64,000 bases of DNA. It comes from a virus. The position numbers were made by a program, and so were the translations under genes. The notes under the pieces are model-generated. The model was not told where the DNA came from. It saw only the letters and a list, made by a program, of their open reading frames with translations, and did no database searches. The DNA lies in the IMG/VR virus record IMGVR_UViG_3300032278_002257, positions 1 to 64,000 of that record. One strand, 5' to 3'. Positions 1-64,000 of the stretch are shown here, one piece after another (positions within the stretch are counted from its first letter, which is position 1; every line of letters begins with the position of its first letter).

Positions 1-2
1 AT

Positions 3-524
3 TTGTTTAATATAATGGAAGGTGATTCAGGCTCTGGCGGGCCTACACATATATTATCAAATGATTTTGGTCTGGAAGCTTCTGAACCTCATGAAGAACT
101 TTTAAAATTGTCAACTAAATTAGCTTCCTTAGTGGGAGCAAGAAGAAGTCCTTTATGTCAACATTATCCTCCTGGTGGATATATTGCTTGGCATCATAAT
201 GCGAATATCCCAGGCAGAAATATAATATTTTCTTGGTCAGAAACGGGTGCAGGTATTTCTAGAATTTATGGCGATTCAAAAGAAATTGAAGAATATCAAG
301 ATACTGCAGGATGGAATATTAAATCTTTGAAAATTGTTAGTCATTTAGATCATGTTGAAGAAAATAAAGAATATGCTTGGCATTGTGCGGGAACAAATTG
401 TAATAGATTTTCAGTTGGATTTATGATGAATAATGATCTTCATGAAGATGTGGAATTTTGTAATGAAGTTTTAAAAGAGGATATAGGATTAGTTCATGAA
501 AGTCCTAATGGTGTTTGGTATTAG
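3..524 (+). CDS. 2OG-Fe(II) oxygenase-like protein, 5' end probably outside window
   Basis: The frame is open to the window edge and the first in-window start is a TTG, so the true start is probably upstream. A double-stranded beta-helix oxygenase pattern can be seen: a proximal His pair followed by Asn (WHHN, residues 63-66), a distal His in YAWHCAG (about 127) and an Arg eight residues later that could bind 2-oxoglutarate. The usual HxD is HxN here, so catalytic competence is uncertain. Several better-conserved oxygenase-like genes lie in the operon downstream, which supports the assignment. It converges with the minus-strand glycosyltransferase-like gene with a 4-base overlap. Confidence 0.45.
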   Translation: MFNIMEGDSGSGGPTHILSNDFGLEASEPHEELLKLSTKLASLVGARRSPLCQHYPPGGYIAWHHNANIPGRNIIFSWSETGAGISRIYGDSKEIEEYQDTAGWNIKSLKIVSHLDHVEENKEYAWHCAGTNCNRFSVGFMMNNDLHEDVEFCNEVLKEDIGLVHESPNGVWY

Positions 525-1156
525 ATATATTTTTTAGTCCAAGGAACAGTAGAATATATTTCCCCCTTTTCTAGTCCGTCAGAATATCCTTTATTAAAAA
601 GGGCTATTGGATAATCTAATTCTTGATAATTAGAATGACTAGCAGAATAATAAAAATGGTCTGGTATACGAATGGGATCAAGATATTTCATCCAAAGATA
701 TATATCAAATCCACCACATTTTTCAATATCTTCAAATTCAAATTCTTCCCATACTTTTAAACTGTTATTTGGTTTCCATCCTAATATAGAAGAGTTATAA
801 GGAGTGCAACATTCTTTTTGTATCCTCCGTTTTTCAAAATCTTCCATATGCTCTCTCCATCTACTCCAACATGCACATAGATAGTTTTGTTGTTCAACCC
901 AATCAAATAGTTTATCTATATTACCTTTAATGATAACATCTAAATCAAATGCTAATACAACTTCTTCTTCGAATTGTTCTATCATGGGGGAATGATATAA
1001 AACTTTAGTCCACCATTTGGGAAGAATTGGTTCATCAAATACTCGAAAGTTTATATTATATGTGGTATTTTCAAAAACCATTTTTTCTAGACGTTTTATA
1101 TCTTTTACATTGTATTTGTCACCAACACATATACATGCGACTGCGTATTTAAACAT
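521..1156 (-). CDS. Glycosyltransferase-like protein (GT-A type)
   Basis: A 211-residue protein with a GT-A type pattern: an N-terminal strand (YAVACICVGDKY), a DxD-like metal/nucleotide-sugar site in AFDLDVIIKGNIDKLF (about residues 69-84) and a conserved YNSSILGWKP segment that in GT8-like enzymes forms the acceptor side. It probably transfers a sugar from a nucleotide sugar to an unknown acceptor such as phage DNA, a virion glycan or a small molecule. It is last in a four-gene minus-strand block and overlaps the upstream methyltransferase-like gene by 8 bases. A second glycosyltransferase-like gene of the same style opens the block. Acceptor and sugar cannot be read from sequence. Confidence 0.65.
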   Translation of the reverse strand: MFKYAVACICVGDKYNVKDIKRLEKMVFENTTYNINFRVFDEPILPKWWTKVLYHSPMIEQFEEEVVLAFDLDVIIKGNIDKLFDWVEQQNYLCACWSRWREHMEDFEKRRIQKECCTPYNSSILGWKPNNSLKVWEEFEFEDIEKCGGFDIYLWMKYLDPIRIPDHFYYSASHSNYQELDYPIALFNKGYSDGLEKGEIYSTVPWTKKYI

Positions 1157-2042
1157 ACCAATGACCTATGGTCATATATCTTGTATATTTTGGAAAATCT
1201 AATCTACCTTTATATACCACATTTTTAATTTGATTTTTTTCAATTAATTCTTCAACATTATGAACACAATTGATATGTTCATCTAATCCAAAATAATCAT
1301 TTGATTGTATAGCAACTACAGGATTTCCTTTAAAATAATGTTTCATTTTTATAATATCTTCCATATGTTCTCCTGAGGTATTAATGATTAAATCTCTACG
1401 TCTAATTTCTTTTCTTTCAAAAAAATCTCCGAAAATAGAAACCTCAAAGGGAAATTCAAAATGATTTAGATATTGTGCTAATATTTTTTTACATAATTCA
1501 TCTTTTTCATAAAAGTCTATTTTTTTTATTTCTAATTTAGAATGTAACAAATCTATTAATGGACAACCAAACCATCCACCAATAATTTCAATATATAAAG
1601 ATGATTCGGGGTATGGGTCAGTATTACCTTCACTATTGACCAAAGGCAAATGTTGTGTATATCCTAAAATAGTTGGCGTTCCGTCTGAAATAACTTCAAG
1701 ATATAAATCTTTTCCTTTGGGTAATTTGTCAACTAACCATTGTTTTGAAGATAATTGTCCATGTGATAAAGAATCTTGATAACTTTCTAAACTACCAACC
1801 TGATTGTTTATTATCCATTGTTCTATTTTATGATATGGTAATTTATTAATTTTTTTTGTGGTATCACTTACATGTTTTTTATTTTTTCCAATATTTGTTT
1901 TATATTTTCCAATAGTTTTTCTAACATCATTTTTTAATTTTCCAATAGTTTTTCTAATATTTCCTGCAGAATCTCTAATTTCTTGATTTTTCTTTTCAAT
2001 ATTATCTTCAAATTTTTTTAATTTTTCTATAGTTGATTGCAT
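1149..2042 (-). CDS. Methyltransferase-like protein with repetitive coiled-coil N-terminus
   Basis: Two parts are visible in 297 residues. Residues 1-70 are Lys/Ile/Asn-rich and repetitive, with the unit RKTIGK recurring (IRKTIGKLKND, VRKTIGKYKTN), and should form a basic coiled coil. The rest resembles a class I SAM methyltransferase: a glycine-containing strand-loop (EIIGGWFGCPLIDLL), an acidic strand end (KIDFYEKDE) and a later strand LIINTSGEHMED. Very small ORFan-type methyltransferases of this shape are common in marine myoviruses. It overlaps its neighbours on both sides, so the block is translated as one unit. The substrate is unknown. Confidence 0.5.
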   Translation of the reverse strand: MQSTIEKLKKFEDNIEKKNQEIRDSAGNIRKTIGKLKNDVRKTIGKYKTNIGKNKKHVSDTTKKINKLPYHKIEQWIINNQVGSLESYQDSLSHGQLSSKQWLVDKLPKGKDLYLEVISDGTPTILGYTQHLPLVNSEGNTDPYPESSLYIEIIGGWFGCPLIDLLHSKLEIKKIDFYEKDELCKKILAQYLNHFEFPFEVSIFGDFFERKEIRRRDLIINTSGEHMEDIIKMKHYFKGNPVVAIQSNDYFGLDEHINCVHNVEELIEKNQIKNVVYKGRLDFPKYTRYMTIGHWYV

Positions 2043-2560
2043 CCTACCACCAAATAATAATTATGTTTACCTTTTATTTCAGTTTTATAATGAATTGTTG
2101 TTAATTGATTTTGATCTATAATTTGTTGACAACTATTTATCGGATTAATACAAGATAGATGTGGATTATCAGAACCAACTAAAACAAACTTTCCTGAGAA
2201 CTTTCTACCAACAGGATAACATGTTTCACAATATTTATTTACAATTATACCGTCTTCTATTTTAACATCATCAAATATGACATCTTTATTAATAACATTC
2301 TTTGTTATTAATTTATTAATTTTGCATACCATAGGATCTATATCATAATAATAGCACTTATAACCGAATAATTCAAAATCATCCACTTCTATATGACAGA
2401 ACCAACTACATAAAAAATGTACGGGCTCTTCTTCATAATGTATCATGATTTCGTCAAATACTCGCCATGATATTTTTTGAACATCTTTATTATTAGAATA
2501 TTCAATTAAATATTTAAATTTTTTATGTTTTGTTTTTAATAAAGTTTCATAAGATGACAT
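2027..2560 (-). CDS. Methyltransferase-like hypothetical protein
   Basis: The start chosen is the ATG at 2560 (protein begins MSSYETLL), because a GGGAAAG ribosome-binding-like stretch precedes it and the longer reading from 2602 would overlap the upstream gene by over 50 bases. The roughly 177-residue product has a strand with acidic end, CYYYDIDPMVCKINKLI, like the SAM-ribose binding strand of class I methyltransferases, and a later GKFVLVGSDNPHLSC segment. No canonical GxGxG motif is obvious, so it may be a degenerate or partner subunit of the adjacent methyltransferase-like protein, with which it overlaps by 16 bases. Confidence 0.45.
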   Translation of the reverse strand: MSSYETLLKTKHKKFKYLIEYSNNKDVQKISWRVFDEIMIHYEEEPVHFLCSWFCHIEVDDFELFGYKCYYYDIDPMVCKINKLITKNVINKDVIFDDVKIEDGIIVNKYCETCYPVGRKFSGKFVLVGSDNPHLSCINPINSCQQIIDQNQLTTIHYKTEIKGKHNYYLVVGCNQL

Positions 2561-3299
2561 TATAACTTTCCCATAATTCTTTTGCCCATCCTTGTGCATC
2601 ATGCAATTCTACATGTTGTTCATGTTCTTTTGCCCATGCTTTATGTGAAGTATTGAATAGACATATTTTATAACGTTTTTTATATTCTTTTGGAGTCATA
2701 TCATTTGGAAATTTTGCACCTATATTGTAATTATAGGCAGTGGTTGGAGGCCAGAAATCTACCATTTTTTTGCGATGACATTGATAAAATATGAGTTTAT
2801 CGAAAGATGGATATGAAAAGAATGCTTCCTTTTTTGTTTTTAATAAATTTTCATACATTTCATATCCAGCATCATTATCCCAAGCAACAAATGAAGAATT
2901 TATAGGAGTTGTTAAATATCCATAATTTAATTTTGAGGCCAATGAATCTCTCCAATAATTCCAAATAAATTTTGGTTTTGGATGATTTTTGTGTATGTAT
3001 TTTGTTATGTTATTTTGAATCAATATATCTAAATCAAACCATGCCTTTTTACCTGACATGTTAGCATAATCTCCAAAATAACACATTTTTTCTGAAGTGA
3101 AAATTTGAGTTCTTGGAAATTCATCGAATGTTGTAGGAATTGGTTTTATTTCAATATCTTTATTTAATCCTTTAGAATTTTCTGTTAAACAATGAAAATT
3201 AAAAGAATTATTATAGTGTATTTTTAAAGAATTGAATAATCGATTCACATATTTTGGAGGATATTTATTTCCCCACTTCAAACAAAAAAAATTAGTCAT
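2547..3299 (-). CDS. Glycosyltransferase-like protein (GT-A type)
   Basis: This 250-residue protein is the first gene of the minus-strand block. It has an N-terminal strand FFCLKWGNKYPPKYVNRL, a DxD-type site AWFDLDILIQNNI (about residues 85-97), an acceptor-side segment NSSFVAWDND and a C-terminal FNTSHKAW. This layout is the same as in the glycosyltransferase-like gene at the other end of the block, so the two are probably distant paralogues that add sugars in one pathway. It diverges from the radical SAM operon; the 40-base gap holds a late-type promoter facing the plus strand. Donor and acceptor are unknown. Confidence 0.65.
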   Translation of the reverse strand: MTNFFCLKWGNKYPPKYVNRLFNSLKIHYNNSFNFHCLTENSKGLNKDIEIKPIPTTFDEFPRTQIFTSEKMCYFGDYANMSGKKAWFDLDILIQNNITKYIHKNHPKPKFIWNYWRDSLASKLNYGYLTTPINSSFVAWDNDAGYEMYENLLKTKKEAFFSYPSFDKLIFYQCHRKKMVDFWPPTTAYNYNIGAKFPNDMTPKEYKKRYKICLFNTSHKAWAKEHEQHVELHDAQGWAKELWESYNVIL

Positions 3300-3309
3300 A
3301 TTTTAGTAG

Positions 3310-3317
3310 CATAAATA
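3310..3317 (+). promoter_or_regulatory. T4-type late promoter octamer (CATAAATA)
   Basis: CATAAATA matches the NATAAATA form of the T4/cyanophage gp55-dependent late promoter. It lies in the short divergent intergenic region 23-35 bases before the two possible starts of the first radical SAM gene. It is the only promoter-like sequence I see ahead of the 24-kb plus-strand operon, which would make the operon late-expressed. Confidence 0.5.
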
Positions 3318-3339
3318 TAATTATAGTTATTAATATTTA

Positions 3340-4731
3340 GTGAGACAATTTATGGATTATCCTTCCCCCACTTTTTGCGCATTGCCGTGGATACATTTAT
3401 CAACAAGACCCAACGGACATATGAGAGTATGTTGTACTGCGAATGCGTCTGCTGTTCAAGATCCAAATTCTTCCATAAGAACAAAAGCAAATATAAGAAA
3501 TGAAGATGGCCAATGTGCTAATTTAAATACCACTCGATTATTAGATGCGTGGAATAATGATTATATGAGGCGTACTAGATTGATGATGATGAAAGGTGAA
3601 CGCCCCCCTCAATGTGAAAAATGTTTTAAAGAAGAAGATGCGGGCCATATTCCTAAAAGAGTTTGGGAAACTAATAAATGGGGAGAAATTTATGATTTAA
3701 ATGAATTAGTAAAAAACACAAATGAAGATGGATCAGTTGCCCCCAAACTTAGATATATTGACTTACGAATGGGAAGTAAATGTCAATTGGCTTGTGTGAT
3801 GTGTTCTCCAAATGATTCTTCTGGATGGAATAAAGAGTGGTTAGATTTTTATCCTAAAATAAAAAATGAAAGATTGAAAGATACTAGTCAATGGAAAAAA
3901 AATGAAGACGGCGGAACGTATAATTGGCATAAAATGAGTCCTCATTTTTGGGAAGATTTATATGAACAAATACCAAACATTTATCAATTATATTTTGCAG
4001 GAGGTGAATCAACTATTATTGATGAGCATTATACCTTACTTGAAAAAGTAATTGAAATGGGCTATGCTCCTAAAATTGAATTAAGATATAATTCAAATGG
4101 TATTGAATTACCAGATAAGTTATTTAAGTTGTGGAGTGAATTTAAACATGTAATATTTCATTTTTCAATAGATAGTTGGGGAAAGTATAATGATTATATT
4201 CGCTATCCTAGTAGATGGAAAATTATTGAAAAGAATTTAAAATTAATGGATCAGACTGATGATAATATTACAGTAACAACCGCAACAACTATTATGGCAT
4301 TGAGTATTAATTATCTTCCAGAATTTATATCTTGGAAAGTTCAGCAAGGATATAAGAAAATAAATAAATGGCCTGGGGGAGCAGGAATGATCAATTGTCA
4401 TTTGGCATATTGGCCACCACAATTAAATGTTAAAATAATACCAAAAGAATTAAAATATAAAATTAGAGAGAAATATGAAGAAGAGTTTTTCCCTTGGATG
4501 GAAGATAATTGGAAATTATGTACCGGTGTAGAAAATATAGAATTTGATGATTGGGCAAATTCATCCTATGGAATTAAAAGATATGAAGGACTATTAAATT
4601 TCATGGATGATGAAGATTGGTCTGAAAGACTTCCCGAATTTCAAGAATATATTTCACATTTAAATAGATTAAGACCACATAAACAATTTGAAAAAGTTTT
4701 TCCAGAATTATGTATAGATATGATGAAATAA
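3340..4731 (+). CDS. Radical SAM protein with N-terminal twitch-like Cys domain
   Basis: The 463-residue protein has two Fe-S regions. The N-terminal one has C13 (FCALPWIH), adjacent C31-C32 (RVCCTA) and a C92-x2-C95 pair, a pattern expected to bind an auxiliary cluster. The radical SAM core follows with C148-x3-C152-x2-C155 (KCQLACVMC), a GGE motif near 221 (FAGGES) and a core barrel strand HFSIDSW. It should cleave SAM to a 5'-deoxyadenosyl radical; the substrate is unknown. The start is a GTG at 3340 or an ATG at 3352. It is closely related to the C-terminal third of the 1412-residue protein downstream and opens the large operon. Confidence 0.85.
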   Translation: MRQFMDYPSPTFCALPWIHLSTRPNGHMRVCCTANASAVQDPNSSIRTKANIRNEDGQCANLNTTRLLDAWNNDYMRRTRLMMMKGERPPQCEKCFKEEDAGHIPKRVWETNKWGEIYDLNELVKNTNEDGSVAPKLRYIDLRMGSKCQLACVMCSPNDSSGWNKEWLDFYPKIKNERLKDTSQWKKNEDGGTYNWHKMSPHFWEDLYEQIPNIYQLYFAGGESTIIDEHYTLLEKVIEMGYAPKIELRYNSNGIELPDKLFKLWSEFKHVIFHFSIDSWGKYNDYIRYPSRWKIIEKNLKLMDQTDDNITVTTATTIMALSINYLPEFISWKVQQGYKKINKWPGGAGMINCHLAYWPPQLNVKIIPKELKYKIREKYEEEFFPWMEDNWKLCTGVENIEFDDWANSSYGIKRYEGLLNFMDDEDWSERLPEFQEYISHLNRLRPHKQFEKVFPELCIDMMK

Positions 4732-5771
4732 AAAGTGTTCATATTGAACCTACTCAGGGATGTAATGCCGCTTGCCCCCAATGTGACCGTAATATAAATG
4801 GTGGTAAAGATAATCCCTATCTCACAAATGCAATGTTAAGTTCTATGGATTATTATGAAATGTTTCCTTGGCATTTTGTAGAACAGTTGGACTCTATGTA
4901 TATGTGTGGTAATTTAGGTGATCCATGCATAAGCAATTATGCAATCGAGGGATTTAGATCTTTTAGAAATGCTAATCCCAATATGTGGTTAGGTATGAAT
5001 ACCAATGGAGGCGCTAAACCAGAATATTTTTGGGAAGATTTAGCAGATATAGATGTAGTTGTAACATTTAGTATAGATGGTTTAGAGGATACTAATCATT
5101 TATATAGGCAAAAAGTTAAATGGGAAAGAGTAATGGAGAATGCCAAAGCGTTTATTGATCGAGGTGGTCATGCTAAATGGGATTTTATAGTGTTTAAACA
5201 TAATGAACATCAGGTAGATGAGGCAAGACAATTGGCGATGGATATGGGCTTTGAAAAATTTCAAGTCAAAAAAACAGGACGTTTCTTTTCGACTGTTCAA
5301 CATAAAGGTAAAGACGCCCATCAAGCAACAAATCGAAAAGGCGAAAATACTCAGAAGTTAGAAAAACCCAGTTTAGAGTTTGTTAATGTTGCACTAAAAA
5401 AAGAAAAAGATTTAGTTGCTGAACATGGTAGTATGGATGCATATTATGATACAACACCTATTAATTGTAAAGCAATAGATAAGAAGGAAATATTTGTTAC
5501 GGCAGAAGGACATGTGTTTCCTTGTTGTTGGACAGCGGGACAACAATATAAATGGTATTGGAAACCCCGCGAAGCACCTATTTGGAAATTAATAGGAGAT
5601 TATGAAAATATCAGTCTCAGAAAACATACTATAAAAGAAATAGTTAACGGCCCGTTTTTCAAAGCCATAGAAGACTCTTGGTCATGTTCCAGTGTTAAAG
5701 ATGGAAAACTTAAAGTTTGCGCTAACAAATGTGGAATAGGATTTGATGCATATAATGAACAATTTTTATAA
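4710..5771 (+). CDS. Radical SAM/SPASM-type protein
   Basis: The 353-residue protein has the radical SAM triad at C18-x3-C22-x2-C25 (CNAACPQC), a GGE-like turn read as CGNLGDP, and the strand FSIDGLED. Its auxiliary cysteines are C-terminal: C253, C272-C273 (FPCCW) and a CxxxC near residue 337. This is the usual SPASM order, opposite to the preceding gene. It starts inside the end of that gene (22-base overlap) and its stop overlaps the next start by one base. It is the intact paralogue of the split protein encoded just downstream and gives the template for reading that split. The substrate is unknown. Confidence 0.85.
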   Translation: MYRYDEIKSVHIEPTQGCNAACPQCDRNINGGKDNPYLTNAMLSSMDYYEMFPWHFVEQLDSMYMCGNLGDPCISNYAIEGFRSFRNANPNMWLGMNTNGGAKPEYFWEDLADIDVVVTFSIDGLEDTNHLYRQKVKWERVMENAKAFIDRGGHAKWDFIVFKHNEHQVDEARQLAMDMGFEKFQVKKTGRFFSTVQHKGKDAHQATNRKGENTQKLEKPSLEFVNVALKKEKDLVAEHGSMDAYYDTTPINCKAIDKKEIFVTAEGHVFPCCWTAGQQYKWYWKPREAPIWKLIGDYENISLRKHTIKEIVNGPFFKAIEDSWSCSSVKDGKLKVCANKCGIGFDAYNEQFL

Positions 5772-6361
5772 TGTGGAATAAAAATACCATAGAATGGATT
5801 GATATAGAACTTACTAGTTTTTGTAATATTAAATGTCCAGGATGTCTTCGTCAAGAAATGCATGATAAAGTTGGACCATTACTTAATAAGTCTTATATTA
5901 AATTTGAAGATTTAAAAAAATGGATTCCGAAAGGATATTTACCCAATTTGAAAATTATAAATTTTTGTGGATCAGTCGATGAACCCACTACTCATCCGGA
6001 ATTTATAGACATAGTAGATTATTTTTTAGATTTTTCAGATGTTAATGTTGCTACTAATGGATCTACTCGAACTATTAAATTCTGGGAAGATCTGGGTAGA
6101 AGAAAGTTATCTGTATTTTTTGGTCTTGATGGAACAGATCAAAAATCATTGGAAAAATATAGAATTGGATCTAATTTTAAAAAGGTGCAGGAAAATTATA
6201 GAGCATTTATAGGTGCGGGCGGCAATGCAACATGGCAATTTATTGTATTTGATCATAATGAACATTTAATAAAGGAGGCAGAGAATATGTCTAAAGTTGA
6301 AGGATTTAAAAGATTTAGAAAAATATATTCACATAGAACAGGTAGTGGAGAAGTGAAATGA
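5771..6361 (+). CDS. Radical SAM core fragment (N-terminal half of a split SPASM protein)
   Basis: The 196 residues carry C18-x3-C22-x2-C25 (CNIKCPGC), at exactly the positions of the upstream paralogue, then CGSVDEP in place of GGEP and FFGLDGTD. The match continues through FIVFDHNEH, but the protein stops before the C-terminal SPASM cysteines. These reappear in the 102-residue gene 1.4 kb downstream. The stop overlaps the start of the SGNH-like gene as ATGA, so all three pieces are translationally linked. It may work as a heteromeric enzyme with the downstream fragment or be a relic. The core barrel appears truncated but not frameshifted. Confidence 0.8.
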   Translation: MWNKNTIEWIDIELTSFCNIKCPGCLRQEMHDKVGPLLNKSYIKFEDLKKWIPKGYLPNLKIINFCGSVDEPTTHPEFIDIVDYFLDFSDVNVATNGSTRTIKFWEDLGRRKLSVFFGLDGTDQKSLEKYRIGSNFKKVQENYRAFIGAGGNATWQFIVFDHNEHLIKEAENMSKVEGFKRFRKIYSHRTGSGEVK

Positions 6362-7731
6362 GTGAAGAACATCTAAATGCCAATAATGCTAAGTTTAAAT
6401 TAGGAAAAGATTTCAAAACTAAAGGATTTTGTTTAGAATGGGAAGATGATATTTTACCTAAATGCCCTATTAAAGATGGTTCAGAAGAAAAGATTTCTAA
6501 AATTAGTCAAAGAATTGATAATGGAGAATTTGATTTAACAAATTTTAATGTTCATGATACAGAATTGACTCATTTTATAGGATATTTACAAAATCATGAT
6601 TTTACAGAAAAACAAATTATACCATTTTTGCATACATCTTGGCATAGACGTAATGGCGATTATCTTTATATGGGGCAAGATAATAAAGAGCGATATGATA
6701 AATTTCAAAATTCCAGTTACGGCAAATATGTACTGGATATGTGTGGATATACAGAACAATTTGAGAAAATTAAAATGATTCATGATGGCCAGGATTGGCC
6801 ATATACATTATCAAAAAAACAAATAAATTATTTACAGACTGAATGTGAAGAAGTGCCTTGGTATAGACATAATAGTTGGGGATTTAGGTCTGATGAATTT
6901 GATTTTGACAATAAAGGTGATAGTATTTTAATATTAGGATGTAGTTATGTTTATGGTATAGGTTTAGCAGAAAAAGATCGTTTTTCTAATATACTTAGTA
7001 AAACTTTGGGATTAAAAAACTATAATGTAGGTTTATCAGGAGGTAGTCATGATCAAGCATATCTTTTTAGTCAATATTTAATACCTCTTTTAAAACCGAA
7101 ACATGTAGTATTTTTAGGTCCTAATATTACTCGTACTTTTCATTTTAATGAAAATTTATTTAAATATCTTATATTAAAGGGTTTTGAATCTAATTGGAAA
7201 TTGGCGCTCCAGAAAGAGCCTTACTGGTGGGAAGATGTTTCTTTTATTCAACATAAAACTGAATATACTGACTTATTTGAATTTGATATTTGTACAAATC
7301 CGTTCGGATCTCATCAGGGTGAAGAGGGGGATATATATTTTGATCAATATGTAAAACAATTGGTTAATCATATGTCCAGAAATATATATATGAATAAATT
7401 AAATGCATCAAGAAATATTAATGCTGTTAAAGGTGTTTGTTATGAAAATAAGGCTTCCTTTCATTATTTTTTGGCTGATGATTATGAGATACCTTTTAAT
7501 AAAGTAGATGCACAGATAAATGTTACATCAATTAGTGAGATGGCAGAAATGATAGAGAATTTTGTTGAAGATGGAAAACAGGCTACGAGAGAACAAGTAA
7601 TTGAATACATTGAAAAAAATAAACTTCCTTCTGCTTATGATGATTATGCAAGAGATTTAAGTCATCCTGGAAAAAAGTCAAATCAATGGCTAGCAGATTA
7701 TTTTTTGGATAGTATAAAGAAAGTAATATGA
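6358..7731 (+). CDS. SGNH/GDSL hydrolase-like protein inserted in a split radical SAM gene
   Basis: The 457-residue protein has an SGNH-type nucleophile region near residue 192 (SILILGCSYVYGIGL), with the catalytic Ser after Cys in place of the GDS turn. A glycine-rich block follows (NVGLSGGSHDQAYLF), then VVFLGPN, which fits the Asn of block III. The preceding NSWGFRSDEF is typical of SGNH-like proteins in phages and polysaccharide clusters. Such enzymes usually add or remove acyl groups. Its first 60 residues may be left from the linker of the interrupted radical SAM protein. It overlaps both neighbours by 4 bases (ATGA). The His-Asp pair of the triad was not located with certainty. Confidence 0.6.
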   Translation: MSEEHLNANNAKFKLGKDFKTKGFCLEWEDDILPKCPIKDGSEEKISKISQRIDNGEFDLTNFNVHDTELTHFIGYLQNHDFTEKQIIPFLHTSWHRRNGDYLYMGQDNKERYDKFQNSSYGKYVLDMCGYTEQFEKIKMIHDGQDWPYTLSKKQINYLQTECEEVPWYRHNSWGFRSDEFDFDNKGDSILILGCSYVYGIGLAEKDRFSNILSKTLGLKNYNVGLSGGSHDQAYLFSQYLIPLLKPKHVVFLGPNITRTFHFNENLFKYLILKGFESNWKLALQKEPYWWEDVSFIQHKTEYTDLFEFDICTNPFGSHQGEEGDIYFDQYVKQLVNHMSRNIYMNKLNASRNINAVKGVCYENKASFHYFLADDYEIPFNKVDAQINVTSISEMAEMIENFVEDGKQATREQVIEYIEKNKLPSAYDDYARDLSHPGKKSNQWLADYFLDSIKKVI

Positions 7732-8036
7732 TAGAATGTAAATATGGAAATCAAAAAAGAATATTTATAAATCATGTTGGTGAATTAATACCGTGTTGTT
7801 ATGTAAATGCTGAATCATTAAATATGGCGGCTGGACATCCCCCAAAAACATTGTTTGGTGAATTTAATGCAAAATATAATAATAGTTTGTATAGTCAAAC
7901 AATACAAGAAATATTAGATGGCCCGTTATTTAATGGTATTATAAATTCATGGAGTTCAGATGAGCCTGTTAAAAAATGTAAACAGACATGTGAATTAAAA
8001 AATAGAGACACTTTTATAGATAAAAAAAATGAATAA
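7728..8036 (+). CDS. Stand-alone SPASM-like Cys domain (C-terminal half of a split radical SAM protein)
   Basis: The 102-residue protein aligns by eye with the C-terminal domain of the 353-residue SPASM protein. C4 and C23-C24 (IPCCY) repeat the spacing C253 to C272-C273. TIQEILDGPLFNGIINSWS matches TIKEIVNGPFFKAIEDSWS, and the last pair is again CxxxC (CKQTC). It has no SAM-binding core, so it must act with the fragment encoded at 5771-6361 or with another radical SAM protein of the operon. It overlaps the SGNH-like gene (ATGA) and the following oxygenase gene by 8 bases. Confidence 0.75.
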   Translation: MIECKYGNQKRIFINHVGELIPCCYVNAESLNMAAGHPPKTLFGEFNAKYNNSLYSQTIQEILDGPLFNGIINSWSSDEPVKKCKQTCELKNRDTFIDKKNE

Positions 8037-8682
8037 AGAATATAGTTACGCAATAGATAATTGTGCATTGCCGTGGTTAATGCTTGACTTTCAATTTCGT
8101 TGGGAAGACATTTTACATGAAGTTGAACAATTAGATGAATGGATACCATATAGAGAAAGTAGTGGAAAGAATTGGTCTAGTTTAGCATTACATGGAATTA
8201 GTGGTGAATTCGGCAGTGTTTATCATGAAGAATTAGAACATGTTAGATATGATTGGACAAGTATAGCGGATAAATGTCCAAAAACAAAAGACTTTTTACA
8301 AAACCACGCGGGAATAATATCTCATGAAAGAACAAGATTTATGAAAATTGATCCAGGAGGTTCAATTTTTTTACATAATGATAGAGATATTGAAGACCAA
8401 CCACTTACCCTTGATATAATGGGTCCAAGTATCCTGCATTTCTCTATTCAACATCCAAAAGGTTGTGATTTTCATGTATCAGGATGGGGCAATATCCCAA
8501 TTGATAATGGATCTACGTGGCTTTTTTCTAATGTATGGAACCATGAGTGTATTAATAATAGTGATAAGCCACGTTATCATATTCTTACTAATGGATGTAA
8601 TATGGATTCAGAATTTTGGAATCCTATTGTCAGAAGAAGTTGGAAAAATTTCATAAACGGATATAATAATGTTAAATTCTAA
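8029..8682 (+). CDS. 2OG-Fe(II) oxygenase, aspartyl/asparaginyl hydroxylase-like
   Basis: The 217-residue protein shows a full facial triad: H116-N-D118 in SIFLHNDRD, preceded by the typical turn MKIDPGG, and distal H172 in VWNHECINN, followed by R182 (KPRYHIL), which can hold 2-oxoglutarate. The order and spacing are those of the Asp/Asn beta-hydroxylase-like branch of the DSBH fold. It probably hydroxylates a peptide or small molecule made by the surrounding radical SAM enzymes. The short overlaps with both neighbours put it in the operon. It is paralogous in style to the oxygenase at 20227. Confidence 0.7.
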   Translation: MNKEYSYAIDNCALPWLMLDFQFRWEDILHEVEQLDEWIPYRESSGKNWSSLALHGISGEFGSVYHEELEHVRYDWTSIADKCPKTKDFLQNHAGIISHERTRFMKIDPGGSIFLHNDRDIEDQPLTLDIMGPSILHFSIQHPKGCDFHVSGWGNIPIDNGSTWLFSNVWNHECINNSDKPRYHILTNGCNMDSEFWNPIVRRSWKNFINGYNNVKF

Positions 8683-11600
8683 TAAAGTATTAAATGAGAT
8701 AGCTGAAAAAGAAATTTATTTTTGCTATTGGAGAACTTTTTCTGATTGGGAAGATGAGATTGATGATCCATATTTACTTGATCTTGCAGATCAGTTTACA
8801 AAATCGAAACTTCAAGGACAATTGGCCAACATTCATGCAAACATATATTACAGTGAAAATAATGATTTACAAGAATGTATCAAAGATGCATTATCTAGTG
8901 AGAGGAAATATGCATTAATTCAAAAACCGGGACATCGTCTTAGTCATGATACGTGTTTTTATTTGATTGAACAAGCAGAAGCTTCTCCAAATACAGCTAT
9001 GCTTTGTCATATTGTTGACAATGATGCTAAAAGTAGAATTCATTTGAATAGAAATTGGTATAGTATACATCCTCAAATGATGTTTTTAAATTTGGAAATT
9101 TATAAAGATATTCATTGCCCTGACCTGCACACTTCTAGTATTTTGACAATAGAAGAATTATATGAACCTGAAAGATGTGTTGAAGATTTTCATGATGATT
9201 ATACACCTCTATGGTTAAAGCCGAGAGATTATAAATTAAAAATGAAAAAAATTGAAAAGGGATCACGTATGGGATGGGGGTGGAACTTTTTAAATACAGT
9301 TTTTAAATATGGATATAATGTTGAAGGATTTAATTATAAAATAAGAGAAAGTAAAGAATATTTTTATTTGGATGAAGTACAGCAAGATAAAAAAATGCTT
9401 AATGATATGGAAACTAAGGTTAGATATCAAACTTCACTTACAACTAGAGGATATTCTAGTAAATTATATGCATTTAATTCAGAACCATATCCAACAGAAA
9501 TACCTGAAAATAATTTTTATAACTTATTAGAAAGAATAAATGCACCAAAACAATTTGATAATTATGTGGTATTATCTGCAGGATTTGTTGGAAATCATAT
9601 TTTAAATACTTTTAATTATTCAGGAAAAGAAAATGTTATATTTTATGATATAAGTGGACCCGCTTTATCTTTTAAGAGATTATTGTCAGAACATTGGAAT
9701 CTAAAAAAACAAACATTTAAAGATATATTTAATGAATTGGTTGATATAAAATTTAAAGATAATTCAAATAGTGAGGATAGTTTAATAGAATTTTGTGATG
9801 ATATTATAGAATTTGATGAGTTATGGACAGAAGAATGTACTAGATGGGGAGGATTAGAAAATTTTGTACAACATTGGGAAACATTTGTAAAGAATAGACA
9901 ACAACATCAATATTGGCGATGGGACATTTTAAATAATTATGAGGGTTGGCAGGTTAATGAAATTAATAATCTCAAAGGAAATACATTTATATGGGTTAGT
10001 AATGTTTATGCTAATGAATATGCATTATGGGAACATAAAAATTATTCAAATATTTTTAAGCAATTAAAAAAACTTATTTCTAAGTTAAATGATCAAGTAT
10101 ATGTGTACGGATTTTTACCTGATATTAAATTAGATGATGATGATTCAGAACGAATATATAATAGTTTTGGTCGAAAAGTTTTACAAGGTGAAATATATAC
10201 AAAAAAGTTTTTACAGGAAAACATAAATATTCCTACAAAAAATTTTTGTATATTGCCGTGGATACATATGACATCAAGTGTGGCTGGTTGGTATCGAGTA
10301 TGTTGTGACAGTAATAAAAATTTACGAGTGGGTAGTGATTCAAAAGATGTTACATCCCAAGATGCATTACATGCAAATGTTGCTACAATTAAAGATGCAT
10401 TTTATAGTCCAGAAATGAATAAAATAAGAAAACAATTTTTAAATAATGAAAGACCAAATATTTGTTCAACGTGTTGGAAAAGAGAAGATATGGGAATCGC
10501 AAGTTTACGAATTGCCATGAATGGGAGATTTGCGGATAATATTGATACATTTAATTTGAAAAAACCAAAATTAAAATATTTAGATATAAAGTATGATAAT
10601 AAGTGTAACTTAGCATGTAGAATGTGTAGCGCAGGTAGTAGTGATCAACATCAAAAGGAATTACTCATTCAAGTCAATGATGGTAAACGCATACCAAATC
10701 ATTTTGATTATGGTGAATATGAAAATAATAATAAGTATAAAAAAGAATTGTCTCATAGATTATCATCTCATGCTGAAAAACCATTTTTAGAACAAGATGT
10801 TATTTCCGCTTTACCAGAATTAGAAGTTTTAAAGGTTACTGGTGGGGAACCAACAGTTAATCATAAATTTTTAAATGCAGTTGATTATGCTATAAAAAAT
10901 GATTATGCTAAAAATATAGTATTAGATTTAACTACTAATGGTACAAAATTTAATTCAGATTTATTAGAAAAAATTTCACATTTTAAATTTTGTCGTTTTA
11001 GAATTTCTATAGATGGTACTGATAAGCTTTATGATTATATTCGGTATCCTTTTAATTGGGATATGTTGAATAAGAGTGTTAATTTAATGTTTAGTCATTT
11101 TAAAGAAAAGGAATATTTACAAAACAGGGTTTCAGTAGGATTTTCTATAGTTGCTCAACCATATAACATATTTAATTTGGATGATATTTATAAATGGGCA
11201 GACGAGTTATATAAAAAATATTATACAAATCTTTCAGAACATGATGGCCCTGATGCAATGATAGATGTGGCTGTTGATTTCCAAATGATACCACAAAGTA
11301 GTGAATTGAATTCTGAATTTATTGATCATGATTTATTAAAATTAGCTTTAGAAAAATTTGAAGCAAATACAAAAGAAGTTGTAGGAATTAAACCACGTTT
11401 AAAATTCTTTCAGAATTTTGTTAAAAATACAATTATCAATAATATAAAAGATTTAAAACATTATCAATTAAAGAAAACAACTAGATTTTATGATAATATT
11501 AGAAATCAACAATATAAAAATCATTTAGCATCAGAGATGATTGATTATTTAGATAATGCACCACCCGCGCCTTGGAAAAAAGAGGATAGTGGATTTTGTA

Positions 11601-12907
11601 TTTTGCCTTGGATGCATTTAAGTACTAGAACTACAGGCAATATGCAATTATGTTGTACAGCTAATAGTAGTAGTGATGATGAACATCCACAAATAGGTTG
11701 TAATAGAAAAGATGATGGTCAATTGGTTAATTTAAAACATGATAATTGGAAAGATTATTGGAATACCAATTATATGAAAAATGTGCGTTCAGAAATGATT
11801 AAAGGAAATAAACCACGAGAATGTCAAAAATGTTACAAAGAAGAAGAAGTTGGATATAATAGCAAACGTATTTGGGAAAATAAAAAATGGAAGAAAAAAT
11901 TGGATTATAATTCGATTGTGTGGCATACTAAAGATGATGGAGAAGCACCAGCAAAAATTCATTATGTTGATTTAAAACTAGGAAATAAGTGTAATTTAGC
12001 CTGTTCAACTTGTAATCCAGATGATAGTAGTTTTTGGATAAAGGATTGGACAAAAATGAAGAATAGTAATATAAGTTCAGATTTACAAAACAAATTAAGT
12101 TGGTCTAAGGGGAAGGATCAAAATGGTGGATATAATTGGTATAAGAATGAACAAACTTGGAAAGAGTTATCAGAGCAACCAATATCAGATGCGTATATAT
12201 TAGGAGGTGAACCTACAATTATAAACGAATTTAAGGATTTTATTAAAAATTCTCCAAAAACAACAAATTTACGCTTTAATACAAATGCTGAAGAAATTGA
12301 TGATAAATTATTTTCGATGTTAAAGAGGTTATCATTAGTAGAAATTGCTGTGAGTCTGGATGGTGTTGAGAAGCGTCATGAATGGTTAAGATATCCTAGT
12401 AAATTGGATACGACAATGCAAAATCTTATAAAATATAATAATTTTGCAAAAAATAATGAACATATAAAAATTAATATAGACACGACTGCGAGTATTTTTA
12501 ATATAATGCACATACCAGATTTTATTAAATGGAAATTGACACAAGATGAAATTTCTGAAATAAATAAATGGCCTGAACATGGAGGAATGATAGGAATTCA
12601 TTTTTTACATAGTCCTAATTTTTTAAGTGTAAAATGTTTAACAAAAGAATATAAAGAAAAAATTTCAGACAAATATAATGATTTTTATAAATGGTTGGAA
12701 GAAAATTTTGAATATTATGATCGAGTATTGGAAAAACCAAATGGAATTAAAAAATTAAAATCATTAATTGAATTTATGTGGTCTGAGGATCAATCTAATT
12801 TATTGCCACAGACATTTGAATACATACAAAATTTAGAAAATATTAGACAACTTAATTTTAGTATAATTTTTCCTGAATTAAAGGAGTTGTATAATGAATA
12901 CAAATAA
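8669..12907 (+). CDS. Giant fusion: GT-like and methyltransferase-like region plus two tandem twitch/radical SAM modules
   Basis: One uninterrupted 1412-codon frame has three parts. Residues 1 to about 510 match the separate 390-residue gene downstream: a GT-like part, then a methyltransferase-like segment near 300 (VVLSAGFVGNHI) ending in SEHWN. Module A starts near 525 (FCILPWIHM), with its core CxxxCxxC at about C646 (KCNLACRMC) and VTGGEPT. Module B starts near 976 (FCILPWMHL), with its core at about C1108 (KCNLACSTC) and LGGEPT. Module B is close to the first gene of the operon. Both modules keep all radical SAM cysteines, so both may be active, possibly in sequence on one substrate. The length is exceptional for a phage radical SAM protein. 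Confidence 0.85.
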   Translation: MLNSNKVLNEIAEKEIYFCYWRTFSDWEDEIDDPYLLDLADQFTKSKLQGQLANIHANIYYSENNDLQECIKDALSSERKYALIQKPGHRLSHDTCFYLIEQAEASPNTAMLCHIVDNDAKSRIHLNRNWYSIHPQMMFLNLEIYKDIHCPDLHTSSILTIEELYEPERCVEDFHDDYTPLWLKPRDYKLKMKKIEKGSRMGWGWNFLNTVFKYGYNVEGFNYKIRESKEYFYLDEVQQDKKMLNDMETKVRYQTSLTTRGYSSKLYAFNSEPYPTEIPENNFYNLLERINAPKQFDNYVVLSAGFVGNHILNTFNYSGKENVIFYDISGPALSFKRLLSEHWNLKKQTFKDIFNELVDIKFKDNSNSEDSLIEFCDDIIEFDELWTEECTRWGGLENFVQHWETFVKNRQQHQYWRWDILNNYEGWQVNEINNLKGNTFIWVSNVYANEYALWEHKNYSNIFKQLKKLISKLNDQVYVYGFLPDIKLDDDDSERIYNSFGRKVLQGEIYTKKFLQENINIPTKNFCILPWIHMTSSVAGWYRVCCDSNKNLRVGSDSKDVTSQDALHANVATIKDAFYSPEMNKIRKQFLNNERPNICSTCWKREDMGIASLRIAMNGRFADNIDTFNLKKPKLKYLDIKYDNKCNLACRMCSAGSSDQHQKELLIQVNDGKRIPNHFDYGEYENNNKYKKELSHRLSSHAEKPFLEQDVISALPELEVLKVTGGEPTVNHKFLNAVDYAIKNDYAKNIVLDLTTNGTKFNSDLLEKISHFKFCRFRISIDGTDKLYDYIRYPFNWDMLNKSVNLMFSHFKEKEYLQNRVSVGFSIVAQPYNIFNLDDIYKWADELYKKYYTNLSEHDGPDAMIDVAVDFQMIPQSSELNSEFIDHDLLKLALEKFEANTKEVVGIKPRLKFFQNFVKNTIINNIKDLKHYQLKKTTRFYDNIRNQQYKNHLASEMIDYLDNAPPAPWKKEDSGFCILPWMHLSTRTTGNMQLCCTANSSSDDEHPQIGCNRKDDGQLVNLKHDNWKDYWNTNYMKNVRSEMIKGNKPRECQKCYKEEEVGYNSKRIWENKKWKKKLDYNSIVWHTKDDGEAPAKIHYVDLKLGNKCNLACSTCNPDDSSFWIKDWTKMKNSNISSDLQNKLSWSKGKDQNGGYNWYKNEQTWKELSEQPISDAYILGGEPTIINEFKDFIKNSPKTTNLRFNTNAEEIDDKLFSMLKRLSLVEIAVSLDGVEKRHEWLRYPSKLDTTMQNLIKYNNFAKNNEHIKINIDTTASIFNIMHIPDFIKWKLTQDEISEINKWPEHGGMIGIHFLHSPNFLSVKCLTKEYKEKISDKYNDFYKWLEENFEYYDRVLEKPNGIKKLKSLIEFMWSEDQSNLLPQTFEYIQNLENIRQLNFSIIFPELKELYNEYK

Positions 12908-15356
12908 TATAAGTTATTGTCCCGTCCCTTGGACTAGTTTTAGTATTAATAATAATGGACAATATCGTATGTGTGTTCAAGCAAATACTCATAGAAAAAC
13001 TAGAGGAGTTTGCAGAAAAGATAATAATGAAATAATGACAGCTGATAATGCTTCTATAAATGAAGCAAGAAATTGTAAATTATTAAAAGACGTTAGATCA
13101 TCTATGTTAAAAGGTGAAAGGCATCCAGTATGTCAAAGATGTAATGAGGAAGAAGATGCGGGACAACAAAGTAGAAGAGTTGTGGATAGAAGAAGATATG
13201 AGCAGAGGGCATTGCGAGAAGGACAAATTGAATTACAATGTCCTTCGTGGGAAAAGCCTTTAGTTGAAGACAAAACCCTACAGTCTTTTACTATAGATGA
13301 CGCTAAAAATTTAACAAAATCAGACGGATCTATTGACTTCTCTTCACCTATTTTACATACTGATATTAGATTGGGGAATTTGTGCAATTTAAAATGTAGA
13401 ATGTGCGGACCGACAGAAAGTAGCCCTTGGAAAGATGATTGGTATAATGCTTTTGGATGGAATAGATTTAGACATGATGCAGCAGATGATAAGTATTTGT
13501 ATTTAAAAAAGGATAAACAAGGTCAAATATGTATAGATGGTTTTGATCCTTATAGTTGGCATGAACGTGGTGATATTTTTAATCAAATAGTTGAAAATGC
13601 CCCTAATATTGAAATGATTCATATTAGTGGTGGAGAACCTACTATAGCGAAAGCTAATTATGAATTATTGCAAAAATTTATTGACACAGGTAGATCTAAG
13701 CGTATTGCATTAGATTATAATACTAATTTAGTTAATATACCTGATAAGGCATTTGAATTATGGAAACATTTTAGACTTGTTGAATTGGGCGGAAGTGTTG
13801 ATGGTATTAAAGATGTTAATGAATATATACGCTTTCCGAGTAATTGGAAAAAAATTGAAAAAACGGTTCATAAGATTGATCAAATTCCAAATATAAATGG
13901 ATGGTTTACTACAACAGTTCAAGTTTTTAATGTATTGAATATTCCTGAATTAATAGAATGGACAATAGAACAAAATTTTAAAAGATTTAATATAAATGGT
14001 AAACATATGTTTTTTAGTATGCACCATTTACATAATCCATTATATTATAATATTAGATGTTTGCCAGAACGAATAAAACTATTAGTTCAATCTAAATATG
14101 AAAGTTTTTTAGAAAGGTTTCCCAAATTAATAGAACAGAGAAAGGTGTGGAAACATTATGAGAATATTGTGGATAATGATTATGTAATAGATGTAACAAC
14201 GAATTGTTTAAATTCTATTTTAAAATATATGTGGGCACAAGATGAATCATATCATATTAGAGAGTTTATTGATCGTACTGAGGCACTTGATAAGTATAGA
14301 TCACAGAATTTTCGAGAATCTTTACCTGAGATAGCTGAACCAATTTATGCACATTTAAAAAATATAAATTATCCGAGGAAAAAAAGAATTTTAAAAGAGA
14401 ATAGTATATTATTCAAAGATAAGCACCACGCAATTTTTGATCCAAATTTTCAAAAATCATTAGGTGAATTACCTTGGAAAGAGGAATTTGAAGCTTCGGG
14501 ATTTTGGGAATGTAAAGAAGAGTTTTTAAAAAATATAGACTCATGGATTAAATCAACAAAATTAAATAAAATAAAAGGATTAGACAAATTCAAACAAAAG
14601 CATATAATTATAGGTACTACTCAAGCACTTGATGAAAGTTATTTTAGATATAAAGATAGAAGATTGAGATTTTATCGAGGGGAATATCATTATCATAGAA
14701 GAATCTTTAATGAATGGGAATTTATAGATACGGAATATCCCCACGACGATATTCAAGAACCAATACAAAAAAATGATTGGGTTATAATTAGTATGCCATT
14801 TTGTGGAAATGGGAATCAAGTTCCATTTTTACAAGAAACTCTCGATTCATGTTTAGAAAAAGATGTACCAGTACTTATTGATTGTGCGTGGTATGGTACA
14901 TGTTATGATATTACTATAGATGTTAATCATCCTGCCATAAAAGAAGTGTGTTTTAGTTTAAGTAAAAGTTTGGGATTAGGTCATTCGAGGATAGGAATTA
15001 GATATAGTAATTTTACTGATGGTACAATTGCTGTAACAAATGATTATAATCATTTAACATTATCAATGGCGCATATAGCGAATCATCAAATGAATAATTT
15101 TTCATGTGATTTTATACCTAATAAATATTTAAACTGGCATAAAGAACTTTGCAAAGAATTTAAATTATATGAAACAAAATGTATGCATGTAGCGTTAGGT
15201 CCACATGAATTCCCTTGGATTTTAACGGAAATGTGGGATGGATTTGAAAAAATGCCAGAATGGAAAGATACTAGTTTGCATTTTTTAGATGATGAAAAGT
15301 ATGTTAAAATTGGAATCCGCGAAGCATTAAAAGCAAGAAGACAAGGAAAATTATGA
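12894..15356 (+). CDS. Radical SAM protein fused to a PLP aminotransferase-like domain
   Basis: The 820-residue protein begins with the twitch-like cysteines (YCPVPW, C9), followed by the core C164-x3-C168-x2-C171 (LCNLKCRMC) and ISGGEPT near 246. From about residue 490 a second domain starts that reads as a fold-type I PLP enzyme: GTTQALDE near 573, VLIDCAWYG near 660 (cofactor-ring Asp and stacking Tyr) and SLSKSLGLGHSRIGIRY with the presumptive Schiff-base Lys near 691. Transamination or a related PLP step on the product of radical chemistry is inferred. It overlaps both neighbours (14 and 4 bases). The PLP call rests on motifs only. Confidence 0.75.
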   Translation: MNTNNISYCPVPWTSFSINNNGQYRMCVQANTHRKTRGVCRKDNNEIMTADNASINEARNCKLLKDVRSSMLKGERHPVCQRCNEEEDAGQQSRRVVDRRRYEQRALREGQIELQCPSWEKPLVEDKTLQSFTIDDAKNLTKSDGSIDFSSPILHTDIRLGNLCNLKCRMCGPTESSPWKDDWYNAFGWNRFRHDAADDKYLYLKKDKQGQICIDGFDPYSWHERGDIFNQIVENAPNIEMIHISGGEPTIAKANYELLQKFIDTGRSKRIALDYNTNLVNIPDKAFELWKHFRLVELGGSVDGIKDVNEYIRFPSNWKKIEKTVHKIDQIPNINGWFTTTVQVFNVLNIPELIEWTIEQNFKRFNINGKHMFFSMHHLHNPLYYNIRCLPERIKLLVQSKYESFLERFPKLIEQRKVWKHYENIVDNDYVIDVTTNCLNSILKYMWAQDESYHIREFIDRTEALDKYRSQNFRESLPEIAEPIYAHLKNINYPRKKRILKENSILFKDKHHAIFDPNFQKSLGELPWKEEFEASGFWECKEEFLKNIDSWIKSTKLNKIKGLDKFKQKHIIIGTTQALDESYFRYKDRRLRFYRGEYHYHRRIFNEWEFIDTEYPHDDIQEPIQKNDWVIISMPFCGNGNQVPFLQETLDSCLEKDVPVLIDCAWYGTCYDITIDVNHPAIKEVCFSLSKSLGLGHSRIGIRYSNFTDGTIAVTNDYNHLTLSMAHIANHQMNNFSCDFIPNKYLNWHKELCKEFKLYETKCMHVALGPHEFPWILTEMWDGFEKMPEWKDTSLHFLDDEKYVKIGIREALKARRQGKL

Positions 15357-16729
15357 AAGAGCAAATCAAGAAGGTGTTCTGCCCTGCACCATTTTTACAC
15401 ACCTATACTAGTATGGGTAATAGTGCTTTTAAATTATGTTGTATGAGTGATATTATGGATAGAATTGATACACCGGCAATTCGAGAAGGGGATACTGTAG
15501 CCAATCAACAAGAAAAATGGTGGTCAAGTGATAAGATTAAAACTGTTAGAGAAGCTTTTTTAAAAAATGAATGGCCCGTTTTAGAAGATGGTTCAAATCC
15601 TTGTAATTATTGTAAGCATTATGAAGAAATTGGTGCTGAAAGAGAAAGTGCTAGAATTGATTTTATAAACAGATATGCACCAGAAGGTATTACGATGGAT
15701 AATATGGGATTTAATGTTGAAACAGGAAATATATATGACCATCCAATAGACATAGATTTGCGACCAGGAAAATTATGTAATGCCAAATGTCGATCTTGTA
15801 GTAGTATTTGGAGTAGTAAAATAGAAAAGGAAGTTTTAGATAATTATGATTTATTAGAAGGTACATATTGGGATATGTGGACTGATAATCCGTGGCAAAT
15901 GAAAATGGCTGAATCTATTGATTGGGATCAAGATAATTCTCGATTATATGATAATTATAATCTTGAAGGTGTCCGTTGGTTAAAAATGTCTGGAGGAGAA
16001 ACATTTATAGATCCAAGTTGTATAAAAATATGGAAACAGTTAGTTGAACATGGTGATGCTAAAAATATACAACTACATTTAATTACTAATGGTACAGTTT
16101 GGCCTAAGAAAGTTATTGATCTTCTTTCTCAATTTAAAGGGTTACAATTGCGGTTTAGTGTTGATGGATTGGGAAAAGTTTTTGAATATTGTAGAACAGG
16201 ATGTGAGTGGAAAAGAGTTCATACTAATTTCTTAAAAGCGTGTGAATTACCAAATATTAATAGTATAGGATTTAATAGTGTAATAAATGTATATAATATT
16301 TTCCATATTTACAATCATGTTGCATGGATGATAGAGCAAAGCCGTAGATTTGAATTTATAGATCCACCGGCACTACATCCAATAGTTGAACCAATGCATT
16401 TAAATATACATTGGTTAGATGATGATCATAAAGATTTTATTAGAAGTGAAATAGAGAGAGTAATATATGATTATAATATTAATGAAGAAGAACAAGAATG
16501 TTTTCAGCAAGTATATTCAGATCTTAATAAAGATGTAAGTCATTATAGAAAAGATTCAGAATTTGTAGACAAGTTACCAGATGATCTTGAAAAAAGAGGT
16601 GATAGATGGATGTTACCTAATATAAAATATAATAAAGAGCAATTTATTAAACATACCAGATTAGCAGATAAATTAAGAAAAACGAATGTTTTAGATATTA
16701 CACCACAACTTGAACGATATTTAATATGA
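15353..16729 (+). CDS. Radical SAM protein with N-terminal twitch-like Cys domain
   Basis: The 458-residue protein starts with C10 (VFCPAPFLHTY) and a CC pair near 28 (LCCMSD), then NPCNYC. The radical SAM triad is C142-x3-C146-x2-C149 (LCNAKCRSC), followed by MSGGETF and the barrel strand RFSVDGLG. It groups with the gene at 17905 (same CPAPFxHTY opening and related C-terminus) rather than with the CxLPW group, so at least two sub-families occur in the operon. It overlaps the aminotransferase fusion by 4 bases; the next gene follows after 6 bases. The substrate is unknown. Confidence 0.85.
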   Translation: MKEQIKKVFCPAPFLHTYTSMGNSAFKLCCMSDIMDRIDTPAIREGDTVANQQEKWWSSDKIKTVREAFLKNEWPVLEDGSNPCNYCKHYEEIGAERESARIDFINRYAPEGITMDNMGFNVETGNIYDHPIDIDLRPGKLCNAKCRSCSSIWSSKIEKEVLDNYDLLEGTYWDMWTDNPWQMKMAESIDWDQDNSRLYDNYNLEGVRWLKMSGGETFIDPSCIKIWKQLVEHGDAKNIQLHLITNGTVWPKKVIDLLSQFKGLQLRFSVDGLGKVFEYCRTGCEWKRVHTNFLKACELPNINSIGFNSVINVYNIFHIYNHVAWMIEQSRRFEFIDPPALHPIVEPMHLNIHWLDDDHKDFIRSEIERVIYDYNINEEEQECFQQVYSDLNKDVSHYRKDSEFVDKLPDDLEKRGDRWMLPNIKYNKEQFIKHTRLADKLRKTNVLDITPQLERYLI

Positions 16730-16735
16730 TTAATT

Positions 16736-17908
16736 ATGGAATTAAAAAGAAAATATTTTATTTGTTGGATTGACAATTCAAATAATGTTGATCCTGTTGT
16801 TAAAGGTCTTCATAAAAATTTAACAGAATATTGGTTTTTGGAATTAGATTGGCAAGTAAATCCCCAACCTTATCCATATCCCCCGCCGTCTTCATATGAG
16901 AAGTCTTTTAAACTTTTTGGTACTTATGTTGAAGCTCTTGAATTTTTAAAAACAAAATCAGTTGATCATGCAATAATAATAAAAGTTGGACATGATTTAG
17001 AAACAGAGGATGATTCATTTATACAAGAATTAGATCAAGATATTATAGATAATGATGTTTTTATAGGAGATCAAGAATTATATTATTTAAATGTTAAACA
17101 ATGGAAATCTAAAGGATGTCCTTTATTATCAAAAATAAAAGAAAGAAGAGAATTTAGTTCTCAAATTAAAAAAACTCTTACTTATATAGCTGATCAATAT
17201 GATGTTTATAATTTTATAAAGGATAGTACATTTTCAAACTTTCTTCCTTGGAATACGGAGCCAATTTTACCTAAAGAAAATTCACCATCTATTCATTCTC
17301 ATCATTTTATAAAAGATGTATCTGTATTTTATACAGTAGCTTGTGGACTTAATCATTTAAAAATTTTAAAAGATACAGGTTATACTAAAGACTTGAAATT
17401 AGTATTTTTTGATAGTAATGAATATTCATTATATATGATGAAACAAATACATGAAAATTGGAATGGATTAAATTATAAAGATTTTATTAGTAGTGTAGAT
17501 GTTTTGGATGGAGCTAGTGAAATAAAAGATGGGGAATTTGAAAAGTATACTGATTATTTTGGAGGAATGCAGAGTTGGTTATCCTGGTTTAATGAATTTA
17601 AAGATAATGTAAACTTATATTATGATCATGTAGATTTATTGGATTCAAGATTTTCTATTCATGATTTTATTTCTAAACATGATGAGGATGAAAATTCGGG
17701 CACAAAATTGATGTGGTTAAGTAATATTTTTCAATATCGACCCACTGCAGTATATATGGGATTATATTATAGATGTACTAAGCAAATTGAATTATTAAAT
17801 AAATTAAATGATATTGATAATTTTTATGTCCGACGTGGAGGAATACCAGTAAATCAAGTTGGACATTGGTTAGAAAAAGATAAATTTTTAATTAAGGAAT
17901 TTTTATGA
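16736..17908 (+). CDS. GT-like plus methyltransferase-like two-domain protein
   Basis: The 390-residue protein corresponds to the first ~510 residues of the giant fusion protein. The N-terminal half has a glycosyltransferase-like outline (YFICWIDNSNN, AIIIKVGHDLETEDD with an acidic cluster in the DxD position). Near residue 195 a Rossmann-type segment follows (VFYTVACGLNHLKIL, LKLVFFDSNEYSLYMMKQIHENWN), whose end matches SEHWN of the fusion. A free copy and a fused copy of one unit in the same operon suggest it partners with a radical SAM module. It overlaps the next radical SAM gene by 4 bases (ATGA). Neither catalytic activity is certain. Confidence 0.55.
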   Translation: MELKRKYFICWIDNSNNVDPVVKGLHKNLTEYWFLELDWQVNPQPYPYPPPSSYEKSFKLFGTYVEALEFLKTKSVDHAIIIKVGHDLETEDDSFIQELDQDIIDNDVFIGDQELYYLNVKQWKSKGCPLLSKIKERREFSSQIKKTLTYIADQYDVYNFIKDSTFSNFLPWNTEPILPKENSPSIHSHHFIKDVSVFYTVACGLNHLKILKDTGYTKDLKLVFFDSNEYSLYMMKQIHENWNGLNYKDFISSVDVLDGASEIKDGEFEKYTDYFGGMQSWLSWFNEFKDNVNLYYDHVDLLDSRFSIHDFISKHDEDENSGTKLMWLSNIFQYRPTAVYMGLYYRCTKQIELLNKLNDIDNFYVRRGGIPVNQVGHWLEKDKFLIKEFL

Positions 17909-19209
17909 GACGTGAAATTCATGAAAAAATAAAATATAAAAAGGGATTTCATTGTCCCGCCCCATTTATGCATACTTATGTAAACGCATCAAAAGATTCA
18001 ATTAAGATGTGTTGTGAAGCACGCTTCACGAAAGCAAAGTTTAGTGAAAAATCTTCAGGAATTCCTGCAAAAGAAAGATTGAAGGAGTTTTTTTATAATG
18101 ATAAACAACTTTTGGAAATAAGAGAAAAATTATTAAAGGGGGAAGAACCGCTTGAATGTTTTGTATGTGGTGATCGAGAAAGAAAGGGATGGTCTAGTGA
18201 TAGACAAGAATTTATAAAACGAGACGGCCATGTTACTCCAGATTTAAAATATGGAAATCGAGATAAACAACCATTGGCATTAGATATTCGTCCTGGTAAT
18301 GTTTGTAATTTAAAATGTCGTATGTGTGATCCAGGAAATAGTACAGAAATATATAAAGAATTAGAACTTCATCCGGTGTTATATCAATATTACATGGGTA
18401 GACCTGAAGGAAAAATTTCAAATAATATGGATATTAATAATTTTCTTTCTGATATTGATTTTACACTTATAGAGAGATTAAACATATTGGGTGGAGAACC
18501 TACAGTAGATCCAGATTCAATAGCATTTTTAGAGAAGTTAATTGAAGAAGATAATACAGATTTACATTTAAATATCACTTCTAATTGCACAAATTTTAAT
18601 AAACATTGGCAATTATTTAAACAATTTAATAAATTAAATATTTGCGCGAGTTTAGATGGTATAGGAAAAACATATGAGTATATAAGAACAAATGCCAAAT
18701 GGAACGCAGTATTACAAAATATTAATGAATTACAAACTCTTCCCAATCTTACACATCTTTCAATTAACATGGTTGTACAAATGTATAATATTTTTGATGT
18801 AAAAGAATGGGCAAGATATTTTTATAATATGAGAAAAGAAGGATATCCTGAAGGGCGTGCATCTGTTGGAGCTGCATATATTCAGGCGTGTGAAGATCCA
18901 CCACATTTTCATCCTGCTATTTTATTTGAAGAAGATAAAAAATTTATAATAAAAGAAATCAATGATTTAATTAAAGAAGAAAATATTAAAGATGAGGAAT
19001 TTATAGAAAAAACATTAACTCCTGTTCAAACATGTTTAAATGATCCAATATGGGATTTATTTTTACCAACTGTATTTCCTACTATTAAACCAAATAGTGT
19101 AGAGGAATTAAGACATCATTTTAAAAAACATACAAGAATACAAGACAAAATTAGAAATACAAGTGCTGCGGAAAGTTTACATCCACGAATTAAAAAATAT
19201 TTAATATGA
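17905..19209 (+). CDS. Radical SAM protein with N-terminal twitch-like Cys domain
   Basis: The 434-residue protein has C17 (FHCPAPFMHTY), a CC pair (KMCCEAR) and CFVCGDRE as the auxiliary-cluster region. The core triad is C134-x3-C138-x2-C141 (VCNLKCRMC), with LGGEPT and CASLDGIG. It is a sister of the gene at 15353. Both end with a similar tail (about RIQDKIRNT versus RLADKLRKT, then an L-x-x-YLI terminus), which points to tandem duplication with the 390-residue gene between them. The substrate is unknown. Confidence 0.85.
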   Translation: MRREIHEKIKYKKGFHCPAPFMHTYVNASKDSIKMCCEARFTKAKFSEKSSGIPAKERLKEFFYNDKQLLEIREKLLKGEEPLECFVCGDRERKGWSSDRQEFIKRDGHVTPDLKYGNRDKQPLALDIRPGNVCNLKCRMCDPGNSTEIYKELELHPVLYQYYMGRPEGKISNNMDINNFLSDIDFTLIERLNILGGEPTVDPDSIAFLEKLIEEDNTDLHLNITSNCTNFNKHWQLFKQFNKLNICASLDGIGKTYEYIRTNAKWNAVLQNINELQTLPNLTHLSINMVVQMYNIFDVKEWARYFYNMRKEGYPEGRASVGAAYIQACEDPPHFHPAILFEEDKKFIIKEINDLIKEENIKDEEFIEKTLTPVQTCLNDPIWDLFLPTVFPTIKPNSVEELRHHFKKHTRIQDKIRNTSAAESLHPRIKKYLI

Positions 19210-20237
19210 ATGATTTTACTAAAATTCCATTTGATGATATACAACTTGTAGGAACAAAAACCATGTTACATCATGATACCTTTACTGTGTCATGGTTATT
19301 AGGAAGATTTTGTAATTATCACTGTTCTTATTGTTGGCCATACGCGAGATCAGATAAGAAAGATCATAGACCTACAGAGTTGTGTTTAACAACAATAGAT
19401 GAAATAAAACGTCAGGCGAGAGAACAAGGATTTAATTCATTTAATTGGTCTTTGTCTGGTGGAGAACCAACATTTCATCCTGGATATTTGGATATATTAA
19501 AATATCTTGCAGATGATAAATATTCTAAGAGACAGAGAATACATATGACGTCAAACTGTTCAAGAAAGATGAAATGGTTTGAAACATATATCAAATATGC
19601 TAAAAAATTTGATAGGGCTTCAATAACCGCATCTGCTCATTTTGAACATTTAGATACTGAAAAAAAGATTGAAGAATTTACAGACAAATTAGTATATTGT
19701 CAAGATAATGGTGTAAGAATTACTATTAATATGGTAATGATACCTGAGAAATTTTGGACATTAACAGATCATGTTTTATATTTTAAAGAGAGGGGTATTC
19801 ATACAACTTTAAAACCCCAATCTAATCCTACGGCGACAAAAGTAGTAGATGGATATACTAAAAGTCAGTTAGACATATTGCATAATGAGTCTCAAACCCC
19901 ACAAATGGAAATAGAGTTAATTGATTCGAAAGGGATTGTGCATGAAATGGATCAAGCCGAAAGATTTAATGCGTTTAATTTTAATGAATTCAAAGGCTGG
20001 ATCTGTTCGTCGGGATATCGTAGTATTATTATACGCGAGCCTTGTGGGAGCATTAAGCGGTCATATTCTTGCTCTGATATACCTTTAGGAAATATTCAAA
20101 CTGGATTTAAATTATTTGACAAACCTATGCCATGCATTACTGATAATTGCGTGAGTTCTGCTGATAGTAAAATACCAAAAAGAAAAGTGGGTGTACAATT
20201 ACCACTATGGCCAGGAGATACAACGTATGAGTTTTGA
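19206..20237 (+). CDS. Radical SAM protein
   Basis: The 343-residue protein is of a third sub-type in the operon. It has no N-terminal twitch region; the triad comes early, at C36-x3-C40-x2-C43 (FCNYHCSYC), followed by LSGGEPTF near 93. The C-terminal part has extra cysteines (GWICSSGY, EPCGSIKRSYSC, PCITDNC) that could bind an auxiliary cluster in SPASM fashion. It starts at an ATGA overlap and ends 11 bases inside the oxygenase gene. The opening WLLGRFCNYHCSYCWP resembles radical SAM proteins found in other phages and in tailoring clusters. The substrate is not known. Confidence 0.85.
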   Translation: MNDFTKIPFDDIQLVGTKTMLHHDTFTVSWLLGRFCNYHCSYCWPYARSDKKDHRPTELCLTTIDEIKRQAREQGFNSFNWSLSGGEPTFHPGYLDILKYLADDKYSKRQRIHMTSNCSRKMKWFETYIKYAKKFDRASITASAHFEHLDTEKKIEEFTDKLVYCQDNGVRITINMVMIPEKFWTLTDHVLYFKERGIHTTLKPQSNPTATKVVDGYTKSQLDILHNESQTPQMEIELIDSKGIVHEMDQAERFNAFNFNEFKGWICSSGYRSIIIREPCGSIKRSYSCSDIPLGNIQTGFKLFDKPMPCITDNCVSSADSKIPKRKVGVQLPLWPGDTTYEF

Positions 20238-20859
20238 ATTATTTAATACTCTAACAGCATATGGGGATCAAGTTAAATTAAACATATATCAAAATTCGAA
20301 GACTATGTTAGAAAGATTAATCCAATTTGATGATAATTGGACAAAATATAATCCTAGAAAACATATAAATCGTTGGGGATTGAGTGTAACTAATTTAGAC
20401 GGCAATTTAGGACCTGGGCCTGATTTAGATAGTTTATATGAGTATAATAAAGAAAATAATACAAATATAACTGAATCTGATTTTATTGTACCAACACCTG
20501 TTTATGATGTATTAAAATTATATTGTGATCCTTTTAAAGAATGGTTATTTAGATCTCATATTTTAAAATTAAAACCAGGCGGATTTTTTCCAAGTCATGT
20601 AGATAATATGGGATCTACAATAGATAGTTTTAGATTAATTGTCCCTTTACTAGTATGTAATCCGTTAGATGGGGGATATTTTATATATCAATATGATAAT
20701 GTATTACATTGGAATTATGGTAGTTTATATTTTTTAAATACTTGTAAACGGCATACAATATTTAATGCCAATGATGAGGATGATCATATTGTATTAATAA
20801 TGAATATTAAATTAACAGAAGAATCTGTGTCAACAGTAACAAATCTAATAGAACCATGA
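20227..20859 (+). CDS. 2OG-Fe(II) oxygenase-like protein
   Basis: The start taken is the ATG at 20227 (MSFELFN), giving 210 residues and an 11-base overlap with the radical SAM gene, instead of a longer reading from 20191. The metal site reads H114-V-D116 after the turn LKPGGFFP, with distal H166 in CKRHTIFNANDEDDH. This is the Asp/Asn hydroxylase-like arrangement also seen at 8029. It probably hydroxylates an intermediate of the radical SAM pathway. The following QueC-like gene overlaps by 4 bases. Confidence 0.7.
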   Translation: MSFELFNTLTAYGDQVKLNIYQNSKTMLERLIQFDDNWTKYNPRKHINRWGLSVTNLDGNLGPGPDLDSLYEYNKENNTNITESDFIVPTPVYDVLKLYCDPFKEWLFRSHILKLKPGGFFPSHVDNMGSTIDSFRLIVPLLVCNPLDGGYFIYQYDNVLHWNYGSLYFLNTCKRHTIFNANDEDDHIVLIMNIKLTEESVSTVTNLIEP

Positions 20860-21500
20860 ATTTAATTAAAAAAGAATTAAATTTATCCGGAGTCAATTTA
20901 AAAATATATGAAGGTCCTATAGGTATAAGTTGTAGCGGCGGAGCTGATAGTTCTTTGCTTTTATACTTTTTAATGAAATATTCTAATGATAAAATCTATA
21001 TTTTATCTACTGGAAATAAAGCAAGACAATTTAAAAATGTTACAACAACTAATAATGTTATTCAAAAATGTATCGAATTAACCGGAAATATAAACATAGA
21101 ACATCATAGTACATTTTGTGACCATCAAACATTAAGTAATATATTTGATAAATTAGATTATTATAGAAAAAATAAATTAATAAATATTTTCTATACAGGA
21201 ATTACTGCTAATCCACCAAAATCTATTACTGATACATTTATAGAAGAAGTTACAGAAGTAGACAGAAATCCTACTATTATGAAAGACGTTTTACGTAATA
21301 ATAATAAAGCATATACACCCTGGATTAATATAGATAAAAAGAAACTAGCCCAAATATATAAAGAATATAATTTAATAGATAGTTTATTTGTATATACTAG
21401 ATCATGTGAATGGGAAGCACAAAATGTTAAAGACCCAAAATTAGGACATTGTGGTATATGTTGGTGGTGTCAGGAAAGAGCATGGGGATTTTCAATATAA
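20856..21500 (+). CDS. QueC-like PP-loop ATP pyrophosphatase
   Basis: The 214-residue protein carries an N-type PP-loop SGGADS at residues 27-32, which binds ATP for adenylation of a carboxyl or carbonyl oxygen. Its C-terminus is Cys-rich (SCEW then CGICWWC and RAWGF), matching the Zn-binding tail of QueC, the 7-cyano-7-deazaguanine synthase. No QueD, QueE or QueF partner genes were identified here, so a role in deazaguanine DNA modification is possible but not supported by context. An amide- or nitrile-forming step in the surrounding pathway is the alternative. It overlaps the next gene by 19 bases. Confidence 0.7.
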   Translation: MNLIKKELNLSGVNLKIYEGPIGISCSGGADSSLLLYFLMKYSNDKIYILSTGNKARQFKNVTTTNNVIQKCIELTGNINIEHHSTFCDHQTLSNIFDKLDYYRKNKLINIFYTGITANPPKSITDTFIEEVTEVDRNPTIMKDVLRNNNKAYTPWINIDKKKLAQIYKEYNLIDSLFVYTRSCEWEAQNVKDPKLGHCGICWWCQERAWGFSI

Positions 21501-22021
21501 AACCAATCACTAATCAACTACATAGCAAACTCCAAATATTTTGTGATAAATGTAAAGACTTAGGATATACAAATAACTCATCCTTTAAGTCTATGAAATT
21601 AGAATGGTGTAAAGATTGGGGAGAATATTATTGTGCTATCAAGGATGATGAAATTGTTGCGGTTGGAGGTTGTCATCCCTTACCAGAAATAAACGAAAAT
21701 GGTTGGAGGATTAATTTTCGAGGATGTGAATTACCCGGAGCAAGTCCTTATAAAGGCCTGAATAAAGGTAATTGGAACACAATAACTTGGAGAGATTTTA
21801 TTCCTGTTTTCATAGATTACTGTCCTACAGATAATTTGTATATAACAACAAACATTTCCAATGAACATAGTGGTAAGGCATTACGAAATCATAAATTAAT
21901 GGGTTTATTAGCAAAACAAGGAATACTCGATAAAGTATCTGATACTATATTATATTATACAGAACAAACTATATGGAAATTAAATGTACAAGAATATGTT
22001 AAGCGAAGGAGTTTTTGTTAA
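21482..22021 (+). CDS. GNAT-like acyltransferase
   Basis: The start chosen is the ATG at 21482 (MGIFNIK), giving 179 residues. The pattern is that of a diverged GNAT fold: a beta-hairpin EYYCAIKDDEIVAVGGCH (strands 2-3), then a central segment, and a C-terminal LYITTNISNEHSGKALRNHKLMGLLAKQG in the place of the acetyl-CoA pyrophosphate loop and helix. The Q/RxxGxG/A motif is not clear. It may transfer an acyl group from CoA to an amine of the pathway. It lies between the QueC-like and the AMP-binding genes and overlaps both. Confidence 0.4.
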   Translation: MGIFNIKPITNQLHSKLQIFCDKCKDLGYTNNSSFKSMKLEWCKDWGEYYCAIKDDEIVAVGGCHPLPEINENGWRINFRGCELPGASPYKGLNKGNWNTITWRDFIPVFIDYCPTDNLYITTNISNEHSGKALRNHKLMGLLAKQGILDKVSDTILYYTEQTIWKLNVQEYVKRRSFC

Positions 22022-22679
22022 AAGTAGTGGTACAACAGGAATACAAAAACATATTTTTAGGACTCCAGAAAATTTAAAGGCATGTAATAAGATTGCAATA
22101 GAAAGTCAAAAAATATCAAAGAATTCTAAAATCTATACCGTATGTAAAATGGAACATGCAGGAGGATTATTAGCACAAACATTACCAGCAATTAGTATTG
22201 GTGCAGAAGTAACTGTTGAACAATTTAATGCGTATAGATTTTCTAAAGAAATTAACAAATACACTCATACTCATTTAGCTCCAGATCATGCAAAAGCAAT
22301 TATTAAAACAAAAGGATTTAAGGATTTAAATTTAAAAGGTATATGGATTACTTGTGGTTCCAATCCTGTTGAATGGCATATTATAGAATCATTTGTAAAC
22401 AAAGGAGCAACATTTATGGCAAATTGGGGTATGAGTGAAATAGGACCCTTAACAATTAATAAAGTGTTTTATAATTTGGATCAAATACAAGAAGTTAAAA
22501 GAAAAGAAACAATATTGGGTGATACGTATTATTGTGATTGGAAGATTGAAGATGGTAAATTATTTGTAAGGGGAGATACGTGCATTTATAATGATTGGTA
22601 TAATACAAATGATTTAGTTTATTTAATTGAATCCCACTATAATAATAATAGAATGTATTATGATGGTAGACTTATTTGA
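21984..22679 (+). CDS. Short AMP-binding (ANL) protein lacking the C-terminal domain
   Basis: The 231-residue protein starts almost at the ANL phosphate loop SSGTTGIQK (residues 14-22), has NWGMSEIG (motif A5) near residue 150 and ends with WYNTNDLVYL and YYDGRLI (A7/A8). The N-terminal subdomain before the P-loop and the C-terminal domain with the A10 Lys are missing. Compact stand-alone adenylation domains of this size occur, but the protein could also be a relic that needs the complete ANL protein encoded at 23752. The usual reaction is carboxylate plus ATP to acyl-AMP. It overlaps the next gene by 20 bases. Confidence 0.65.
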   Translation: MYKNMLSEGVFVKSSGTTGIQKHIFRTPENLKACNKIAIESQKISKNSKIYTVCKMEHAGGLLAQTLPAISIGAEVTVEQFNAYRFSKEINKYTHTHLAPDHAKAIIKTKGFKDLNLKGIWITCGSNPVEWHIIESFVNKGATFMANWGMSEIGPLTINKVFYNLDQIQEVKRKETILGDTYYCDWKIEDGKLFVRGDTCIYNDWYNTNDLVYLIESHYNNNRMYYDGRLI

Positions 22680-23313
22680 ACATGATAAATTTTTATTCAT
22701 TGCATTTGAACAAGGTGCGGGTGGACATAGATTAGGCAGAAACCTTGCTAATGATAATGATGACGTATATTGGTATTCTTGTAAAGAAAATGGTATAGTT
22801 CCACTTGATACATCAATCAATGAATATTCAATATCACGCAGATTAGTTGCTCCAAATCATTTTGATAGAATGATAGACGGCAAAATGTTACCCCCATTAT
22901 TTAATGTAATTGAACCTTACTATAATGATATTGATGAATATTATCCATTATTTGAAAAACTGTTTGAGGCACGAGGTGGTTTAGAAATAATGGAAAGTGG
23001 AAAATATATAATGTATCCTGTGCATGTAACAAAGTCAAAAATAAAAGCAACGTTTCCTAATGCTAGGATAGAAGAAATAATACCAAATGATATAAATGTT
23101 GTTGTTGAGCATTATTTAAAAACTACTGCAAACTTTCCAGCTTATTTAAACTTGTCAGATTTTAGACCAAATTATCTCACATCTCATGCAAAAAGATTAG
23201 AAGAAAATAAAGATGCAGTTATGCGTGATTTATTTGAGGGTACAGATGAAGAATATAAAATGTATGTATATGAAACTCTTAAAAATTTGATAGAGATAAG
23301 AAAAAATGATTGA
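22660..23313 (+). CDS. Hypothetical protein with P-loop-like Gly motif (possible sulfotransferase or NTPase fold)
   Basis: The start is taken at the ATG at 22660 (MMVDLFEHDK); a longer reading from 22627 would deepen the overlap. The N-terminal strand and loop FLFIAFEQGAGGHRLGRNLA resembles the PAPS-binding or P-loop turn seen in sulfotransferase-like proteins of marine phages, but the Lys/Ser signature is not canonical. The rest is alpha/beta and unremarkable. It sits inside the operon (overlaps on both sides), so a tailoring role is likely, but the function is not identified. Confidence 0.4.
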   Translation: MMVDLFEHDKFLFIAFEQGAGGHRLGRNLANDNDDVYWYSCKENGIVPLDTSINEYSISRRLVAPNHFDRMIDGKMLPPLFNVIEPYYNDIDEYYPLFEKLFEARGGLEIMESGKYIMYPVHVTKSKIKATFPNARIEEIIPNDINVVVEHYLKTTANFPAYLNLSDFRPNYLTSHAKRLEENKDAVMRDLFEGTDEEYKMYVYETLKNLIEIRKND

Positions 23314-23755
23314 ATTTTTAGATTTACCAGGCCCACCTTGTTTTTTAGATACTGAATCAATAAAATTAAAAGAAAATATTTGGCCAGGAAATAAAGAAAT
23401 ATACGGAATTTATTATTGTGAAGATGAGTTAACAAATTTTCTAAAACATTTATTTCCTGAATGTGATAATTTCAAGTATCAAATTTTAAGAAATGGTATA
23501 CCCAAACATATTGATGTTGATAGGACTACAAATTATAATTATATTTTACAAGCAGGTGGCAGCAATGTAGAAACTGTGTGGTGGGACAAAGGTAAAGAAC
23601 TTTATAGAACATGTATACCAGAAAAAAAATGGCACAAGTTTAATGCTGGTATAGAACATTCAATAGAAAATATTGAAACTGAAAGAGTGGGAATATCGAT
23701 ATTTAAATATGAACCAGATGCTGGATGGTGGTATTATCCTGAAGAGAAAATATGA
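23306..23755 (+). CDS. Small 2OG-Fe(II) oxygenase-like/cupin protein
   Basis: The 149-residue DSBH-type protein has H68-I-D70 (GIPKHIDVDR), distal H118 (NAGIEHSIEN) and R127 nine residues later (ERVGISIF). All four presumptive iron and 2-oxoglutarate contacts are kept despite the small size. It overlaps its neighbours by 8 and 4 bases. It is probably a hydroxylase of a pathway intermediate; the substrate is unknown. Confidence 0.6.
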   Translation: MIEFLDLPGPPCFLDTESIKLKENIWPGNKEIYGIYYCEDELTNFLKHLFPECDNFKYQILRNGIPKHIDVDRTTNYNYILQAGGSNVETVWWDKGKELYRTCIPEKKWHKFNAGIEHSIENIETERVGISIFKYEPDAGWWYYPEEKI

Positions 23756-25176
23756 CACTAAAACAATATCAAGCACCGCTTAATGAAGATGATGTATTCA
23801 TAAGTTTATCAACAGAACATGTTACATGGAAAAATTTACATAACATGTTAGATGAAAAAATTGAAATTTTAAAAAAACACGGATTGGGACCTCATGTTGT
23901 TTTTGTAGTAGCTGAAGAAGTTAAAACTCTGGATGATATGTTATGGATTCTTGCTAGTATAAAAAATGGTGGATCAGCTAGTCAAGCTTCAGCAGATCAA
24001 TCAAATATAGAATTAGATTCTTTAATTGGTGACAGTAATGCCAGTTGTGTTATACGTTCAAATAAAATTAAAATGTTACATGAACCAGATAGTGAGGGCA
24101 AAATTCCTTCCACATTATTACACCCCAATGAGATGTATAGAGGAATGACTAGTGGTACTACAGTAAAACCTATATTTGAATTATGGCCATTTTTTTGGGA
24201 TTATGAGGATCATGCTCAAGCTAATGTTAATGGGGAAACATTGAGGGGTTGTACAATGGGTTCTATGACCGGACATTTGAAAGAAGTATCCCCTGAACTT
24301 TTTAATAATAAAAGACCCATAATGTTACAAAATGGAGGATTTGAATCAACCTATCTTGTTTGGAATTTAGCTAGAGCTTATTATACAGGCGGAACAATTC
24401 ATTTTATAAATGAAACAGTGGATAATATTCCAGAACAATTTCAAAAAGTGAAACCAAATCTTGTGGCGTCTTATCCTAATGCTGTAAAAAGATTACTTGA
24501 TGCATGTCCTGATGATTTTGATTTTGAGGTAGATTATTGGGAATTTGCTGGAGGGCATACGGGAGAAAATATTATTAGAGATATTGAGAAAAAGTTTAAA
24601 TGGAAAGTAATTTATAATGTAATGGCGAGCACTGAAGCGGATTGTCATACAAGATCTGAATATAGGCCAGGAGATTCATTAGATAATTTTTATGGTTTTT
24701 ATAAAACTTATTATTGGGGAGAATTAAAAGTAGATGATGGGGGCGTATTGTGGTACAAGTATGGACTTAATGATTGGATGACTGATGGTGATAAAATGAA
24801 AATTGCGAACGGAAAATGGTATTATGATGGTAGAGTTTTTGATGATGTAATTTTTATGAAAGATGGCGTAAAAGTTTACACAGGATTAGTAGAGGCTCAA
24901 GCATTACTAGAACCAGGAGTTAATGAGGTATCAAGTTGTTCTCGTGATGAAATACATTATGTAATTTATACAGGATCGGCTGATATTAATAATCTTGCTA
25001 AACGGTTTGAAGAACTTCAAAAATATAAACGTCCGCATAATATATATCATGTTACTGAAAAATTGTATTATGGTGGAAAAACGAAACATCAAAAATCAAA
25101 ATTAGTAAGTTTGTTAGATGATTTTCCTAATGAAATAATATCAACATTGAGTATTAAACCACATAGTGAAATATAA
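23752..25176 (+). CDS. ANL-superfamily adenylating enzyme, full length
   Basis: The 474-residue protein has the ANL motifs in order: A3 phosphate loop GMTSGTTVKP near 133, A5 YNVMASTEADC near 287, A7 DWMTDGDKM, A8 hinge YYDGRVFDDVIFMKDGVKVY and, near the end, YGGKTKHQKSKL as the A10 Lys region. The C-terminal mobile domain is therefore present, unlike in the short ANL gene upstream. It should adenylate a carboxylic acid and pass it to CoA, an amine or a carrier. I see no carrier-protein domain in the window. It directly abuts the TauD-like gene. Confidence 0.75.
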   Translation: MTLKQYQAPLNEDDVFISLSTEHVTWKNLHNMLDEKIEILKKHGLGPHVVFVVAEEVKTLDDMLWILASIKNGGSASQASADQSNIELDSLIGDSNASCVIRSNKIKMLHEPDSEGKIPSTLLHPNEMYRGMTSGTTVKPIFELWPFFWDYEDHAQANVNGETLRGCTMGSMTGHLKEVSPELFNNKRPIMLQNGGFESTYLVWNLARAYYTGGTIHFINETVDNIPEQFQKVKPNLVASYPNAVKRLLDACPDDFDFEVDYWEFAGGHTGENIIRDIEKKFKWKVIYNVMASTEADCHTRSEYRPGDSLDNFYGFYKTYYWGELKVDDGGVLWYKYGLNDWMTDGDKMKIANGKWYYDGRVFDDVIFMKDGVKVYTGLVEAQALLEPGVNEVSSCSRDEIHYVIYTGSADINNLAKRFEELQKYKRPHNIYHVTEKLYYGGKTKHQKSKLVSLLDDFPNEIISTLSIKPHSEI

Positions 25177-26058
25177 ATGCAAGTATTAGAATTTACAGAT
25201 TTAGAATTAAAATCAGAAATACAGAAAGTATTAAAACATGGCTATACTTTTTATCACGAACAGAATTTAACTCAATCTCAATTAGTTAATTATTGTAGGC
25301 GTATAGGAAATACAGACGATGATGTGTTGGGTTACATGCCTTTTAATCCAAAAGATAATCCAGATATATCGAGAGTAATGTATAAAGGTTTGTTTGGTAT
25401 GGCAGATTTAGAGTGGCATGGGGATGGTACTATGATACATATAGGAGATTTTAAAGAAATATTAACTGCTTTGTATTGTGTGGAAGAATGTCGTGATACT
25501 GTTTTTAGTTTATTAGATCAAAGAAGATCTTTTTTAGATTTACCTAATAATGAAAAAGATTACTGGCGTACTGTTGAAATACAATTAAATAATTTTAATT
25601 ATGGCGTATTCGGATCTATAGATGACGCACAAAAGGATCGGGCTGACCGGGAAGCAATTGGGAACATGATGGCGCATGAAGTGAAATACACAATGGCCGG
25701 CAAGGATAATGAGATTGCTGTTGTGAAAGATTATACTATTCCGGCACATCATAAGGGAGATGAACGCATGTCAATTGTGAATGTTCATCCAATTGGTGGA
25801 GAAGAATTTTTATATTGGCAACCATCTTTAACAGAAAAGGCATGGAAAAATGGAAAGTTGATAGATGTAAATATTATAAAAGATAAACTTAAAAAAATAT
25901 TAGATAGGTCAATATATCAAAAACATTTTGTATTTAAAAAGGGAGATTTATTAATTATGGATCAATTGTATACTATACATAGACGTTCACATGTTGTGAA
26001 TAAGTCTAGAGAATTATGGAGAGTCGCATTTGATTACACAACTATTATAAAGGAATAA
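25177..26058 (+). CDS. TauD/TfdA-family 2OG-Fe(II) dioxygenase
   Basis: The 293-residue protein is near the usual family length. H81-x-D83 (EWHGDGT) is the classic TauD metal motif, with distal H268 (YTIHRRSH) and R282 14 residues later (ELWRVAF) to bind 2-oxoglutarate. TauD-family members hydroxylate or halogenate small molecules, including amino acids in non-ribosomal peptide pathways, which fits the ANL enzymes upstream. The start abuts the stop of the preceding ANL gene. A methyltransferase follows after 3 bases. Confidence 0.8.
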   Translation: MQVLEFTDLELKSEIQKVLKHGYTFYHEQNLTQSQLVNYCRRIGNTDDDVLGYMPFNPKDNPDISRVMYKGLFGMADLEWHGDGTMIHIGDFKEILTALYCVEECRDTVFSLLDQRRSFLDLPNNEKDYWRTVEIQLNNFNYGVFGSIDDAQKDRADREAIGNMMAHEVKYTMAGKDNEIAVVKDYTIPAHHKGDERMSIVNVHPIGGEEFLYWQPSLTEKAWKNGKLIDVNIIKDKLKKILDRSIYQKHFVFKKGDLLIMDQLYTIHRRSHVVNKSRELWRVAFDYTTIIKE

Positions 26059-26061
26059 AAT

Positions 26062-26643
26062 ATGACTTGGCTTGATGAAGTTTATAGTAAAAGTGTTGAA
26101 GAATTATATAAGGATTGGGATTATCACGCTTGGACAATGAAGGTCGGTTGGATGGAAGGTCCTATACGTTATGCATGTGATTGGGTAAAAAGGAATTTTG
26201 AATTAGGTACTGAAATAGCAGATGTTGCATGTGGTAATGGTCAGATTGGTATTGGTTTTAATAATAATGATTATATTATAGATGGATATGATGTTAATCA
26301 AAAAATGATTGATACATTTGAGGCGACTAATTATCGTGACATAATTTTGCATGATATGAAAGAATTTCCATTACCAAGAAAATATAAATGTATAACAATT
26401 ATTGGAGGATTTAACAAATCACATCTTCAATCAGATACAGCAAAATTCTTTTCAGATTCTTTAGAAAAAAATGGAATGATGGTAGCATCAGTATCAGCTC
26501 ATGGAAATGATGATCCTCTTACAGCATTTGGATGGAGAGATCAAGAATATTTGGATATTATTTCTTCGGAAAAAGTTGATTCTATACTTACTGAAGATGA
26601 AGGACAACAAAGACATTTTATGACTGTATTTAAAAAACGTTAA
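26062..26643 (+). CDS. SAM-dependent class I methyltransferase
   Basis: The 193-residue protein has motif I IADVACGNGQIGIGF near residue 53, an acidic strand-2 end IDGYDVNQKMI, and CITIIGGFNKSH as the strand-4 region. The C-terminal part is a regular small-molecule methyltransferase fold. The position between the TauD-like and another oxygenase gene suggests a tailoring role in the operon's product. The methyl acceptor is unknown. The closest alternative would be a DNA or protein methyltransferase, but no NPPY-type motif is present. Confidence 0.75.
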   Translation: MTWLDEVYSKSVEELYKDWDYHAWTMKVGWMEGPIRYACDWVKRNFELGTEIADVACGNGQIGIGFNNNDYIIDGYDVNQKMIDTFEATNYRDIILHDMKEFPLPRKYKCITIIGGFNKSHLQSDTAKFFSDSLEKNGMMVASVSAHGNDDPLTAFGWRDQEYLDIISSEKVDSILTEDEGQQRHFMTVFKKR

Positions 26644-26652
26644 GAAAGAAAT

Positions 26653-27261
26653 ATGAATAATTTTGATAATATTTTATGGATGCCAGTCGACATTCCAAAA
26701 TATCAATATAAAAAAGATCTTATAGATAATTTTGTTGGTGACTCACCGCCGGATGATGGAACAGGTGCTCAAGCATTTCAATATCAAAAATTTACTACAA
26801 CAAATAAAAATTATAGTAAATCATCGTGGATTGAAGAATCTTCTCTAACAAAATATATTGATAAAAATTTACCAATTGATCATTTAGTTAATGTTAGAAT
26901 TAATAATTATTTAAAAGCTACTGAAATGCATATTGATTTTTTAACACCAGATAAAAACGCAGATTTATGGAAACATGAAAAAAGTTTACAACCATGTGGC
27001 TATCGAATGACAATACAATATGATAACAATATTAAAAATCCTTATATTCAAAAAAATAATGGAGAAACAGTTTTAGCTAAAATGCCAATAGATACTGATT
27101 GGTGTGTTATACGAAGTACAGATACAACTCATGGTGGTAATTATGATCCTGATAGATTTATACTTTTTACTCATTTTTGGGTTAATAAACAAAAACACTA
27201 TGAAATTTTAAAAAGAAGTATCAACAAATATAAGGACTACATTATATACGAAGAAGAATAG
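26653..27261 (+). CDS. 2OG-Fe(II) oxygenase-like protein
   Basis: The 202-residue protein has H93-I-D95 (TEMHIDFLTP), distal H160 (STDTTHGGNY) and R168 (PDRFILFTH). The order is that of prolyl-4-hydroxylase or phage tail-associated hydroxylase-like proteins. It is the last tailoring gene of the long operon before two small paralogous proteins. The ribosome-binding region is AAGAAAG 5 bases before the ATG. The substrate is unknown; a small molecule or a phage peptide are both possible. Confidence 0.65.
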   Translation: MNNFDNILWMPVDIPKYQYKKDLIDNFVGDSPPDDGTGAQAFQYQKFTTTNKNYSKSSWIEESSLTKYIDKNLPIDHLVNVRINNYLKATEMHIDFLTPDKNADLWKHEKSLQPCGYRMTIQYDNNIKNPYIQKNNGETVLAKMPIDTDWCVIRSTDTTHGGNYDPDRFILFTHFWVNKQKHYEILKRSINKYKDYIIYEEE

Positions 27262-27263
27262 AA

Positions 27264-27656
27264 ATGTCAGTAACAACCATAGTCATATTCACAAATATTA
27301 CAGGAACTACTTATTCAACTGTCGTGGAAGCAAAGATGGCATTTGAGAAGGCGAATCCTCATATAGTTAATACATTCGATGCGGAGCTCTCCCAATCTAA
27401 GACTTTAGGAATTAATACGAAATTTAAAAAAGTAATAGAAGGCGCTGGAGTAAAAGAAATTAGGACGATAGCGAAAGGGGGCGACGAGATAGATGATTCC
27501 TGGAATTCTTATCTGTATGAAAAACACATACAAGAATTGACAGTCGACAAAACTGGTTTTAAAATTACTAGAACATGGACTGATGAACGATGGGCAATTG
27601 TTCAATCAATTCCAGTTCCTGTAGTAGGAAACGGATGGAATCGAATAGAAATTTAA
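27264..27656 (+). CDS. Hypothetical small protein, paralogue of the next gene
   Basis: The 130-residue protein is not recognised. It begins MSVTTIVIFTNI and ends with a conserved-looking block (GFKITRTWTDERWAIVQSIP to GNGWNRIEI) that the next gene repeats in diverged form (GFQKTFIFSDKRW to GIGWTR). It follows the last oxygenase gene by 2 bases, so it belongs to the same transcript, and the next gene has its own late promoters. It has no signal peptide, Cys or membrane segment. Confidence 0.6.
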   Translation: MSVTTIVIFTNITGTTYSTVVEAKMAFEKANPHIVNTFDAELSQSKTLGINTKFKKVIEGAGVKEIRTIAKGGDEIDDSWNSYLYEKHIQELTVDKTGFKITRTWTDERWAIVQSIPVPVVGNGWNRIEI

Positions 27657-27662
27657 ACTTTA

Positions 27663-27670
27663 TATAAATA
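27663..27670 (+). promoter_or_regulatory. T4-type late promoter (TATAAATA)
   Basis: A perfect copy of the T4 late promoter octamer in the 47-base gap ahead of the 144-residue gene. A second perfect copy lies 20 bases downstream, so transcription of the small protein and the TctA/TctC-like pair should be strong in the late phase. Confidence 0.65.
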
Positions 27671-27682
27671 TAAATGTAACCA

Positions 27683-27690
27683 TATAAATA
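27683..27690 (+). promoter_or_regulatory. T4-type late promoter (TATAAATA), second copy
   Basis: Second perfect TATAAATA, directly followed by the AAAGGA ribosome-binding sequence. A transcript starting about 6 bases downstream would have a very short leader, so the upstream copy may be the main promoter. Confidence 0.55.
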
Positions 27691-27703
27691 AAAGGAATTT
27701 AAA

Positions 27704-28138
27704 ATGTCTGCAAGACTTATTATAACTTTTCAAAAATCTTTTTCAAAATTAGATTTTTCATCATTTGAAACTTTATCTGAGGCTTTAGCAATGTTCAGTG
27801 ATGACATCGAAGCCGCCAAAGGACAGTATCTACTGGCATCTGACAATGATATAAATGATGATCTAGAAAATGGTGATTTAGTAGTAACTGACGAGCTTAC
27901 GCAAAATGGAAATGGATTTCAAAAAACATTTATATTTTCTGACAAAAGATGGGACCAAATAAAAGATGAACCTCTTGATACATTGCCTGCGGGAATTGGG
28001 TGGACTAGAACAGTAGAGAAAGCACATTATATTATAAGTGAGACAGGTATTCCTGATGCAAATGACTATGCAAAGAGAGTATGTGATAATTGTCAAATTA
28101 TATTTAATAATGAAGCTAAAGAAGTATTTCCCGTATAA
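27704..28138 (+). CDS. Hypothetical small protein with extended Cys-containing C-terminal tail
   Basis: The 144-residue protein shares with the preceding gene an N-terminal beta-type start and the W-x-x-I to GIGWTR block, then adds a tail of about 38 residues with RVCDNCQIIF. It is strongly placed for late expression by two perfect late octamers and an AAAGGA ribosome site. It is not recognised. A virion-associated protein is possible. Acting as a peptide substrate of the radical SAM operon is an inference from position and tail variability only. Confidence 0.6.
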   Translation: MSARLIITFQKSFSKLDFSSFETLSEALAMFSDDIEAAKGQYLLASDNDINDDLENGDLVVTDELTQNGNGFQKTFIFSDKRWDQIKDEPLDTLPAGIGWTRTVEKAHYIISETGIPDANDYAKRVCDNCQIIFNNEAKEVFPV

Positions 28139-28153
28139 AGAATTATAAAAATT

Positions 28154-29599
28154 ATGTTTGAATTGTTGATGTGGACTATATTGGGTTCACTTTATGGATT
28201 ATTTATAGGCATAATTCCCGTTTCAGGGCCCACCAAAGCATTAATAATGCTGTTTAGTGTTGTAAATCATTTTTCACATATACCATATGAATTTGTCGCC
28301 TTTTCTATGGCAGCGGTTGTTGCGTGTACAATAGGAGATAGTTTTTCAGGAGTTTATATTGGAATTCCCGGATCTAATTCTTCTGCGGCGACAATGGTTG
28401 ATGGATTCCCACTCACCAAAGCAGGACAAAGTTCTTACGCAATTAGTTTAGCATTAACCACTAGTGGTATACAAGGTATTATTTGGTTTGTTCCATTTCT
28501 TATTGTTCTTCCATTATATGAATATATTTTACAATATATGAAAGTTCCTGAGATGTGGGTTATTATATTGTTTAGTTTTTTGAGTGTAAGTTTACTATCA
28601 AGTAATAAACCATTAAAAGGTATTTTAGCAGTAATTATAGGTGTTGGTTTAGGATCAATTGGTTCTGATGTTACAGGAAATCCAAGATTTACATTTGGAA
28701 TGGAATATTATCTTTATGACGGTATAGGTATTGCAGTATTGGCATCAGGATTATTTTGTATTCCAGAATTATATACATTGTGTAAATTTGATATGAAATC
28801 TGTTAAAGAAAATAGTGACTTTAAACAAATAAAAAAAGGTATAATTGATGCAATACGTTTATGGAAACATGGTTTTGTTGGGGGATTAATTGGGTTTTTC
28901 TATGGACTATTGCCGGGATATGGTGGTGGCGGTTCAGAATGGATTTCTTATAGTATAGCGACAAAAATGAAAAGGGTATTTTCAACTCCATTTGGTAAGG
29001 GCGCGCCAGAAGGTATAGTCGCACCAGAAGGAGTTAATAATGCCGGCAAGGCAGGAGCATTAATACCCACTATTCTCATAGGTATTCCTGGTGCAACATG
29101 GGCAATGATCGCGATGGGATTATGGGAATATATTGGATTTCCTATGGGAGATTTATATATATTAGAGGATAAAAATTTTATAAATTCTATAATAATTGGT
29201 TATCTAGTCGGCACTATTTCAGTTACAATTTTTGGATTATTATTAGCCGGGCCGATATCTAAAATATTTCGTATCAATAAATATTTTTTCATAGCATTTG
29301 TTGCACTTGTTACATGGTGGGCAATAATAAGTTCAAATTTTTATGAATTTATTTTAGAAGATTCAATATTTTTTATTGTGTTTTCATTTTGTGGGTTTAT
29401 ACTGAAGCATTTTAAAATTAGCAGGCCAGCGGTATTGTTGGGATTTATTTTGAGTGAAAGATTAGAACAATTTTCATATCAATTGATAGATTTGTATAGT
29501 TTTCAAGAAATAATTATAAGACCATTCGTTATTATAATAATGTTGTTATCAATATTGATGGTCATTTTTAGTAAAAAAGTAAAGGTGGATTATGTTTAA
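28154..29599 (+). CDS. TctA-family tripartite tricarboxylate transporter permease
   Basis: The 481-residue, very hydrophobic protein has about ten to twelve membrane segments. Family signatures are clear: the first glycine-rich region GLFIGIIPVSGPTKAL, VYIGIPGSNSSAATMVDGFPLTKAGQ, and in the second half GAPEGIVAPEGVNNAGKAGALIPTILIGIPGATWA, which is the duplicated TctA signature. It should import a carboxylate with a TctC-type binding protein; one is encoded by the next gene (8-base overlap). The small TctB subunit is not seen. Transport permeases of this kind are rare in phages. Confidence 0.85.
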   Translation: MFELLMWTILGSLYGLFIGIIPVSGPTKALIMLFSVVNHFSHIPYEFVAFSMAAVVACTIGDSFSGVYIGIPGSNSSAATMVDGFPLTKAGQSSYAISLALTTSGIQGIIWFVPFLIVLPLYEYILQYMKVPEMWVIILFSFLSVSLLSSNKPLKGILAVIIGVGLGSIGSDVTGNPRFTFGMEYYLYDGIGIAVLASGLFCIPELYTLCKFDMKSVKENSDFKQIKKGIIDAIRLWKHGFVGGLIGFFYGLLPGYGGGGSEWISYSIATKMKRVFSTPFGKGAPEGIVAPEGVNNAGKAGALIPTILIGIPGATWAMIAMGLWEYIGFPMGDLYILEDKNFINSIIIGYLVGTISVTIFGLLLAGPISKIFRINKYFFIAFVALVTWWAIISSNFYEFILEDSIFFIVFSFCGFILKHFKISRPAVLLGFILSERLEQFSYQLIDLYSFQEIIIRPFVIIIMLLSILMVIFSKKVKVDYV

Positions 29600-30707
29600 A
29601 TTTATTCAATTAGTATTATGTATGTTGTTTGTTTTTGGTACAATGGTTATGGTCAGCCAGGTTAATGCTGATACAATGTACGCAGTTATTCCTAGTTCAC
29701 CAAAGCCAGGAGGAACCTCGAGATGGGCATGGCTTTGGGGTAAACATATGAATAATAATTTATCAGGTAATATTGAACAAATAGATTTTAAATATATCCC
29801 AGGAAATAGAGGAAAAAATGCTCTAAGAAAATTTGAAAGTAAATTGAAATACGGTAATTATATGATGACTAGTCATGGTGGAAATGCTATGGCAACATTA
29901 TTAGAAGATGTTGGAAATTATGATTTTAGAAAATATAAACCAATATTAATTCATCCTGGTAATATGCTTATTCCCAAAAGGATAGATTATAATCCAAAAT
30001 TCCATAAACAAAAATTCGCACTTAATCCTGGGGGTGGATCAGAACCAGACCATTTCGCGGCGGGACTAATGGTGTGTCCAGAGACTAATGATATGGATAA
30101 ATTTATGAAATGTTTTAAAGATAGAGTAATTATTGTTAAAGGTATGAAAAGTGGAGGAGCGCGGATTGTAGCATTTGTAAATGGAGAATTGAATGTAAGT
30201 AGAGACACCTTTCAGAATTATACAGGTAATGCAAAATATAAAAAAGCATTATCTAACAATGAACTTGAAATATGGTTTCATCATTGTCAAATGAATTATA
30301 AAACAGGTCAATGGGTAGATGATCCAAATCCTGAACTTAAAGGATTATGTTTCGATTATATATTTGAACAAACTCATGGATTTAAACCCAAAGGAGAGGT
30401 TTATGATGCATATGTTTTATTGAGATTGTGGAGAGATGGTATTCAAAAAAGTTTTTTTGTGACTACGGATAGTGTATATTATCATGATATGGTAACAATT
30501 GCAACAAAAACGTGGTTCGATGAGGAATTTCAAAAAGAAAGATTAAAAAAATTAGGAAATTATGGGGTATTTATTGGACAAGACTCTGAGTTTATTATAA
30601 AAAGAATGTATGAAGCGGTAAATGAATCAACATTAAAAAATGCAGTAAGATTTGTTAATGAAGGATTAGGTTATAAAGCAGTAGTTAAACACATTCATTC
30701 TCCTTAA
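29592..30707 (+). CDS. TctC-like periplasmic solute-binding protein
   Basis: The 371-residue protein begins with a Sec signal peptide (about 1-26, hydrophobic LVLCMLFVFGTMVMV then VNADT). The mature start AVIPSSPKPGGTSRWAW, followed by FKYIPGNRGKNAL and MMTSHGGNAMATLL, is the TctC layout (GG loop, PGxxG loop, substrate loop). It has diverged and carries an insertion with extra cysteines (VCPETND, KCFKD, FHHCQMN) in the middle. It partners with the TctA-like permease. The 3' end overlaps the minus-strand methyltransferase by 23 bases. Confidence 0.75.
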   Translation: MFKFIQLVLCMLFVFGTMVMVSQVNADTMYAVIPSSPKPGGTSRWAWLWGKHMNNNLSGNIEQIDFKYIPGNRGKNALRKFESKLKYGNYMMTSHGGNAMATLLEDVGNYDFRKYKPILIHPGNMLIPKRIDYNPKFHKQKFALNPGGGSEPDHFAAGLMVCPETNDMDKFMKCFKDRVIIVKGMKSGGARIVAFVNGELNVSRDTFQNYTGNAKYKKALSNNELEIWFHHCQMNYKTGQWVDDPNPELKGLCFDYIFEQTHGFKPKGEVYDAYVLLRLWRDGIQKSFFVTTDSVYYHDMVTIATKTWFDEEFQKERLKKLGNYGVFIGQDSEFIIKRMYEAVNESTLKNAVRFVNEGLGYKAVVKHIHSP

Positions 30708-31206
30708 TCCATTCTGAATAAATTCTAGCGTCGTCCCATAACATTCCCATAACTGTGCATCCATATTTTTTTGCCCATTTATAATTCAGATCAAATGTCC
30801 AAGGAAAAAATGTAATATTTTCTTGATTTTTCCAACGATGATCATTTAGTCCTGGATTTTGTCTCCAATATAATCTTCCACCAACTTTGGTTAATTTTAC
30901 AGCTTTTTGTACTTGTGGTTCAACATCTTCTATAGATCCAAAATTTAAACTACCGAGACATAAAACCACATCCCATTGTTTACCGTCAGCATCGAATTTT
31001 TCAATAGATATTACTTCATCTGCACTGTCATTGGCGGGATCAATACCATATAATTTATCACCATAACGTCCTTTAAAGAGATTATAACCACAACCTATAT
31101 CAAGTATGGTTTCATTATTTGATATTTTGTTTAGAAGTTCCCAACCGCTATAAGAATATTTGCTCCAATTAGGTTTCCAATCATTTTTAAAGTAGTCAAT
31201 TACCAT
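30685..31206 (-). CDS. SAM-dependent methyltransferase
   Basis: The 173-residue class I methyltransferase has motif I ETILDIGCGYNLFKG (about residues 33-47), strand-2 end LYGIDPAND and strand-4 WDVVLCLGSLNFG. It follows the epimerase gene with a 7-base overlap and is transcribed with it. A role in modifying a sugar or surface glycan is inferred from that neighbour. Its 3' end runs into the TctC-like gene on the other strand. Confidence 0.75.
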   Translation of the reverse strand: MVIDYFKNDWKPNWSKYSYSGWELLNKISNNETILDIGCGYNLFKGRYGDKLYGIDPANDSADEVISIEKFDADGKQWDVVLCLGSLNFGSIEDVEPQVQKAVKLTKVGGRLYWRQNPGLNDHRWKNQENITFFPWTFDLNYKWAKKYGCTVMGMLWDDARIYSEWIKENECV

Positions 31207-31871
31207 CCCAATTCTTTCATTTTAGTTGGATCTGCACAAGTTATATTAGATTCACCTTCAACTTTCCTAAACGGTAACACCTTATTATACCCTATCTTTT
31301 TCAAAAAGTCAAGGGGGGATATTGGTTTTCCGTGACCAATTTCATAAAGTTCTCCACCAACTCCTTTATCTATTAGTATTTTAATGGCTCTACAAACTTC
31401 ATATACATGAGTAAAATCTCTTTTATGTTCAGTAATATAGTCTAATTTACCTTCTATGGCTAGTCCATATAACATATTTTTTCTATAATTATAATCTCCC
31501 CAAACAGTAAAAAACCTCATAATAACAACGTTTTTGGGAGCAATAAGTTCACATGCATATTTTGATATTGCATATGGACTTTGTAATTCTTTTACAGAAG
31601 AGGTGGATGCAAATAGAATTTTTGTATCTTTATAATGATCAAATATTCTTTTAGTTATTTTTATATTATTATCTAAATATTTTTTAGGATTTTTGTGACT
31701 TTCTCTGACGCCTGTTGATCCCGCCAAATGTATTACACAATCAACTTTAGGTAACTCAGTATTTAATATGTCATTTGGGTAGTCAATTCCATAAATATTA
31801 TGATATGAATTAAGATAATTGTAGAGATTAGAACCAATGAAACCATTGTGTCCAGTAATCAAAATTTCCAT
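31200..31871 (-). CDS. NAD-dependent sugar-nucleotide epimerase/dehydratase (extended SDR)
   Basis: The 223-residue protein opens with the NAD(P)-binding GxxGxxG (MEILITGHNGFIGSNL), has CVIHLAGSTG, an FASTSSV strand carrying the catalytic Ser and the active-site YxxxK in SPYAISKYACE, then RFFTVWGDYN. It is shorter than typical GalE-like enzymes (over 300 residues), mainly in the C-terminal substrate domain. It may make an activated sugar for the glycosyltransferase-like proteins encoded at 521-3299. It diverges from gp13 across a 57-base gap with a perfect inverted repeat. Confidence 0.8.
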   Translation of the reverse strand: MEILITGHNGFIGSNLYNYLNSYHNIYGIDYPNDILNTELPKVDCVIHLAGSTGVRESHKNPKKYLDNNIKITKRIFDHYKDTKILFASTSSVKELQSPYAISKYACELIAPKNVVIMRFFTVWGDYNYRKNMLYGLAIEGKLDYITEHKRDFTHVYEVCRAIKILIDKGVGGELYEIGHGKPISPLDFLKKIGYNKVLPFRKVEGESNITCADPTKMKELGW

Positions 31872-31890
31872 AAACTTACCTTACTAAATA

Positions 31891-31911
31891 GTTAATATAA
31901 CATATATTAAC
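31891..31911. promoter_or_regulatory. Perfect 8-bp inverted repeat in divergent intergenic region
   Basis: GTTAATAT and ATATTAAC flank a 5-base spacer, a perfect palindrome between the epimerase gene and gp13. An ACTAAATA element (31883-31890), one base off the late octamer core, sits directly upstream. The repeat could be an operator for a dimeric regulator or a small hairpin in either leader. It is too AT-rich to be a convincing terminator. Confidence 0.4.
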
Positions 31912-31928
31912 GCCGTTATAGGAACATT

Positions 31929-32675
31929 ATGTCAGCTACACAACCAGCGTCAAGAACAGAATTAAGAGAATATTGTTTAAGGGCATTAGGGAAACCAGTT
32001 ATTCAGATCAATGTTGAAGAGGATCAACTGGAAGATAGATTGGAAGAAGGTCTTCAAATGTATCAAGAATTTCATGGAGATGCCACAATTAAAACATTTT
32101 TAAAACACGAAATAACACAAGATGATATTGATAACTCATACGTTACATTATTAGAGGCAACTATTGGTGTTATAGCCGTTTTTCCCTTGGATAGTGGATC
32201 AACAAAGAACATGTTTGATGTTAGATATCAATTATATTTAAATGATATTTATGATTTAACCAAAACTTCAATAGTATCATACTATCAAGTACAACAACAT
32301 TTAGGAGTACTTCAAGAAGTATTTAGTGGGAAACCAGGAATGAGATTTTCTAGGCATCAGGATAGATTATATGTTGATGTTGATTGGTCTAAGGAATTTA
32401 ATGTGGGGGATTATCTCGTTGCTGAATGTGTACAAATCGTTGATCCAACTACACATACGGATGTTTTTAATGATATGTGGTTAAAACAATACACTACAGA
32501 ATTGTTTAGAAAACAATGGGGAAACAATTTAATTAAATATCAAGGTACACAATTACCTGGAGGAACCACTTTAGATGGTGGTAGAATTTTAGATGAAGCT
32601 AAATCAAATATAGAAATATTGTTACAAGATTTAGAAGGAAAATATCAATTCCCAGTCGACTTTGCAGTAGGATAA
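31929..32675 (+). CDS. gp13: T4 gp13-like neck/head-completion protein
   Basis: The 248-residue protein shows the gp13 layout: an N-terminal LRALGKPVIQINV motif followed by acidic EEDQLEDRLEEGLQMYQEFHGDA, a middle beta-rich part and a C-terminal helix-rich tail. In T4, gp13 and gp14 form the neck that closes the DNA-filled head and joins it to the tail. The gene is first in a run gp13-gp14-gp15-gp16 with 1 to 3 base spacings or short overlaps. It opens the structural region. Confidence 0.8.
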   Translation: MSATQPASRTELREYCLRALGKPVIQINVEEDQLEDRLEEGLQMYQEFHGDATIKTFLKHEITQDDIDNSYVTLLEATIGVIAVFPLDSGSTKNMFDVRYQLYLNDIYDLTKTSIVSYYQVQQHLGVLQEVFSGKPGMRFSRHQDRLYVDVDWSKEFNVGDYLVAECVQIVDPTTHTDVFNDMWLKQYTTELFRKQWGNNLIKYQGTQLPGGTTLDGGRILDEAKSNIEILLQDLEGKYQFPVDFAVG

Positions 32676-32678
32676 TAA

Positions 32679-33524
32679 ATGCCAGTATCTACATATTTTC
32701 AAAATGTTGATTTTCAACCAGAACAAAATTTACTAAACGATTTGGTAGAAGAATCGATTAAAATACATGGAATAGATATAAGTTATCTGCCTAGAACATC
32801 AGTTGCAGTAGATAATTTGTATAGTGAAGATGTCGCTTCTAAATTTTCAGCTGCACATATAATAGAAATGTATATTGATTCAACTGATGGATTTAGTGGT
32901 GAAGGTGATATGGTAGGACAATTTGGGCTTGAAATACGAGATCAAGTAATTTTAGATGTTTCTCAAAGACGGTGGAAAGATGAAGAAATACCAGGAAGAC
33001 TTGATAGACCATATGAAGGAGATTTAATATATTTTCCATTAAATGATAAATTATTTGAAGTTAGATTTGTTGAACATGAAAAAGTATTTTATCAGTTGGG
33101 GAATCTTCCAATATATACTCTCACTTGTGAAACGTTTGAGTACAGTCATGAGGATATGGATACTGGTATTGCGGCAATCGACGATATTGAAACAGATTAT
33201 GGATACTCGATGGACTTGGTATTTACTTCAGGAGAAGGAACTTTTACGATAGGAGAAGATTGTAGCAATGGAGACGCTACGATGAAAGTTCTTTCTTGGG
33301 CTCCTACTACAAAGACTTTGAGAGTTGGAAATATTGTTGGTACTATTACTACAGCATATGATGTTGTGGGTGTAGCAAGTACCGCATCTTGGTCTATGAC
33401 AGCAGTGCCAGATGATCTGGTAATTCTAACAGATCCACTGGCGAATAATTTAGGTATTCAAACTGAAAGTGATTCAATATTTGATTTCACTGATAGAGAT
33501 CCATTTTCTGAAGGTAACATATAA
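32679..33524 (+). CDS. gp14: T4 gp14-like neck protein
   Basis: The 281-residue protein starts PVSTYFQNVDFQPEQNLLNDLVEESIKIHG, the typical gp14 opening with the LxxDLxxExIxxxG pattern, followed by LPRT and a beta-rich region (GRLDRPYEGDLIYFPL). Gp14 forms the neck ring with gp13. Position and length agree with marine T4-like phages. It overlaps gp15 by one base (taATG). Confidence 0.8.
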   Translation: MPVSTYFQNVDFQPEQNLLNDLVEESIKIHGIDISYLPRTSVAVDNLYSEDVASKFSAAHIIEMYIDSTDGFSGEGDMVGQFGLEIRDQVILDVSQRRWKDEEIPGRLDRPYEGDLIYFPLNDKLFEVRFVEHEKVFYQLGNLPIYTLTCETFEYSHEDMDTGIAAIDDIETDYGYSMDLVFTSGEGTFTIGEDCSNGDATMKVLSWAPTTKTLRVGNIVGTITTAYDVVGVASTASWSMTAVPDDLVILTDPLANNLGIQTESDSIFDFTDRDPFSEGNI

Positions 33525-34429
33525 TGTTTGGAACATCGACATATCATCAAACAATCAGAAAAATGGTTGTTGCTTTTGGTTCATTATTTAATGATATTTC
33601 AGTTAAAAGGGTAAATTCATCCGGAGTTGTAGTAGAAACTTTAAAAATTCCTGTTGCTTATGGACCAAAACAAAAATTTATGGTTAGAATTGCAAATCCC
33701 GCTCTTGCAGGAACTCCAGCAATAATTTTACCTAGAATTGGGTTTATGATGAGTCAGATAATGTATGATGGAACAAGAAAATTGAATACTGTTGGTAAGA
33801 ATGCTTCTTCTATATCTGGAACAATGAGAACACAATATAATCCTGTTCCTTATAATTTTATTTTTGATTTGGCTATTTTAGCAAAAAATGCAGAAGATGC
33901 CGCACAAATTGTTGAACAGATTTTACCAAATTTTACACCAGAATTTACAGTAACTATTAAAACTGTACCTTTAATGGATATTGCGGTCGATTGTCCTATT
34001 ATATTAAATTCTGTTAACTATACAGATGCATATGATGGAGATTTTGAAACTAGAAGATCTTTATCATGGGATATGCAATTTACAATGAAAACGTTTCTGT
34101 ATCCAGAATTATCGACTAGTGGAAAACCAATTAAGGACATAACTCTTCAGATAATAGTTCCTGAGAATGTATCTGGAAACGCGGATGCGGATATTGGTAC
34201 TTTAGATAGATTTCTTTTGGAAAGTAGTACAGCATTTACAATTAATAGCGTAATAACTGAAGATTCTGAATCACTTTATTTAGAATCTGCAGACGTAAAT
34301 TTATTAGGAAATACATCAACACAAACAACCGCAACTCTTGGAATAAAACCCAAACCAGAAGATGCGGCAGCGGATGATGATTTTGGGTTTAGTTTAACAC
34401 TTGATGGAGACGATGTATCATGGACATAA
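33524..34429 (+). CDS. gp15: T4 gp15-like tail completion/sheath stabiliser
   Basis: The 301-residue protein begins FGTSTYHQTIRKMVVAFGSLFNDI, the characteristic gp15 N-terminus, and continues with the conserved VPVAYGPKQKF-type strand (here IPVAYGPKQKFMVR). Gp15 caps the tail tube and sheath and binds the neck. The C-terminal ~60 residues are acidic and less conserved (ending GDDVSWT). It overlaps gp16 by 10 bases. Confidence 0.8.
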   Translation: MFGTSTYHQTIRKMVVAFGSLFNDISVKRVNSSGVVVETLKIPVAYGPKQKFMVRIANPALAGTPAIILPRIGFMMSQIMYDGTRKLNTVGKNASSISGTMRTQYNPVPYNFIFDLAILAKNAEDAAQIVEQILPNFTPEFTVTIKTVPLMDIAVDCPIILNSVNYTDAYDGDFETRRSLSWDMQFTMKTFLYPELSTSGKPIKDITLQIIVPENVSGNADADIGTLDRFLLESSTAFTINSVITEDSESLYLESADVNLLGNTSTQTTATLGIKPKPEDAAADDDFGFSLTLDGDDVSWT

Positions 34430-34824
34430 AAGATTTAGTTCAAGAAGTTTTGGTTGAAGACCCAATAACAACTCTTCCAGAAAAGACAGAAAAAAGATTA
34501 ACAGTAGATTCAGATGATGAGGATTTTAAAACTGATTATAGATATTCAAGAGAAAATTATTATAATTTAATGGAAAAGGGACATGACGCATTAGATGAAT
34601 TATTAGAAATAGCAAAATCGACAGAGCATGCAAGACATTTTGAAGTTGCTTCACAACTGATTAAAAATCTTGGAGAAACTAATGAAAAATTGGTAAATCT
34701 TCAAAAAGTTAAAAAAGAATTAACAAACAAAGCACCAACAGGACCAGCATCAGTTAATAATAATTTGTATGTTGGATCAACTACAGATTTATTAAAGTTG
34801 ATAAAGGATAAGAAGAATAAATGA
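34420..34824 (+). CDS. gp16: Small terminase subunit (gp16-like)
   Basis: The 134-residue protein has the family core DYRYSRENYYNLMEKGHDALDELLEIAKSTEH followed by ARHFEVASQLIKNLGETNEKLVNLQK, a long helical hairpin used to form the ring that recognises concatemeric DNA. The C-terminal tail is basic. In T4 the next gene is 17, but here about 8.2 kb of other genes separate the two subunits. It overlaps the next small gene by 4 bases. Confidence 0.85.
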   Translation: MDIKDLVQEVLVEDPITTLPEKTEKRLTVDSDDEDFKTDYRYSRENYYNLMEKGHDALDELLEIAKSTEHARHFEVASQLIKNLGETNEKLVNLQKVKKELTNKAPTGPASVNNNLYVGSTTDLLKLIKDKKNK

Positions 34825-35081
34825 TAAATTTTAAAGAATATCTCAAAGAAACGCGTTTAGACAGAAAACTTGACAAGTATGTTAGTGATGAAATCAAGAA
34901 ACGCAAACTCGCAAGACATCCAGTTAATGCAACTGATGATATTGGTATGAGGAAGGGTAAACCAACCTTTAAATTTCCATCACCAACGAGCAGTATGGTA
35001 ATTTATGTTTGGCTTAGACCAATGGCAAAACCAGCATCAAAGGATACAAAAGCATTTAATTATCAATTGGAAGATAAATGA
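34821..35081 (+). CDS. Small hypothetical protein with capsid-targeting-like N-terminus
   Basis: The 86-residue basic protein is not recognised. It begins MINFKEYLKET, which resembles the T4 capsid-targeting sequence (short amphipathic start ending in LxE, the gp21 protease cleavage type). The same kind of start recurs in two genes at 37967 and 38562. If cleaved, the mature part would be a small basic internal head protein. It overlaps gp16 (ATGA) and the next membrane protein gene (ATGA). Confidence 0.55.
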   Translation: MINFKEYLKETRLDRKLDKYVSDEIKKRKLARHPVNATDDIGMRKGKPTFKFPSPTSSMVIYVWLRPMAKPASKDTKAFNYQLEDK

Positions 35082-35248
35082 AAGAAGAAGAATTAATATC
35101 TAAACTTGTGTTAATATCATTCACATGTTTATGGTTTATAGTTCTATTCACATTTGGATTACTTATATATCAATCGCTGTCACATACAGATCAGATTGAA
35201 CAACTTATAAAATCTATAGAATTTTTTAATAGAATTGAAGGAAAATAA
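35078..35248 (+). CDS. Small single-pass membrane protein (56 aa)
   Basis: A 56-codon gene starting at the ATG that overlaps the preceding TGA (ATGA). The product starts MKEEELISKL, has one strongly hydrophobic segment (about residues 11-31, LVLISFTCLWFIVLF then TFGLL) and a short charged C-terminal helix. Neighbours on both sides are tightly spaced and the next gene is also a membrane protein, so a lysis accessory (holin, antiholin or spanin-like) is possible. Function is not identified. Confidence 0.65.
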   Translation: MKEEELISKLVLISFTCLWFIVLFTFGLLIYQSLSHTDQIEQLIKSIEFFNRIEGK

Positions 35249-35260
35249 AGGTAACATAAT

Positions 35261-35605
35261 ATGATTGATTTATTTAACACTTCTGAAATGATGATGCTTG
35301 GATTGGTATTATTTTCATCATTTTGGATATTTCTGTTTAATTACAGACAGGATAATAAGGATAAGTATAACGGTCATGGATGGTTGATTTTACTTGATTT
35401 AGTTATCAATATGGGAATGTCAGCAACTGGATATTTGTTGATTTCTATTGTATTTACAAATGTTCCACAACTTGCGGCCTATGAAAGTTATCGTTATCCC
35501 ATCGGTTATCTTTTTGGATTGACATCTAATGTGAGCATACCGATTGTTCTCAAATGGTTTCAACAGCAAATCACCAAGAAGTTAAACGAAGCAGGAAAGA
35601 AGTGA
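35261..35605 (+). CDS. Three-segment membrane protein, holin-like
   Basis: The 114-residue protein has three predicted membrane stretches: about 11-27 (MMLGLVLFSSFWIFLF), about 42-66 (WLILLDLVINMGMSATGYLL) and about 82-98 (IGYLFGLTSNVSIPIVL), and a basic C-terminus (QQITKKLNEAGKK). Size, topology and basic tail fit a class I holin, and a cell-wall hydrolase gene lies 5 kb downstream. It is followed after 7 bases by the haem-motif protein. It could equally be part of the membrane module rather than lysis. Confidence 0.55.
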   Translation: MIDLFNTSEMMMLGLVLFSSFWIFLFNYRQDNKDKYNGHGWLILLDLVINMGMSATGYLLISIVFTNVPQLAAYESYRYPIGYLFGLTSNVSIPIVLKWFQQQITKKLNEAGKK

Positions 35606-35612
35606 GGTAATT

Positions 35613-36083
35613 ATGGCTGAAAAAGAAAAAATTGTTGCAAATGGAAAAGATCAAAAAATACTACAACATGATATTGAAGAAATAGATAAAAAAGTAGATG
35701 AAGTTCAACAAATGGAACTTTCTGCTAAAGACCAAATAGTTGCGAGTAAATCATTTATCTATGTTATTATTGCACTTCTTATATACTTAACCTTTTTGGT
35801 TATTCCAGATATAGAAGAAAAAGTTACATGGATGGAAAAGGATCTCAACTCTGTATTAGTTCAATCTGAACGATTCAAGAAATCAACCAGAGTATTTGCA
35901 AAGGATAATCAATGTGCATCGTGCCACTTGAGTCCAGATTATCTTCTTCATAATCTCTTAATGAAATATCCAAGTTTTTCTGACATTAAAGCATTCATGT
36001 CGGTTGGCCACCAGAGATATTATACTATGACCGCCCCGATCGCAGATGAAGAATTGTTAGAAGTATATCGGGCATTGCAATGA
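35613..36083 (+). CDS. Membrane-anchored protein with c-type haem motif
   Basis: The 156-residue protein has a charged, coiled-coil-like N-terminus, one membrane segment at about 47-65 (SFIYVIIALLIYLTFLVIP) and an outer domain of about 90 residues with one CxxCH motif (C101-A-S-C104-H105). The C-terminal helix (DEELLEVYRALQ) is typical of small cytochrome c domains, and a Met in TMTAPI could be the sixth ligand. The host's Ccm machinery could attach haem if the domain faces the periplasm. Its stop overlaps the AapJ-like gene (ATGA). A phage-encoded cytochrome-like protein is unusual. Confidence 0.65.
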   Translation: MAEKEKIVANGKDQKILQHDIEEIDKKVDEVQQMELSAKDQIVASKSFIYVIIALLIYLTFLVIPDIEEKVTWMEKDLNSVLVQSERFKKSTRVFAKDNQCASCHLSPDYLLHNLLMKYPSFSDIKAFMSVGHQRYYTMTAPIADEELLEVYRALQ

Positions 36084-37195
36084 TAATGGTAGGTAAACTT
36101 GTTGTATCTTTAATTTGGGTATTTTGGATGATGGCATTGTCTCCTGCTGAGGGCCAAGATCCAATGAAAGAAAAACTTGGAGTTGGTGCACCAAAATCAG
36201 AATATGTTCCAACGTATAATTCAACATTTGAACGAGTGAAGAAAAGAGGATATGTCATTTGTGGAACCAATGATGAGTTTCCCGGCTTCTCTCAGGAAAT
36301 ATGGAATAATGAAGATGGTGATAGGTGGGAAGGTTTTGATGTTGATATATGTCGTGCAGTTGCAGCTGCAATATTCGGTGATGCAGATGCAATCGAATTT
36401 ACTATAGTCAATGGTAAGACCCGATTTGAATTCTTAATAGATGGTTCTATAGATATTCTTTCTGCTGCAACCACATTTACTTATACAAGGAATGTTGCAA
36501 AGAAACTAGAATTCCTACCTACAACCTATTACGATGGTCAAGGATTCATTGTAAGAAAAACTCTTGGAGTATCTTCTGCAAAACAGATGGAAGGTGCAAG
36601 GATATGTTTTAGTGGTAGTGGAACAGCTGCAAAGAACATTGCAGACTTTTTTGAGTTACATGGAATAAACTATATCCCTGTCGCAGTACCCCCTAACGAA
36701 AAAACAAAGAACGTATACAAAAGGGGTGACTGTGATATGTATGGTACGGATAGGTCTGGTCTTGCATCGAATAGATTAAGTTTTGATGACCCTGCCCGTC
36801 ACATGATACTTCCAGAGATTATCTCAAAGGAACCATTGGGGCCAGTTGTCAAGTATGGAGATCAGAAATGGACAGACATAGTTCGATGGACAGTATATGT
36901 TTTGTTTATTGCAGAAGAGATGGGCATTAATTCAAAGAACATTGACTTGTTCAAGAATCACATAGACCCAAACATTCAAAGATTTATGGGTGAAAAAAAT
37001 GGAAAAGATCATCCCCATCTTGGAGCTAAACTTGGACTAGAGGCATCTTGGTCATATAACGTTATTAAATTGATTGGAAATTACAAAGAAATATATGAAC
37101 GTAATGTGGGGCCGGATACACCTATAGGATTAGAACGTGGTCTGAATAAATTATACAATCATGGAGGATTATTATATGCCCCACCATTGAAATAG
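36080..37195 (+). CDS. AapJ-like amino-acid ABC transporter substrate-binding protein
   Basis: The 371-residue protein starts with a signal peptide (about 1-25, LVVSLIWVFWMMALSPAEGQ). The mature part matches the AapJ/general L-amino-acid binding family: RGYVICGTNDEFPGFS, WEGFDVDICRAVAAAIFGDADAI, TRFEFLIDGSIDILSAATTFTYTRN and a YYDGQGF strand. In the host such proteins deliver amino acids to an AapQMP permease. No permease is encoded here, so it probably plugs into a host transporter or binds a ligand for another purpose. A tight operon with the haem-motif protein and the PycTM-like protein is visible. Confidence 0.85.
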   Translation: MIMVGKLVVSLIWVFWMMALSPAEGQDPMKEKLGVGAPKSEYVPTYNSTFERVKKRGYVICGTNDEFPGFSQEIWNNEDGDRWEGFDVDICRAVAAAIFGDADAIEFTIVNGKTRFEFLIDGSIDILSAATTFTYTRNVAKKLEFLPTTYYDGQGFIVRKTLGVSSAKQMEGARICFSGSGTAAKNIADFFELHGINYIPVAVPPNEKTKNVYKRGDCDMYGTDRSGLASNRLSFDDPARHMILPEIISKEPLGPVVKYGDQKWTDIVRWTVYVLFIAEEMGINSKNIDLFKNHIDPNIQRFMGEKNGKDHPHLGAKLGLEASWSYNVIKLIGNYKEIYERNVGPDTPIGLERGLNKLYNHGGLLYAPPLK

Positions 37196-37204
37196 GGGCA
37201 TGAT

Positions 37205-37885
37205 GTGGAAAAAGAAGAAATTAATCAATTTTCAAAAGTACCTGAAGATCGTACTGCAGTAGATAATATTCTCCGCCTCAATCACGGTAATCAAATGAGA
37301 TTGGGGTTGATGGCAGATGCAAAAGCTAATATAATGATTACTGTTGCATCTATTGTATTTTCTATAACGATAGCAAACCTGGACAATGAGGTGATGAAAT
37401 GGCCTCTACTAACATTTGCAACGGGCAGTTTCTTCTCATTATTGTTTGCGATATTTGCTATTATACCAAAGACGGATTATCCAAAAGACAGACATGGAGA
37501 TATAGACAGATCATCTCCGCATTTTAATCCTTTATTTTTTGGTCATTTTGCTCATATAGATATTGAAGAATATAAAGAAGATTACGCAGAAAAATTGATG
37601 ACAGATGATATCGTATATGATGCACTTGCGGGAGACATATACGGACAAGGAAAAGTTCTTGCTCTCAGTAAATACAAATTTCTCAAGTGGTCATACATGA
37701 GTTTCCTTTGGGGAATGGTGGGAGCAGTTTTAGTATTCTTATTACGAGGGCCGGTTGGAGAATTTATCTATCCGTACCTAATAAGAGGGCTTGATGCATT
37801 TATTGATGAAATGCTGTTCTTGTTGGAAGGAATGAAACATTTGGCGTGTCAAGGAACAATACAATGTAGGAATGGTGGGAATTAA
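37205..37885 (+). CDS. PycTM-like (Pycsar effector-type) membrane protein
   Basis: The 226-residue protein starts at a GTG. It has the layout of the Pycsar effector transmembrane family (PycTM, DUF5706-type): a helical N-terminus ending in LMADAKANIM (residues 35-44) running into TM1 (about 43-59), TM2 (66-87), a cytoplasmic middle with NPLFFGHFAHIDIEEY and DIYGQGKVLALSKYKFL, and TM3 (162-180). In bacteria these are cyclic-pyrimidine-activated effectors that damage the membrane. No nucleotide cyclase is visible nearby. The role in the phage could be superinfection exclusion, a dominant-negative decoy or lysis. The family call is from memory of the motif set. Confidence 0.65.
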   Translation: MEKEEINQFSKVPEDRTAVDNILRLNHGNQMRLGLMADAKANIMITVASIVFSITIANLDNEVMKWPLLTFATGSFFSLLFAIFAIIPKTDYPKDRHGDIDRSSPHFNPLFFGHFAHIDIEEYKEDYAEKLMTDDIVYDALAGDIYGQGKVLALSKYKFLKWSYMSFLWGMVGAVLVFLLRGPVGEFIYPYLIRGLDAFIDEMLFLLEGMKHLACQGTIQCRNGGN

Positions 37886-37891
37886 TAAATA
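37884..37891 (+). promoter_or_regulatory. T4-type late promoter-like octamer (AATAAATA)
   Basis: An NATAAATA match 3 bases before the stop-proximal end of the preceding gene's region and 16 bases upstream of the -10-type promoter region start. Together they would give dual early and late control of the putative capsid-targeted proteins. Confidence 0.4.
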
Positions 37892-37899
37892 TTTAAAAC

Positions 37900-37929
37900 T
37901 TGACAATTTTCCTAGTTTCGTGGTATGAT
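37900..37929 (+). promoter_or_regulatory. Host sigma70-type promoter with extended -10
   Basis: TTGACA (37900-37905), an 18-base spacer and TATGAT (37924-37929) preceded by TGG, an extended -10. It lies in the 81-base gap before the gene at 37967 and would allow early expression by unmodified host polymerase. An AATAAATA late-type element (37884-37891) sits just upstream, so the gene may be transcribed both early and late. Confidence 0.7.
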
Positions 37930-37966
37930 ATATGTAACTGAAATAAAATTTAATAAGGATATATAA

Positions 37967-38575
37967 ATGAAAACATTTAAGAATCATTTAGTAGAATCTA
38001 GTTTATCGAGAGTTATGCATCATGTGAATAAAACTCCTAAGTTTGGTTTAATATCACCACATAGGCAGGAACATTCACCTGAAGAGAATGAAAAACGCTT
38101 TTCTGATTTAAAAAATCATGTTCGAAAACTTGGACATGGATATATTGAAATGAGAGGTGGTTATAAAGAAGAGGGAGGATTTGTTAAAGAAAAATCTCTT
38201 CTTATTCCTAATATTGAAAGAAAACACATGATGGGTTTAGGAAAAAAATATGATCAACATTCAGTAATCCACAAAGAGAAAGATGATTTTTCACTTTTAG
38301 GAACAAATACTTCTCCAGGAAATTCTCATGGTAAAGTTCATGCAAATTTTAATCATGGGGGCAAAAGTATTTCTGTTGATAATAGAGGAAACCAATTTCA
38401 AGATTTATTCTCAAAATTACATAAAGGCTCACACAGAGATAAAAAGTTTCTATTAAAAATGAAAGAGGAATCTTTTGTTATGGAAGAAAAATTAGAAACA
38501 AGCATGTATTATAATAAATTACATGGTGAACAATGGCTTACAATCTTTGAAGGAAAGCCGAATGAAGCAATTTAA
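37967..38575 (+). CDS. DUF3293-like protein with capsid-targeting-like N-terminus
   Basis: The 202-residue protein begins MKTFKNHLVESS, very close in form to T4 capsid-targeting sequences (MKTYQEF then IAEA), with LVE as a gp21-type cleavage triplet. The following part, FGLISPHRQEHSPEENEKRFSDL then GHGYIEMRGGY and EKSLLIP, resembles the DUF3293 pattern (N-x-R region plus E-x-S strand). The function is unknown. If the targeting sequence is genuine, the protein would be packaged in the head and injected. It is preceded by a strong sigma70-type promoter and overlaps the kinase/phosphatase gene. Confidence 0.55.
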   Translation: MKTFKNHLVESSLSRVMHHVNKTPKFGLISPHRQEHSPEENEKRFSDLKNHVRKLGHGYIEMRGGYKEEGGFVKEKSLLIPNIERKHMMGLGKKYDQHSVIHKEKDDFSLLGTNTSPGNSHGKVHANFNHGGKSISVDNRGNQFQDLFSKLHKGSHRDKKFLLKMKEESFVMEEKLETSMYYNKLHGEQWLTIFEGKPNEAI

Positions 38576-39758
38576 TGAATTCTTAATTGAAGGAATGTAT
38601 GATCCTTCAATTTTTAAAGCAGTTTTCATGGCAGGAGGTCCTGGTTCTGGAAAGTCGTGGGTTGCCGGTCATTCAACAGCTGGACTAGGAATGAAGATTG
38701 TGAATTCAGATGAAATATATGAATTAAAATTAACATCTTCTGGATTGGGAACAGACTTCACGAAATATACAGAAAAGGATTTCGAGAAATCTCAAGTGAT
38801 TAGAGATAAGGCAAAATCCCTTACAAAAATGAGAATGAAACAATGGATGGACGGAAGATTAGGTTTAATTGTAGATGGCACAGGCCATAAATTTGACAGA
38901 CTTCAATCAGCATCAGAAGGATTGCGGGGGTTGGGTTATGATACAATGATGATATTTGTTAATACATCATTAGATGTCGCTTTAAAAAGAAATAGTCGAA
39001 GACCTAGAAAATTAAGAGATGACATAGTAAAAAAGAGTTGGGAAAATGTTCAGTCAAATATAGGAAAATTTCAAGAATATTTTGGTGCTGATAAATTTAT
39101 AATTGTTGATAATAATACTGAAACTGAAGCACGTGATCCATTTAGAAGTGTTTATAAAATATTAAAAAAAATAATACAGAAACCTGTAGAAAATTATAAA
39201 GCTAAAAAATGGATTGAAAGGGAAAAGAAATTAAAAAAATCTCAAACTTTTAAAGAATATTTTGAATTAGATGAATTTGATAATCCTCAAATTTATTGTG
39301 ATATGGATGGAGTTGTAGCGGATTTTGATGCGGGAGTTAAGGAAATGATTGGTGGAAAGTTTAAAGATGAGCGTTGGGAGGAATTACCAGACGATTTTTT
39401 CTATAAATTACCACCAATGAAAGATGCGAAACGACTTTGGAATTTTATTGGTAAACTCAATCCCTTTATGCTTACAGCAATACCAACACATAAAAGGGGA
39501 AAAATCGCTGATAGGGCGGGAGCTGATAAGACAAAATGGATGCTAAAACATTTTAATGTTGAAAAAAATAGTATGAGAGCAGTTTCAAGACGTGATAAAA
39601 AACAATTTGCTAAAGATGGTAGAGATAGAAGACCCAATATTCTGATTGATGATCATGAACAAAATATTGCAGAATTTAGAAAAGCGGGAGGAATAGGAAT
39701 ACATCATACCAGTGCAGCAAATACAATTAAACAACTTAAAGCGATAGGATTCAAATAA
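38562..39758 (+). CDS. P-loop kinase/HAD phosphatase fusion (polynucleotide kinase-phosphatase-like)
   Basis: The start used is the ATG at 38562 (MKQFNEFLIEGM), giving 398 residues. The N-terminus again resembles a capsid-targeting peptide ending in LIE-G. Then comes a P-loop kinase domain (FMAGGPGSGKSW; SDEIYEL; LIVDGTG; RRPRKLRDDIV), followed by a HAD phosphatase domain (IYCDMDGVVADFDAG; ILIDDHEQNI). The domain order is that of T4 PseT (kinase then phosphatase). It may repair 5'/3' ends of cleaved RNA or DNA. A second TFKEYFELDE segment at the domain junction looks like a leftover targeting peptide. It overlaps gp44-like order nowhere; the next gene starts at its stop. Confidence 0.75.
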   Translation: MKQFNEFLIEGMYDPSIFKAVFMAGGPGSGKSWVAGHSTAGLGMKIVNSDEIYELKLTSSGLGTDFTKYTEKDFEKSQVIRDKAKSLTKMRMKQWMDGRLGLIVDGTGHKFDRLQSASEGLRGLGYDTMMIFVNTSLDVALKRNSRRPRKLRDDIVKKSWENVQSNIGKFQEYFGADKFIIVDNNTETEARDPFRSVYKILKKIIQKPVENYKAKKWIEREKKLKKSQTFKEYFELDEFDNPQIYCDMDGVVADFDAGVKEMIGGKFKDERWEELPDDFFYKLPPMKDAKRLWNFIGKLNPFMLTAIPTHKRGKIADRAGADKTKWMLKHFNVEKNSMRAVSRRDKKQFAKDGRDRRPNILIDDHEQNIAEFRKAGGIGIHHTSAANTIKQLKAIGFK

Positions 39759-40306
39759 TGGCAGAAGAAGAAGTATGGGATGATGATTTTGATTTTGGAT
39801 TTAGTTTTAGTGGAGCAGAAGAGGTTGAAGGAACTCAAGCTTCCGCTGAAGAAAGAACAAAAGAAATTTCTACTCAGGCTGCAACCGCGGTTAGTAAAGA
39901 TTTAACAGATGATGTAAAATCTATTATTAAAAAAATAGATGCATTGGGATCACTAGTAGATAAAGATAGTGGTGGCGATGATTGGAATTTAAATTCAGAT
40001 CAATGGGATCGAGTTGAAGAAAAAGTAGACAAGATTCTCACAATGCAATCACAAGAATTAGTATCTGCAGTTACGGAACAAGGTTCTAGTATTCGAGCAG
40101 TTATAGATGAAGTAGAAGAGAGAAAAGTAGAAATTGATAGACAATTAAAAGATAGGATGGAAAAAATGGAAAAAATGATTATTCCACTTTTGAAAAATCT
40201 TATGAAAAACCCAAGCAAAGAGTATATATATTGGCCTAATAGGACGGGTAAATTACAGGCACAAATTGATAGGATTCTTGAAGTTACAAGGGCTGAAGCC
40301 GTTTAG
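39758..40306 (+). CDS. Conserved coiled-coil protein of marine T4-like phages
   Basis: The 182-residue acidic protein has a disordered acidic N-terminus (WDDDFDFGFSF), a long predicted coiled coil (about 65-150, ending KMEKMIIPLLKNLM) and the terminal block NPSKEYIYWPNRTGKL then QIDRILEVTR. The YIYWPNR block is one I recognise from many cyanophage structural regions, where the protein is unassigned. It is probably virion-associated or an assembly factor. Start and stop overlap both neighbours. Confidence 0.65.
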   Translation: MAEEEVWDDDFDFGFSFSGAEEVEGTQASAEERTKEISTQAATAVSKDLTDDVKSIIKKIDALGSLVDKDSGGDDWNLNSDQWDRVEEKVDKILTMQSQELVSAVTEQGSSIRAVIDEVEERKVEIDRQLKDRMEKMEKMIIPLLKNLMKNPSKEYIYWPNRTGKLQAQIDRILEVTRAEAV

Positions 40307-40449
40307 TGTACCTAAATAATACTACACTCTTTAAGAAAGGTTTTAAAATTGCCTATCATGAATACATACCAAATGAAGCCATGCGCTTCGCAAAAATCCA
40401 ATTAAATTTTATTAACGGTGGGCACCCTATAACCCAATACATGAGGTAA
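40306..40449 (+). CDS. Possible small GTG-initiated protein (47 aa)
   Basis: The TAG stop of the preceding gene overlaps a GTG that opens a 47-codon frame filling the whole 144-base gap up to the ribosome site of the hydrolase gene. The product would read YLNNTTLFKKGFKIAYHEY then NEAMRFAKIQLNFINGG. The taGTG overlap and an exact fit to the gap favour a real gene. No strong Shine-Dalgarno and no recognised motif argue for caution. A shorter 22-codon ATG version starts at 40381. Confidence 0.35.
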   Translation: MYLNNTTLFKKGFKIAYHEYIPNEAMRFAKIQLNFINGGHPITQYMR

Positions 40450-40450
40450 C

Positions 40451-41053
40451 ATGCTACGAATACTTATATTTTTTACTATATTAATATTTTTACCATTTAG
40501 TATAGGAGGAAATTCTCTTAATCAATATTGGAATCCAGAAGCATTTTCCATTAAACGCGCTCATACAGACGCAATGCCTCCAATGTTGATGATATCAAAG
40601 GAAAATTTTCAACTAAATGTGGACCAAGTAGATCCTATAGAATTGGAATGTATGTCTAAAAATATATATTTTGAAGCTTCAACAGAATCCACCGCAGGCA
40701 AAATCGCCGTCGGACAAGTGGTACTAAATAGAAAAGATAGTATAAGTTTTCCAAATACAGTATGTGATGTAATATATGAAGGAAAACATTATAAAAGTGG
40801 ATTTCCAGTTAGAGATAGATGCCAATTCAGTTGGTATTGTGATGGTAAACATGACAGACCGTTTCGAGGAAAACTTTGGGAAAATTCTGTAGAATTGGCA
40901 AAATTTTTATTAGAAACAGATGATTTGGTTGATATAACTGACGGAGCTACATTTTATCATGCAGATTATATTAGTGCTCCGAGATGGACTACTACAAAAA
41001 TAAAAACTGTAACAATAGATAGACATATTTTTTATTCTTCAAGGCGAATGTAA
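40451..41053 (+). CDS. SleB/CwlJ-like cell-wall hydrolase with signal peptide (endolysin candidate)
   Basis: The 200-residue protein has an N-terminal hydrophobic signal or anchor (about 1-19, ILIFFTILIFLPFSIGG) and a hydrolase_2 (SleB/CwlJ) domain: LECMSKNIYFEASTE with the catalytic-type Glu, GKIAVGQVVLNR, CQFSWYCDG and DGATFYHADY. Such enzymes cleave peptidoglycan and act as endolysins in many marine phages. The signal suggests export by the host Sec system, so holin dependence may be relaxed. The ATG is preceded by GAGGTAAC. It overlaps the following virion gene by one base. Confidence 0.8.
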   Translation: MLRILIFFTILIFLPFSIGGNSLNQYWNPEAFSIKRAHTDAMPPMLMISKENFQLNVDQVDPIELECMSKNIYFEASTESTAGKIAVGQVVLNRKDSISFPNTVCDVIYEGKHYKSGFPVRDRCQFSWYCDGKHDRPFRGKLWENSVELAKFLLETDDLVDITDGATFYHADYISAPRWTTTKIKTVTIDRHIFYSSRRM

Positions 41054-42456
41054 TGGCAAATAGACCAATAAGTGAACTGACAGAAATGAATCCGGATGAT
41101 ATATCTACCGCAGATTCAGTACTTGTTTATGATACATCAGATGATACAGAAAGAGTTAAAAGAGCAACGGTAGGAAATTTAATATCAATAGCGGATGGAA
41201 CATTTGCATCTTTTACCGTTGCTGCGGATGGTGGATCGCCAGAAACCATTGGTCAAGCCGCCACAATGACTGTTAAGGGGGCGGATACTTCCATATTCTG
41301 TGAAGCCCAAGCAACAGATACAATAGCAATAAAAGCGAATACTTCCACAATGGCAACTGTAGCACATGTTGCTTCAGTTAATCTTAGTTCCATAGCAGAC
41401 GTAACTTCCCCATCAGCCACTCAAGGCGATATTATATATTACAATACCGGCAATTGGACAAGTGCTGCACCTGGAACTGCAGGATTGTCACCAGAGGTGG
41501 GATCAACTAATCTTATAACTTTGGGTGCTATAGTCGCTGGAACCTGGCAATCTACACCAGTTGGTACAATGTTTGGTGGAACCGGAAAAGATTTTAGTTC
41601 TTCTTCCGCAGCCAATACAGGTGTAGTAGTTATTAATAATGGAGTTGCAACCCTAGCGAGACCAGGACTTGGTTCAATAGACTCATGTTTAGATGAGGAT
41701 GATTTAACAAGTAATTCTGCGACCGCATTGGTAACACAACAATCAGTTAAAGCATATGTAGATAATAATATCACATCACAAATTGTAGTAACTGTCGCAG
41801 ATGATGGAAGTTCATCTCAAAATGTTTTTGAGTTGGATGGACAAAAAATGAAAACGTCCACACACATTAGACCCACTATTCGTTTACAAAAAGGAATGGT
41901 ATATCGTTTTGATGTAAGTGCTGGTTCAAATTCAGGTCATATATTAAATTTTTCAGCATCTCCAGATGGAACACACACAGGCGGAACAGCATTATCAACA
42001 GGAGTTGAACATGTTGGAACACCAGGAAGTGCTAATGCAAAAGTAAATATTACCACAGGTTGGGATACTCCCGATATTATTTACATTTATTGTGCCAACC
42101 ATGCAGGTATGGGTGGTGCTGTTGGTCCTGGAGCAGATGATCAAAGAACACCAGTTTATACAAGTGATATTGGTATTTGGATGGAAATAGATGGTGCTAG
42201 AACTGCAAGTGCGGGAGATTGGTTATTGTGTGATGTTTCCACTTCACCTTTGATAGTAACTTTACCACAAACAGGAGTAATGGGAGATCATATAAGAATT
42301 GTTGATGCATCTCAAAATGCTGCATCAAATAATATTACCATCAATAGAAATAATCATAAAATTGATGGAGCAACGAGTAATTTTGTCATGAGTACAAATG
42401 GACAGGCCAAAGAGCTAGTATATTATAATGTGGCACGAGGTTGGATAACTGTATAA
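41053..42456 (+). CDS. Fibre-like virion protein with cupredoxin-like domain
   Basis: The 467-residue protein is Ser/Thr/Ala/Gly-rich. The start (PISELTEMNPDDISTADSVLVYDTS) is the type found in marine phage tail-fibre or neck-fibre proteins. Around residues 245-365 a beta domain has IRPTIRLQKGMVYRFDVS, GHILNFSASPDG and IYIYCANHAGMGG. The His of GHILNF, the Cys, the second His and the Met are spaced like type-1 copper ligands of plastocyanin. The C-terminal part (LPQTGVMGDHIRIVDAS) is another beta repeat common in fibre proteins. The role is probably host attachment or capsid decoration. Confidence 0.65.
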   Translation: MANRPISELTEMNPDDISTADSVLVYDTSDDTERVKRATVGNLISIADGTFASFTVAADGGSPETIGQAATMTVKGADTSIFCEAQATDTIAIKANTSTMATVAHVASVNLSSIADVTSPSATQGDIIYYNTGNWTSAAPGTAGLSPEVGSTNLITLGAIVAGTWQSTPVGTMFGGTGKDFSSSSAANTGVVVINNGVATLARPGLGSIDSCLDEDDLTSNSATALVTQQSVKAYVDNNITSQIVVTVADDGSSSQNVFELDGQKMKTSTHIRPTIRLQKGMVYRFDVSAGSNSGHILNFSASPDGTHTGGTALSTGVEHVGTPGSANAKVNITTGWDTPDIIYIYCANHAGMGGAVGPGADDQRTPVYTSDIGIWMEIDGARTASAGDWLLCDVSTSPLIVTLPQTGVMGDHIRIVDASQNAASNNITINRNNHKIDGATSNFVMSTNGQAKELVYYNVARGWITV

Positions 42457-42464
42457 TATAAATA
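42457..42464 (+). promoter_or_regulatory. T4-type late promoter (TATAAATA)
   Basis: A perfect octamer starting directly after the stop of the fibre-like gene and 36 bases before the start at 42501. It should drive the small virion-type gene and possibly the terminase gene behind it. Confidence 0.65.
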
Positions 42465-42500
42465 TATGTAAGTGAAAAATGAAATTAATTTAAAGGAAAT

Positions 42501-42794
42501 ATGGAAGCGATAAGTGTAAAAGGTGTAAAATCTGATGGAACAGTATCAGCGACCACTATGGGTACTGCTACTCTGGTATGGTGCGCGAACTCTCACGCAA
42601 CCACCGCAGTAGTTTTAACTTTAGATGGATCTGTAACTAATGGTTCTGGAAATAGCGGAACACTATCTGTACCACCACATTTTGCGTTGTTAGTGAGAAA
42701 AGCTCCACTGGATACAATCGCTTCGGCGGGCGGAACAGCATCATTAACAGCAGTTGCATACAATGCGGCTCCTGGAATCTCAAGAGATAGTTAA
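42501..42794 (+). CDS. Small beta-rich virion-type protein
   Basis: The 97-residue protein is rich in Ala, Ser, Thr, Val and Gly, with alternating hydrophobic strands (TATLVWCANSHATTAVVLTL; FALLVRKAPLDT). No enzyme motif is seen. Its own perfect late promoter and a GGAAAT ribosome site suggest high late expression, as for a capsid decoration or fibre-associated protein. The family is not recognised. Confidence 0.6.
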   Translation: MEAISVKGVKSDGTVSATTMGTATLVWCANSHATTAVVLTLDGSVTNGSGNSGTLSVPPHFALLVRKAPLDTIASAGGTASLTAVAYNAAPGISRDS

Positions 42795-42796
42795 TA

Positions 42797-43021
42797 ATGT
42801 TTAATCATTGGCCAAAAGTTGAAGCGGCGTTTCTGTCCTCGATATTAGCGTTGGTCATATGGATGACATCAGGAATAATTTCTCATGAGACATCTATCGC
42901 TGTATTAACAGAACGAGTAAAAACAATACAAGTGGATATAAAAGATATGAAAAATGATATTCATAGTTTGATCGCTCTAAAAGAAAAAGAACTTAATTAT
43001 GAATCCTATGCAAAAGACTAA
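42797..43021 (+). CDS. Small membrane protein with C-terminal coiled coil
   Basis: The 74-residue protein has one membrane segment (about 11-28, FLSSILALVIWMTSGII) and a charged heptad-like helix (AVLTERVKTIQVDIKDMKNDIHSLI). This arrangement is seen in inner-membrane spanin-like or holin-associated proteins, but no outer partner was found. It follows the preceding gene by 2 bases and its stop overlaps the terminase start by one base (taATG). Confidence 0.55.
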   Translation: MFNHWPKVEAAFLSSILALVIWMTSGIISHETSIAVLTERVKTIQVDIKDMKNDIHSLIALKEKELNYESYAKD

Positions 43022-44655
43022 TGGGCGCACAGCATTATCTTGGTAACCCAAATTTAAAAAACTCAAACGTACAATTAGAATTTTCTCCTGATCAAGTAAA
43101 GGAACTTGTTAAATGTGCCACTGACCCAAAACATTTCATAGAAAATTATGTTCAGATTGTTCATGTTGATCATGGTTTAGTTCCTTTTAAATTATACGAT
43201 TATCAAGAAGAGATGGTCGAAATTTTTCATAATAATAGATTTGTAATTTCAAAACTACCTAGACAATCTGGTAAATCAACAACAATTGTATCTTATCTTT
43301 TACATTATATTCTTTTTAATGAGAATGTTGCAGTTGCTATTCTCGCTAATAAAGGTAATACTGCGAGAGAACTTTTGAGCAGAATGCAGATGTCTTTTGA
43401 ACATTTACCGAGATGGCTACAACAAGGAGTTACTGTTTGGAATAAAGGTAATGTTGAATTAGAAAATGGTAGTAAAATTCTCGCTGCAGCAACATCCTCT
43501 TCAGCGGTTAGGGGTTCATCTTTTAATATCATTTTCCTTGATGAGTTTGCTCATGTAGATCCACCATCTTTAGCGGATGAATTTTTTAACTCTGTTTATC
43601 CTACAATTTCTTCTGGAAATACTACAAAAGTTTTCATTGTATCAACACCATATGGAATGAATAAATTTTATAAAATGTGGATTGATGCAGAAGAGGGGAG
43701 AAATACTTATGTTCCATTTTCTGTAAATTGGAGTGATGTTCCAGGTAGAGATGATGCTTGGAAACAAGAAACTATTCGAAATACAAGTGAAAGACAATGG
43801 AGACAAGAATTTGAGTGTGAATTTTTAGGATCTACAAATACTTTGATTGAACCTGCCAAATTAAGAAATATGCCTTATAAGCCACCAATTAGAAAACAAC
43901 AAGAATTGGATGTTTATGTTGAACCACAAAAAGGTCATGCTTATTGTACTCTTGTAGACACAGCGTCAGGCGTTGGTCAAGATTATTCCACATTTACAAT
44001 AATTGATGTTACAGAAATACCATATAAAGTTGTTGCAAAATATAGAAACAATGAAATATCTCCAATTATTTTTCCAAATATAATTGAACAAATATCTACA
44101 CAATATAATAAGTCTTGGTGTTTAGTCGAAACTAATGGAAATGGTATGCAGGTAGGAGATATATTGTATTATGATTTAGAATATGAGAACACTATTCTCA
44201 CTTCTCCAAATAAAGGTGGTCAAGAAGTTAGTGGTGGATTTAAGAAAAATTCTAGAATTGGTTTAATTACATCAAAACATGTTAAAAGAACCGGTTGTAC
44301 AACTATAAAAGAATTAATTGAGAAGGATCATTTAATAATTGAGGATTTTGATATCATTTCAGAGTTGATGACTTTTGCTGAAAAAGGACCCAGTTTTCAG
44401 GCTGAGGAAGGATATCATGATGATTTGGTCATGACTTTAGTTTTATTTGGATGGTTAGTGAATCAAAGATATTTTAAAGAAATTACTGATTCTGATATTA
44501 GAAAAAAATTATTAGAACAACAAGAAAGAATGAATGATGAAGATTCATTACCATTGGGCTTTTTTAATGATGGCAAATCTGAGGTAGTGGCTGAAGATGA
44601 TTATCATGTTTGGAAAGAATATAAATCAGGACTCTATTGGAATTCCGAAATTTAA
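43021..44655 (+). CDS. gp17: Large terminase subunit (gp17-like)
   Basis: The 544-residue protein has the packaging ATPase domain with adenine motif LYDYQEEM, Walker A LPRQSGKST (about residues 80-88), Walker B IIFLDEFAHV (about 174-183) and a coupling STPYG motif, followed by the RNase H-fold nuclease (LVDTASGVGQDYST; LVETNGNG; HDDLVMTLVL). It translocates and cuts the concatemeric genome. The gene is far from gp16 because of the inserted module, but gp18 follows, as in T4. Confidence 0.95.
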   Translation: MGAQHYLGNPNLKNSNVQLEFSPDQVKELVKCATDPKHFIENYVQIVHVDHGLVPFKLYDYQEEMVEIFHNNRFVISKLPRQSGKSTTIVSYLLHYILFNENVAVAILANKGNTARELLSRMQMSFEHLPRWLQQGVTVWNKGNVELENGSKILAAATSSSAVRGSSFNIIFLDEFAHVDPPSLADEFFNSVYPTISSGNTTKVFIVSTPYGMNKFYKMWIDAEEGRNTYVPFSVNWSDVPGRDDAWKQETIRNTSERQWRQEFECEFLGSTNTLIEPAKLRNMPYKPPIRKQQELDVYVEPQKGHAYCTLVDTASGVGQDYSTFTIIDVTEIPYKVVAKYRNNEISPIIFPNIIEQISTQYNKSWCLVETNGNGMQVGDILYYDLEYENTILTSPNKGGQEVSGGFKKNSRIGLITSKHVKRTGCTTIKELIEKDHLIIEDFDIISELMTFAEKGPSFQAEEGYHDDLVMTLVLFGWLVNQRYFKEITDSDIRKKLLEQQERMNDEDSLPLGFFNDGKSEVVAEDDYHVWKEYKSGLYWNSEI

Positions 44656-44661
44656 TAAATA
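44654..44661 (+). promoter_or_regulatory. Late promoter-like octamer (AATAAATA)
   Basis: First of two NATAAATA matches in the 96-base gap between terminase and sheath genes; it overlaps the terminase stop. The gap also contains a weak 5-bp hairpin (GTTAG at 44690, CTAAC at 44704). Confidence 0.4.
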
Positions 44662-44730
44662 TAGTTAATTAGAGGTGAGTTTCAAGTAGGTTAGACGTAA
44701 GAGCTAACACGCTAGAAGTCAACTAAATAT

Positions 44731-44738
44731 AATAAATA
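44731..44738 (+). promoter_or_regulatory. Late promoter octamer (AATAAATA) before the sheath gene
   Basis: NATAAATA directly followed by GGAGAA, a strong ribosome-binding sequence, 14 bases before the sheath ATG. It would give a very short leader. With the copy at 44654 it explains the high late expression expected for the sheath. Confidence 0.5.
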
Positions 44739-44751
44739 TAGGAGAATAAAA

Positions 44752-47007
44752 ATGCCCTTCACAGTTAGTCCTGGTGTTCTGACTAGAGAAATCGATTTAA
44801 CAACCATAGTACCAACCCTCGCCACAAATATAGGGGGATTTTCAGGACTCTTTAGATGGGGACCTATTGAAGATCCAGAAAATGGACGAGTCGCTTCAGA
44901 CGCCGATTTAAAAGCTAAATTTTTCGTACCAAACGAAGATAATTATATTTCATGGATGTGCGCATCAAATTTTATGAACTATGGTGGAGTTCTTGAAATT
45001 TCACGAACAGCGAACTCAGAAGCAAAAAACGCTTCATCTGCTAACACAACTTATGCGGCGACACAAGAGGGAGCGACAGTTTTAATTAAAAATAAGAAAG
45101 CATTCGAAACCACATATGATCCATCCACAGGAGGATCTTCTACGGGAACTTATGGACCGTGGGTTGCGACATATGCGGGAGAAAGAGGAAATAGTTTAAA
45201 GGTTTCAGTATGTGGACCTGATAAAGCAACAAAAACCCTCACAGGAACAGTTGCGGTCAATGCGACAACTGGATTAGTAGCATCAACGTCTAATTCACTT
45301 TGGTTTGAAGAAGTTAGAAATGGTGATGTTTTAGAAATTGGTGGAGAAAATTACTTAGTTAATAATGTAATGAATACTCAAGGAACTGATACAGCGTATG
45401 TTGTACAAACTCCAGGTTCCGCTACTGTCACAGTACAATCTGCTGGAAGTGCAGTATCCTGTTTGGTTAGATCAGCATTTGAAGAAAAATCAACACAAAT
45501 TTTCGGCACAATTGTAAATACTGGTGGAACAAAAACAGTAACCGGAACTGGTACATTTTTTAGTACACAATTGAGAGTGGGAGATATGATAGTATCCACT
45601 TGTGATACTCTAGCACCATTCAGACATAAAGTTGCTTCAATCACAAGTAATACTGAATTGCAATTGGTTACAGCATCAGACACAGACAAAGGAATTACAT
45701 CTACATTAGCTTTTGGTAGAGAATGGGAATATGCATGTAATCCAGGAGAATCTAGTGTCAATGGAGATGCACCCGGAACTTCAGTTTGGGCTGAAGCAAG
45801 AGGAGCTTCTCAAGACGAAATTCATATTGTTGTTGTAGACGAAGATGGAAATTGGGGAACATCCACAACAGCATCGACGGGCGATACATTAATAGAAAGA
45901 TGGAATGGAGTTTCAGTCGCTTCAAATTCTCCAGACTATTATAAATCTAAAGTTAATAACACAGACGAATTTCCAGTATGGGCAATGTCACATCCAGCAA
46001 CAGGTGGTATAGTAAATGGTGATGACACTACTGATTCTGCATGGGGAACAGCCGCGGTAAGTGGTACTAAATTTAATGCATTTGGATGGTCACAGTCATG
46101 GTCACTTAATGGTGGATTAGATGGACAGACATTATCACTTGGTGATCGAAAAACGGGATACGATGTATTTAAAGAACCAGTAGATTCAGCCGCTTCATTA
46201 ATTTTTATGGGAGACGCAGAAGCGGCATTATCTTCTTATGTAATGTCCACTATCGCGGAAGCAAGAAAAGATTTGGTCGTATTTTGTTCACCGGAAAGAG
46301 CAGATGTTTTGGGTACAACTACTCAAGCATCAAATGTTTTAGATTATAGAAATGGTTTACCAAGTACATCTTATGGATTTATGGATTCAGGATGGAAACG
46401 ACAATGGGACACGACCAATGATGTTTATAGATACATTCCATTAAATCCGGATTGTGCAGGGCTTGCAGTTGCTACAGAAAATACTTTGGGTTCATTTTAC
46501 TCTCCAGCAGGTTATACTAGAGGTCAAATTAAGAATATTAGAGATTTGGCATGGAATCCTGCGGAAGCTGATAGAGATGTTCTTTATAATAAAGGTATCA
46601 ATTCTGTTGTGAATTTTCCAGGCGAAGGAAGAATGTTGTTTGGAGATAAAACACTATTAGCAAAACCAAATGCATTTGATAGAATTAATGTAAGAAGATT
46701 GTTTATTACATTAGAAAAATCAATTTCTCAAGCGGCAAAACAATCATTGTTTGAATTCAATGATGATTTTACAAGATCTCAATTTGTTTCCATTGTAGAA
46801 CCTTTCTTGCGAGATATTCAAGCAAGGGGAGGAATTACTGATTTTATGGTTGTATGTGATGGATCTAATAATACACCAACAGTTATAGATGCAAATCAAT
46901 TTGTAGGTGCTATATATGTTAAGCCGGCAAGATCAATTAACTTTATTGAATTAAGTTTTGTATCTGTAAGAACTGGTGTATCATTTAGTGAAGTAGTTCA
47001 AAGATAA
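44752..47007 (+). CDS. gp18: Tail sheath protein (gp18-like)
   Basis: The 751-residue protein opens with FTVSPGVLTREIDLTTIVP, the standard contractile-sheath N-terminus with the SPGV(x)E/REID motif. The C-terminal conserved domain is clear: LAWNPAEADRDVLYNKGINSV, then RINVRRLFITLEKSISQA, DDFTRSQFVSIVEPFLRDI and a final FIELSFVSVRTG. A long insertion in the middle (Thr/Gly-rich) is typical of marine T4-like sheaths. It forms the outer contractile tube around gp19. Confidence 0.95.
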   Translation: MPFTVSPGVLTREIDLTTIVPTLATNIGGFSGLFRWGPIEDPENGRVASDADLKAKFFVPNEDNYISWMCASNFMNYGGVLEISRTANSEAKNASSANTTYAATQEGATVLIKNKKAFETTYDPSTGGSSTGTYGPWVATYAGERGNSLKVSVCGPDKATKTLTGTVAVNATTGLVASTSNSLWFEEVRNGDVLEIGGENYLVNNVMNTQGTDTAYVVQTPGSATVTVQSAGSAVSCLVRSAFEEKSTQIFGTIVNTGGTKTVTGTGTFFSTQLRVGDMIVSTCDTLAPFRHKVASITSNTELQLVTASDTDKGITSTLAFGREWEYACNPGESSVNGDAPGTSVWAEARGASQDEIHIVVVDEDGNWGTSTTASTGDTLIERWNGVSVASNSPDYYKSKVNNTDEFPVWAMSHPATGGIVNGDDTTDSAWGTAAVSGTKFNAFGWSQSWSLNGGLDGQTLSLGDRKTGYDVFKEPVDSAASLIFMGDAEAALSSYVMSTIAEARKDLVVFCSPERADVLGTTTQASNVLDYRNGLPSTSYGFMDSGWKRQWDTTNDVYRYIPLNPDCAGLAVATENTLGSFYSPAGYTRGQIKNIRDLAWNPAEADRDVLYNKGINSVVNFPGEGRMLFGDKTLLAKPNAFDRINVRRLFITLEKSISQAAKQSLFEFNDDFTRSQFVSIVEPFLRDIQARGGITDFMVVCDGSNNTPTVIDANQFVGAIYVKPARSINFIELSFVSVRTGVSFSEVVQR

Positions 47008-47021
47008 AGGAGAGATAACAC

Positions 47022-47657
47022 ATGGCGGATGAAGCAGTAAATAATTTTAGTATTAATACTTTTATTAGTTCAATTAAAGCCTCAGGGGCGAGATCTAATT
47101 TATTTTCATGTACAATGACATTACCAGCAACCGCAGTGGATGCCGCAGGAATGGCAAAGCAGACCGGTGCAACGGACAAATTAGATTTTCTAGTAAATGC
47201 AACGGTTATGCCAGGATATATTAATGGAGAAATTCCTGTTTCTTATTACGGGAGGCAGGTTTTCTTTGCAGGAGATACCACATTTGGCGATTGGACATGT
47301 ACAGTATTAAATGATGAAGATATGAAAGTTAGAACAAATATTGAAAGATGGATTGAAGCTATGAATAGTGCAGAGGGAAATGTAAGAGCATGGAAGATTC
47401 CTCATTCTAGTATGTTAGGTACAATATTAGTTAAATCTTATTCTTTAGCTGGTGATACGACAAAGACAATTGATAGTATGAAATTACATGGTGCATGGCC
47501 AAATAATATATCACCAATTGAATTAAGTCATGATTCAGTAAATACTATAGAAACATTTACTATAACTTGGCAATATTCTTATTCTGGACCAACATTATCT
47601 ACAGCAACTAATGCGGTCAAAACAATAGATACAGTAGCCGGCGGCGGAGTCGCATAA
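47022..47657 (+). CDS. gp19: Tail tube protein, first gp19-type copy
   Basis: The 211-residue protein has the tube-fold pattern: an early strand SNLFSCTMTLPA, then FLVNATVMPGYINGEIPVSYYGRQVFFAGDTTFGDWTCTVLNDEDMKVR and a late FTITWQYSYS strand. It follows the sheath gene by 14 bases, with AGGAGAG before the ATG, which is the T4 order 18-19. It forms the inner tube through which DNA passes. Two related genes follow directly. Confidence 0.85.
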   Translation: MADEAVNNFSINTFISSIKASGARSNLFSCTMTLPATAVDAAGMAKQTGATDKLDFLVNATVMPGYINGEIPVSYYGRQVFFAGDTTFGDWTCTVLNDEDMKVRTNIERWIEAMNSAEGNVRAWKIPHSSMLGTILVKSYSLAGDTTKTIDSMKLHGAWPNNISPIELSHDSVNTIETFTITWQYSYSGPTLSTATNAVKTIDTVAGGGVA

Positions 47658-47669
47658 TAAGGAGAAATA

Positions 47670-48239
47670 ATGGCAGCAACGGGATTTAACGTTAATGATA
47701 TTAAAACCGCTTTAGCGGATGGTGGAGCGAGACCTACGCTATTTGAGATTAGTGGAAGTTTCGAAGGAACAAGTTTTATGTTACATTGTCGAGCGGCATC
47801 ATTACCAGGAACAAATATTAATGTAATTCCTGTAAATTATCGCGGAAGAGCAATTAAACTCCCAGGAGTTAGAACTTATGATGTATGGAATACGACATTT
47901 TTAAATGATGATGGTGAAATAAGACAGAAGTTAATAACATGGATGAGACAAATGGCGGGGGGAATTGATGGATCAAGAACTGCTGTATATGGACCATTTA
48001 ATAAAACTACTTCTGATTATAGAGATTTGTCCGTTACTCAATTAAAAAAAGATGGCACAAAAACAATAACTTATAAATTAATACAGGCTTGGCCAGTAAA
48101 TATAAGTGATATTGCATTAGATTGGGGCACAGAAGGATTTCAAGAATTTACTGTAACTTGGAGATATGATTATTTTCTAGAAAAATCTGAGGCTGGCAAC
48201 TCCGCAAAGGTGGGTGATATTATTGCAGCCGCTGCGTGA
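47670..48239 (+). CDS. Tail tube-like protein, second gp19-type copy
   Basis: The 189-residue paralogue of the preceding tube protein has the same strand order: PTLFEISGSF, CRAASLPGTNINVIPVNYRGRAIKLPGVRTYDVWNTTFLNDDGEIR and FQEFTVTWRYDYF. The gene has its own AAGGAGAA ribosome site. It may form a distal, proximal or baseplate-side tube ring, or a mixed tube. T4 itself has only one gp19; gp48 and gp54 share the fold there. Confidence 0.8.
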   Translation: MAATGFNVNDIKTALADGGARPTLFEISGSFEGTSFMLHCRAASLPGTNINVIPVNYRGRAIKLPGVRTYDVWNTTFLNDDGEIRQKLITWMRQMAGGIDGSRTAVYGPFNKTTSDYRDLSVTQLKKDGTKTITYKLIQAWPVNISDIALDWGTEGFQEFTVTWRYDYFLEKSEAGNSAKVGDIIAAAA

Positions 48240-48263
48240 TAAATAGTTATAATCAGATAAATA
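48238..48263 (+). promoter_or_regulatory. Tandem late promoter-like octamers (GATAAATA x2)
   Basis: GATAAATA at 48238-48245 and again at 48256-48263, 18 bases apart, in the 60-base gap before the third tube-like gene. Both match NATAAATA. The tandem arrangement resembles that before the gene at 27704. Confidence 0.5.
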
Positions 48264-48299
48264 GTTAATAATTTTAAACACTTTACAGGTTGATAACTC

Positions 48300-48977
48300 G
48301 TGGCATTCAATGTAGATGAATTTAGATCAAAAGCGCTAAAATATGGTGGTGCGGCACCTAATCTATTTGAAGTGGATATTGTCTGGCCTTGGACATCTTC
48401 TACTAGAACAAATTATAACATTAAAACAACATTTCTTCCAGCATCTATATCAACTTCCACAACAGTAAATTATCTTGGTAGAGTTTTTAAATTTGCAGGG
48501 GAAAGAACATATCCACAATGGACATGTACTTTTCTTAATGATGAAGATTTTAAATTGAGAAATGCATTAGAAAGATGGTCTGATTATATTTCTGGACACG
48601 TGAAACTTGGAAGAACAAGAGTACAATCTACTGCAGGAAGAGAGGATGCACCACTCGATTATCAATCTTCAGCTATATTGACTCAATTTTCAAAAAATGG
48701 AAATCCTTTAAAAAAATATACATTTAATGGGCTATATCCATTAACATTAACAGATATTCCTGTTTCTTGGGATACGACAAATGCAATTGAAGAATTTACA
48801 GCAACATTTGAATATCAATATTATACAACCAATTATATAAGTTCTAATCCTGAGAGTCGCGACATCAGCCCTGATAATTGGATTGGAAGAGGTAGCACAG
48901 TTCCGCGCGATCAAGGTGTAGCAGAAATGAATGCAACGTTGGATGATTTTGATTTAACAATGGACGATGATTATTAG
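48300..48977 (+). CDS. Tail tube-like protein, third gp19-type copy
   Basis: The 225-residue protein starts at a GTG (ACAGGTTGATAACTC region upstream). It has the same fold marks: PNLFEVDIVWPW, TTFLPASISTSTTVNYLGRVFKFAGERTYPQWTCTFLNDEDFKLR and EEFTATFEYQYYT. A C-terminal acidic extension of about 45 residues (ending LDDFDLTMDDDY) sets it apart. It has its own tandem late-type octamers. The extension suggests a tube end or assembly role rather than the bulk tube. Confidence 0.75.
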   Translation: MAFNVDEFRSKALKYGGAAPNLFEVDIVWPWTSSTRTNYNIKTTFLPASISTSTTVNYLGRVFKFAGERTYPQWTCTFLNDEDFKLRNALERWSDYISGHVKLGRTRVQSTAGREDAPLDYQSSAILTQFSKNGNPLKKYTFNGLYPLTLTDIPVSWDTTNAIEEFTATFEYQYYTTNYISSNPESRDISPDNWIGRGSTVPRDQGVAEMNATLDDFDLTMDDDY

Positions 48978-49018
48978 AGAAATATATATGAAAAATAAAA
49001 CAATCAATAGGATATATT

Positions 49019-50599
49019 ATGGCACAATTTAGTTTATTTGGATTTAAGATCGGAAAAAAGGATGAAGAAAAGGAACTATTAGCTTTTGCTAAACCTGATG
49101 ATCTTGAAGGAACCTTTGATATAGCATCATCGTATGGAATGTCTGCAGGTGGTGCTTATGGTACTTATATTGATATGGAAGGTACTGCCAAAAATGAGGC
49201 AGACCTCATTAGCAGATATAGAACGATGGTTTTACAACCAGAGGTCGATATGGCTATAGATGATATTGTAAATGAGGCTATAGTTACTGGAAGAGATGTT
49301 CCAGCAATTTCAATTGCGTTACATAATTTAAATGTTACAGATAAAATCAAAGCCAAAATTTCAGATGAATTTGCAGAAATTATGAGACTTTTAGATTTTA
49401 ATAATAATGGTTATGATATTTTTAGAAAATGGTATGTTGATGGTAGAATTTATTATCAATGTGTTATTGATCCAGCTGACGCTTCTGCAGGATTACAAGA
49501 ATTAAGATTTGTTGATCCCCTTAAAATAAGAAAAGTTAGAGAAAGAAAAAAACCAGAACAAAATGTTCCACGAGAAGCTACATTAAAGAAAGACATGTCT
49601 GGTGAATATTATGAATATTATTTGTATCAGGATAAACCAATGTCTAATCAACCTAATAAAATGGGCGTTGGAGATTATTCTAAAAAGCAACTGAAGATCG
49701 CTCCTGATATGATTGCATATGCTGGTTCTGGTGTTACTAATGCTGGTAGAAAAATGGTCATTTCTCATTTACATAAAGCGATCAAATCATTAAATCAGTT
49801 AAGAATGATTGAGGATTCTTTAGTTATTTACAGAATATCGAGAGCACCAGAAAGAAGAATATTTTACATTGATGTTGGTAATTTACCTAAAATGAAAGCG
49901 GAACAGTATCTTAGAGATATTATGCAGCGTTATAAGAATAAATTAATTTATGATGCGGATACTGGAGAAGTTAGAGATGATAGAAAAATAATGACAATGT
50001 TGGAAGATTACTGGTTGCCTCGTAGAGAAGGTGGTAGAGGTACAGAAATTACAACATTGCCGGGAGGACAAAATCTTGGAGAAATTGATGATATACAATA
50101 TTTTCAAAGAAAATTATATAAATCATTAAATGTTCCTGTTTCAAGATTAGAAACGGATGCCAGTTTTACTTTAGGTAGAGCGACAGAGATAACTAGAGAC
50201 GAGTTAAAGTTTACCAGGTTTGTAGAAAGATTAAGAAAGAAATTTACTATTTTATTTGATGCTTTACTTGAAAAGCAACTAAGAATGAAAAATATAGTTG
50301 CCAAAGAGGATTGGGCTAAAATGAAAGAAAGGATTCATTATAGTTTTGAATCTGACTCTCATTTTTCTGAATTAAAAGAGGCTGAAATGTTAACCAATAG
50401 AGCTACACTTCTTAGAGATTTAGATGATTATGCAGGAAAATATTTCTCTGCAGAATTTGTAAGAAGACACATTTTGAGACAAAGTGAAGAAGAGATGGCA
50501 GAATTGGATCAACAGATGGCTCAAGAAAAGAACGATCCTAAATATAACAATAACGACGACGACCAAGGCGGCGGTTTTGGTGGCGGCAGAGGATACTAA
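49019..50599 (+). CDS. gp20: Portal protein (gp20-like)
   Basis: The 526-residue protein carries the T4-like portal signature: SRYRTMVLQPEVDMAIDDIVNEAIV near residue 65, FRKWYVDGRIYYQCVID, then RISRAPERRIFYIDVGNLPKMKAEQYLRDIM and FTLGRATEITRDELKFTRFVERLR. It forms the dodecameric vertex ring for DNA entry and head assembly. The C-terminus is acidic and Gly-rich (DDDQGGGFGGG). The gene order portal, core proteins, protease, scaffold, capsid follows. Confidence 0.95.
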   Translation: MAQFSLFGFKIGKKDEEKELLAFAKPDDLEGTFDIASSYGMSAGGAYGTYIDMEGTAKNEADLISRYRTMVLQPEVDMAIDDIVNEAIVTGRDVPAISIALHNLNVTDKIKAKISDEFAEIMRLLDFNNNGYDIFRKWYVDGRIYYQCVIDPADASAGLQELRFVDPLKIRKVRERKKPEQNVPREATLKKDMSGEYYEYYLYQDKPMSNQPNKMGVGDYSKKQLKIAPDMIAYAGSGVTNAGRKMVISHLHKAIKSLNQLRMIEDSLVIYRISRAPERRIFYIDVGNLPKMKAEQYLRDIMQRYKNKLIYDADTGEVRDDRKIMTMLEDYWLPRREGGRGTEITTLPGGQNLGEIDDIQYFQRKLYKSLNVPVSRLETDASFTLGRATEITRDELKFTRFVERLRKKFTILFDALLEKQLRMKNIVAKEDWAKMKERIHYSFESDSHFSELKEAEMLTNRATLLRDLDDYAGKYFSAEFVRRHILRQSEEEMAELDQQMAQEKNDPKYNNNDDDQGGGFGGGRGY

Positions 50600-50608
50600 A
50601 AGGAAAAT

Positions 50609-50947
50609 ATGGATAATGTTTACTCAACTGCTGATATAGTTTCAGCAATTATGACGGGCGACAATAGTCGTGCAAAAGAAGGTACTTTGAGTGTTTTAAG
50701 TCAAAAATCTATGGACGAATTGGAAGTAAGAAAAGCAGAAATTGCACAAAATCTTTTTAAAGATGCTCCTACAGAAGAGGTTTCTGATGTTCAAGAACCG
50801 GAAGAAACTAGTTCTGTAGAAGAACCAGAAACTAATTCGAAAATGGAAGTATCAGATCCTGCAACTGGAGGTGATATACAAGTAGTTGATCCATTTGATG
50901 GACAACCAAAAGAAACATTAACTGAACCAAATTCTGAGATTGGATAA
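50609..50947 (+). CDS. gp67: Prohead core protein (gp67-like)
   Basis: The 112-residue, very acidic protein has a helical first half (STADIVSAIMTGDNSRAKEGTLSVLSQKSMDEL) and a Glu/Pro-rich disordered second half. Sequence similarity to T4 gp67 is not visible by eye; the call rests on position between portal and gp68/gp21, on size and on acidity. In T4, gp67 is part of the scaffold core and is cleaved by gp21. It precedes the strongly basic gp68-like protein. Confidence 0.6.
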   Translation: MDNVYSTADIVSAIMTGDNSRAKEGTLSVLSQKSMDELEVRKAEIAQNLFKDAPTEEVSDVQEPEETSSVEEPETNSKMEVSDPATGGDIQVVDPFDGQPKETLTEPNSEIG

Positions 50948-50950
50948 TGA

Positions 50951-51373
50951 ATGAAGGCGTTTAAACAATTTAAAAAAGAATTAGATGAAGTATTGACGCC
51001 GACGCAAAGGTTTAAAAAAAGAATACATTTTGCCAGGTCAAAACCAAAAAGAATGGCAGGATTACGTAGAAATAAAATGAGAGCAATTCCAACAGGAGGT
51101 AGAGAAGCTCTTCGTAAACAAGCTAGAAGAAAGTTTACTACATTTTTAAAACAGAGAGTTAGAAAAGATTTATCAGCTTCTCAATTACAAAAACAATCTC
51201 CTGGTCAAAAGGCCAACATTGAAAGAATGGTGGCGAGATTAAAAAAATCTCCAGCTCAAAAAGCCAAGATGACTTCATGGACAAGGGCGGGAGGAAAAAT
51301 GTATAGAGAACTTATAACCAAACGGAAGAATCGAATTAAATCTATGAGAGCTTCCAAAAGGAAGAAAAAATAA
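50951..51373 (+). CDS. gp68: Basic prohead core protein (gp68-like)
   Basis: The 140-residue protein is extremely basic (many Lys and Arg, ending RKKKK-like). It starts MKAFKQFKKELDEVLTP, another capsid-targeting-like opening. Position between the gp67-like and protease genes fits T4 gene 68, a minor core protein. It could bind DNA or scaffold by charge. Identity to gp68 is inferred from order; the sequence itself is low-complexity. Confidence 0.6.
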   Translation: MKAFKQFKKELDEVLTPTQRFKKRIHFARSKPKRMAGLRRNKMRAIPTGGREALRKQARRKFTTFLKQRVRKDLSASQLQKQSPGQKANIERMVARLKKSPAQKAKMTSWTRAGGKMYRELITKRKNRIKSMRASKRKKK

Positions 51374-51385
51374 GGGGATAAAAAT

Positions 51386-52033
51386 ATGAAATTAATTACA
51401 GAAGTTTCTGAAGCATTAGAGTATGTTGCTGAAGAAGGAAAAGATGGAACAACGAATTATAAAATTCGTGGAATCTTTATGCAAGCAGAACAGATGAATA
51501 GAAATAAAAGAACATATCCTCTTTCTGTTCTCGAAAGTGAAGTTAAGAGATACAATAAAGAATATGTTAATAAAAATAGAGCATTTGGTGAATTAGGTCA
51601 TCCTGACGGCCCTACTGTTAATTTAGATAGGGTTTCTCATATGATCACAAAGTTGGATCAAGAAAAAAATGATTTTGTTGGCGAAGCTAAAATTTTAAAT
51701 ACACCAAATGGTAAAATTGTCAGAGAACTTATTTCAGCGGGTGCTACACTTGGAGTATCTTCTAGAGGAATGGGATCTTTGACCCCTACACGGAATGGAA
51801 GCGTTGTAGGAAATGATTATTATCTGTCAACAGCAGGTGATATTGTCGCAGACCCTTCTGCCCCCAATGCCTTCGTTGAAGGAATTATGGAAGGAAAAGA
51901 ATGGGTTTGGGATAACGGCATAATTAAAGAAACAGAAATAGATAAATATAAGCAGAGTATTTTATCAGCTACAAGCGTTACTTTAGAAGAAGCTAAGCTA
52001 AATGCGTTTGCTGATTTTATTTCTAAGTTATAA
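51386..52033 (+). CDS. gp21: Prohead core protease (gp21-like, S77-type)
   Basis: The 215-residue serine protease has AFGELGHPDGPTVNLDRVSHMI with the catalytic His (about residue 75), and AGATLGVSSRGMGSL with the catalytic Ser near residue 127. In T4 it cleaves scaffold and capsid N-termini after LxE or IxE. A matching LAE site is seen in gp23 here, and LxE/IxE starts are seen in several other proteins of the window. GGGGATAAAA lies before the ATG. Confidence 0.9.
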   Translation: MKLITEVSEALEYVAEEGKDGTTNYKIRGIFMQAEQMNRNKRTYPLSVLESEVKRYNKEYVNKNRAFGELGHPDGPTVNLDRVSHMITKLDQEKNDFVGEAKILNTPNGKIVRELISAGATLGVSSRGMGSLTPTRNGSVVGNDYYLSTAGDIVADPSAPNAFVEGIMEGKEWVWDNGIIKETEIDKYKQSILSATSVTLEEAKLNAFADFISKL

Positions 52034-52038
52034 AGTAT

Positions 52039-52046
52039 TATAAATA
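52039..52046 (+). promoter_or_regulatory. T4-type late promoter (TATAAATA)
   Basis: A perfect octamer in the 75-base gap between protease and scaffold genes, 63 bases before the scaffold ATG, which has its own TTAGGAGC ribosome site. It probably boosts scaffold and capsid synthesis. Confidence 0.6.
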
Positions 52047-52108
52047 CTTAAACAATTATAGACAAATATATTCCATTAATATTTGAAACTCAGTTAGGAG
52101 CAATAAAA

Positions 52109-53362
52109 ATGGTAAAAGAAGAAACAACGGAAGCAGAAGTTCTCGAAGAAGGACAGGCTGAAGCTGAAAATGAAGCTCCCGTAGAAGAGCTAGACGAAGC
52201 TCCTGCAGGGGTTCAAGATTTAGGTGGCGATGATCCAAATACGGGAAAAGCGAATAAACCCGATGCAGGAACGTCTCAATCACCATCCAGAAAAGCGGAT
52301 AAAAGAAATCCAGAAAAAAAGCAACCAACTCAAGGAAATTCAGTAAAACCCGCACATGAAGAAAAGGAAGTGAAATCAAATACTAAAAATGGTATGATTG
52401 CACAAGTTTATGAAATGTTGAAGGGTATGAATAAGGATGAAATTTCCGAAAAATTTGGATTAATTCAAGATTTAGTAGATTTAGATATTCAAGAATTAAA
52501 TTCAACTGCTGATGCAGAAGCGGCAGAAGAAGATGTTGTTGCTGAAGCACAAGAAAAAATTCTTTATTCTCGAAAAGATCTTACCGCAGATGATATTGAA
52601 CTCGATTCCAATGAGGATATTGAGGCAATGTCTGGTAAAGAAGAACTTTCAGATGAATTTAAAGCGAAAGCTAAAGATATCTATGAAACAGCTGTAAAAG
52701 CTAAAGTAGTAGATGAAGTAAATAAGAGAGTTGAAAAAATCGAAGAAGAATATCTCAACGAAATTGAAGATTCAACAAAGAAATTCCAAGGTGAAATGGT
52801 TGAAAAGGTAGACAACTATCTCAACTATGTCGTTACAGAATGGATGGAAGACAATAACCTTGCGGTTGAGCGAGGGATTAAATCTGAATTAACAGACGAT
52901 TTTATGACAGGTTTAAGAAATCTCTTTAAAGAACATTACATAGATGTTCCAGAAGAGAAAGTAGACATTGTGGATGACCTGTTTGATAAGGTCGAAGAAC
53001 TTGAAAGTAAATTGAACGAAGAAATTGATAAAAACGTTTCTTTGAAAAAAGACCTCGCAGAAGCTACAAAAGAAGGAATCTTGAGTGATGTTTGTGAAGA
53101 TTTGGCAGACACACAAAAAGAAAAAATTTCCAGTTTAGCGGAAGGTGTAGAGTTTGAAAATGAAGACCAATTTAAAGCTAAATTAGCAATGCTAAAAGAA
53201 TCATATTTTCCTCAAAAAGAAGTAGTTAAAAGTGAAGACGATGTCACTGAAACAACTTTATCGACCGAGGAACTGAGTGAAGAAATTGAAGGTGTTCAAG
53301 CGGAAAAAAGAGATGCTCAAATGCAAGCATATCTTAATATGTTAGACACTAAAACTAAGTAA
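52109..53362 (+). CDS. gp22: Prohead scaffold protein (gp22-like)
   Basis: The 417-residue protein is highly acidic and almost entirely helical, with long coiled-coil stretches (about residues 185-330; EKIEEEYLNEIEDSTKKFQ and EELESKLNEEIDKNVSLKKDL). The N-terminal 120 residues are Glu/Pro-rich and disordered. A conserved VVTEWMEDNNLAVERGIKSEL segment is typical of gp22 in marine T4-like phages. It forms the internal scaffold and is removed by gp21. The position before the capsid gene agrees. Confidence 0.85.
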   Translation: MVKEETTEAEVLEEGQAEAENEAPVEELDEAPAGVQDLGGDDPNTGKANKPDAGTSQSPSRKADKRNPEKKQPTQGNSVKPAHEEKEVKSNTKNGMIAQVYEMLKGMNKDEISEKFGLIQDLVDLDIQELNSTADAEAAEEDVVAEAQEKILYSRKDLTADDIELDSNEDIEAMSGKEELSDEFKAKAKDIYETAVKAKVVDEVNKRVEKIEEEYLNEIEDSTKKFQGEMVEKVDNYLNYVVTEWMEDNNLAVERGIKSELTDDFMTGLRNLFKEHYIDVPEEKVDIVDDLFDKVEELESKLNEEIDKNVSLKKDLAEATKEGILSDVCEDLADTQKEKISSLAEGVEFENEDQFKAKLAMLKESYFPQKEVVKSEDDVTETTLSTEELSEEIEGVQAEKRDAQMQAYLNMLDTKTK

Positions 53363-53399
53363 TTTAACTTATAACCACTTATACATTAAAGGAGAATAA

Positions 53400-54737
53400 A
53401 TGTATATTGCTGAAGAAATTCAAAAAAAGTGGGCACCTGTGATCAATCATCCTGATTTGGATGAGATTAAAGATCCTTATAAAAGACAGGTGACCGCTGT
53501 AATTTTAGAAAACCAAGAACGTATGATGCGCGAATCGCGTGGTGGTATGGGGCTCTTAGCGGAGTCAGGTCCTACTAATGTCATGGGTGCTTCCAGCTCT
53601 ACAGCTGGAGATGGATCAGTAGATATCTACGATCCAGTACTTATTTCGTTGGTAAGACGTGCGATGCCTAACCTAGTTGCGTATGACGTTTGTGGTGTAC
53701 AACCGATGACAGGACCTACCGGTCTTATTTTTGCGATGAGAGCAAGATATGCTACACAAGGTGGCGATGAGGCTCTCTTTAATGAAGCTAATACTTCATT
53801 TGGTTCAGCGAATACCAACGCAGCGAACACGCAAACCGGTGATAATCCTGCAGATTCTGGATATATGGCATATACCGGTATGTCAACAGCTAATGCAGAG
53901 ACAAGAGGCGCAAATGATCCTCAAGTTGATGGTGACGCTATTCCAGAAATGGCTTTCTCAATCGAGAAGGTAACCGTAACCGCAGTAAGTAGAGCACTGA
54001 AAGGTGCATACTCAATGGAATTGGCACAAGACTTGAAAGCAATTCATGGTCTTGACGCTGAAACTGAATTGGCTAATATTCTTTCCGCTGAAATTTTGGC
54101 TGAAATTAATAGAGAAGTCATTCGTTCCATTGGCTCGTCAGCGAAACCTGGTGCAGCATATGGTACTGCAACCGCAGGTACTTTCGACTTAGACGTTGAC
54201 TCTAACGGTAGATGGTCAGTTGAAAAATTTAAAGGTCTGATGTTCCAAATCGAACGTGAAGCTAATGCGATAGCAAAAGACACACGTAGAGGAAAAGGGA
54301 ACATGATCATTTGTGCATCTGATGTTGCTTCGGCACTTCAAATGGCAGGTGTTCTAGACTACACTCCAGCGATGCAAACTGGAATTAACGTTGATGATAC
54401 TGGTAATACTTTTGCTGGTGTTCTCAATGGTCGATTCAAAGTTTACATTGATCCATTTGCGGCTAACCAAGCAACCAACTATATGATTGTTGGTTACAAA
54501 GGTTCTAGTCCTTATGATGCTGGACTTTTCTATTGTCCATATGTTCCACTGCAAATGGTAAGAGCAATTGGTGAAGATAACTTCCAGCCACGTATCGGGT
54601 TTAAAACTCGTTATGGTATGGTAGCTAATCCTTTCGCTACATCCGCCGCAGCTGGTGCAGTTGACATCGACGGTACACTCGGTGCGACTAACCAAAATGT
54701 GTATTACAGATTGGTCAAAGTTGCTAACTTGATGTAA
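53400..54737 (+). CDS. gp23: Major capsid protein (gp23-like)
   Basis: The 445-residue HK97-fold capsid protein has a 55-residue N-terminal propeptide ending in GLLAE-SGPTN, a gp21 cleavage site. The rest shows the typical marker segments YDPVLISLVRRAMPNLVAYDVCGVQPM, GLIFAMRARY, ALKGAYSMELAQDLKAIHGLDAE and the C-terminal NPFATS. The codon use is slightly richer in G/C than in the accessory genes, as expected for a highly expressed gene. AAAGGAGAA precedes the ATG, and a strong terminator follows. Confidence 0.97.
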   Translation: MYIAEEIQKKWAPVINHPDLDEIKDPYKRQVTAVILENQERMMRESRGGMGLLAESGPTNVMGASSSTAGDGSVDIYDPVLISLVRRAMPNLVAYDVCGVQPMTGPTGLIFAMRARYATQGGDEALFNEANTSFGSANTNAANTQTGDNPADSGYMAYTGMSTANAETRGANDPQVDGDAIPEMAFSIEKVTVTAVSRALKGAYSMELAQDLKAIHGLDAETELANILSAEILAEINREVIRSIGSSAKPGAAYGTATAGTFDLDVDSNGRWSVEKFKGLMFQIEREANAIAKDTRRGKGNMIICASDVASALQMAGVLDYTPAMQTGINVDDTGNTFAGVLNGRFKVYIDPFAANQATNYMIVGYKGSSPYDAGLFYCPYVPLQMVRAIGEDNFQPRIGFKTRYGMVANPFATSAAAGAVDIDGTLGATNQNVYYRLVKVANLM

Positions 54738-54744
54738 TCTAACC

Positions 54745-54783
54745 AAAAAGGGGGAGTTAGTCTTTGACGTCTCCCCTTTTTTT
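54745..54783 (+). terminator. Rho-independent terminator after the capsid gene
   Basis: GGGGAG (54751-54756) pairs with CTCCCC (54771-54776), extended by A-T and G-T pairs on the outside and GTC/GAC inside, followed by a run of seven T. It lies 8 bases after the capsid stop and ends the structural transcript. It is the clearest terminator in the window. Confidence 0.9.
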
Positions 54784-54800
54784 ACGCCCTAAATACTATT

Positions 54801-55337
54801 ATGGCAACAATAGCAGGCAGACCTGAAAATTTAAGTTATCTTTCTCCAGTTGGGTTTAAGTTTTTATTAAACAAATTACCCAACGTTGAGTATTTCTGCC
54901 AAGGAATTACTCTTCCTGGAATTTCCCTTATGTCAGTTCCCCTAGAAACCCCATTTACAAGAATACCTTATCCAGGAGATAGAGTAGAATTTCAGGATTT
55001 TATTGTTAGATTTATTATTGATGAAGATATGTTAAATTTTACTGAAATATTTAAGTGGATGCAAGGTTTGGGATTTCCGGACAGTTTTGATCAATATAAG
55101 GCACTTAAAGATTCTGATCCAGCAGCACCAGGGGCGAACGCGGGAATTACATCTGACGCGACTCTAATAGTATTGACAGGAGCATCTACTCCAAAAATTA
55201 GAGTATCTTTTAAAGATTGTTTTCCAATGATGTTATCAGCTGTAAATTTTGATACAGCAAATGAAGATATTCAATATATTCAAGCTGATGCCACTTTTTC
55301 TTATAGATCATTTGATATAGAAAACATACGAAAATAA
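54801..55337 (+). CDS. Fourth tail tube-like protein
   Basis: The 178-residue protein resembles the tube-fold family: LSPVGFKFLLNKLPNVEYFCQGITLPGISLMSVPLETPFTRIPYPGDRVEFQDFIVRFIIDEDMLNF, and a late strand IQADATFSYRSFDIE. It differs more from gp19 than the three tandem copies do, so a baseplate or tube-initiator role (like T4 gp54/gp48, same fold) is possible. It follows the capsid terminator. No convincing promoter is placed correctly; the CTAAATA near 54789 lies too close to the ATG. Confidence 0.65.
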   Translation: MATIAGRPENLSYLSPVGFKFLLNKLPNVEYFCQGITLPGISLMSVPLETPFTRIPYPGDRVEFQDFIVRFIIDEDMLNFTEIFKWMQGLGFPDSFDQYKALKDSDPAAPGANAGITSDATLIVLTGASTPKIRVSFKDCFPMMLSAVNFDTANEDIQYIQADATFSYRSFDIENIRK

Positions 55338-55349
55338 TAGGATTATATT

Positions 55350-55787
55350 ATGAAAATTGAAGAAATTGAAAGTCTGTGGGAAACAGACAGTAAAATAGAT
55401 TCTGCCGATTTATCAGGAGAATCCCTCAAATCCCCCCAGTTACATAACAAATATTTCAAAATTTTAAATCAGGAAATATTAGCTAGTAAATACATAGAAT
55501 CTCAAAAACATATTCTCAGAAAGAAAAAATGGTCATATTTTAATGGTATAAGTATAGATGAGAATAATGATGAAGTTTTTCCAGTTAAAAGAGGACATAA
55601 ACTTACAAAGGATGATGTTAATGCATTGATCGAAGGTGAACAAGAATTTATAGATACACGATTGAAATTGGAGTTACAAAATCAAAAAATAACATATCTC
55701 GAATCTATAATAAAAGAAATATCTCAAAGAACATGGAATATTAAGAATGCAATCGAGTGGCACAAGTTCACAAATCCAGAACATTGA
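55350..55787 (+). CDS. uvsY: UvsY-like recombination mediator
   Basis: The 145-residue protein matches T4 UvsY in size (137) and layout: acidic start ESLWETDSKID, SPQLHNKYFKIL, KWSYFNG and the C-terminal helix QRTWNIKNAIEWHKFTNPEH with the conserved IKNAIEWxKF block. UvsY loads the UvsX recombinase on ssDNA coated by gp32. It overlaps uvsW by 41 bases, as the helicase gene starts inside its C-terminal block. Confidence 0.85.
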   Translation: MKIEEIESLWETDSKIDSADLSGESLKSPQLHNKYFKILNQEILASKYIESQKHILRKKKWSYFNGISIDENNDEVFPVKRGHKLTKDDVNALIEGEQEFIDTRLKLELQNQKITYLESIIKEISQRTWNIKNAIEWHKFTNPEH

Positions 55788-57261
55788 TACTTTATTTGTA
55801 TCAAAAATAAATGAATCATACATTAAAGTAAAGACAAATCCATCAGTTGCACAAGAATTGTGTGATTATTTTACATTTAGTGTTCCAGGATTTCAATTCA
55901 TGCCCGCATTTAGAGAAAAATTGTGGGATGGAAAAATTAGATTATATAGTGTACATGACCAAAGACTTTATTTTGGTTTATTATCTTATGTGCAGAAGTT
56001 TGCTCAAGGTAGAAAGTATCCATGTATTTGTCAAGAAAATGTTAATAATATCCATAACATAACGGATGGTGATTTATTTGATTATATTGTAAGTTTAAAA
56101 TTACCATTTGATCCACATGATTATCAATTTGATGCTATACGAGCGGGTATAATTTATAAAAGAATGTTATTAGTATCTCCGACGGCTTCTGGAAAATCAT
56201 TTATAATATATTTGTTAATAAGATATTTACAGGATCATTTAAATAAAAAGAAGATACTTTTAATAGTACCCACAACGTCACTCACATCACAAATGTATAA
56301 TGATTTTGGAGATTATTCAATAAATAATGGATGGTCTAATAGAGATAATTGTCATGTTGTTTTTGCTGGACAAGATAAGGTTTCAGAAAAACCTATTATC
56401 ATTTCTACATGGCAGAGTATATATAAATTAAAAGAGGAATATTTTTCTCAATATGATGCAATATTTGGAGATGAGGCTCATGGATTTAAATCAAAATCAT
56501 TAACAAATATAATGACTAAAGCCATAAATGCGGACTATAGAATAGGCTCTACAGGGACTCTAGATGGCACTCAGACACATAAACTAGTTTTAGAAGGGTT
56601 ATTTGGTCGAGTTTTTAAATCGACTACTACAAAGGATCTTATTGATAAAAATATACTATCACCATTTAAAATAGAATCTTTAGTATTACAGTATAGTGAT
56701 GATATATGTGAGGCTGCAAAAAAATTAAAATATAGAGAAGAACTTGAATATTTAATAACTAATAAAAATAGAATAACTTTCATTAAAAATCTAGCATTGA
56801 CGCTAAATGGGAATACATTAATATTGTTTTCTCTAATCAAACATGGAAAGTCTTTATTTGAAGCAATAAAGGAAGGATCAAATGATAAGCGAAGAATATT
56901 TTTTATATATGGCGGAACCGACGCCGAACGAAGAGAACAATTCAGAGGAATTACAGAAAAATCAAAAAACGCGATTATTATTGCCAGTTATGGCGTATAC
57001 AGTACCGGCGTCAACATTAGGAATCTTCACAACATTATTTTCGCTAGTCCTTCTAAATCTCGTATTAGGAACCTTCAATCGATAGGTAGAGGATTGCGTA
57101 AAAGTGAAACAAAAGAAATGGCGACCCTTTATGATATTAGTGATGATCTATCTTGGAAAAGTAAATCAAATTATACATTGAATCATTTTAAAATAAGAAT
57201 TCAAATGTATAATGAAGAAAGTTTTCCATATAAAATTAGAAATTTAAAGTTTAAAGGATAG
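55747..57261 (+). CDS. uvsW: UvsW-like DNA helicase
   Basis: The 504-residue SF2 helicase has an N-terminal DNA-binding part, Q/I motifs HDYQFDAIRAGI and SPTASGKS (Walker A, near residue 148), DEAH-type motif II (FGDEAHGF), motif III STGTLDG and C-terminal SIGRGLRKSE (motif VI). T4 UvsW unwinds R-loops and branched DNA and helps the switch from origin- to recombination-dependent replication. The gene is neighboured by uvsY and the late sigma gene, as in T4. Confidence 0.9.
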   Translation: MQSSGTSSQIQNIDTLFVSKINESYIKVKTNPSVAQELCDYFTFSVPGFQFMPAFREKLWDGKIRLYSVHDQRLYFGLLSYVQKFAQGRKYPCICQENVNNIHNITDGDLFDYIVSLKLPFDPHDYQFDAIRAGIIYKRMLLVSPTASGKSFIIYLLIRYLQDHLNKKKILLIVPTTSLTSQMYNDFGDYSINNGWSNRDNCHVVFAGQDKVSEKPIIISTWQSIYKLKEEYFSQYDAIFGDEAHGFKSKSLTNIMTKAINADYRIGSTGTLDGTQTHKLVLEGLFGRVFKSTTTKDLIDKNILSPFKIESLVLQYSDDICEAAKKLKYREELEYLITNKNRITFIKNLALTLNGNTLILFSLIKHGKSLFEAIKEGSNDKRRIFFIYGGTDAERREQFRGITEKSKNAIIIASYGVYSTGVNIRNLHNIIFASPSKSRIRNLQSIGRGLRKSETKEMATLYDISDDLSWKSKSNYTLNHFKIRIQMYNEESFPYKIRNLKFKG

Positions 57262-57275
57262 TAAAAAGATTTATA

Positions 57276-57304
57276 TTGACTCTTGCCCTTTCCTATGATA
57301 TAAT
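57276..57304 (+). promoter_or_regulatory. Sigma70-type promoter before gene 55
   Basis: TTGACT (57276-57281), a 17-base spacer and a perfect TATAAT (57299-57304), in the 76-base gap before the gp55 ATG, which has a TAAGGAG ribosome site. It lets unmodified host polymerase make the late sigma factor, as expected for a gene that must come before late transcription. Confidence 0.8.
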
Positions 57305-57337
57305 TAGTTATATTTAAAAATTTATAAGGAGTTAATT

Positions 57338-57904
57338 ATGGCATCAAAGCATTATGTAAATAATGCAAAATTCTTAGAAGAAATCCAAGAATATAGAAAT
57401 AAGTATTTAATTACAAAAGATAAAGGAGAAGAATCGCCTTTACTTCCAGATTATATTGGAGAATGTTTTATGTTGATAGCAGAGAGGCTTTCTCATAGAC
57501 CAAATTTTATGAATTATGCATTTAGAGAAGATATGATATCTGATGGTATAGAAAATTGTTTGCAGTATGTTAATAATTTTGATCCTGAAAAATCATCAAA
57601 TCCATTCGCATATTTCACACAAATTATATATTATGCATTTTTAAGAAGAATACAAAAAGAAAAAAAACAGTTATATATTAAATATAAAACGATTGATAAA
57701 AATAGATTTTTGGAAGACAATGCTGATTATATTGCATCTGAAAAATCTACAGGTGCAACAGATCAAGTATCTATGGAAAAATTTTCAGAAATTTATGATT
57801 TTATAGATAATTTTGAAAGATATAAAAGAAAAAAATCCAAAAAAGCCAAACCCACACCACCATTATATAAAGAAGAAAAAGATGAAGCTAGCGCTGATAA
57901 CTGA
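57338..57904 (+). CDS. gp55: Late-transcription sigma factor (gp55-like)
   Basis: The 188-residue protein matches T4 gp55 in length and motifs: HYVNNAKFLEEIQEYR, the sigma region 2-like helix REDMISDGIENCLQYVNNFDP, then NPFAYFTQIIYYAFLRRIQKEKKQLYIK. It recognises the TATAAATA octamers found through the window. The C-terminus is basic, then acidic; the usual sliding-clamp binding tail is not obvious. It overlaps gene 47 by 23 bases. Confidence 0.9.
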   Translation: MASKHYVNNAKFLEEIQEYRNKYLITKDKGEESPLLPDYIGECFMLIAERLSHRPNFMNYAFREDMISDGIENCLQYVNNFDPEKSSNPFAYFTQIIYYAFLRRIQKEKKQLYIKYKTIDKNRFLEDNADYIASEKSTGATDQVSMEKFSEIYDFIDNFERYKRKKSKKAKPTPPLYKEEKDEASADN

Positions 57905-58946
57905 TACCCATGCGGGTGCAAGAAATGATTCTGCTATTTTTAATAATTTTTTTATGGATTTTTATGAAAATCAATTTTTTCCTACAATAAAGGAAAGAGG
58001 AGTAGAAGCCATAATTCATCTTGGAGATTTATTTGATAGAAGAAAGTATATTAATTTCAATACACTATCTTCTTGGAGAGAAAAATTTTTCAAGCCATGT
58101 CAAGAATATCCATGTCATTTTATTTTAGGTAATCATGATGTTTATTATAAAAATACAAATGATGTAGCAAGTACAGATTTATTGTTGCGAGAATATGATT
58201 TTGAAATTTATAATGTTCCCAAAGAAGTAAAATTTGGAACTTTGGATATTTTGTTCATGCCCTGGATTAATGATGAAAATTATGAAGAATGTATTAGTGC
58301 GATAAAAGAAACAAAATCTCAAGTAATGTTTGGTCATTTTCAAGTAGATGGATTTGAAATGCATAGTGGCGTATATTCACAAGAGGGAATGAAGAAAAAT
58401 ATATTTGAGAAATTTGATGTTGTATTAAGTGGACATTTTCATCATAAATCTGATAATGGAACTTTATTTTATTTGGGCAATCCATATGAAATGACTTGGC
58501 AAGACTATGCAGATCAAAAGGGGTTTCATATTTTTGATACAGAATCAAGAGAGTTAGAATTTATACCAAATGAAAAGGTAATTTTTAAAAAAATATATTA
58601 TGATGATACAGATAAAGATTTTACTGATATAGTAAATGCTGATTATTCTGAATATAAGAATTGTTATGTTAAAGTAGTTGTCCAAAAGAAATCTGACTCT
58701 TACTTGATGGAACAATTAATACAAAGAATAGAGCAAAATGATCCATCTAGTGTGGTGGTAGTAGACACACATATTGATAGTATGATATCTGATCAACTTA
58801 TAGAAGATATTGAGTCTGAAGACACAATGTCAATTGTATCAAGATATATAGAAGCATTAGAAACTAATGTGAATAAAGGAGAACTTGATATTTTAATGAG
58901 AGATTTACATACTGAAGCACTTCAAACTGAATTTATTACTTCATAA
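57882..58946 (+). CDS. gp47: Recombination endonuclease subunit (gp47-like, Mre11-type)
   Basis: The start is set at the ATG at 57882 (MKLALITDTHAGARND), giving 354 residues; a longer reading from 57813 would run through gp55. It has metallophosphoesterase motifs LITDTHAG, IIHLGDLFDRRK, FILGNHDVYYK, VMFGHFQVDGFEM and LSGHFHHKS. With gp46 it resects DNA ends for recombination. The gene order 47, small gene, 46 is like T4. Confidence 0.9.
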   Translation: MKLALITDTHAGARNDSAIFNNFFMDFYENQFFPTIKERGVEAIIHLGDLFDRRKYINFNTLSSWREKFFKPCQEYPCHFILGNHDVYYKNTNDVASTDLLLREYDFEIYNVPKEVKFGTLDILFMPWINDENYEECISAIKETKSQVMFGHFQVDGFEMHSGVYSQEGMKKNIFEKFDVVLSGHFHHKSDNGTLFYLGNPYEMTWQDYADQKGFHIFDTESRELEFIPNEKVIFKKIYYDDTDKDFTDIVNADYSEYKNCYVKVVVQKKSDSYLMEQLIQRIEQNDPSSVVVVDTHIDSMISDQLIEDIESEDTMSIVSRYIEALETNVNKGELDILMRDLHTEALQTEFITS

Positions 58947-58954
58947 AGGAAACC

Positions 58955-59257
58955 ATGAGCAATTATGATATGGATGAGATAGAAAGACAAAGACGAAAAA
59001 CACAGGAAGAATCAATTAAAGGCACGAAACCAAAGAGAAAGCCGACCGCATGCGGGCCTGGCAATCCAATGATAGAAACAAAATCAAATATACCCATTTC
59101 ATTACCTAATAAAGACGCAATCAAGCTCGCTATTTTAGCACATGAAAATAATGTAACGCTCAATGCATATTGTATAGATATTTTAAGACAAGGAATTGAA
59201 AGTGGAGAGCATCGATTTGAACACGATTCTCGTCCCCAACTTTTAAATGAATCTTAA
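58955..59257 (+). CDS. Small basic protein, possible ribbon-helix-helix fold
   Basis: The 100-residue protein lies between genes 47 and 46, where T4 has small 46.1/46.2-type genes. The N-terminus is charged and disordered. The middle, NIPISLPNKDAIKLAILAHENNVTLNAYCIDILRQGIESG, has a strand followed by two helices as in HicB/CopG-like RHH regulators. It may bind DNA. It overlaps gene 46 by one base. Confidence 0.5.
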   Translation: MSNYDMDEIERQRRKTQEESIKGTKPKRKPTACGPGNPMIETKSNIPISLPNKDAIKLAILAHENNVTLNAYCIDILRQGIESGEHRFEHDSRPQLLNES

Positions 59258-60990
59258 TGATAATATTTAAGAAGGTCCGTTGGACTAATTTCTTGTCAAC
59301 AGGAAATAATCCCGTCGAAATCCTTTTAGACAAATCCACAACATCATTGATTATTGGAGAGAATGGTTCTGGAAAATCAACCATTCTTGATGCACTATGC
59401 TTTGCGCTGTATGGAAAACCATTCAGAAATATTAATAAACCACAATTGGTAAATTCTACAAATGAAAGAGGAACATTAGTAGAATTGGAATTTTCAATTG
59501 GAAATAATTTTTATCAAGTGTCTAGGGGAATAAAACCTAATATATTTGAAATAAAATGTAATCAAAAATTAATAAATCAAGACTCTCATTCTAGAGATTA
59601 TCAAGAATATCTTGAGAAAACAATTTTACAATTTAATTATAAATCATTTACACAAGTTGTAATTCTTGGATCTGCATCCTTTACTCCATTCATGCAATTA
59701 AAATTGACGGATAGGAGAAATATTATTGAATCTCTTTTAGATATTCAAATTTTTTCATTAATGAACAATCTTTTGAAGGAGCGTGTTTCTGAAAATAAAA
59801 ATGAATTAGATGATTTGGCAATACAAAAAGATAAAATAAATCATCAAATTAATGTACAAAATGATTATATAACATCTCTTGAAAAAGACAATCAAAAATT
59901 GATTGAAGAAAATCAAAAGAAAATAGATGATTCGAATATTCAAATAGATTCGTATAATAAGGATAATGAAATAATCCAACAATCTACCAATTCTTTGATA
60001 GAGTCTGTTAAAGATTCTAATAAAATCAATACTCGAAAGAAAAAACTTGACATTTTGAAAGAAAAGGTTCAGGATAGTATACAGTCAAAAGAACATGAAA
60101 TACATTTTTATGAAGAAAATACAGATTGTCCAACATGTAAACAATCAATAGATGAGATATTCAGATCTGAACAAATTAAAACTAAGAAAAATAAAGTTGG
60201 TGAACAGCAGAGTGGATTGAAAGAACTGATAACTGAATTAGAAACCACTCAAACAAAAATAGATGAAATTTCTATACAACTTGAACAGATATCAGATTTT
60301 CAATCAAAAATTTCAAAAAATACAAATTCTATTTTAGGAATACAAAAATATATTGAAAAGATTAAAGATGAATTATCTAAACTTTCTCTGACAGGAAATA
60401 TTAAAGAACAAAGAAAAAAATTAGCAGATTATCAGAACAATTTAAATAAATATGAAGAAGAGGTTAAAGGCTTATTTACAGTTAAAGAGATACATGAGGT
60501 TGCCACATCTCTATTAAAAGATGGGGGAATTAAATCTCGTATTATAAAAACTTATTTACCAATAATAAATACGTATATTCAGAGGAATCTTACAGCATTA
60601 GATTTTTATGTTTCATTTAATCTAGATGAAAATTTTAATGAAACAATAAAATCTAGGTTTAGAGATGACTTTACATATTCATCATTTTCGGAAGGTGAGA
60701 AGATGAGAATTGATTTGGCATTATTATTTGCTTGGAGACAAGTCGCTAAAATCAAAAATAGTATGAACACTAATCTATTAATACTTGATGAAGTATTTGA
60801 CAGTTCCTTAGATGCAGCAGGAACAGATGAATTTTTGAAATTGATAAATGGTTTAGATAAAAATATTAATACTTTTGTTATCTCTCATAAGGGAGAATCT
60901 CTTTATGAAAAATTTAAACACATGATTAAATTTGAAAAGAAAAATTATTTTAGTAGAATAGTAGATTATGAGAATCCTACCATTAGTTGA
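59257..60990 (+). CDS. gp46: Recombination endonuclease subunit (gp46-like, Rad50/SbcC-type)
   Basis: The 577-residue ABC-type ATPase has Walker A IGENGSGKST near residue 32, then a long coiled coil with a zinc hook CPTCKQ near 290, a signature-type FSEGEKMRIDLALLFAWRQ and Walker B LLILDEVFDSSLDAAG. With gp47 it forms the end-resection nuclease. It overlaps the deformylase gene by 23 bases. Confidence 0.95.
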   Translation: MIIFKKVRWTNFLSTGNNPVEILLDKSTTSLIIGENGSGKSTILDALCFALYGKPFRNINKPQLVNSTNERGTLVELEFSIGNNFYQVSRGIKPNIFEIKCNQKLINQDSHSRDYQEYLEKTILQFNYKSFTQVVILGSASFTPFMQLKLTDRRNIIESLLDIQIFSLMNNLLKERVSENKNELDDLAIQKDKINHQINVQNDYITSLEKDNQKLIEENQKKIDDSNIQIDSYNKDNEIIQQSTNSLIESVKDSNKINTRKKKLDILKEKVQDSIQSKEHEIHFYEENTDCPTCKQSIDEIFRSEQIKTKKNKVGEQQSGLKELITELETTQTKIDEISIQLEQISDFQSKISKNTNSILGIQKYIEKIKDELSKLSLTGNIKEQRKKLADYQNNLNKYEEEVKGLFTVKEIHEVATSLLKDGGIKSRIIKTYLPIINTYIQRNLTALDFYVSFNLDENFNETIKSRFRDDFTYSSFSEGEKMRIDLALLFAWRQVAKIKNSMNTNLLILDEVFDSSLDAAGTDEFLKLINGLDKNINTFVISHKGESLYEKFKHMIKFEKKNYFSRIVDYENPTIS

Positions 60991-61480
60991 AGAAACAGCA
61001 GATATTCTTTGTGAACCGTTAGTTCCCTTTGATTGGAATAATCCACAACAAGATCCTGAAGAATTATCAAATATATTAATAGAAAATATGAGAGAGCACG
61101 AAGGGATTGGATTAACTAGTAATCAAATAGGACTCAATTTATCTGCATTTGCCATGATTTGGGATAGTAAACCAATTGTTGTTTTTAATCCTGAAATTAT
61201 AGAATACAGTGAAGAAACTACGTATTTTAGAGAATTATGTCTTTCATATCCTGGGTTGGAGATAGCAATAAGAAGATCAGAATCTATAAAGGCACAATTT
61301 GAAGTTTCAGATGGATCTACAAAGGGGGCGGTTTTTAATGGTCTTTCTTCTAGAATATTTCAACATGAAATGGAACATGTGAGGGGCAGAGAATATTTTT
61401 GGGAAGTTTCTAATTTTATTTTAAAACAAGCAATGAAAAAGCGTAAACATAATTTAAAAAAAATGAGGAGAGATGTCTAA
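60968..61480 (+). CDS. def: Peptide deformylase
   Basis: The 170-residue protein carries all three deformylase motifs with small changes: EGIGLTSNQIG (GxGLAANQ), RELCLSYPG (EGCLS) and FQHEMEHVRG (QHExDH). The Cys and two His bind the metal. It removes the formyl group from nascent proteins; phage versions are common in marine T4-like viruses and are thought to speed maturation of viral or host membrane proteins. It overlaps gene 46 and the next small gene. Confidence 0.9.
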   Translation: MRILPLVEETADILCEPLVPFDWNNPQQDPEELSNILIENMREHEGIGLTSNQIGLNLSAFAMIWDSKPIVVFNPEIIEYSEETTYFRELCLSYPGLEIAIRRSESIKAQFEVSDGSTKGAVFNGLSSRIFQHEMEHVRGREYFWEVSNFILKQAMKKRKHNLKKMRRDV

Positions 61481-61673
61481 ATCAAAAATTGACAAAAGGC
61501 AATTTCACAAAAAACAAAGAATGAATAATGTATTGCGTCACTTACCTTTTTTTAACAGAGAAGAAGATGAGGATTGGGAAGACGCAATATCAGATATATA
61601 TGAAGAAAACTCAAACAATTACACAACAATGAGGTCAAATGGAGAATCTACAGGAAGAGAACAAGATTATTGA
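61473..61673 (+). CDS. Small hypothetical protein
   Basis: The 66-residue protein has a basic N-terminus (SKSKIDKRQFHKKQRMNN) and an acidic C-terminal half (FFNREEDEDWEDAISDI). It is not recognised. It overlaps the deformylase gene by 8 bases and the following small gene by 35 bases, and the tight packing supports a real gene. Confidence 0.5.
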   Translation: MSKSKIDKRQFHKKQRMNNVLRHLPFFNREEDEDWEDAISDIYEENSNNYTTMRSNGESTGREQDY

Positions 61674-61863
61674 ATTAAAATTCTCTTTAGAAAATAACTG
61701 GAAATGGATGGCTAAAGATGAAGACGGGTCTGTTACAGTTTTTAATAAAAAACCAAATTTAATAGATGGGGTTTGGGATAGTTTAGGAGAGTTTAAAGTT
61801 CTCACTCATCCCAATTCAGGATCACTGTTAGCTAATTGGGAAGATTCACTCATACCAATTTAG
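61639..61863 (+). CDS. Small hypothetical protein
   Basis: The 74-residue protein reads MENLQEENKIIELKFSLENNW then KWMAKDEDGSVTVFNKKP and FKVLTHPNSGSLLANWEDS. It looks like one small beta domain with no recognised motif. Its TAG stop supplies the first G of the tRNA that follows. AGGTCAAATGG precedes the start. Confidence 0.5.
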   Translation: MENLQEENKIIELKFSLENNWKWMAKDEDGSVTVFNKKPNLIDGVWDSLGEFKVLTHPNSGSLLANWEDSLIPI

Positions 61864-61938
61864 GGGCTGTAGCTCAACTGGGAGAGCGCATCCCTTGCAC
61901 GGATGAGGTAGCAGGTTCGATCCCTGTCAGCTCCACCA
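61863..61938 (+). tRNA. tRNA-Ala (anticodon TGC)
   Basis: A 76-base cloverleaf: acceptor GGGGCTG pairs with CAGCTCC, D-stem GCTC to GAGC, anticodon loop CTTGCAC (TGC), T-arm with GGTTCGATCC, and an encoded CCA end. The G3-T70 pair, the main identity element of tRNA-Ala, is present. The first base is shared with the stop codon of the preceding gene. It reads GCA and, by wobble, other Ala codons, which are frequent in the virion genes. Confidence 0.95.
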
Positions 61939-61944
61939 TATATT

Positions 61945-62730
61945 ATGTTATTAAAACAATTACACAAAATAACTGCATCTGAATTTGTCGCAGATAGACA
62001 TTATTCTGCAGTAATGCCAAGACTTACAAAATATTTTCTTGGATGTTTTGTTGAAGAAGAATTAGTAGGTGTGATCACATTTGGTTGGGGCACAAGACCA
62101 AAACATACAATTCAAGCATTATTTCCAGAATTGAACACAAAAGATTATTATGAAATTGGTAAAATGTGTATGGATGATTCTATGCCTAAAAATAGTGAAT
62201 CACAAATGTTGTCAATGGCAGTTAAGTGGTTAAGAGAAAATACAGATATCAAATATCTTTTTACATGGGCAGATGGAATCGTAGGTAAGCCAGGATATGT
62301 GTATCAGGCTGCAAACTTTCTGTATGGTGGATTTTCTATAACAGATACCTATGTTACTGAAACTGGCGAGAAAGTACATCCAAGAACTCTACAAGGAATT
62401 CTACCAAATAAAGAAGGTTTGAAGTATGGTCATAGACCCAATTTTGAACAATTGAGGGATTTGAAATTGAGTAGAGTTAAAGGAAAGCAATTCAGATACA
62501 TTTATCCTATGACTAAGAAAGATAGAAAATATTTGAAAAAATCAACAGTTGTGTGGGGATTGAATCATCCTAAACATACAGATTTGGAATGGACAGTAAA
62601 ACTTCCTGGTGAAACAAAATATGCAAAGACTCAAACAATGCCATTTGATTTAACAAAAGAATTAGAATATAATAAGAAAAATATAGCTAAATATAGAAGC
62701 GAATCAAATTTAAATAAATTTTTTAAATGA
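61945..62730 (+). CDS. Mom-like DNA-modification protein (GNAT-type)
   Basis: The 261-residue protein resembles the Mom family: an early HYS (ADRHYSAVM), a FLGCFVEEELVGVITFGWG hairpin, then YEIGKMCMDDSMPKNSESQMLSMAVKWL, LFTWADGIVGKPGYVYQAANFLYGG. These match the family's L-x-R-x-x-V-x-x-x-x-P-x-N-x-x-S and aD...G-x-x-YQAxNF patterns. Phage Mu Mom modifies adenine to protect DNA from restriction. The C-terminal 80 residues are basic and could bind DNA. It follows the tRNA by 6 bases. Confidence 0.65.
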   Translation: MLLKQLHKITASEFVADRHYSAVMPRLTKYFLGCFVEEELVGVITFGWGTRPKHTIQALFPELNTKDYYEIGKMCMDDSMPKNSESQMLSMAVKWLRENTDIKYLFTWADGIVGKPGYVYQAANFLYGGFSITDTYVTETGEKVHPRTLQGILPNKEGLKYGHRPNFEQLRDLKLSRVKGKQFRYIYPMTKKDRKYLKKSTVVWGLNHPKHTDLEWTVKLPGETKYAKTQTMPFDLTKELEYNKKNIAKYRSESNLNKFFK

Positions 62731-63203
62731 TGCATGATGTAAAAGAATATATCTTAAAGTGGATAGAAGAATTTGTTAGCGTTAATAATAGTGGATTAAA
62801 TAACTGGCCACCTTGTCCATATGCTAGACAGGCTGTGATTGATAATAAAATTGTATGGTGTGAATTTGATACGAATTTGTTGGACAATTTGTGTTCATTA
62901 GAATGGGATAATAATTATGATTTGTGTATTATACATACACCAAATGTTACTAGTGATTATTTGAGTGAACAAGTTAAGCTTGCAAATTCTTTTTTAATGC
63001 CGAAAGACATTGTTTGTCTGGAAGACCATCCTGATGATATTGAAGAAATAAATGGGGTTGTAATGAACAATGGCAAATACCCTTTAGTTTTTAAGCAAAA
63101 ATTAAGTAACATACAAATGTTTAGTGAGAGTTTAAAACGTAAAGGATATTATGATGTTTGGAGTGAACAAAATCTAGAAGATGTAGTTAATTGGCGTCAA
63201 TAG
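62727..63203 (+). CDS. Hypothetical protein with PPCPYA motif
   Basis: The 158-residue protein is conserved-looking but not assigned. It has NNWPPCPYARQAVI near residue 27, a segment I recall from hypothetical proteins of marine phages and some bacteria, then alpha/beta segments YDLCIIHTPN and KDIVCLEDHPDD. No catalytic motif is evident. It overlaps the Mom-like gene by 4 bases and converges with the minus-strand GNAT-like gene (17-base overlap). Confidence 0.55.
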   Translation: MMHDVKEYILKWIEEFVSVNNSGLNNWPPCPYARQAVIDNKIVWCEFDTNLLDNLCSLEWDNNYDLCIIHTPNVTSDYLSEQVKLANSFLMPKDIVCLEDHPDDIEEINGVVMNNGKYPLVFKQKLSNIQMFSESLKRKGYYDVWSEQNLEDVVNWRQ

Positions 63204-63645
63204 GACCTAATGCTTCAAATCCATCTATTCGATGTTTGTATGTATCATCTTCGCCCAAGTAAAGATATTCATATCCTTTTGATTTATAAAATGCACATTC
63301 ATGTTTGAGACTTTTAATACCTAAACTTAATTTTGGATTTTCATAGTTCCATGCAAATTGATTACATTCAACATTTTTATTATTAAGCATGTATAGATAT
63401 GAAAAGGCAACCAAATTGGTATTATCAAAGTATCCTATTATTTGTACATGATCATGTAACAATTCTTCCGCAAAAAGGGGCATGACACTTTTAAAGTTTT
63501 TATATTTACAGTAGGTATTGTATATCTCTAAGATTTGATTTGTTGGAACGGGATTTAAGATTTGTGCGGATTCATATAATGAATAATTAGTTTTACTTAA
63601 ATTAATCCTACAAAAATAATAATCGATTTTTTGACGAAAGTACAT
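63187..63645 (-). CDS. GNAT/aminoacyl-transferase-like protein
   Basis: The 152-residue protein has the pattern of the acyl-transferase part of arginyl/leucyl-tRNA-protein transferases and related GNATs: VQIIGYFDNTNLVAFSYL, then FAWNYENPKLSLGIKSLKHECAFYKSKGYEYLYLGEDDTYKHR. The acetyl-CoA loop is not canonical. It could modify protein N-termini or small molecules. It is the only minus-strand gene in this part and its upstream region is very AT-rich. Confidence 0.5.
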   Translation of the reverse strand: MYFRQKIDYYFCRINLSKTNYSLYESAQILNPVPTNQILEIYNTYCKYKNFKSVMPLFAEELLHDHVQIIGYFDNTNLVAFSYLYMLNNKNVECNQFAWNYENPKLSLGIKSLKHECAFYKSKGYEYLYLGEDDTYKHRIDGFEALGPIDAN

Positions 63646-63665
63646 AATAAAATAATATATAATAT

Positions 63666-63989
63666 ATGGATGTTTACACTATTTATGCTGATCATATCGA
63701 AGACATTGATGCAAAGTCTTTTGTTTCGAAAATGAAAGTGTTTCTTGACACATTAGTAAAACAAGAAAAGTTAGTTACATATAGAATTACGAGAATGAAG
63801 TTGGGGTTTCGTAGTATGGACTTACCTGAATTTCGTATTGATATGGAATTTAATAACCTACAACAATTAGATGATGCAATGACAAATATATTAAATGATG
63901 TTGATAACATTGAGCACAGTCATGTAGGATTTAATAAGTATGTAGATGTAGAAACTATACAACATTTTTTATATAGGGATTATCCATGA
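63666..63989 (+). CDS. DUF6614-like small protein
   Basis: The 107-residue protein has an N-terminal strand MDVYTIYADH, a helix FVSKMKVFLDTLV, TYRITRMKLGFRSMDLPEFRIDMEF and LQQLDDAMTNI, then HVGFNKYVD and FLYRDYP. This set of segments corresponds to what I recall of the DUF6614 family, a small ferredoxin-like fold of unknown role. The identification is from memory. It overlaps the next, truncated gene by 4 bases. Confidence 0.5.
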   Translation: MDVYTIYADHIEDIDAKSFVSKMKVFLDTLVKQEKLVTYRITRMKLGFRSMDLPEFRIDMEFNNLQQLDDAMTNILNDVDNIEHSHVGFNKYVDVETIQHFLYRDYP

Positions 63990-64000
63990 ATAAAGTTAAT
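63986..64000 (+). CDS. Start of a further gene cut by the window end
   Basis: An ATG overlaps the TGA of the preceding gene (ATGA) and opens a frame reading MNKVN to the last base. The overlap type is the usual one in this genome. Nothing more can be said about it. Confidence 0.3.

Follow-up and report, generated by a model that had tools for sequence, protein, structure and literature searches.

The open reading frame at positions 61945–62730 (plus strand, ATG start, 261 amino acids) encodes a protein that almost certainly belongs to the Mom family of DNA adenine modification enzymes; we designated it MomA. Judging from its sequence, MomA is likely to be a true Mom enzyme acting on DNA adenine. 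The window, i.e., the whole stretch of DNA analyzed, comprises the first 64 kb of a virus record of 88,952 bases, which is possibly incomplete. A Mom protein is in itself ordinary; this phage type encodes at least three divergent Mom paralogues (A, B, and C). The mom genes often lie near a glycosyltransferase gene; thus, a composite modification of an unusual kind may be present in the phage DNA.

Identity, conservation, and phylogeny of MomA

MomA matched the Pfam family Mom (PF25680) with 179 bits and an E-value of 1.2e-52, the curated cut-off of this family being 27.1 bits. In the PHROG database, it matched phrog_1384, “Mom-like DNA modification protein” (E-value 9e-42). The solved enzyme of phage Mu, “Methylcarbamoylase mom” (PDB 8bv8), was retrieved in the single-protein search with an E-value of 2.7e-17, and 8bv8 matched the family profile with an E-value of 3.2e-60. 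These matches are far beyond chance and bear out the Mom-like protein that the original prediction had placed in this frame. Pfam, PHROG, 8bv8, and the phylogenetic tree all led to Mom and not to another GNAT family, the latter being the outcome that the prediction itself had named as speaking against it. The identity of MomA to Mu Mom, the sole characterized enzyme, was approximately 29%. The best 80 of 171 viral contigs encoded relatives with 68–100% identity, and the closest homologue from an isolate was encoded by OM43 phage Melnitz (54.5% full-length identity).

In an alignment of 26 diverse Mom proteins, ranging from Mu to distant marine clades and including five divergent Mom clades, residues H19, Y20, G33, E70, S86, G117, Y120, and Y185 (MomA numbering) were invariant, and D110 was kept in 24 of the proteins. 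MomA possesses every residue that is invariant from Mu across the five divergent clades. The two stretches proposed earlier as a Mom signature, KNSESQMLSMA (MomA residues 82–92) and YQAANFLYGG (residues 120–129), hold the invariant S86 and Y120, respectively. Residues H19, Y20, E70, S86, D110, and Y120 of MomA correspond to H48, Y49, E98, S114, D139, and Y149 of Mu Mom in the 231-residue numbering. Several of the latter are presumably needed for Mu Mom activity, and we take H48, Y49, S114, D139, and Y149 to be catalytic. The position of Mu Arg101 is occupied by Lys73 in MomA and in the MomA clade; across the 26 proteins, arginine was found at this position in 20 and lysine in 6. Arginine was thus not counted as a defining residue, because it is not invariant in the family.

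The median dN/dS was about 0.10 in the MomA set (297 pairs among the closest 26 sequences), indicating purifying selection, and 0.10 in the set of a second Mom protein of the phage, MomB; therefore, both genes are maintained. In the phylogenetic tree, the MomA clade included the Mom proteins of Mu, JD024, Psychrobacter Y8A, Edwardsiella, and Melnitz with a support of 96/98, while MomB, MomC, MomD1/D2, and MomE fell into other clades. The deeper branching order of this tree is unsure because of long branches. The separate positions of the paralogues point to old duplications or separate acquisitions and not to recent copies.

Genomic context of the mom genes

The assignment of the DNA to a T4-like phage was confirmed: gp46, gp45, gp44, gp62, RegA, gp43, UvsX, and a gp41-like helicase were readable in the translations, and RegA was also matched by Pfam. 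Its relatives suggest that the phage is probably marine.

A gene of tRNA-Ala (tgc), detected by ARAGORN at positions 61863–61938 of the plus strand, ends 6 bases before the start codon of momA. It is probably an insertion-site neighbour, outside the enzyme system. In some relatives, momA was located within tRNA arrays, with which it seems to travel in some phages, but in most of them no adjacent tRNA was present: over all momA loci, the upstream tRNA was Ala in 7, Asn in 1, Thr in 1, and absent in 69, and the downstream tRNA was Gly in 3, Thr in 3, and absent in 73. One contig (L017) contained two momA-like regions, 2–787 and 2477–3259, with tRNA-Gly (tcc) immediately behind each of them and more tRNAs after it; in the assembly, two open reading frames represent the second momA. 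From this pair, tRNA-Gly was considered as the source of glycine for Mom; the idea was rejected because the adjacent tRNA is mostly absent and varies in kind over the momA loci. Downstream, a gene of 158 amino acids (62727–63203, phrog_28122), whose start overlaps the stop codon of momA, was also present in close relatives. Near momA, the minus strand (63187–63645) encoded a short protein matching the C-terminal domain of arginyl-tRNA-protein transferase with 21.6 bits, against a cut-off of 25.

A second mom gene, momB (positions 76566–77285, plus strand; Pfam Mom, 145.5 bits), was found in the same record beyond the window, before gp43. MomB was 28% identical to MomA over 147 residues. A contig of 79 kb encoded MomA, MomB, and a glycosyltransferase 100% identical to those of the window phage; it also encoded a third Mom, MomC, located past the end of the window phage's record, with two methyltransferase-like and two glycosyltransferase genes behind it.

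The glycosyltransferase gene linked to Mom lies in the replication module at positions 73097–74482 of the record (plus strand), beyond the window. We failed to match its product with any Pfam family, and tblastn against 50,697 phage records gave no match for its family. In Foldseek, the model predicted for the protein (pLDDT 82.5) matched GT-B enzymes with an E-value of 2.9e-14 and a probability of 1.0; a GT-B fold is thus predicted for this protein. In the same model, the last 70 residues possibly follow the order of helices and strands of a winged helix, as read by eye. The original prediction had used glycosyltransferases of this genome as a cue for modified DNA; in a changed form, an association of Mom with a glycosyltransferase is supported for the enzyme just described, but the glycosyltransferase-like genes at the left end of the window are not near Mom.

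Directly upstream of this gene, also beyond the window, a DruA-like gene (positions 71937–73100, plus strand) matched Pfam DruA partially, with 39.9 bits at a cut-off of 27. Its predicted model resembled GNAT-type acyl-CoA enzymes; however, no significant match was found among solved structures (PDB), and the comparison of its profile with the Mom profile in hhalign was not significant (probability 1.7%, E-value 0.03). A sequence-level relationship of the DruA-like protein to Mom was therefore rejected. One cyanophage copy was labelled “methylcarbamoylase mom” by its depositors, which the profile and fold tests did not confirm. An obligate partnership with Mom was rejected as well: the T4-like phages HTVC008M, Mosig, and S-SCSM2R have the DruA-like gene and no Mom, while Melnitz has Mom and no DruA-like gene. 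Since it occurs in T4-like phages lacking Mom, the DruA-like gene is a looser associate of Mom than the glycosyltransferase.

In the window phage, momA stands apart: the DruA-like gene and the glycosyltransferase gene are located approximately 10 kb away, between gp44 and gp62. In its relatives, an overlapping operon gp44-momA-druA-GT-momC-momE was found within the replication module. At loci L021, L023, L024, and L027, the order was momA-druA-GT-momC with frames overlapping or abutting, except for a gap of 4 bases in L027; a further mom gene, momE, followed momC in L023, L024, and L027, and gp44 directly preceded momA wherever the contig extended that far. At loci L043, L044, L051, L057, L065, L066, and L068, momA and the start of gp43 overlapped, and the DruA-like gene followed downstream. 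Thus, the position of momA shifts between close relatives.

Other T4-like contigs formed a second lineage, in which two tandem mom genes were followed by a glycosyltransferase gene, gp43, and a DruA-like gene. The glycosyltransferase here mostly belonged to a second type, which shared 31% identity with the first. This second glycosyltransferase as the sole query gave 19 loci with at least 5.3 kb of upstream sequence, and two mom genes were present at 18 of them; at the remaining locus, the mom pair was found approximately 14 kb away on the same contig. With the polymerase of this lineage as a Mom-free control anchor, 79 loci were obtained: 42 with both glycosyltransferase and Mom, 11 with glycosyltransferase alone, 7 with Mom alone, and 19 with neither. 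The association was significant in Fisher's test over the 79 loci (p = 1e-5), with p = 0.10 for the 46 longest; these values overstate independence because the loci are related. When the polymerase of the window phage was used as the anchor (79 loci), Mom was found in the flanks of 3 loci and the glycosyltransferase at 2, both with Mom; the mom/glycosyltransferase module is therefore patchy among these loci.

Proposed function and alternative readings

We infer the following activity, site specificity, and donor for MomA, together with a sugar transfer to DNA and an anti-restriction role. MomA would most likely act during or soon after replication of the phage DNA, transferring a small group, probably derived from CoA, to N6 of adenine in short sequence contexts; the product of Mu Mom is N6-methylcarbamoyl/carbamoylmethyl adenine. 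Host restriction nucleases would then be unable to cut the modified DNA. The paralogues A, B, and C would probably differ in target context or in the group added, jointly widening the protection. In many relatives, the mom set is located in the replication module together with the genes of the DruA-like protein, a predicted GNAT protein, and of the GT-B glycosyltransferase; the latter enzyme may attach a sugar either to that base or to a different one.

MomA could instead be a Mom-fold GNAT that has moved from DNA to another substrate, such as tRNA, a protein, or a small molecule. Its distance from Mu Mom (approximately 29% identity), the lysine in place of arginine at position 73, and the placement of momA within or next to tRNA genes that was seen in several relatives would agree with such a shift. 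MomA nevertheless keeps all residues invariant in the family, branches with Mu Mom and not apart from it, and in many relatives its gene is inserted among DNA replication genes; moreover, tRNA genes are missing from the vicinity of most momA loci, and the adjoining tRNA varies. We consider a substrate other than DNA quite unlikely. A different kind of DNA modification, 7-deazaguanine bases, would follow from the QueC-like protein that the original prediction had cited as a sign of modified DNA. The open reading frame 20856–21500 indeed matched Pfam QueC, although weakly (27.1 bits at a cut-off of 22); it is located approximately 40 kb from momA, clustered with genes of radical SAM/SPASM, AMP-binding, and dioxygenase proteins. 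The record and the overlapping contig G001, both of which may be incomplete, yielded neither a PTPS/QueD nor a TGT/DpdA homologue, while the same searches were positive in 9 of 14 and 14 of 14 control genomes, respectively. This argument for modified DNA did not hold, and the 7-deazaguanine reading is largely refuted and very improbable.

For the module as a whole, a single pathway might be formed by the Mom paralogues together with the GT-B enzyme, and perhaps also the DruA-like protein, leading to N6-substituted and then glycosylated adenine in the DNA of widespread marine T4-like phages. We regard this as rather unlikely; to our knowledge, such a composite base in DNA has no prior description. 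A serious possibility, falling only somewhat short of probable, is that the mom genes modify DNA while the glycosyltransferase and the DruA-like gene are unrelated passengers of a variable region, for example, surface-sugar or exclusion genes; the linked glycosyltransferase could then target cell-surface sugars or proteins. Glycosyltransferases are common in phages, replication modules of T4-like phages have insertion hotspots, and DruA-like genes occur without Mom; the linkage is not independent, since the loci examined are related, and the association at the longest loci is weak (p = 0.10). On the other hand, both glycosyltransferase lineages, at only 31% identity to each other, occur with mom genes, 18 of the 19 glycosyltransferase loci carry two of them, and the frames abut or overlap in L021, L023, L024, and L027, which argues against the passenger reading. 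A sugar acceptor made by a hydroxymethylase was also considered: thymidylate synthase/hydroxymethylase (PF00303) was absent from 7 of the 8 records tested, including that of the window phage, and present in one, a contig of 252 kb; a handle of this origin was rejected.

Comparison with known systems and other genes of the window

Phage Mu Mom (8bv8) belongs to the same family as MomA by Pfam, sequence match, and tree, and shares all of the invariant residues; unlike the Mu-like phages, the window phage is of the lytic T4-like type and has several paralogues. In Mu, the operon includes the translational activator Com; no match to Com (PF10122) was found in the record or contig G001, nor in any control genome. 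In T4, hydroxymethylcytosine is glucosylated: the base is first given a handle, to which a GT-B enzyme adds a sugar. In the window phage, the handle would come from the action of Mom on adenine, with the sugar added in a presumed second step, and no member of PF00303 was found in its record, as described above. The DruA-like gene exceeds the Pfam cut-off for the Druantia protein DruA (DUF4338), but the match is weak and partial, and the gene belongs to a phage replication module and occurs also in cyanophages and pelagiphages.

Multiple Mom genes per phage have already been published for jumbo phages; PA5oct was reported to have five (PMC7824862). Mom domains of such phages are described there as typically fused to nuclease domains, whereas Mom of the window phage type is stand-alone and linked to glycosyltransferase and replication genes. 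In Melnitz (MZ577095–MZ577098), also a T4-like marine phage, Mom belongs to the MomA clade; in contrast to the window phage type, this phage has a single mom gene, in a different neighbourhood, and lacks the DruA-like gene. Its mom gene is annotated as DUF465 or hypothetical and seems to have been unrecognized so far; the Melnitz paper covers a DNA methylase, and among the terms searched in its text no other DNA modification enzyme came up (PMC9004378). Our search of the literature on Mom in marine phages returned nothing specific.

These data extend Mom from Mu-like to marine T4-like phages, with divergent Mom sets linked to replication genes as well as to a glycosyltransferase family without a match in the phage records searched. 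DNA modified in the predicted way would be resistant to restriction digestion and to some enzymatic methods of library preparation, with consequences for the sampling of such phages. The core prediction can be tested directly in the cultured relative Melnitz, which grows on OM43 strain H5P1.

Several other genes of the window were noted. The region 3340–27656, which includes the QueC-like PP-loop protein, encoded at least seven radical SAM/SPASM proteins (one of 1412 amino acids), two AMP-binding proteins, and dioxygenases of TauD and Asp/Arg hydroxylase types; it looks like a biosynthetic pathway. At positions 28154–30707, the gene of a TctA permease (267.6 bits), a component of the tripartite tricarboxylate transporter, was followed by a gene without a Pfam match that resembles TctC, the partner binding the substrate; the pair represents a phage-encoded uptake transporter. 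A family 3 extracellular solute-binding protein (36080–37195, 45 bits) adjoined a gene (35613–36083) whose product, a small membrane protein, contains a CASCH haem-binding-like motif. A Pfam PycTM (Pycsar effector) domain was found at positions 37205–37885 (71.3 bits); a membrane domain resembling an anti-phage effector was unexpected in a phage genome. The gene at positions 38523–39758 probably encodes a T4-like polynucleotide kinase-phosphatase; its product has a kinase domain of the zeta-toxin/AAA_33 type and weakly matched an NT5C phosphatase-like domain.
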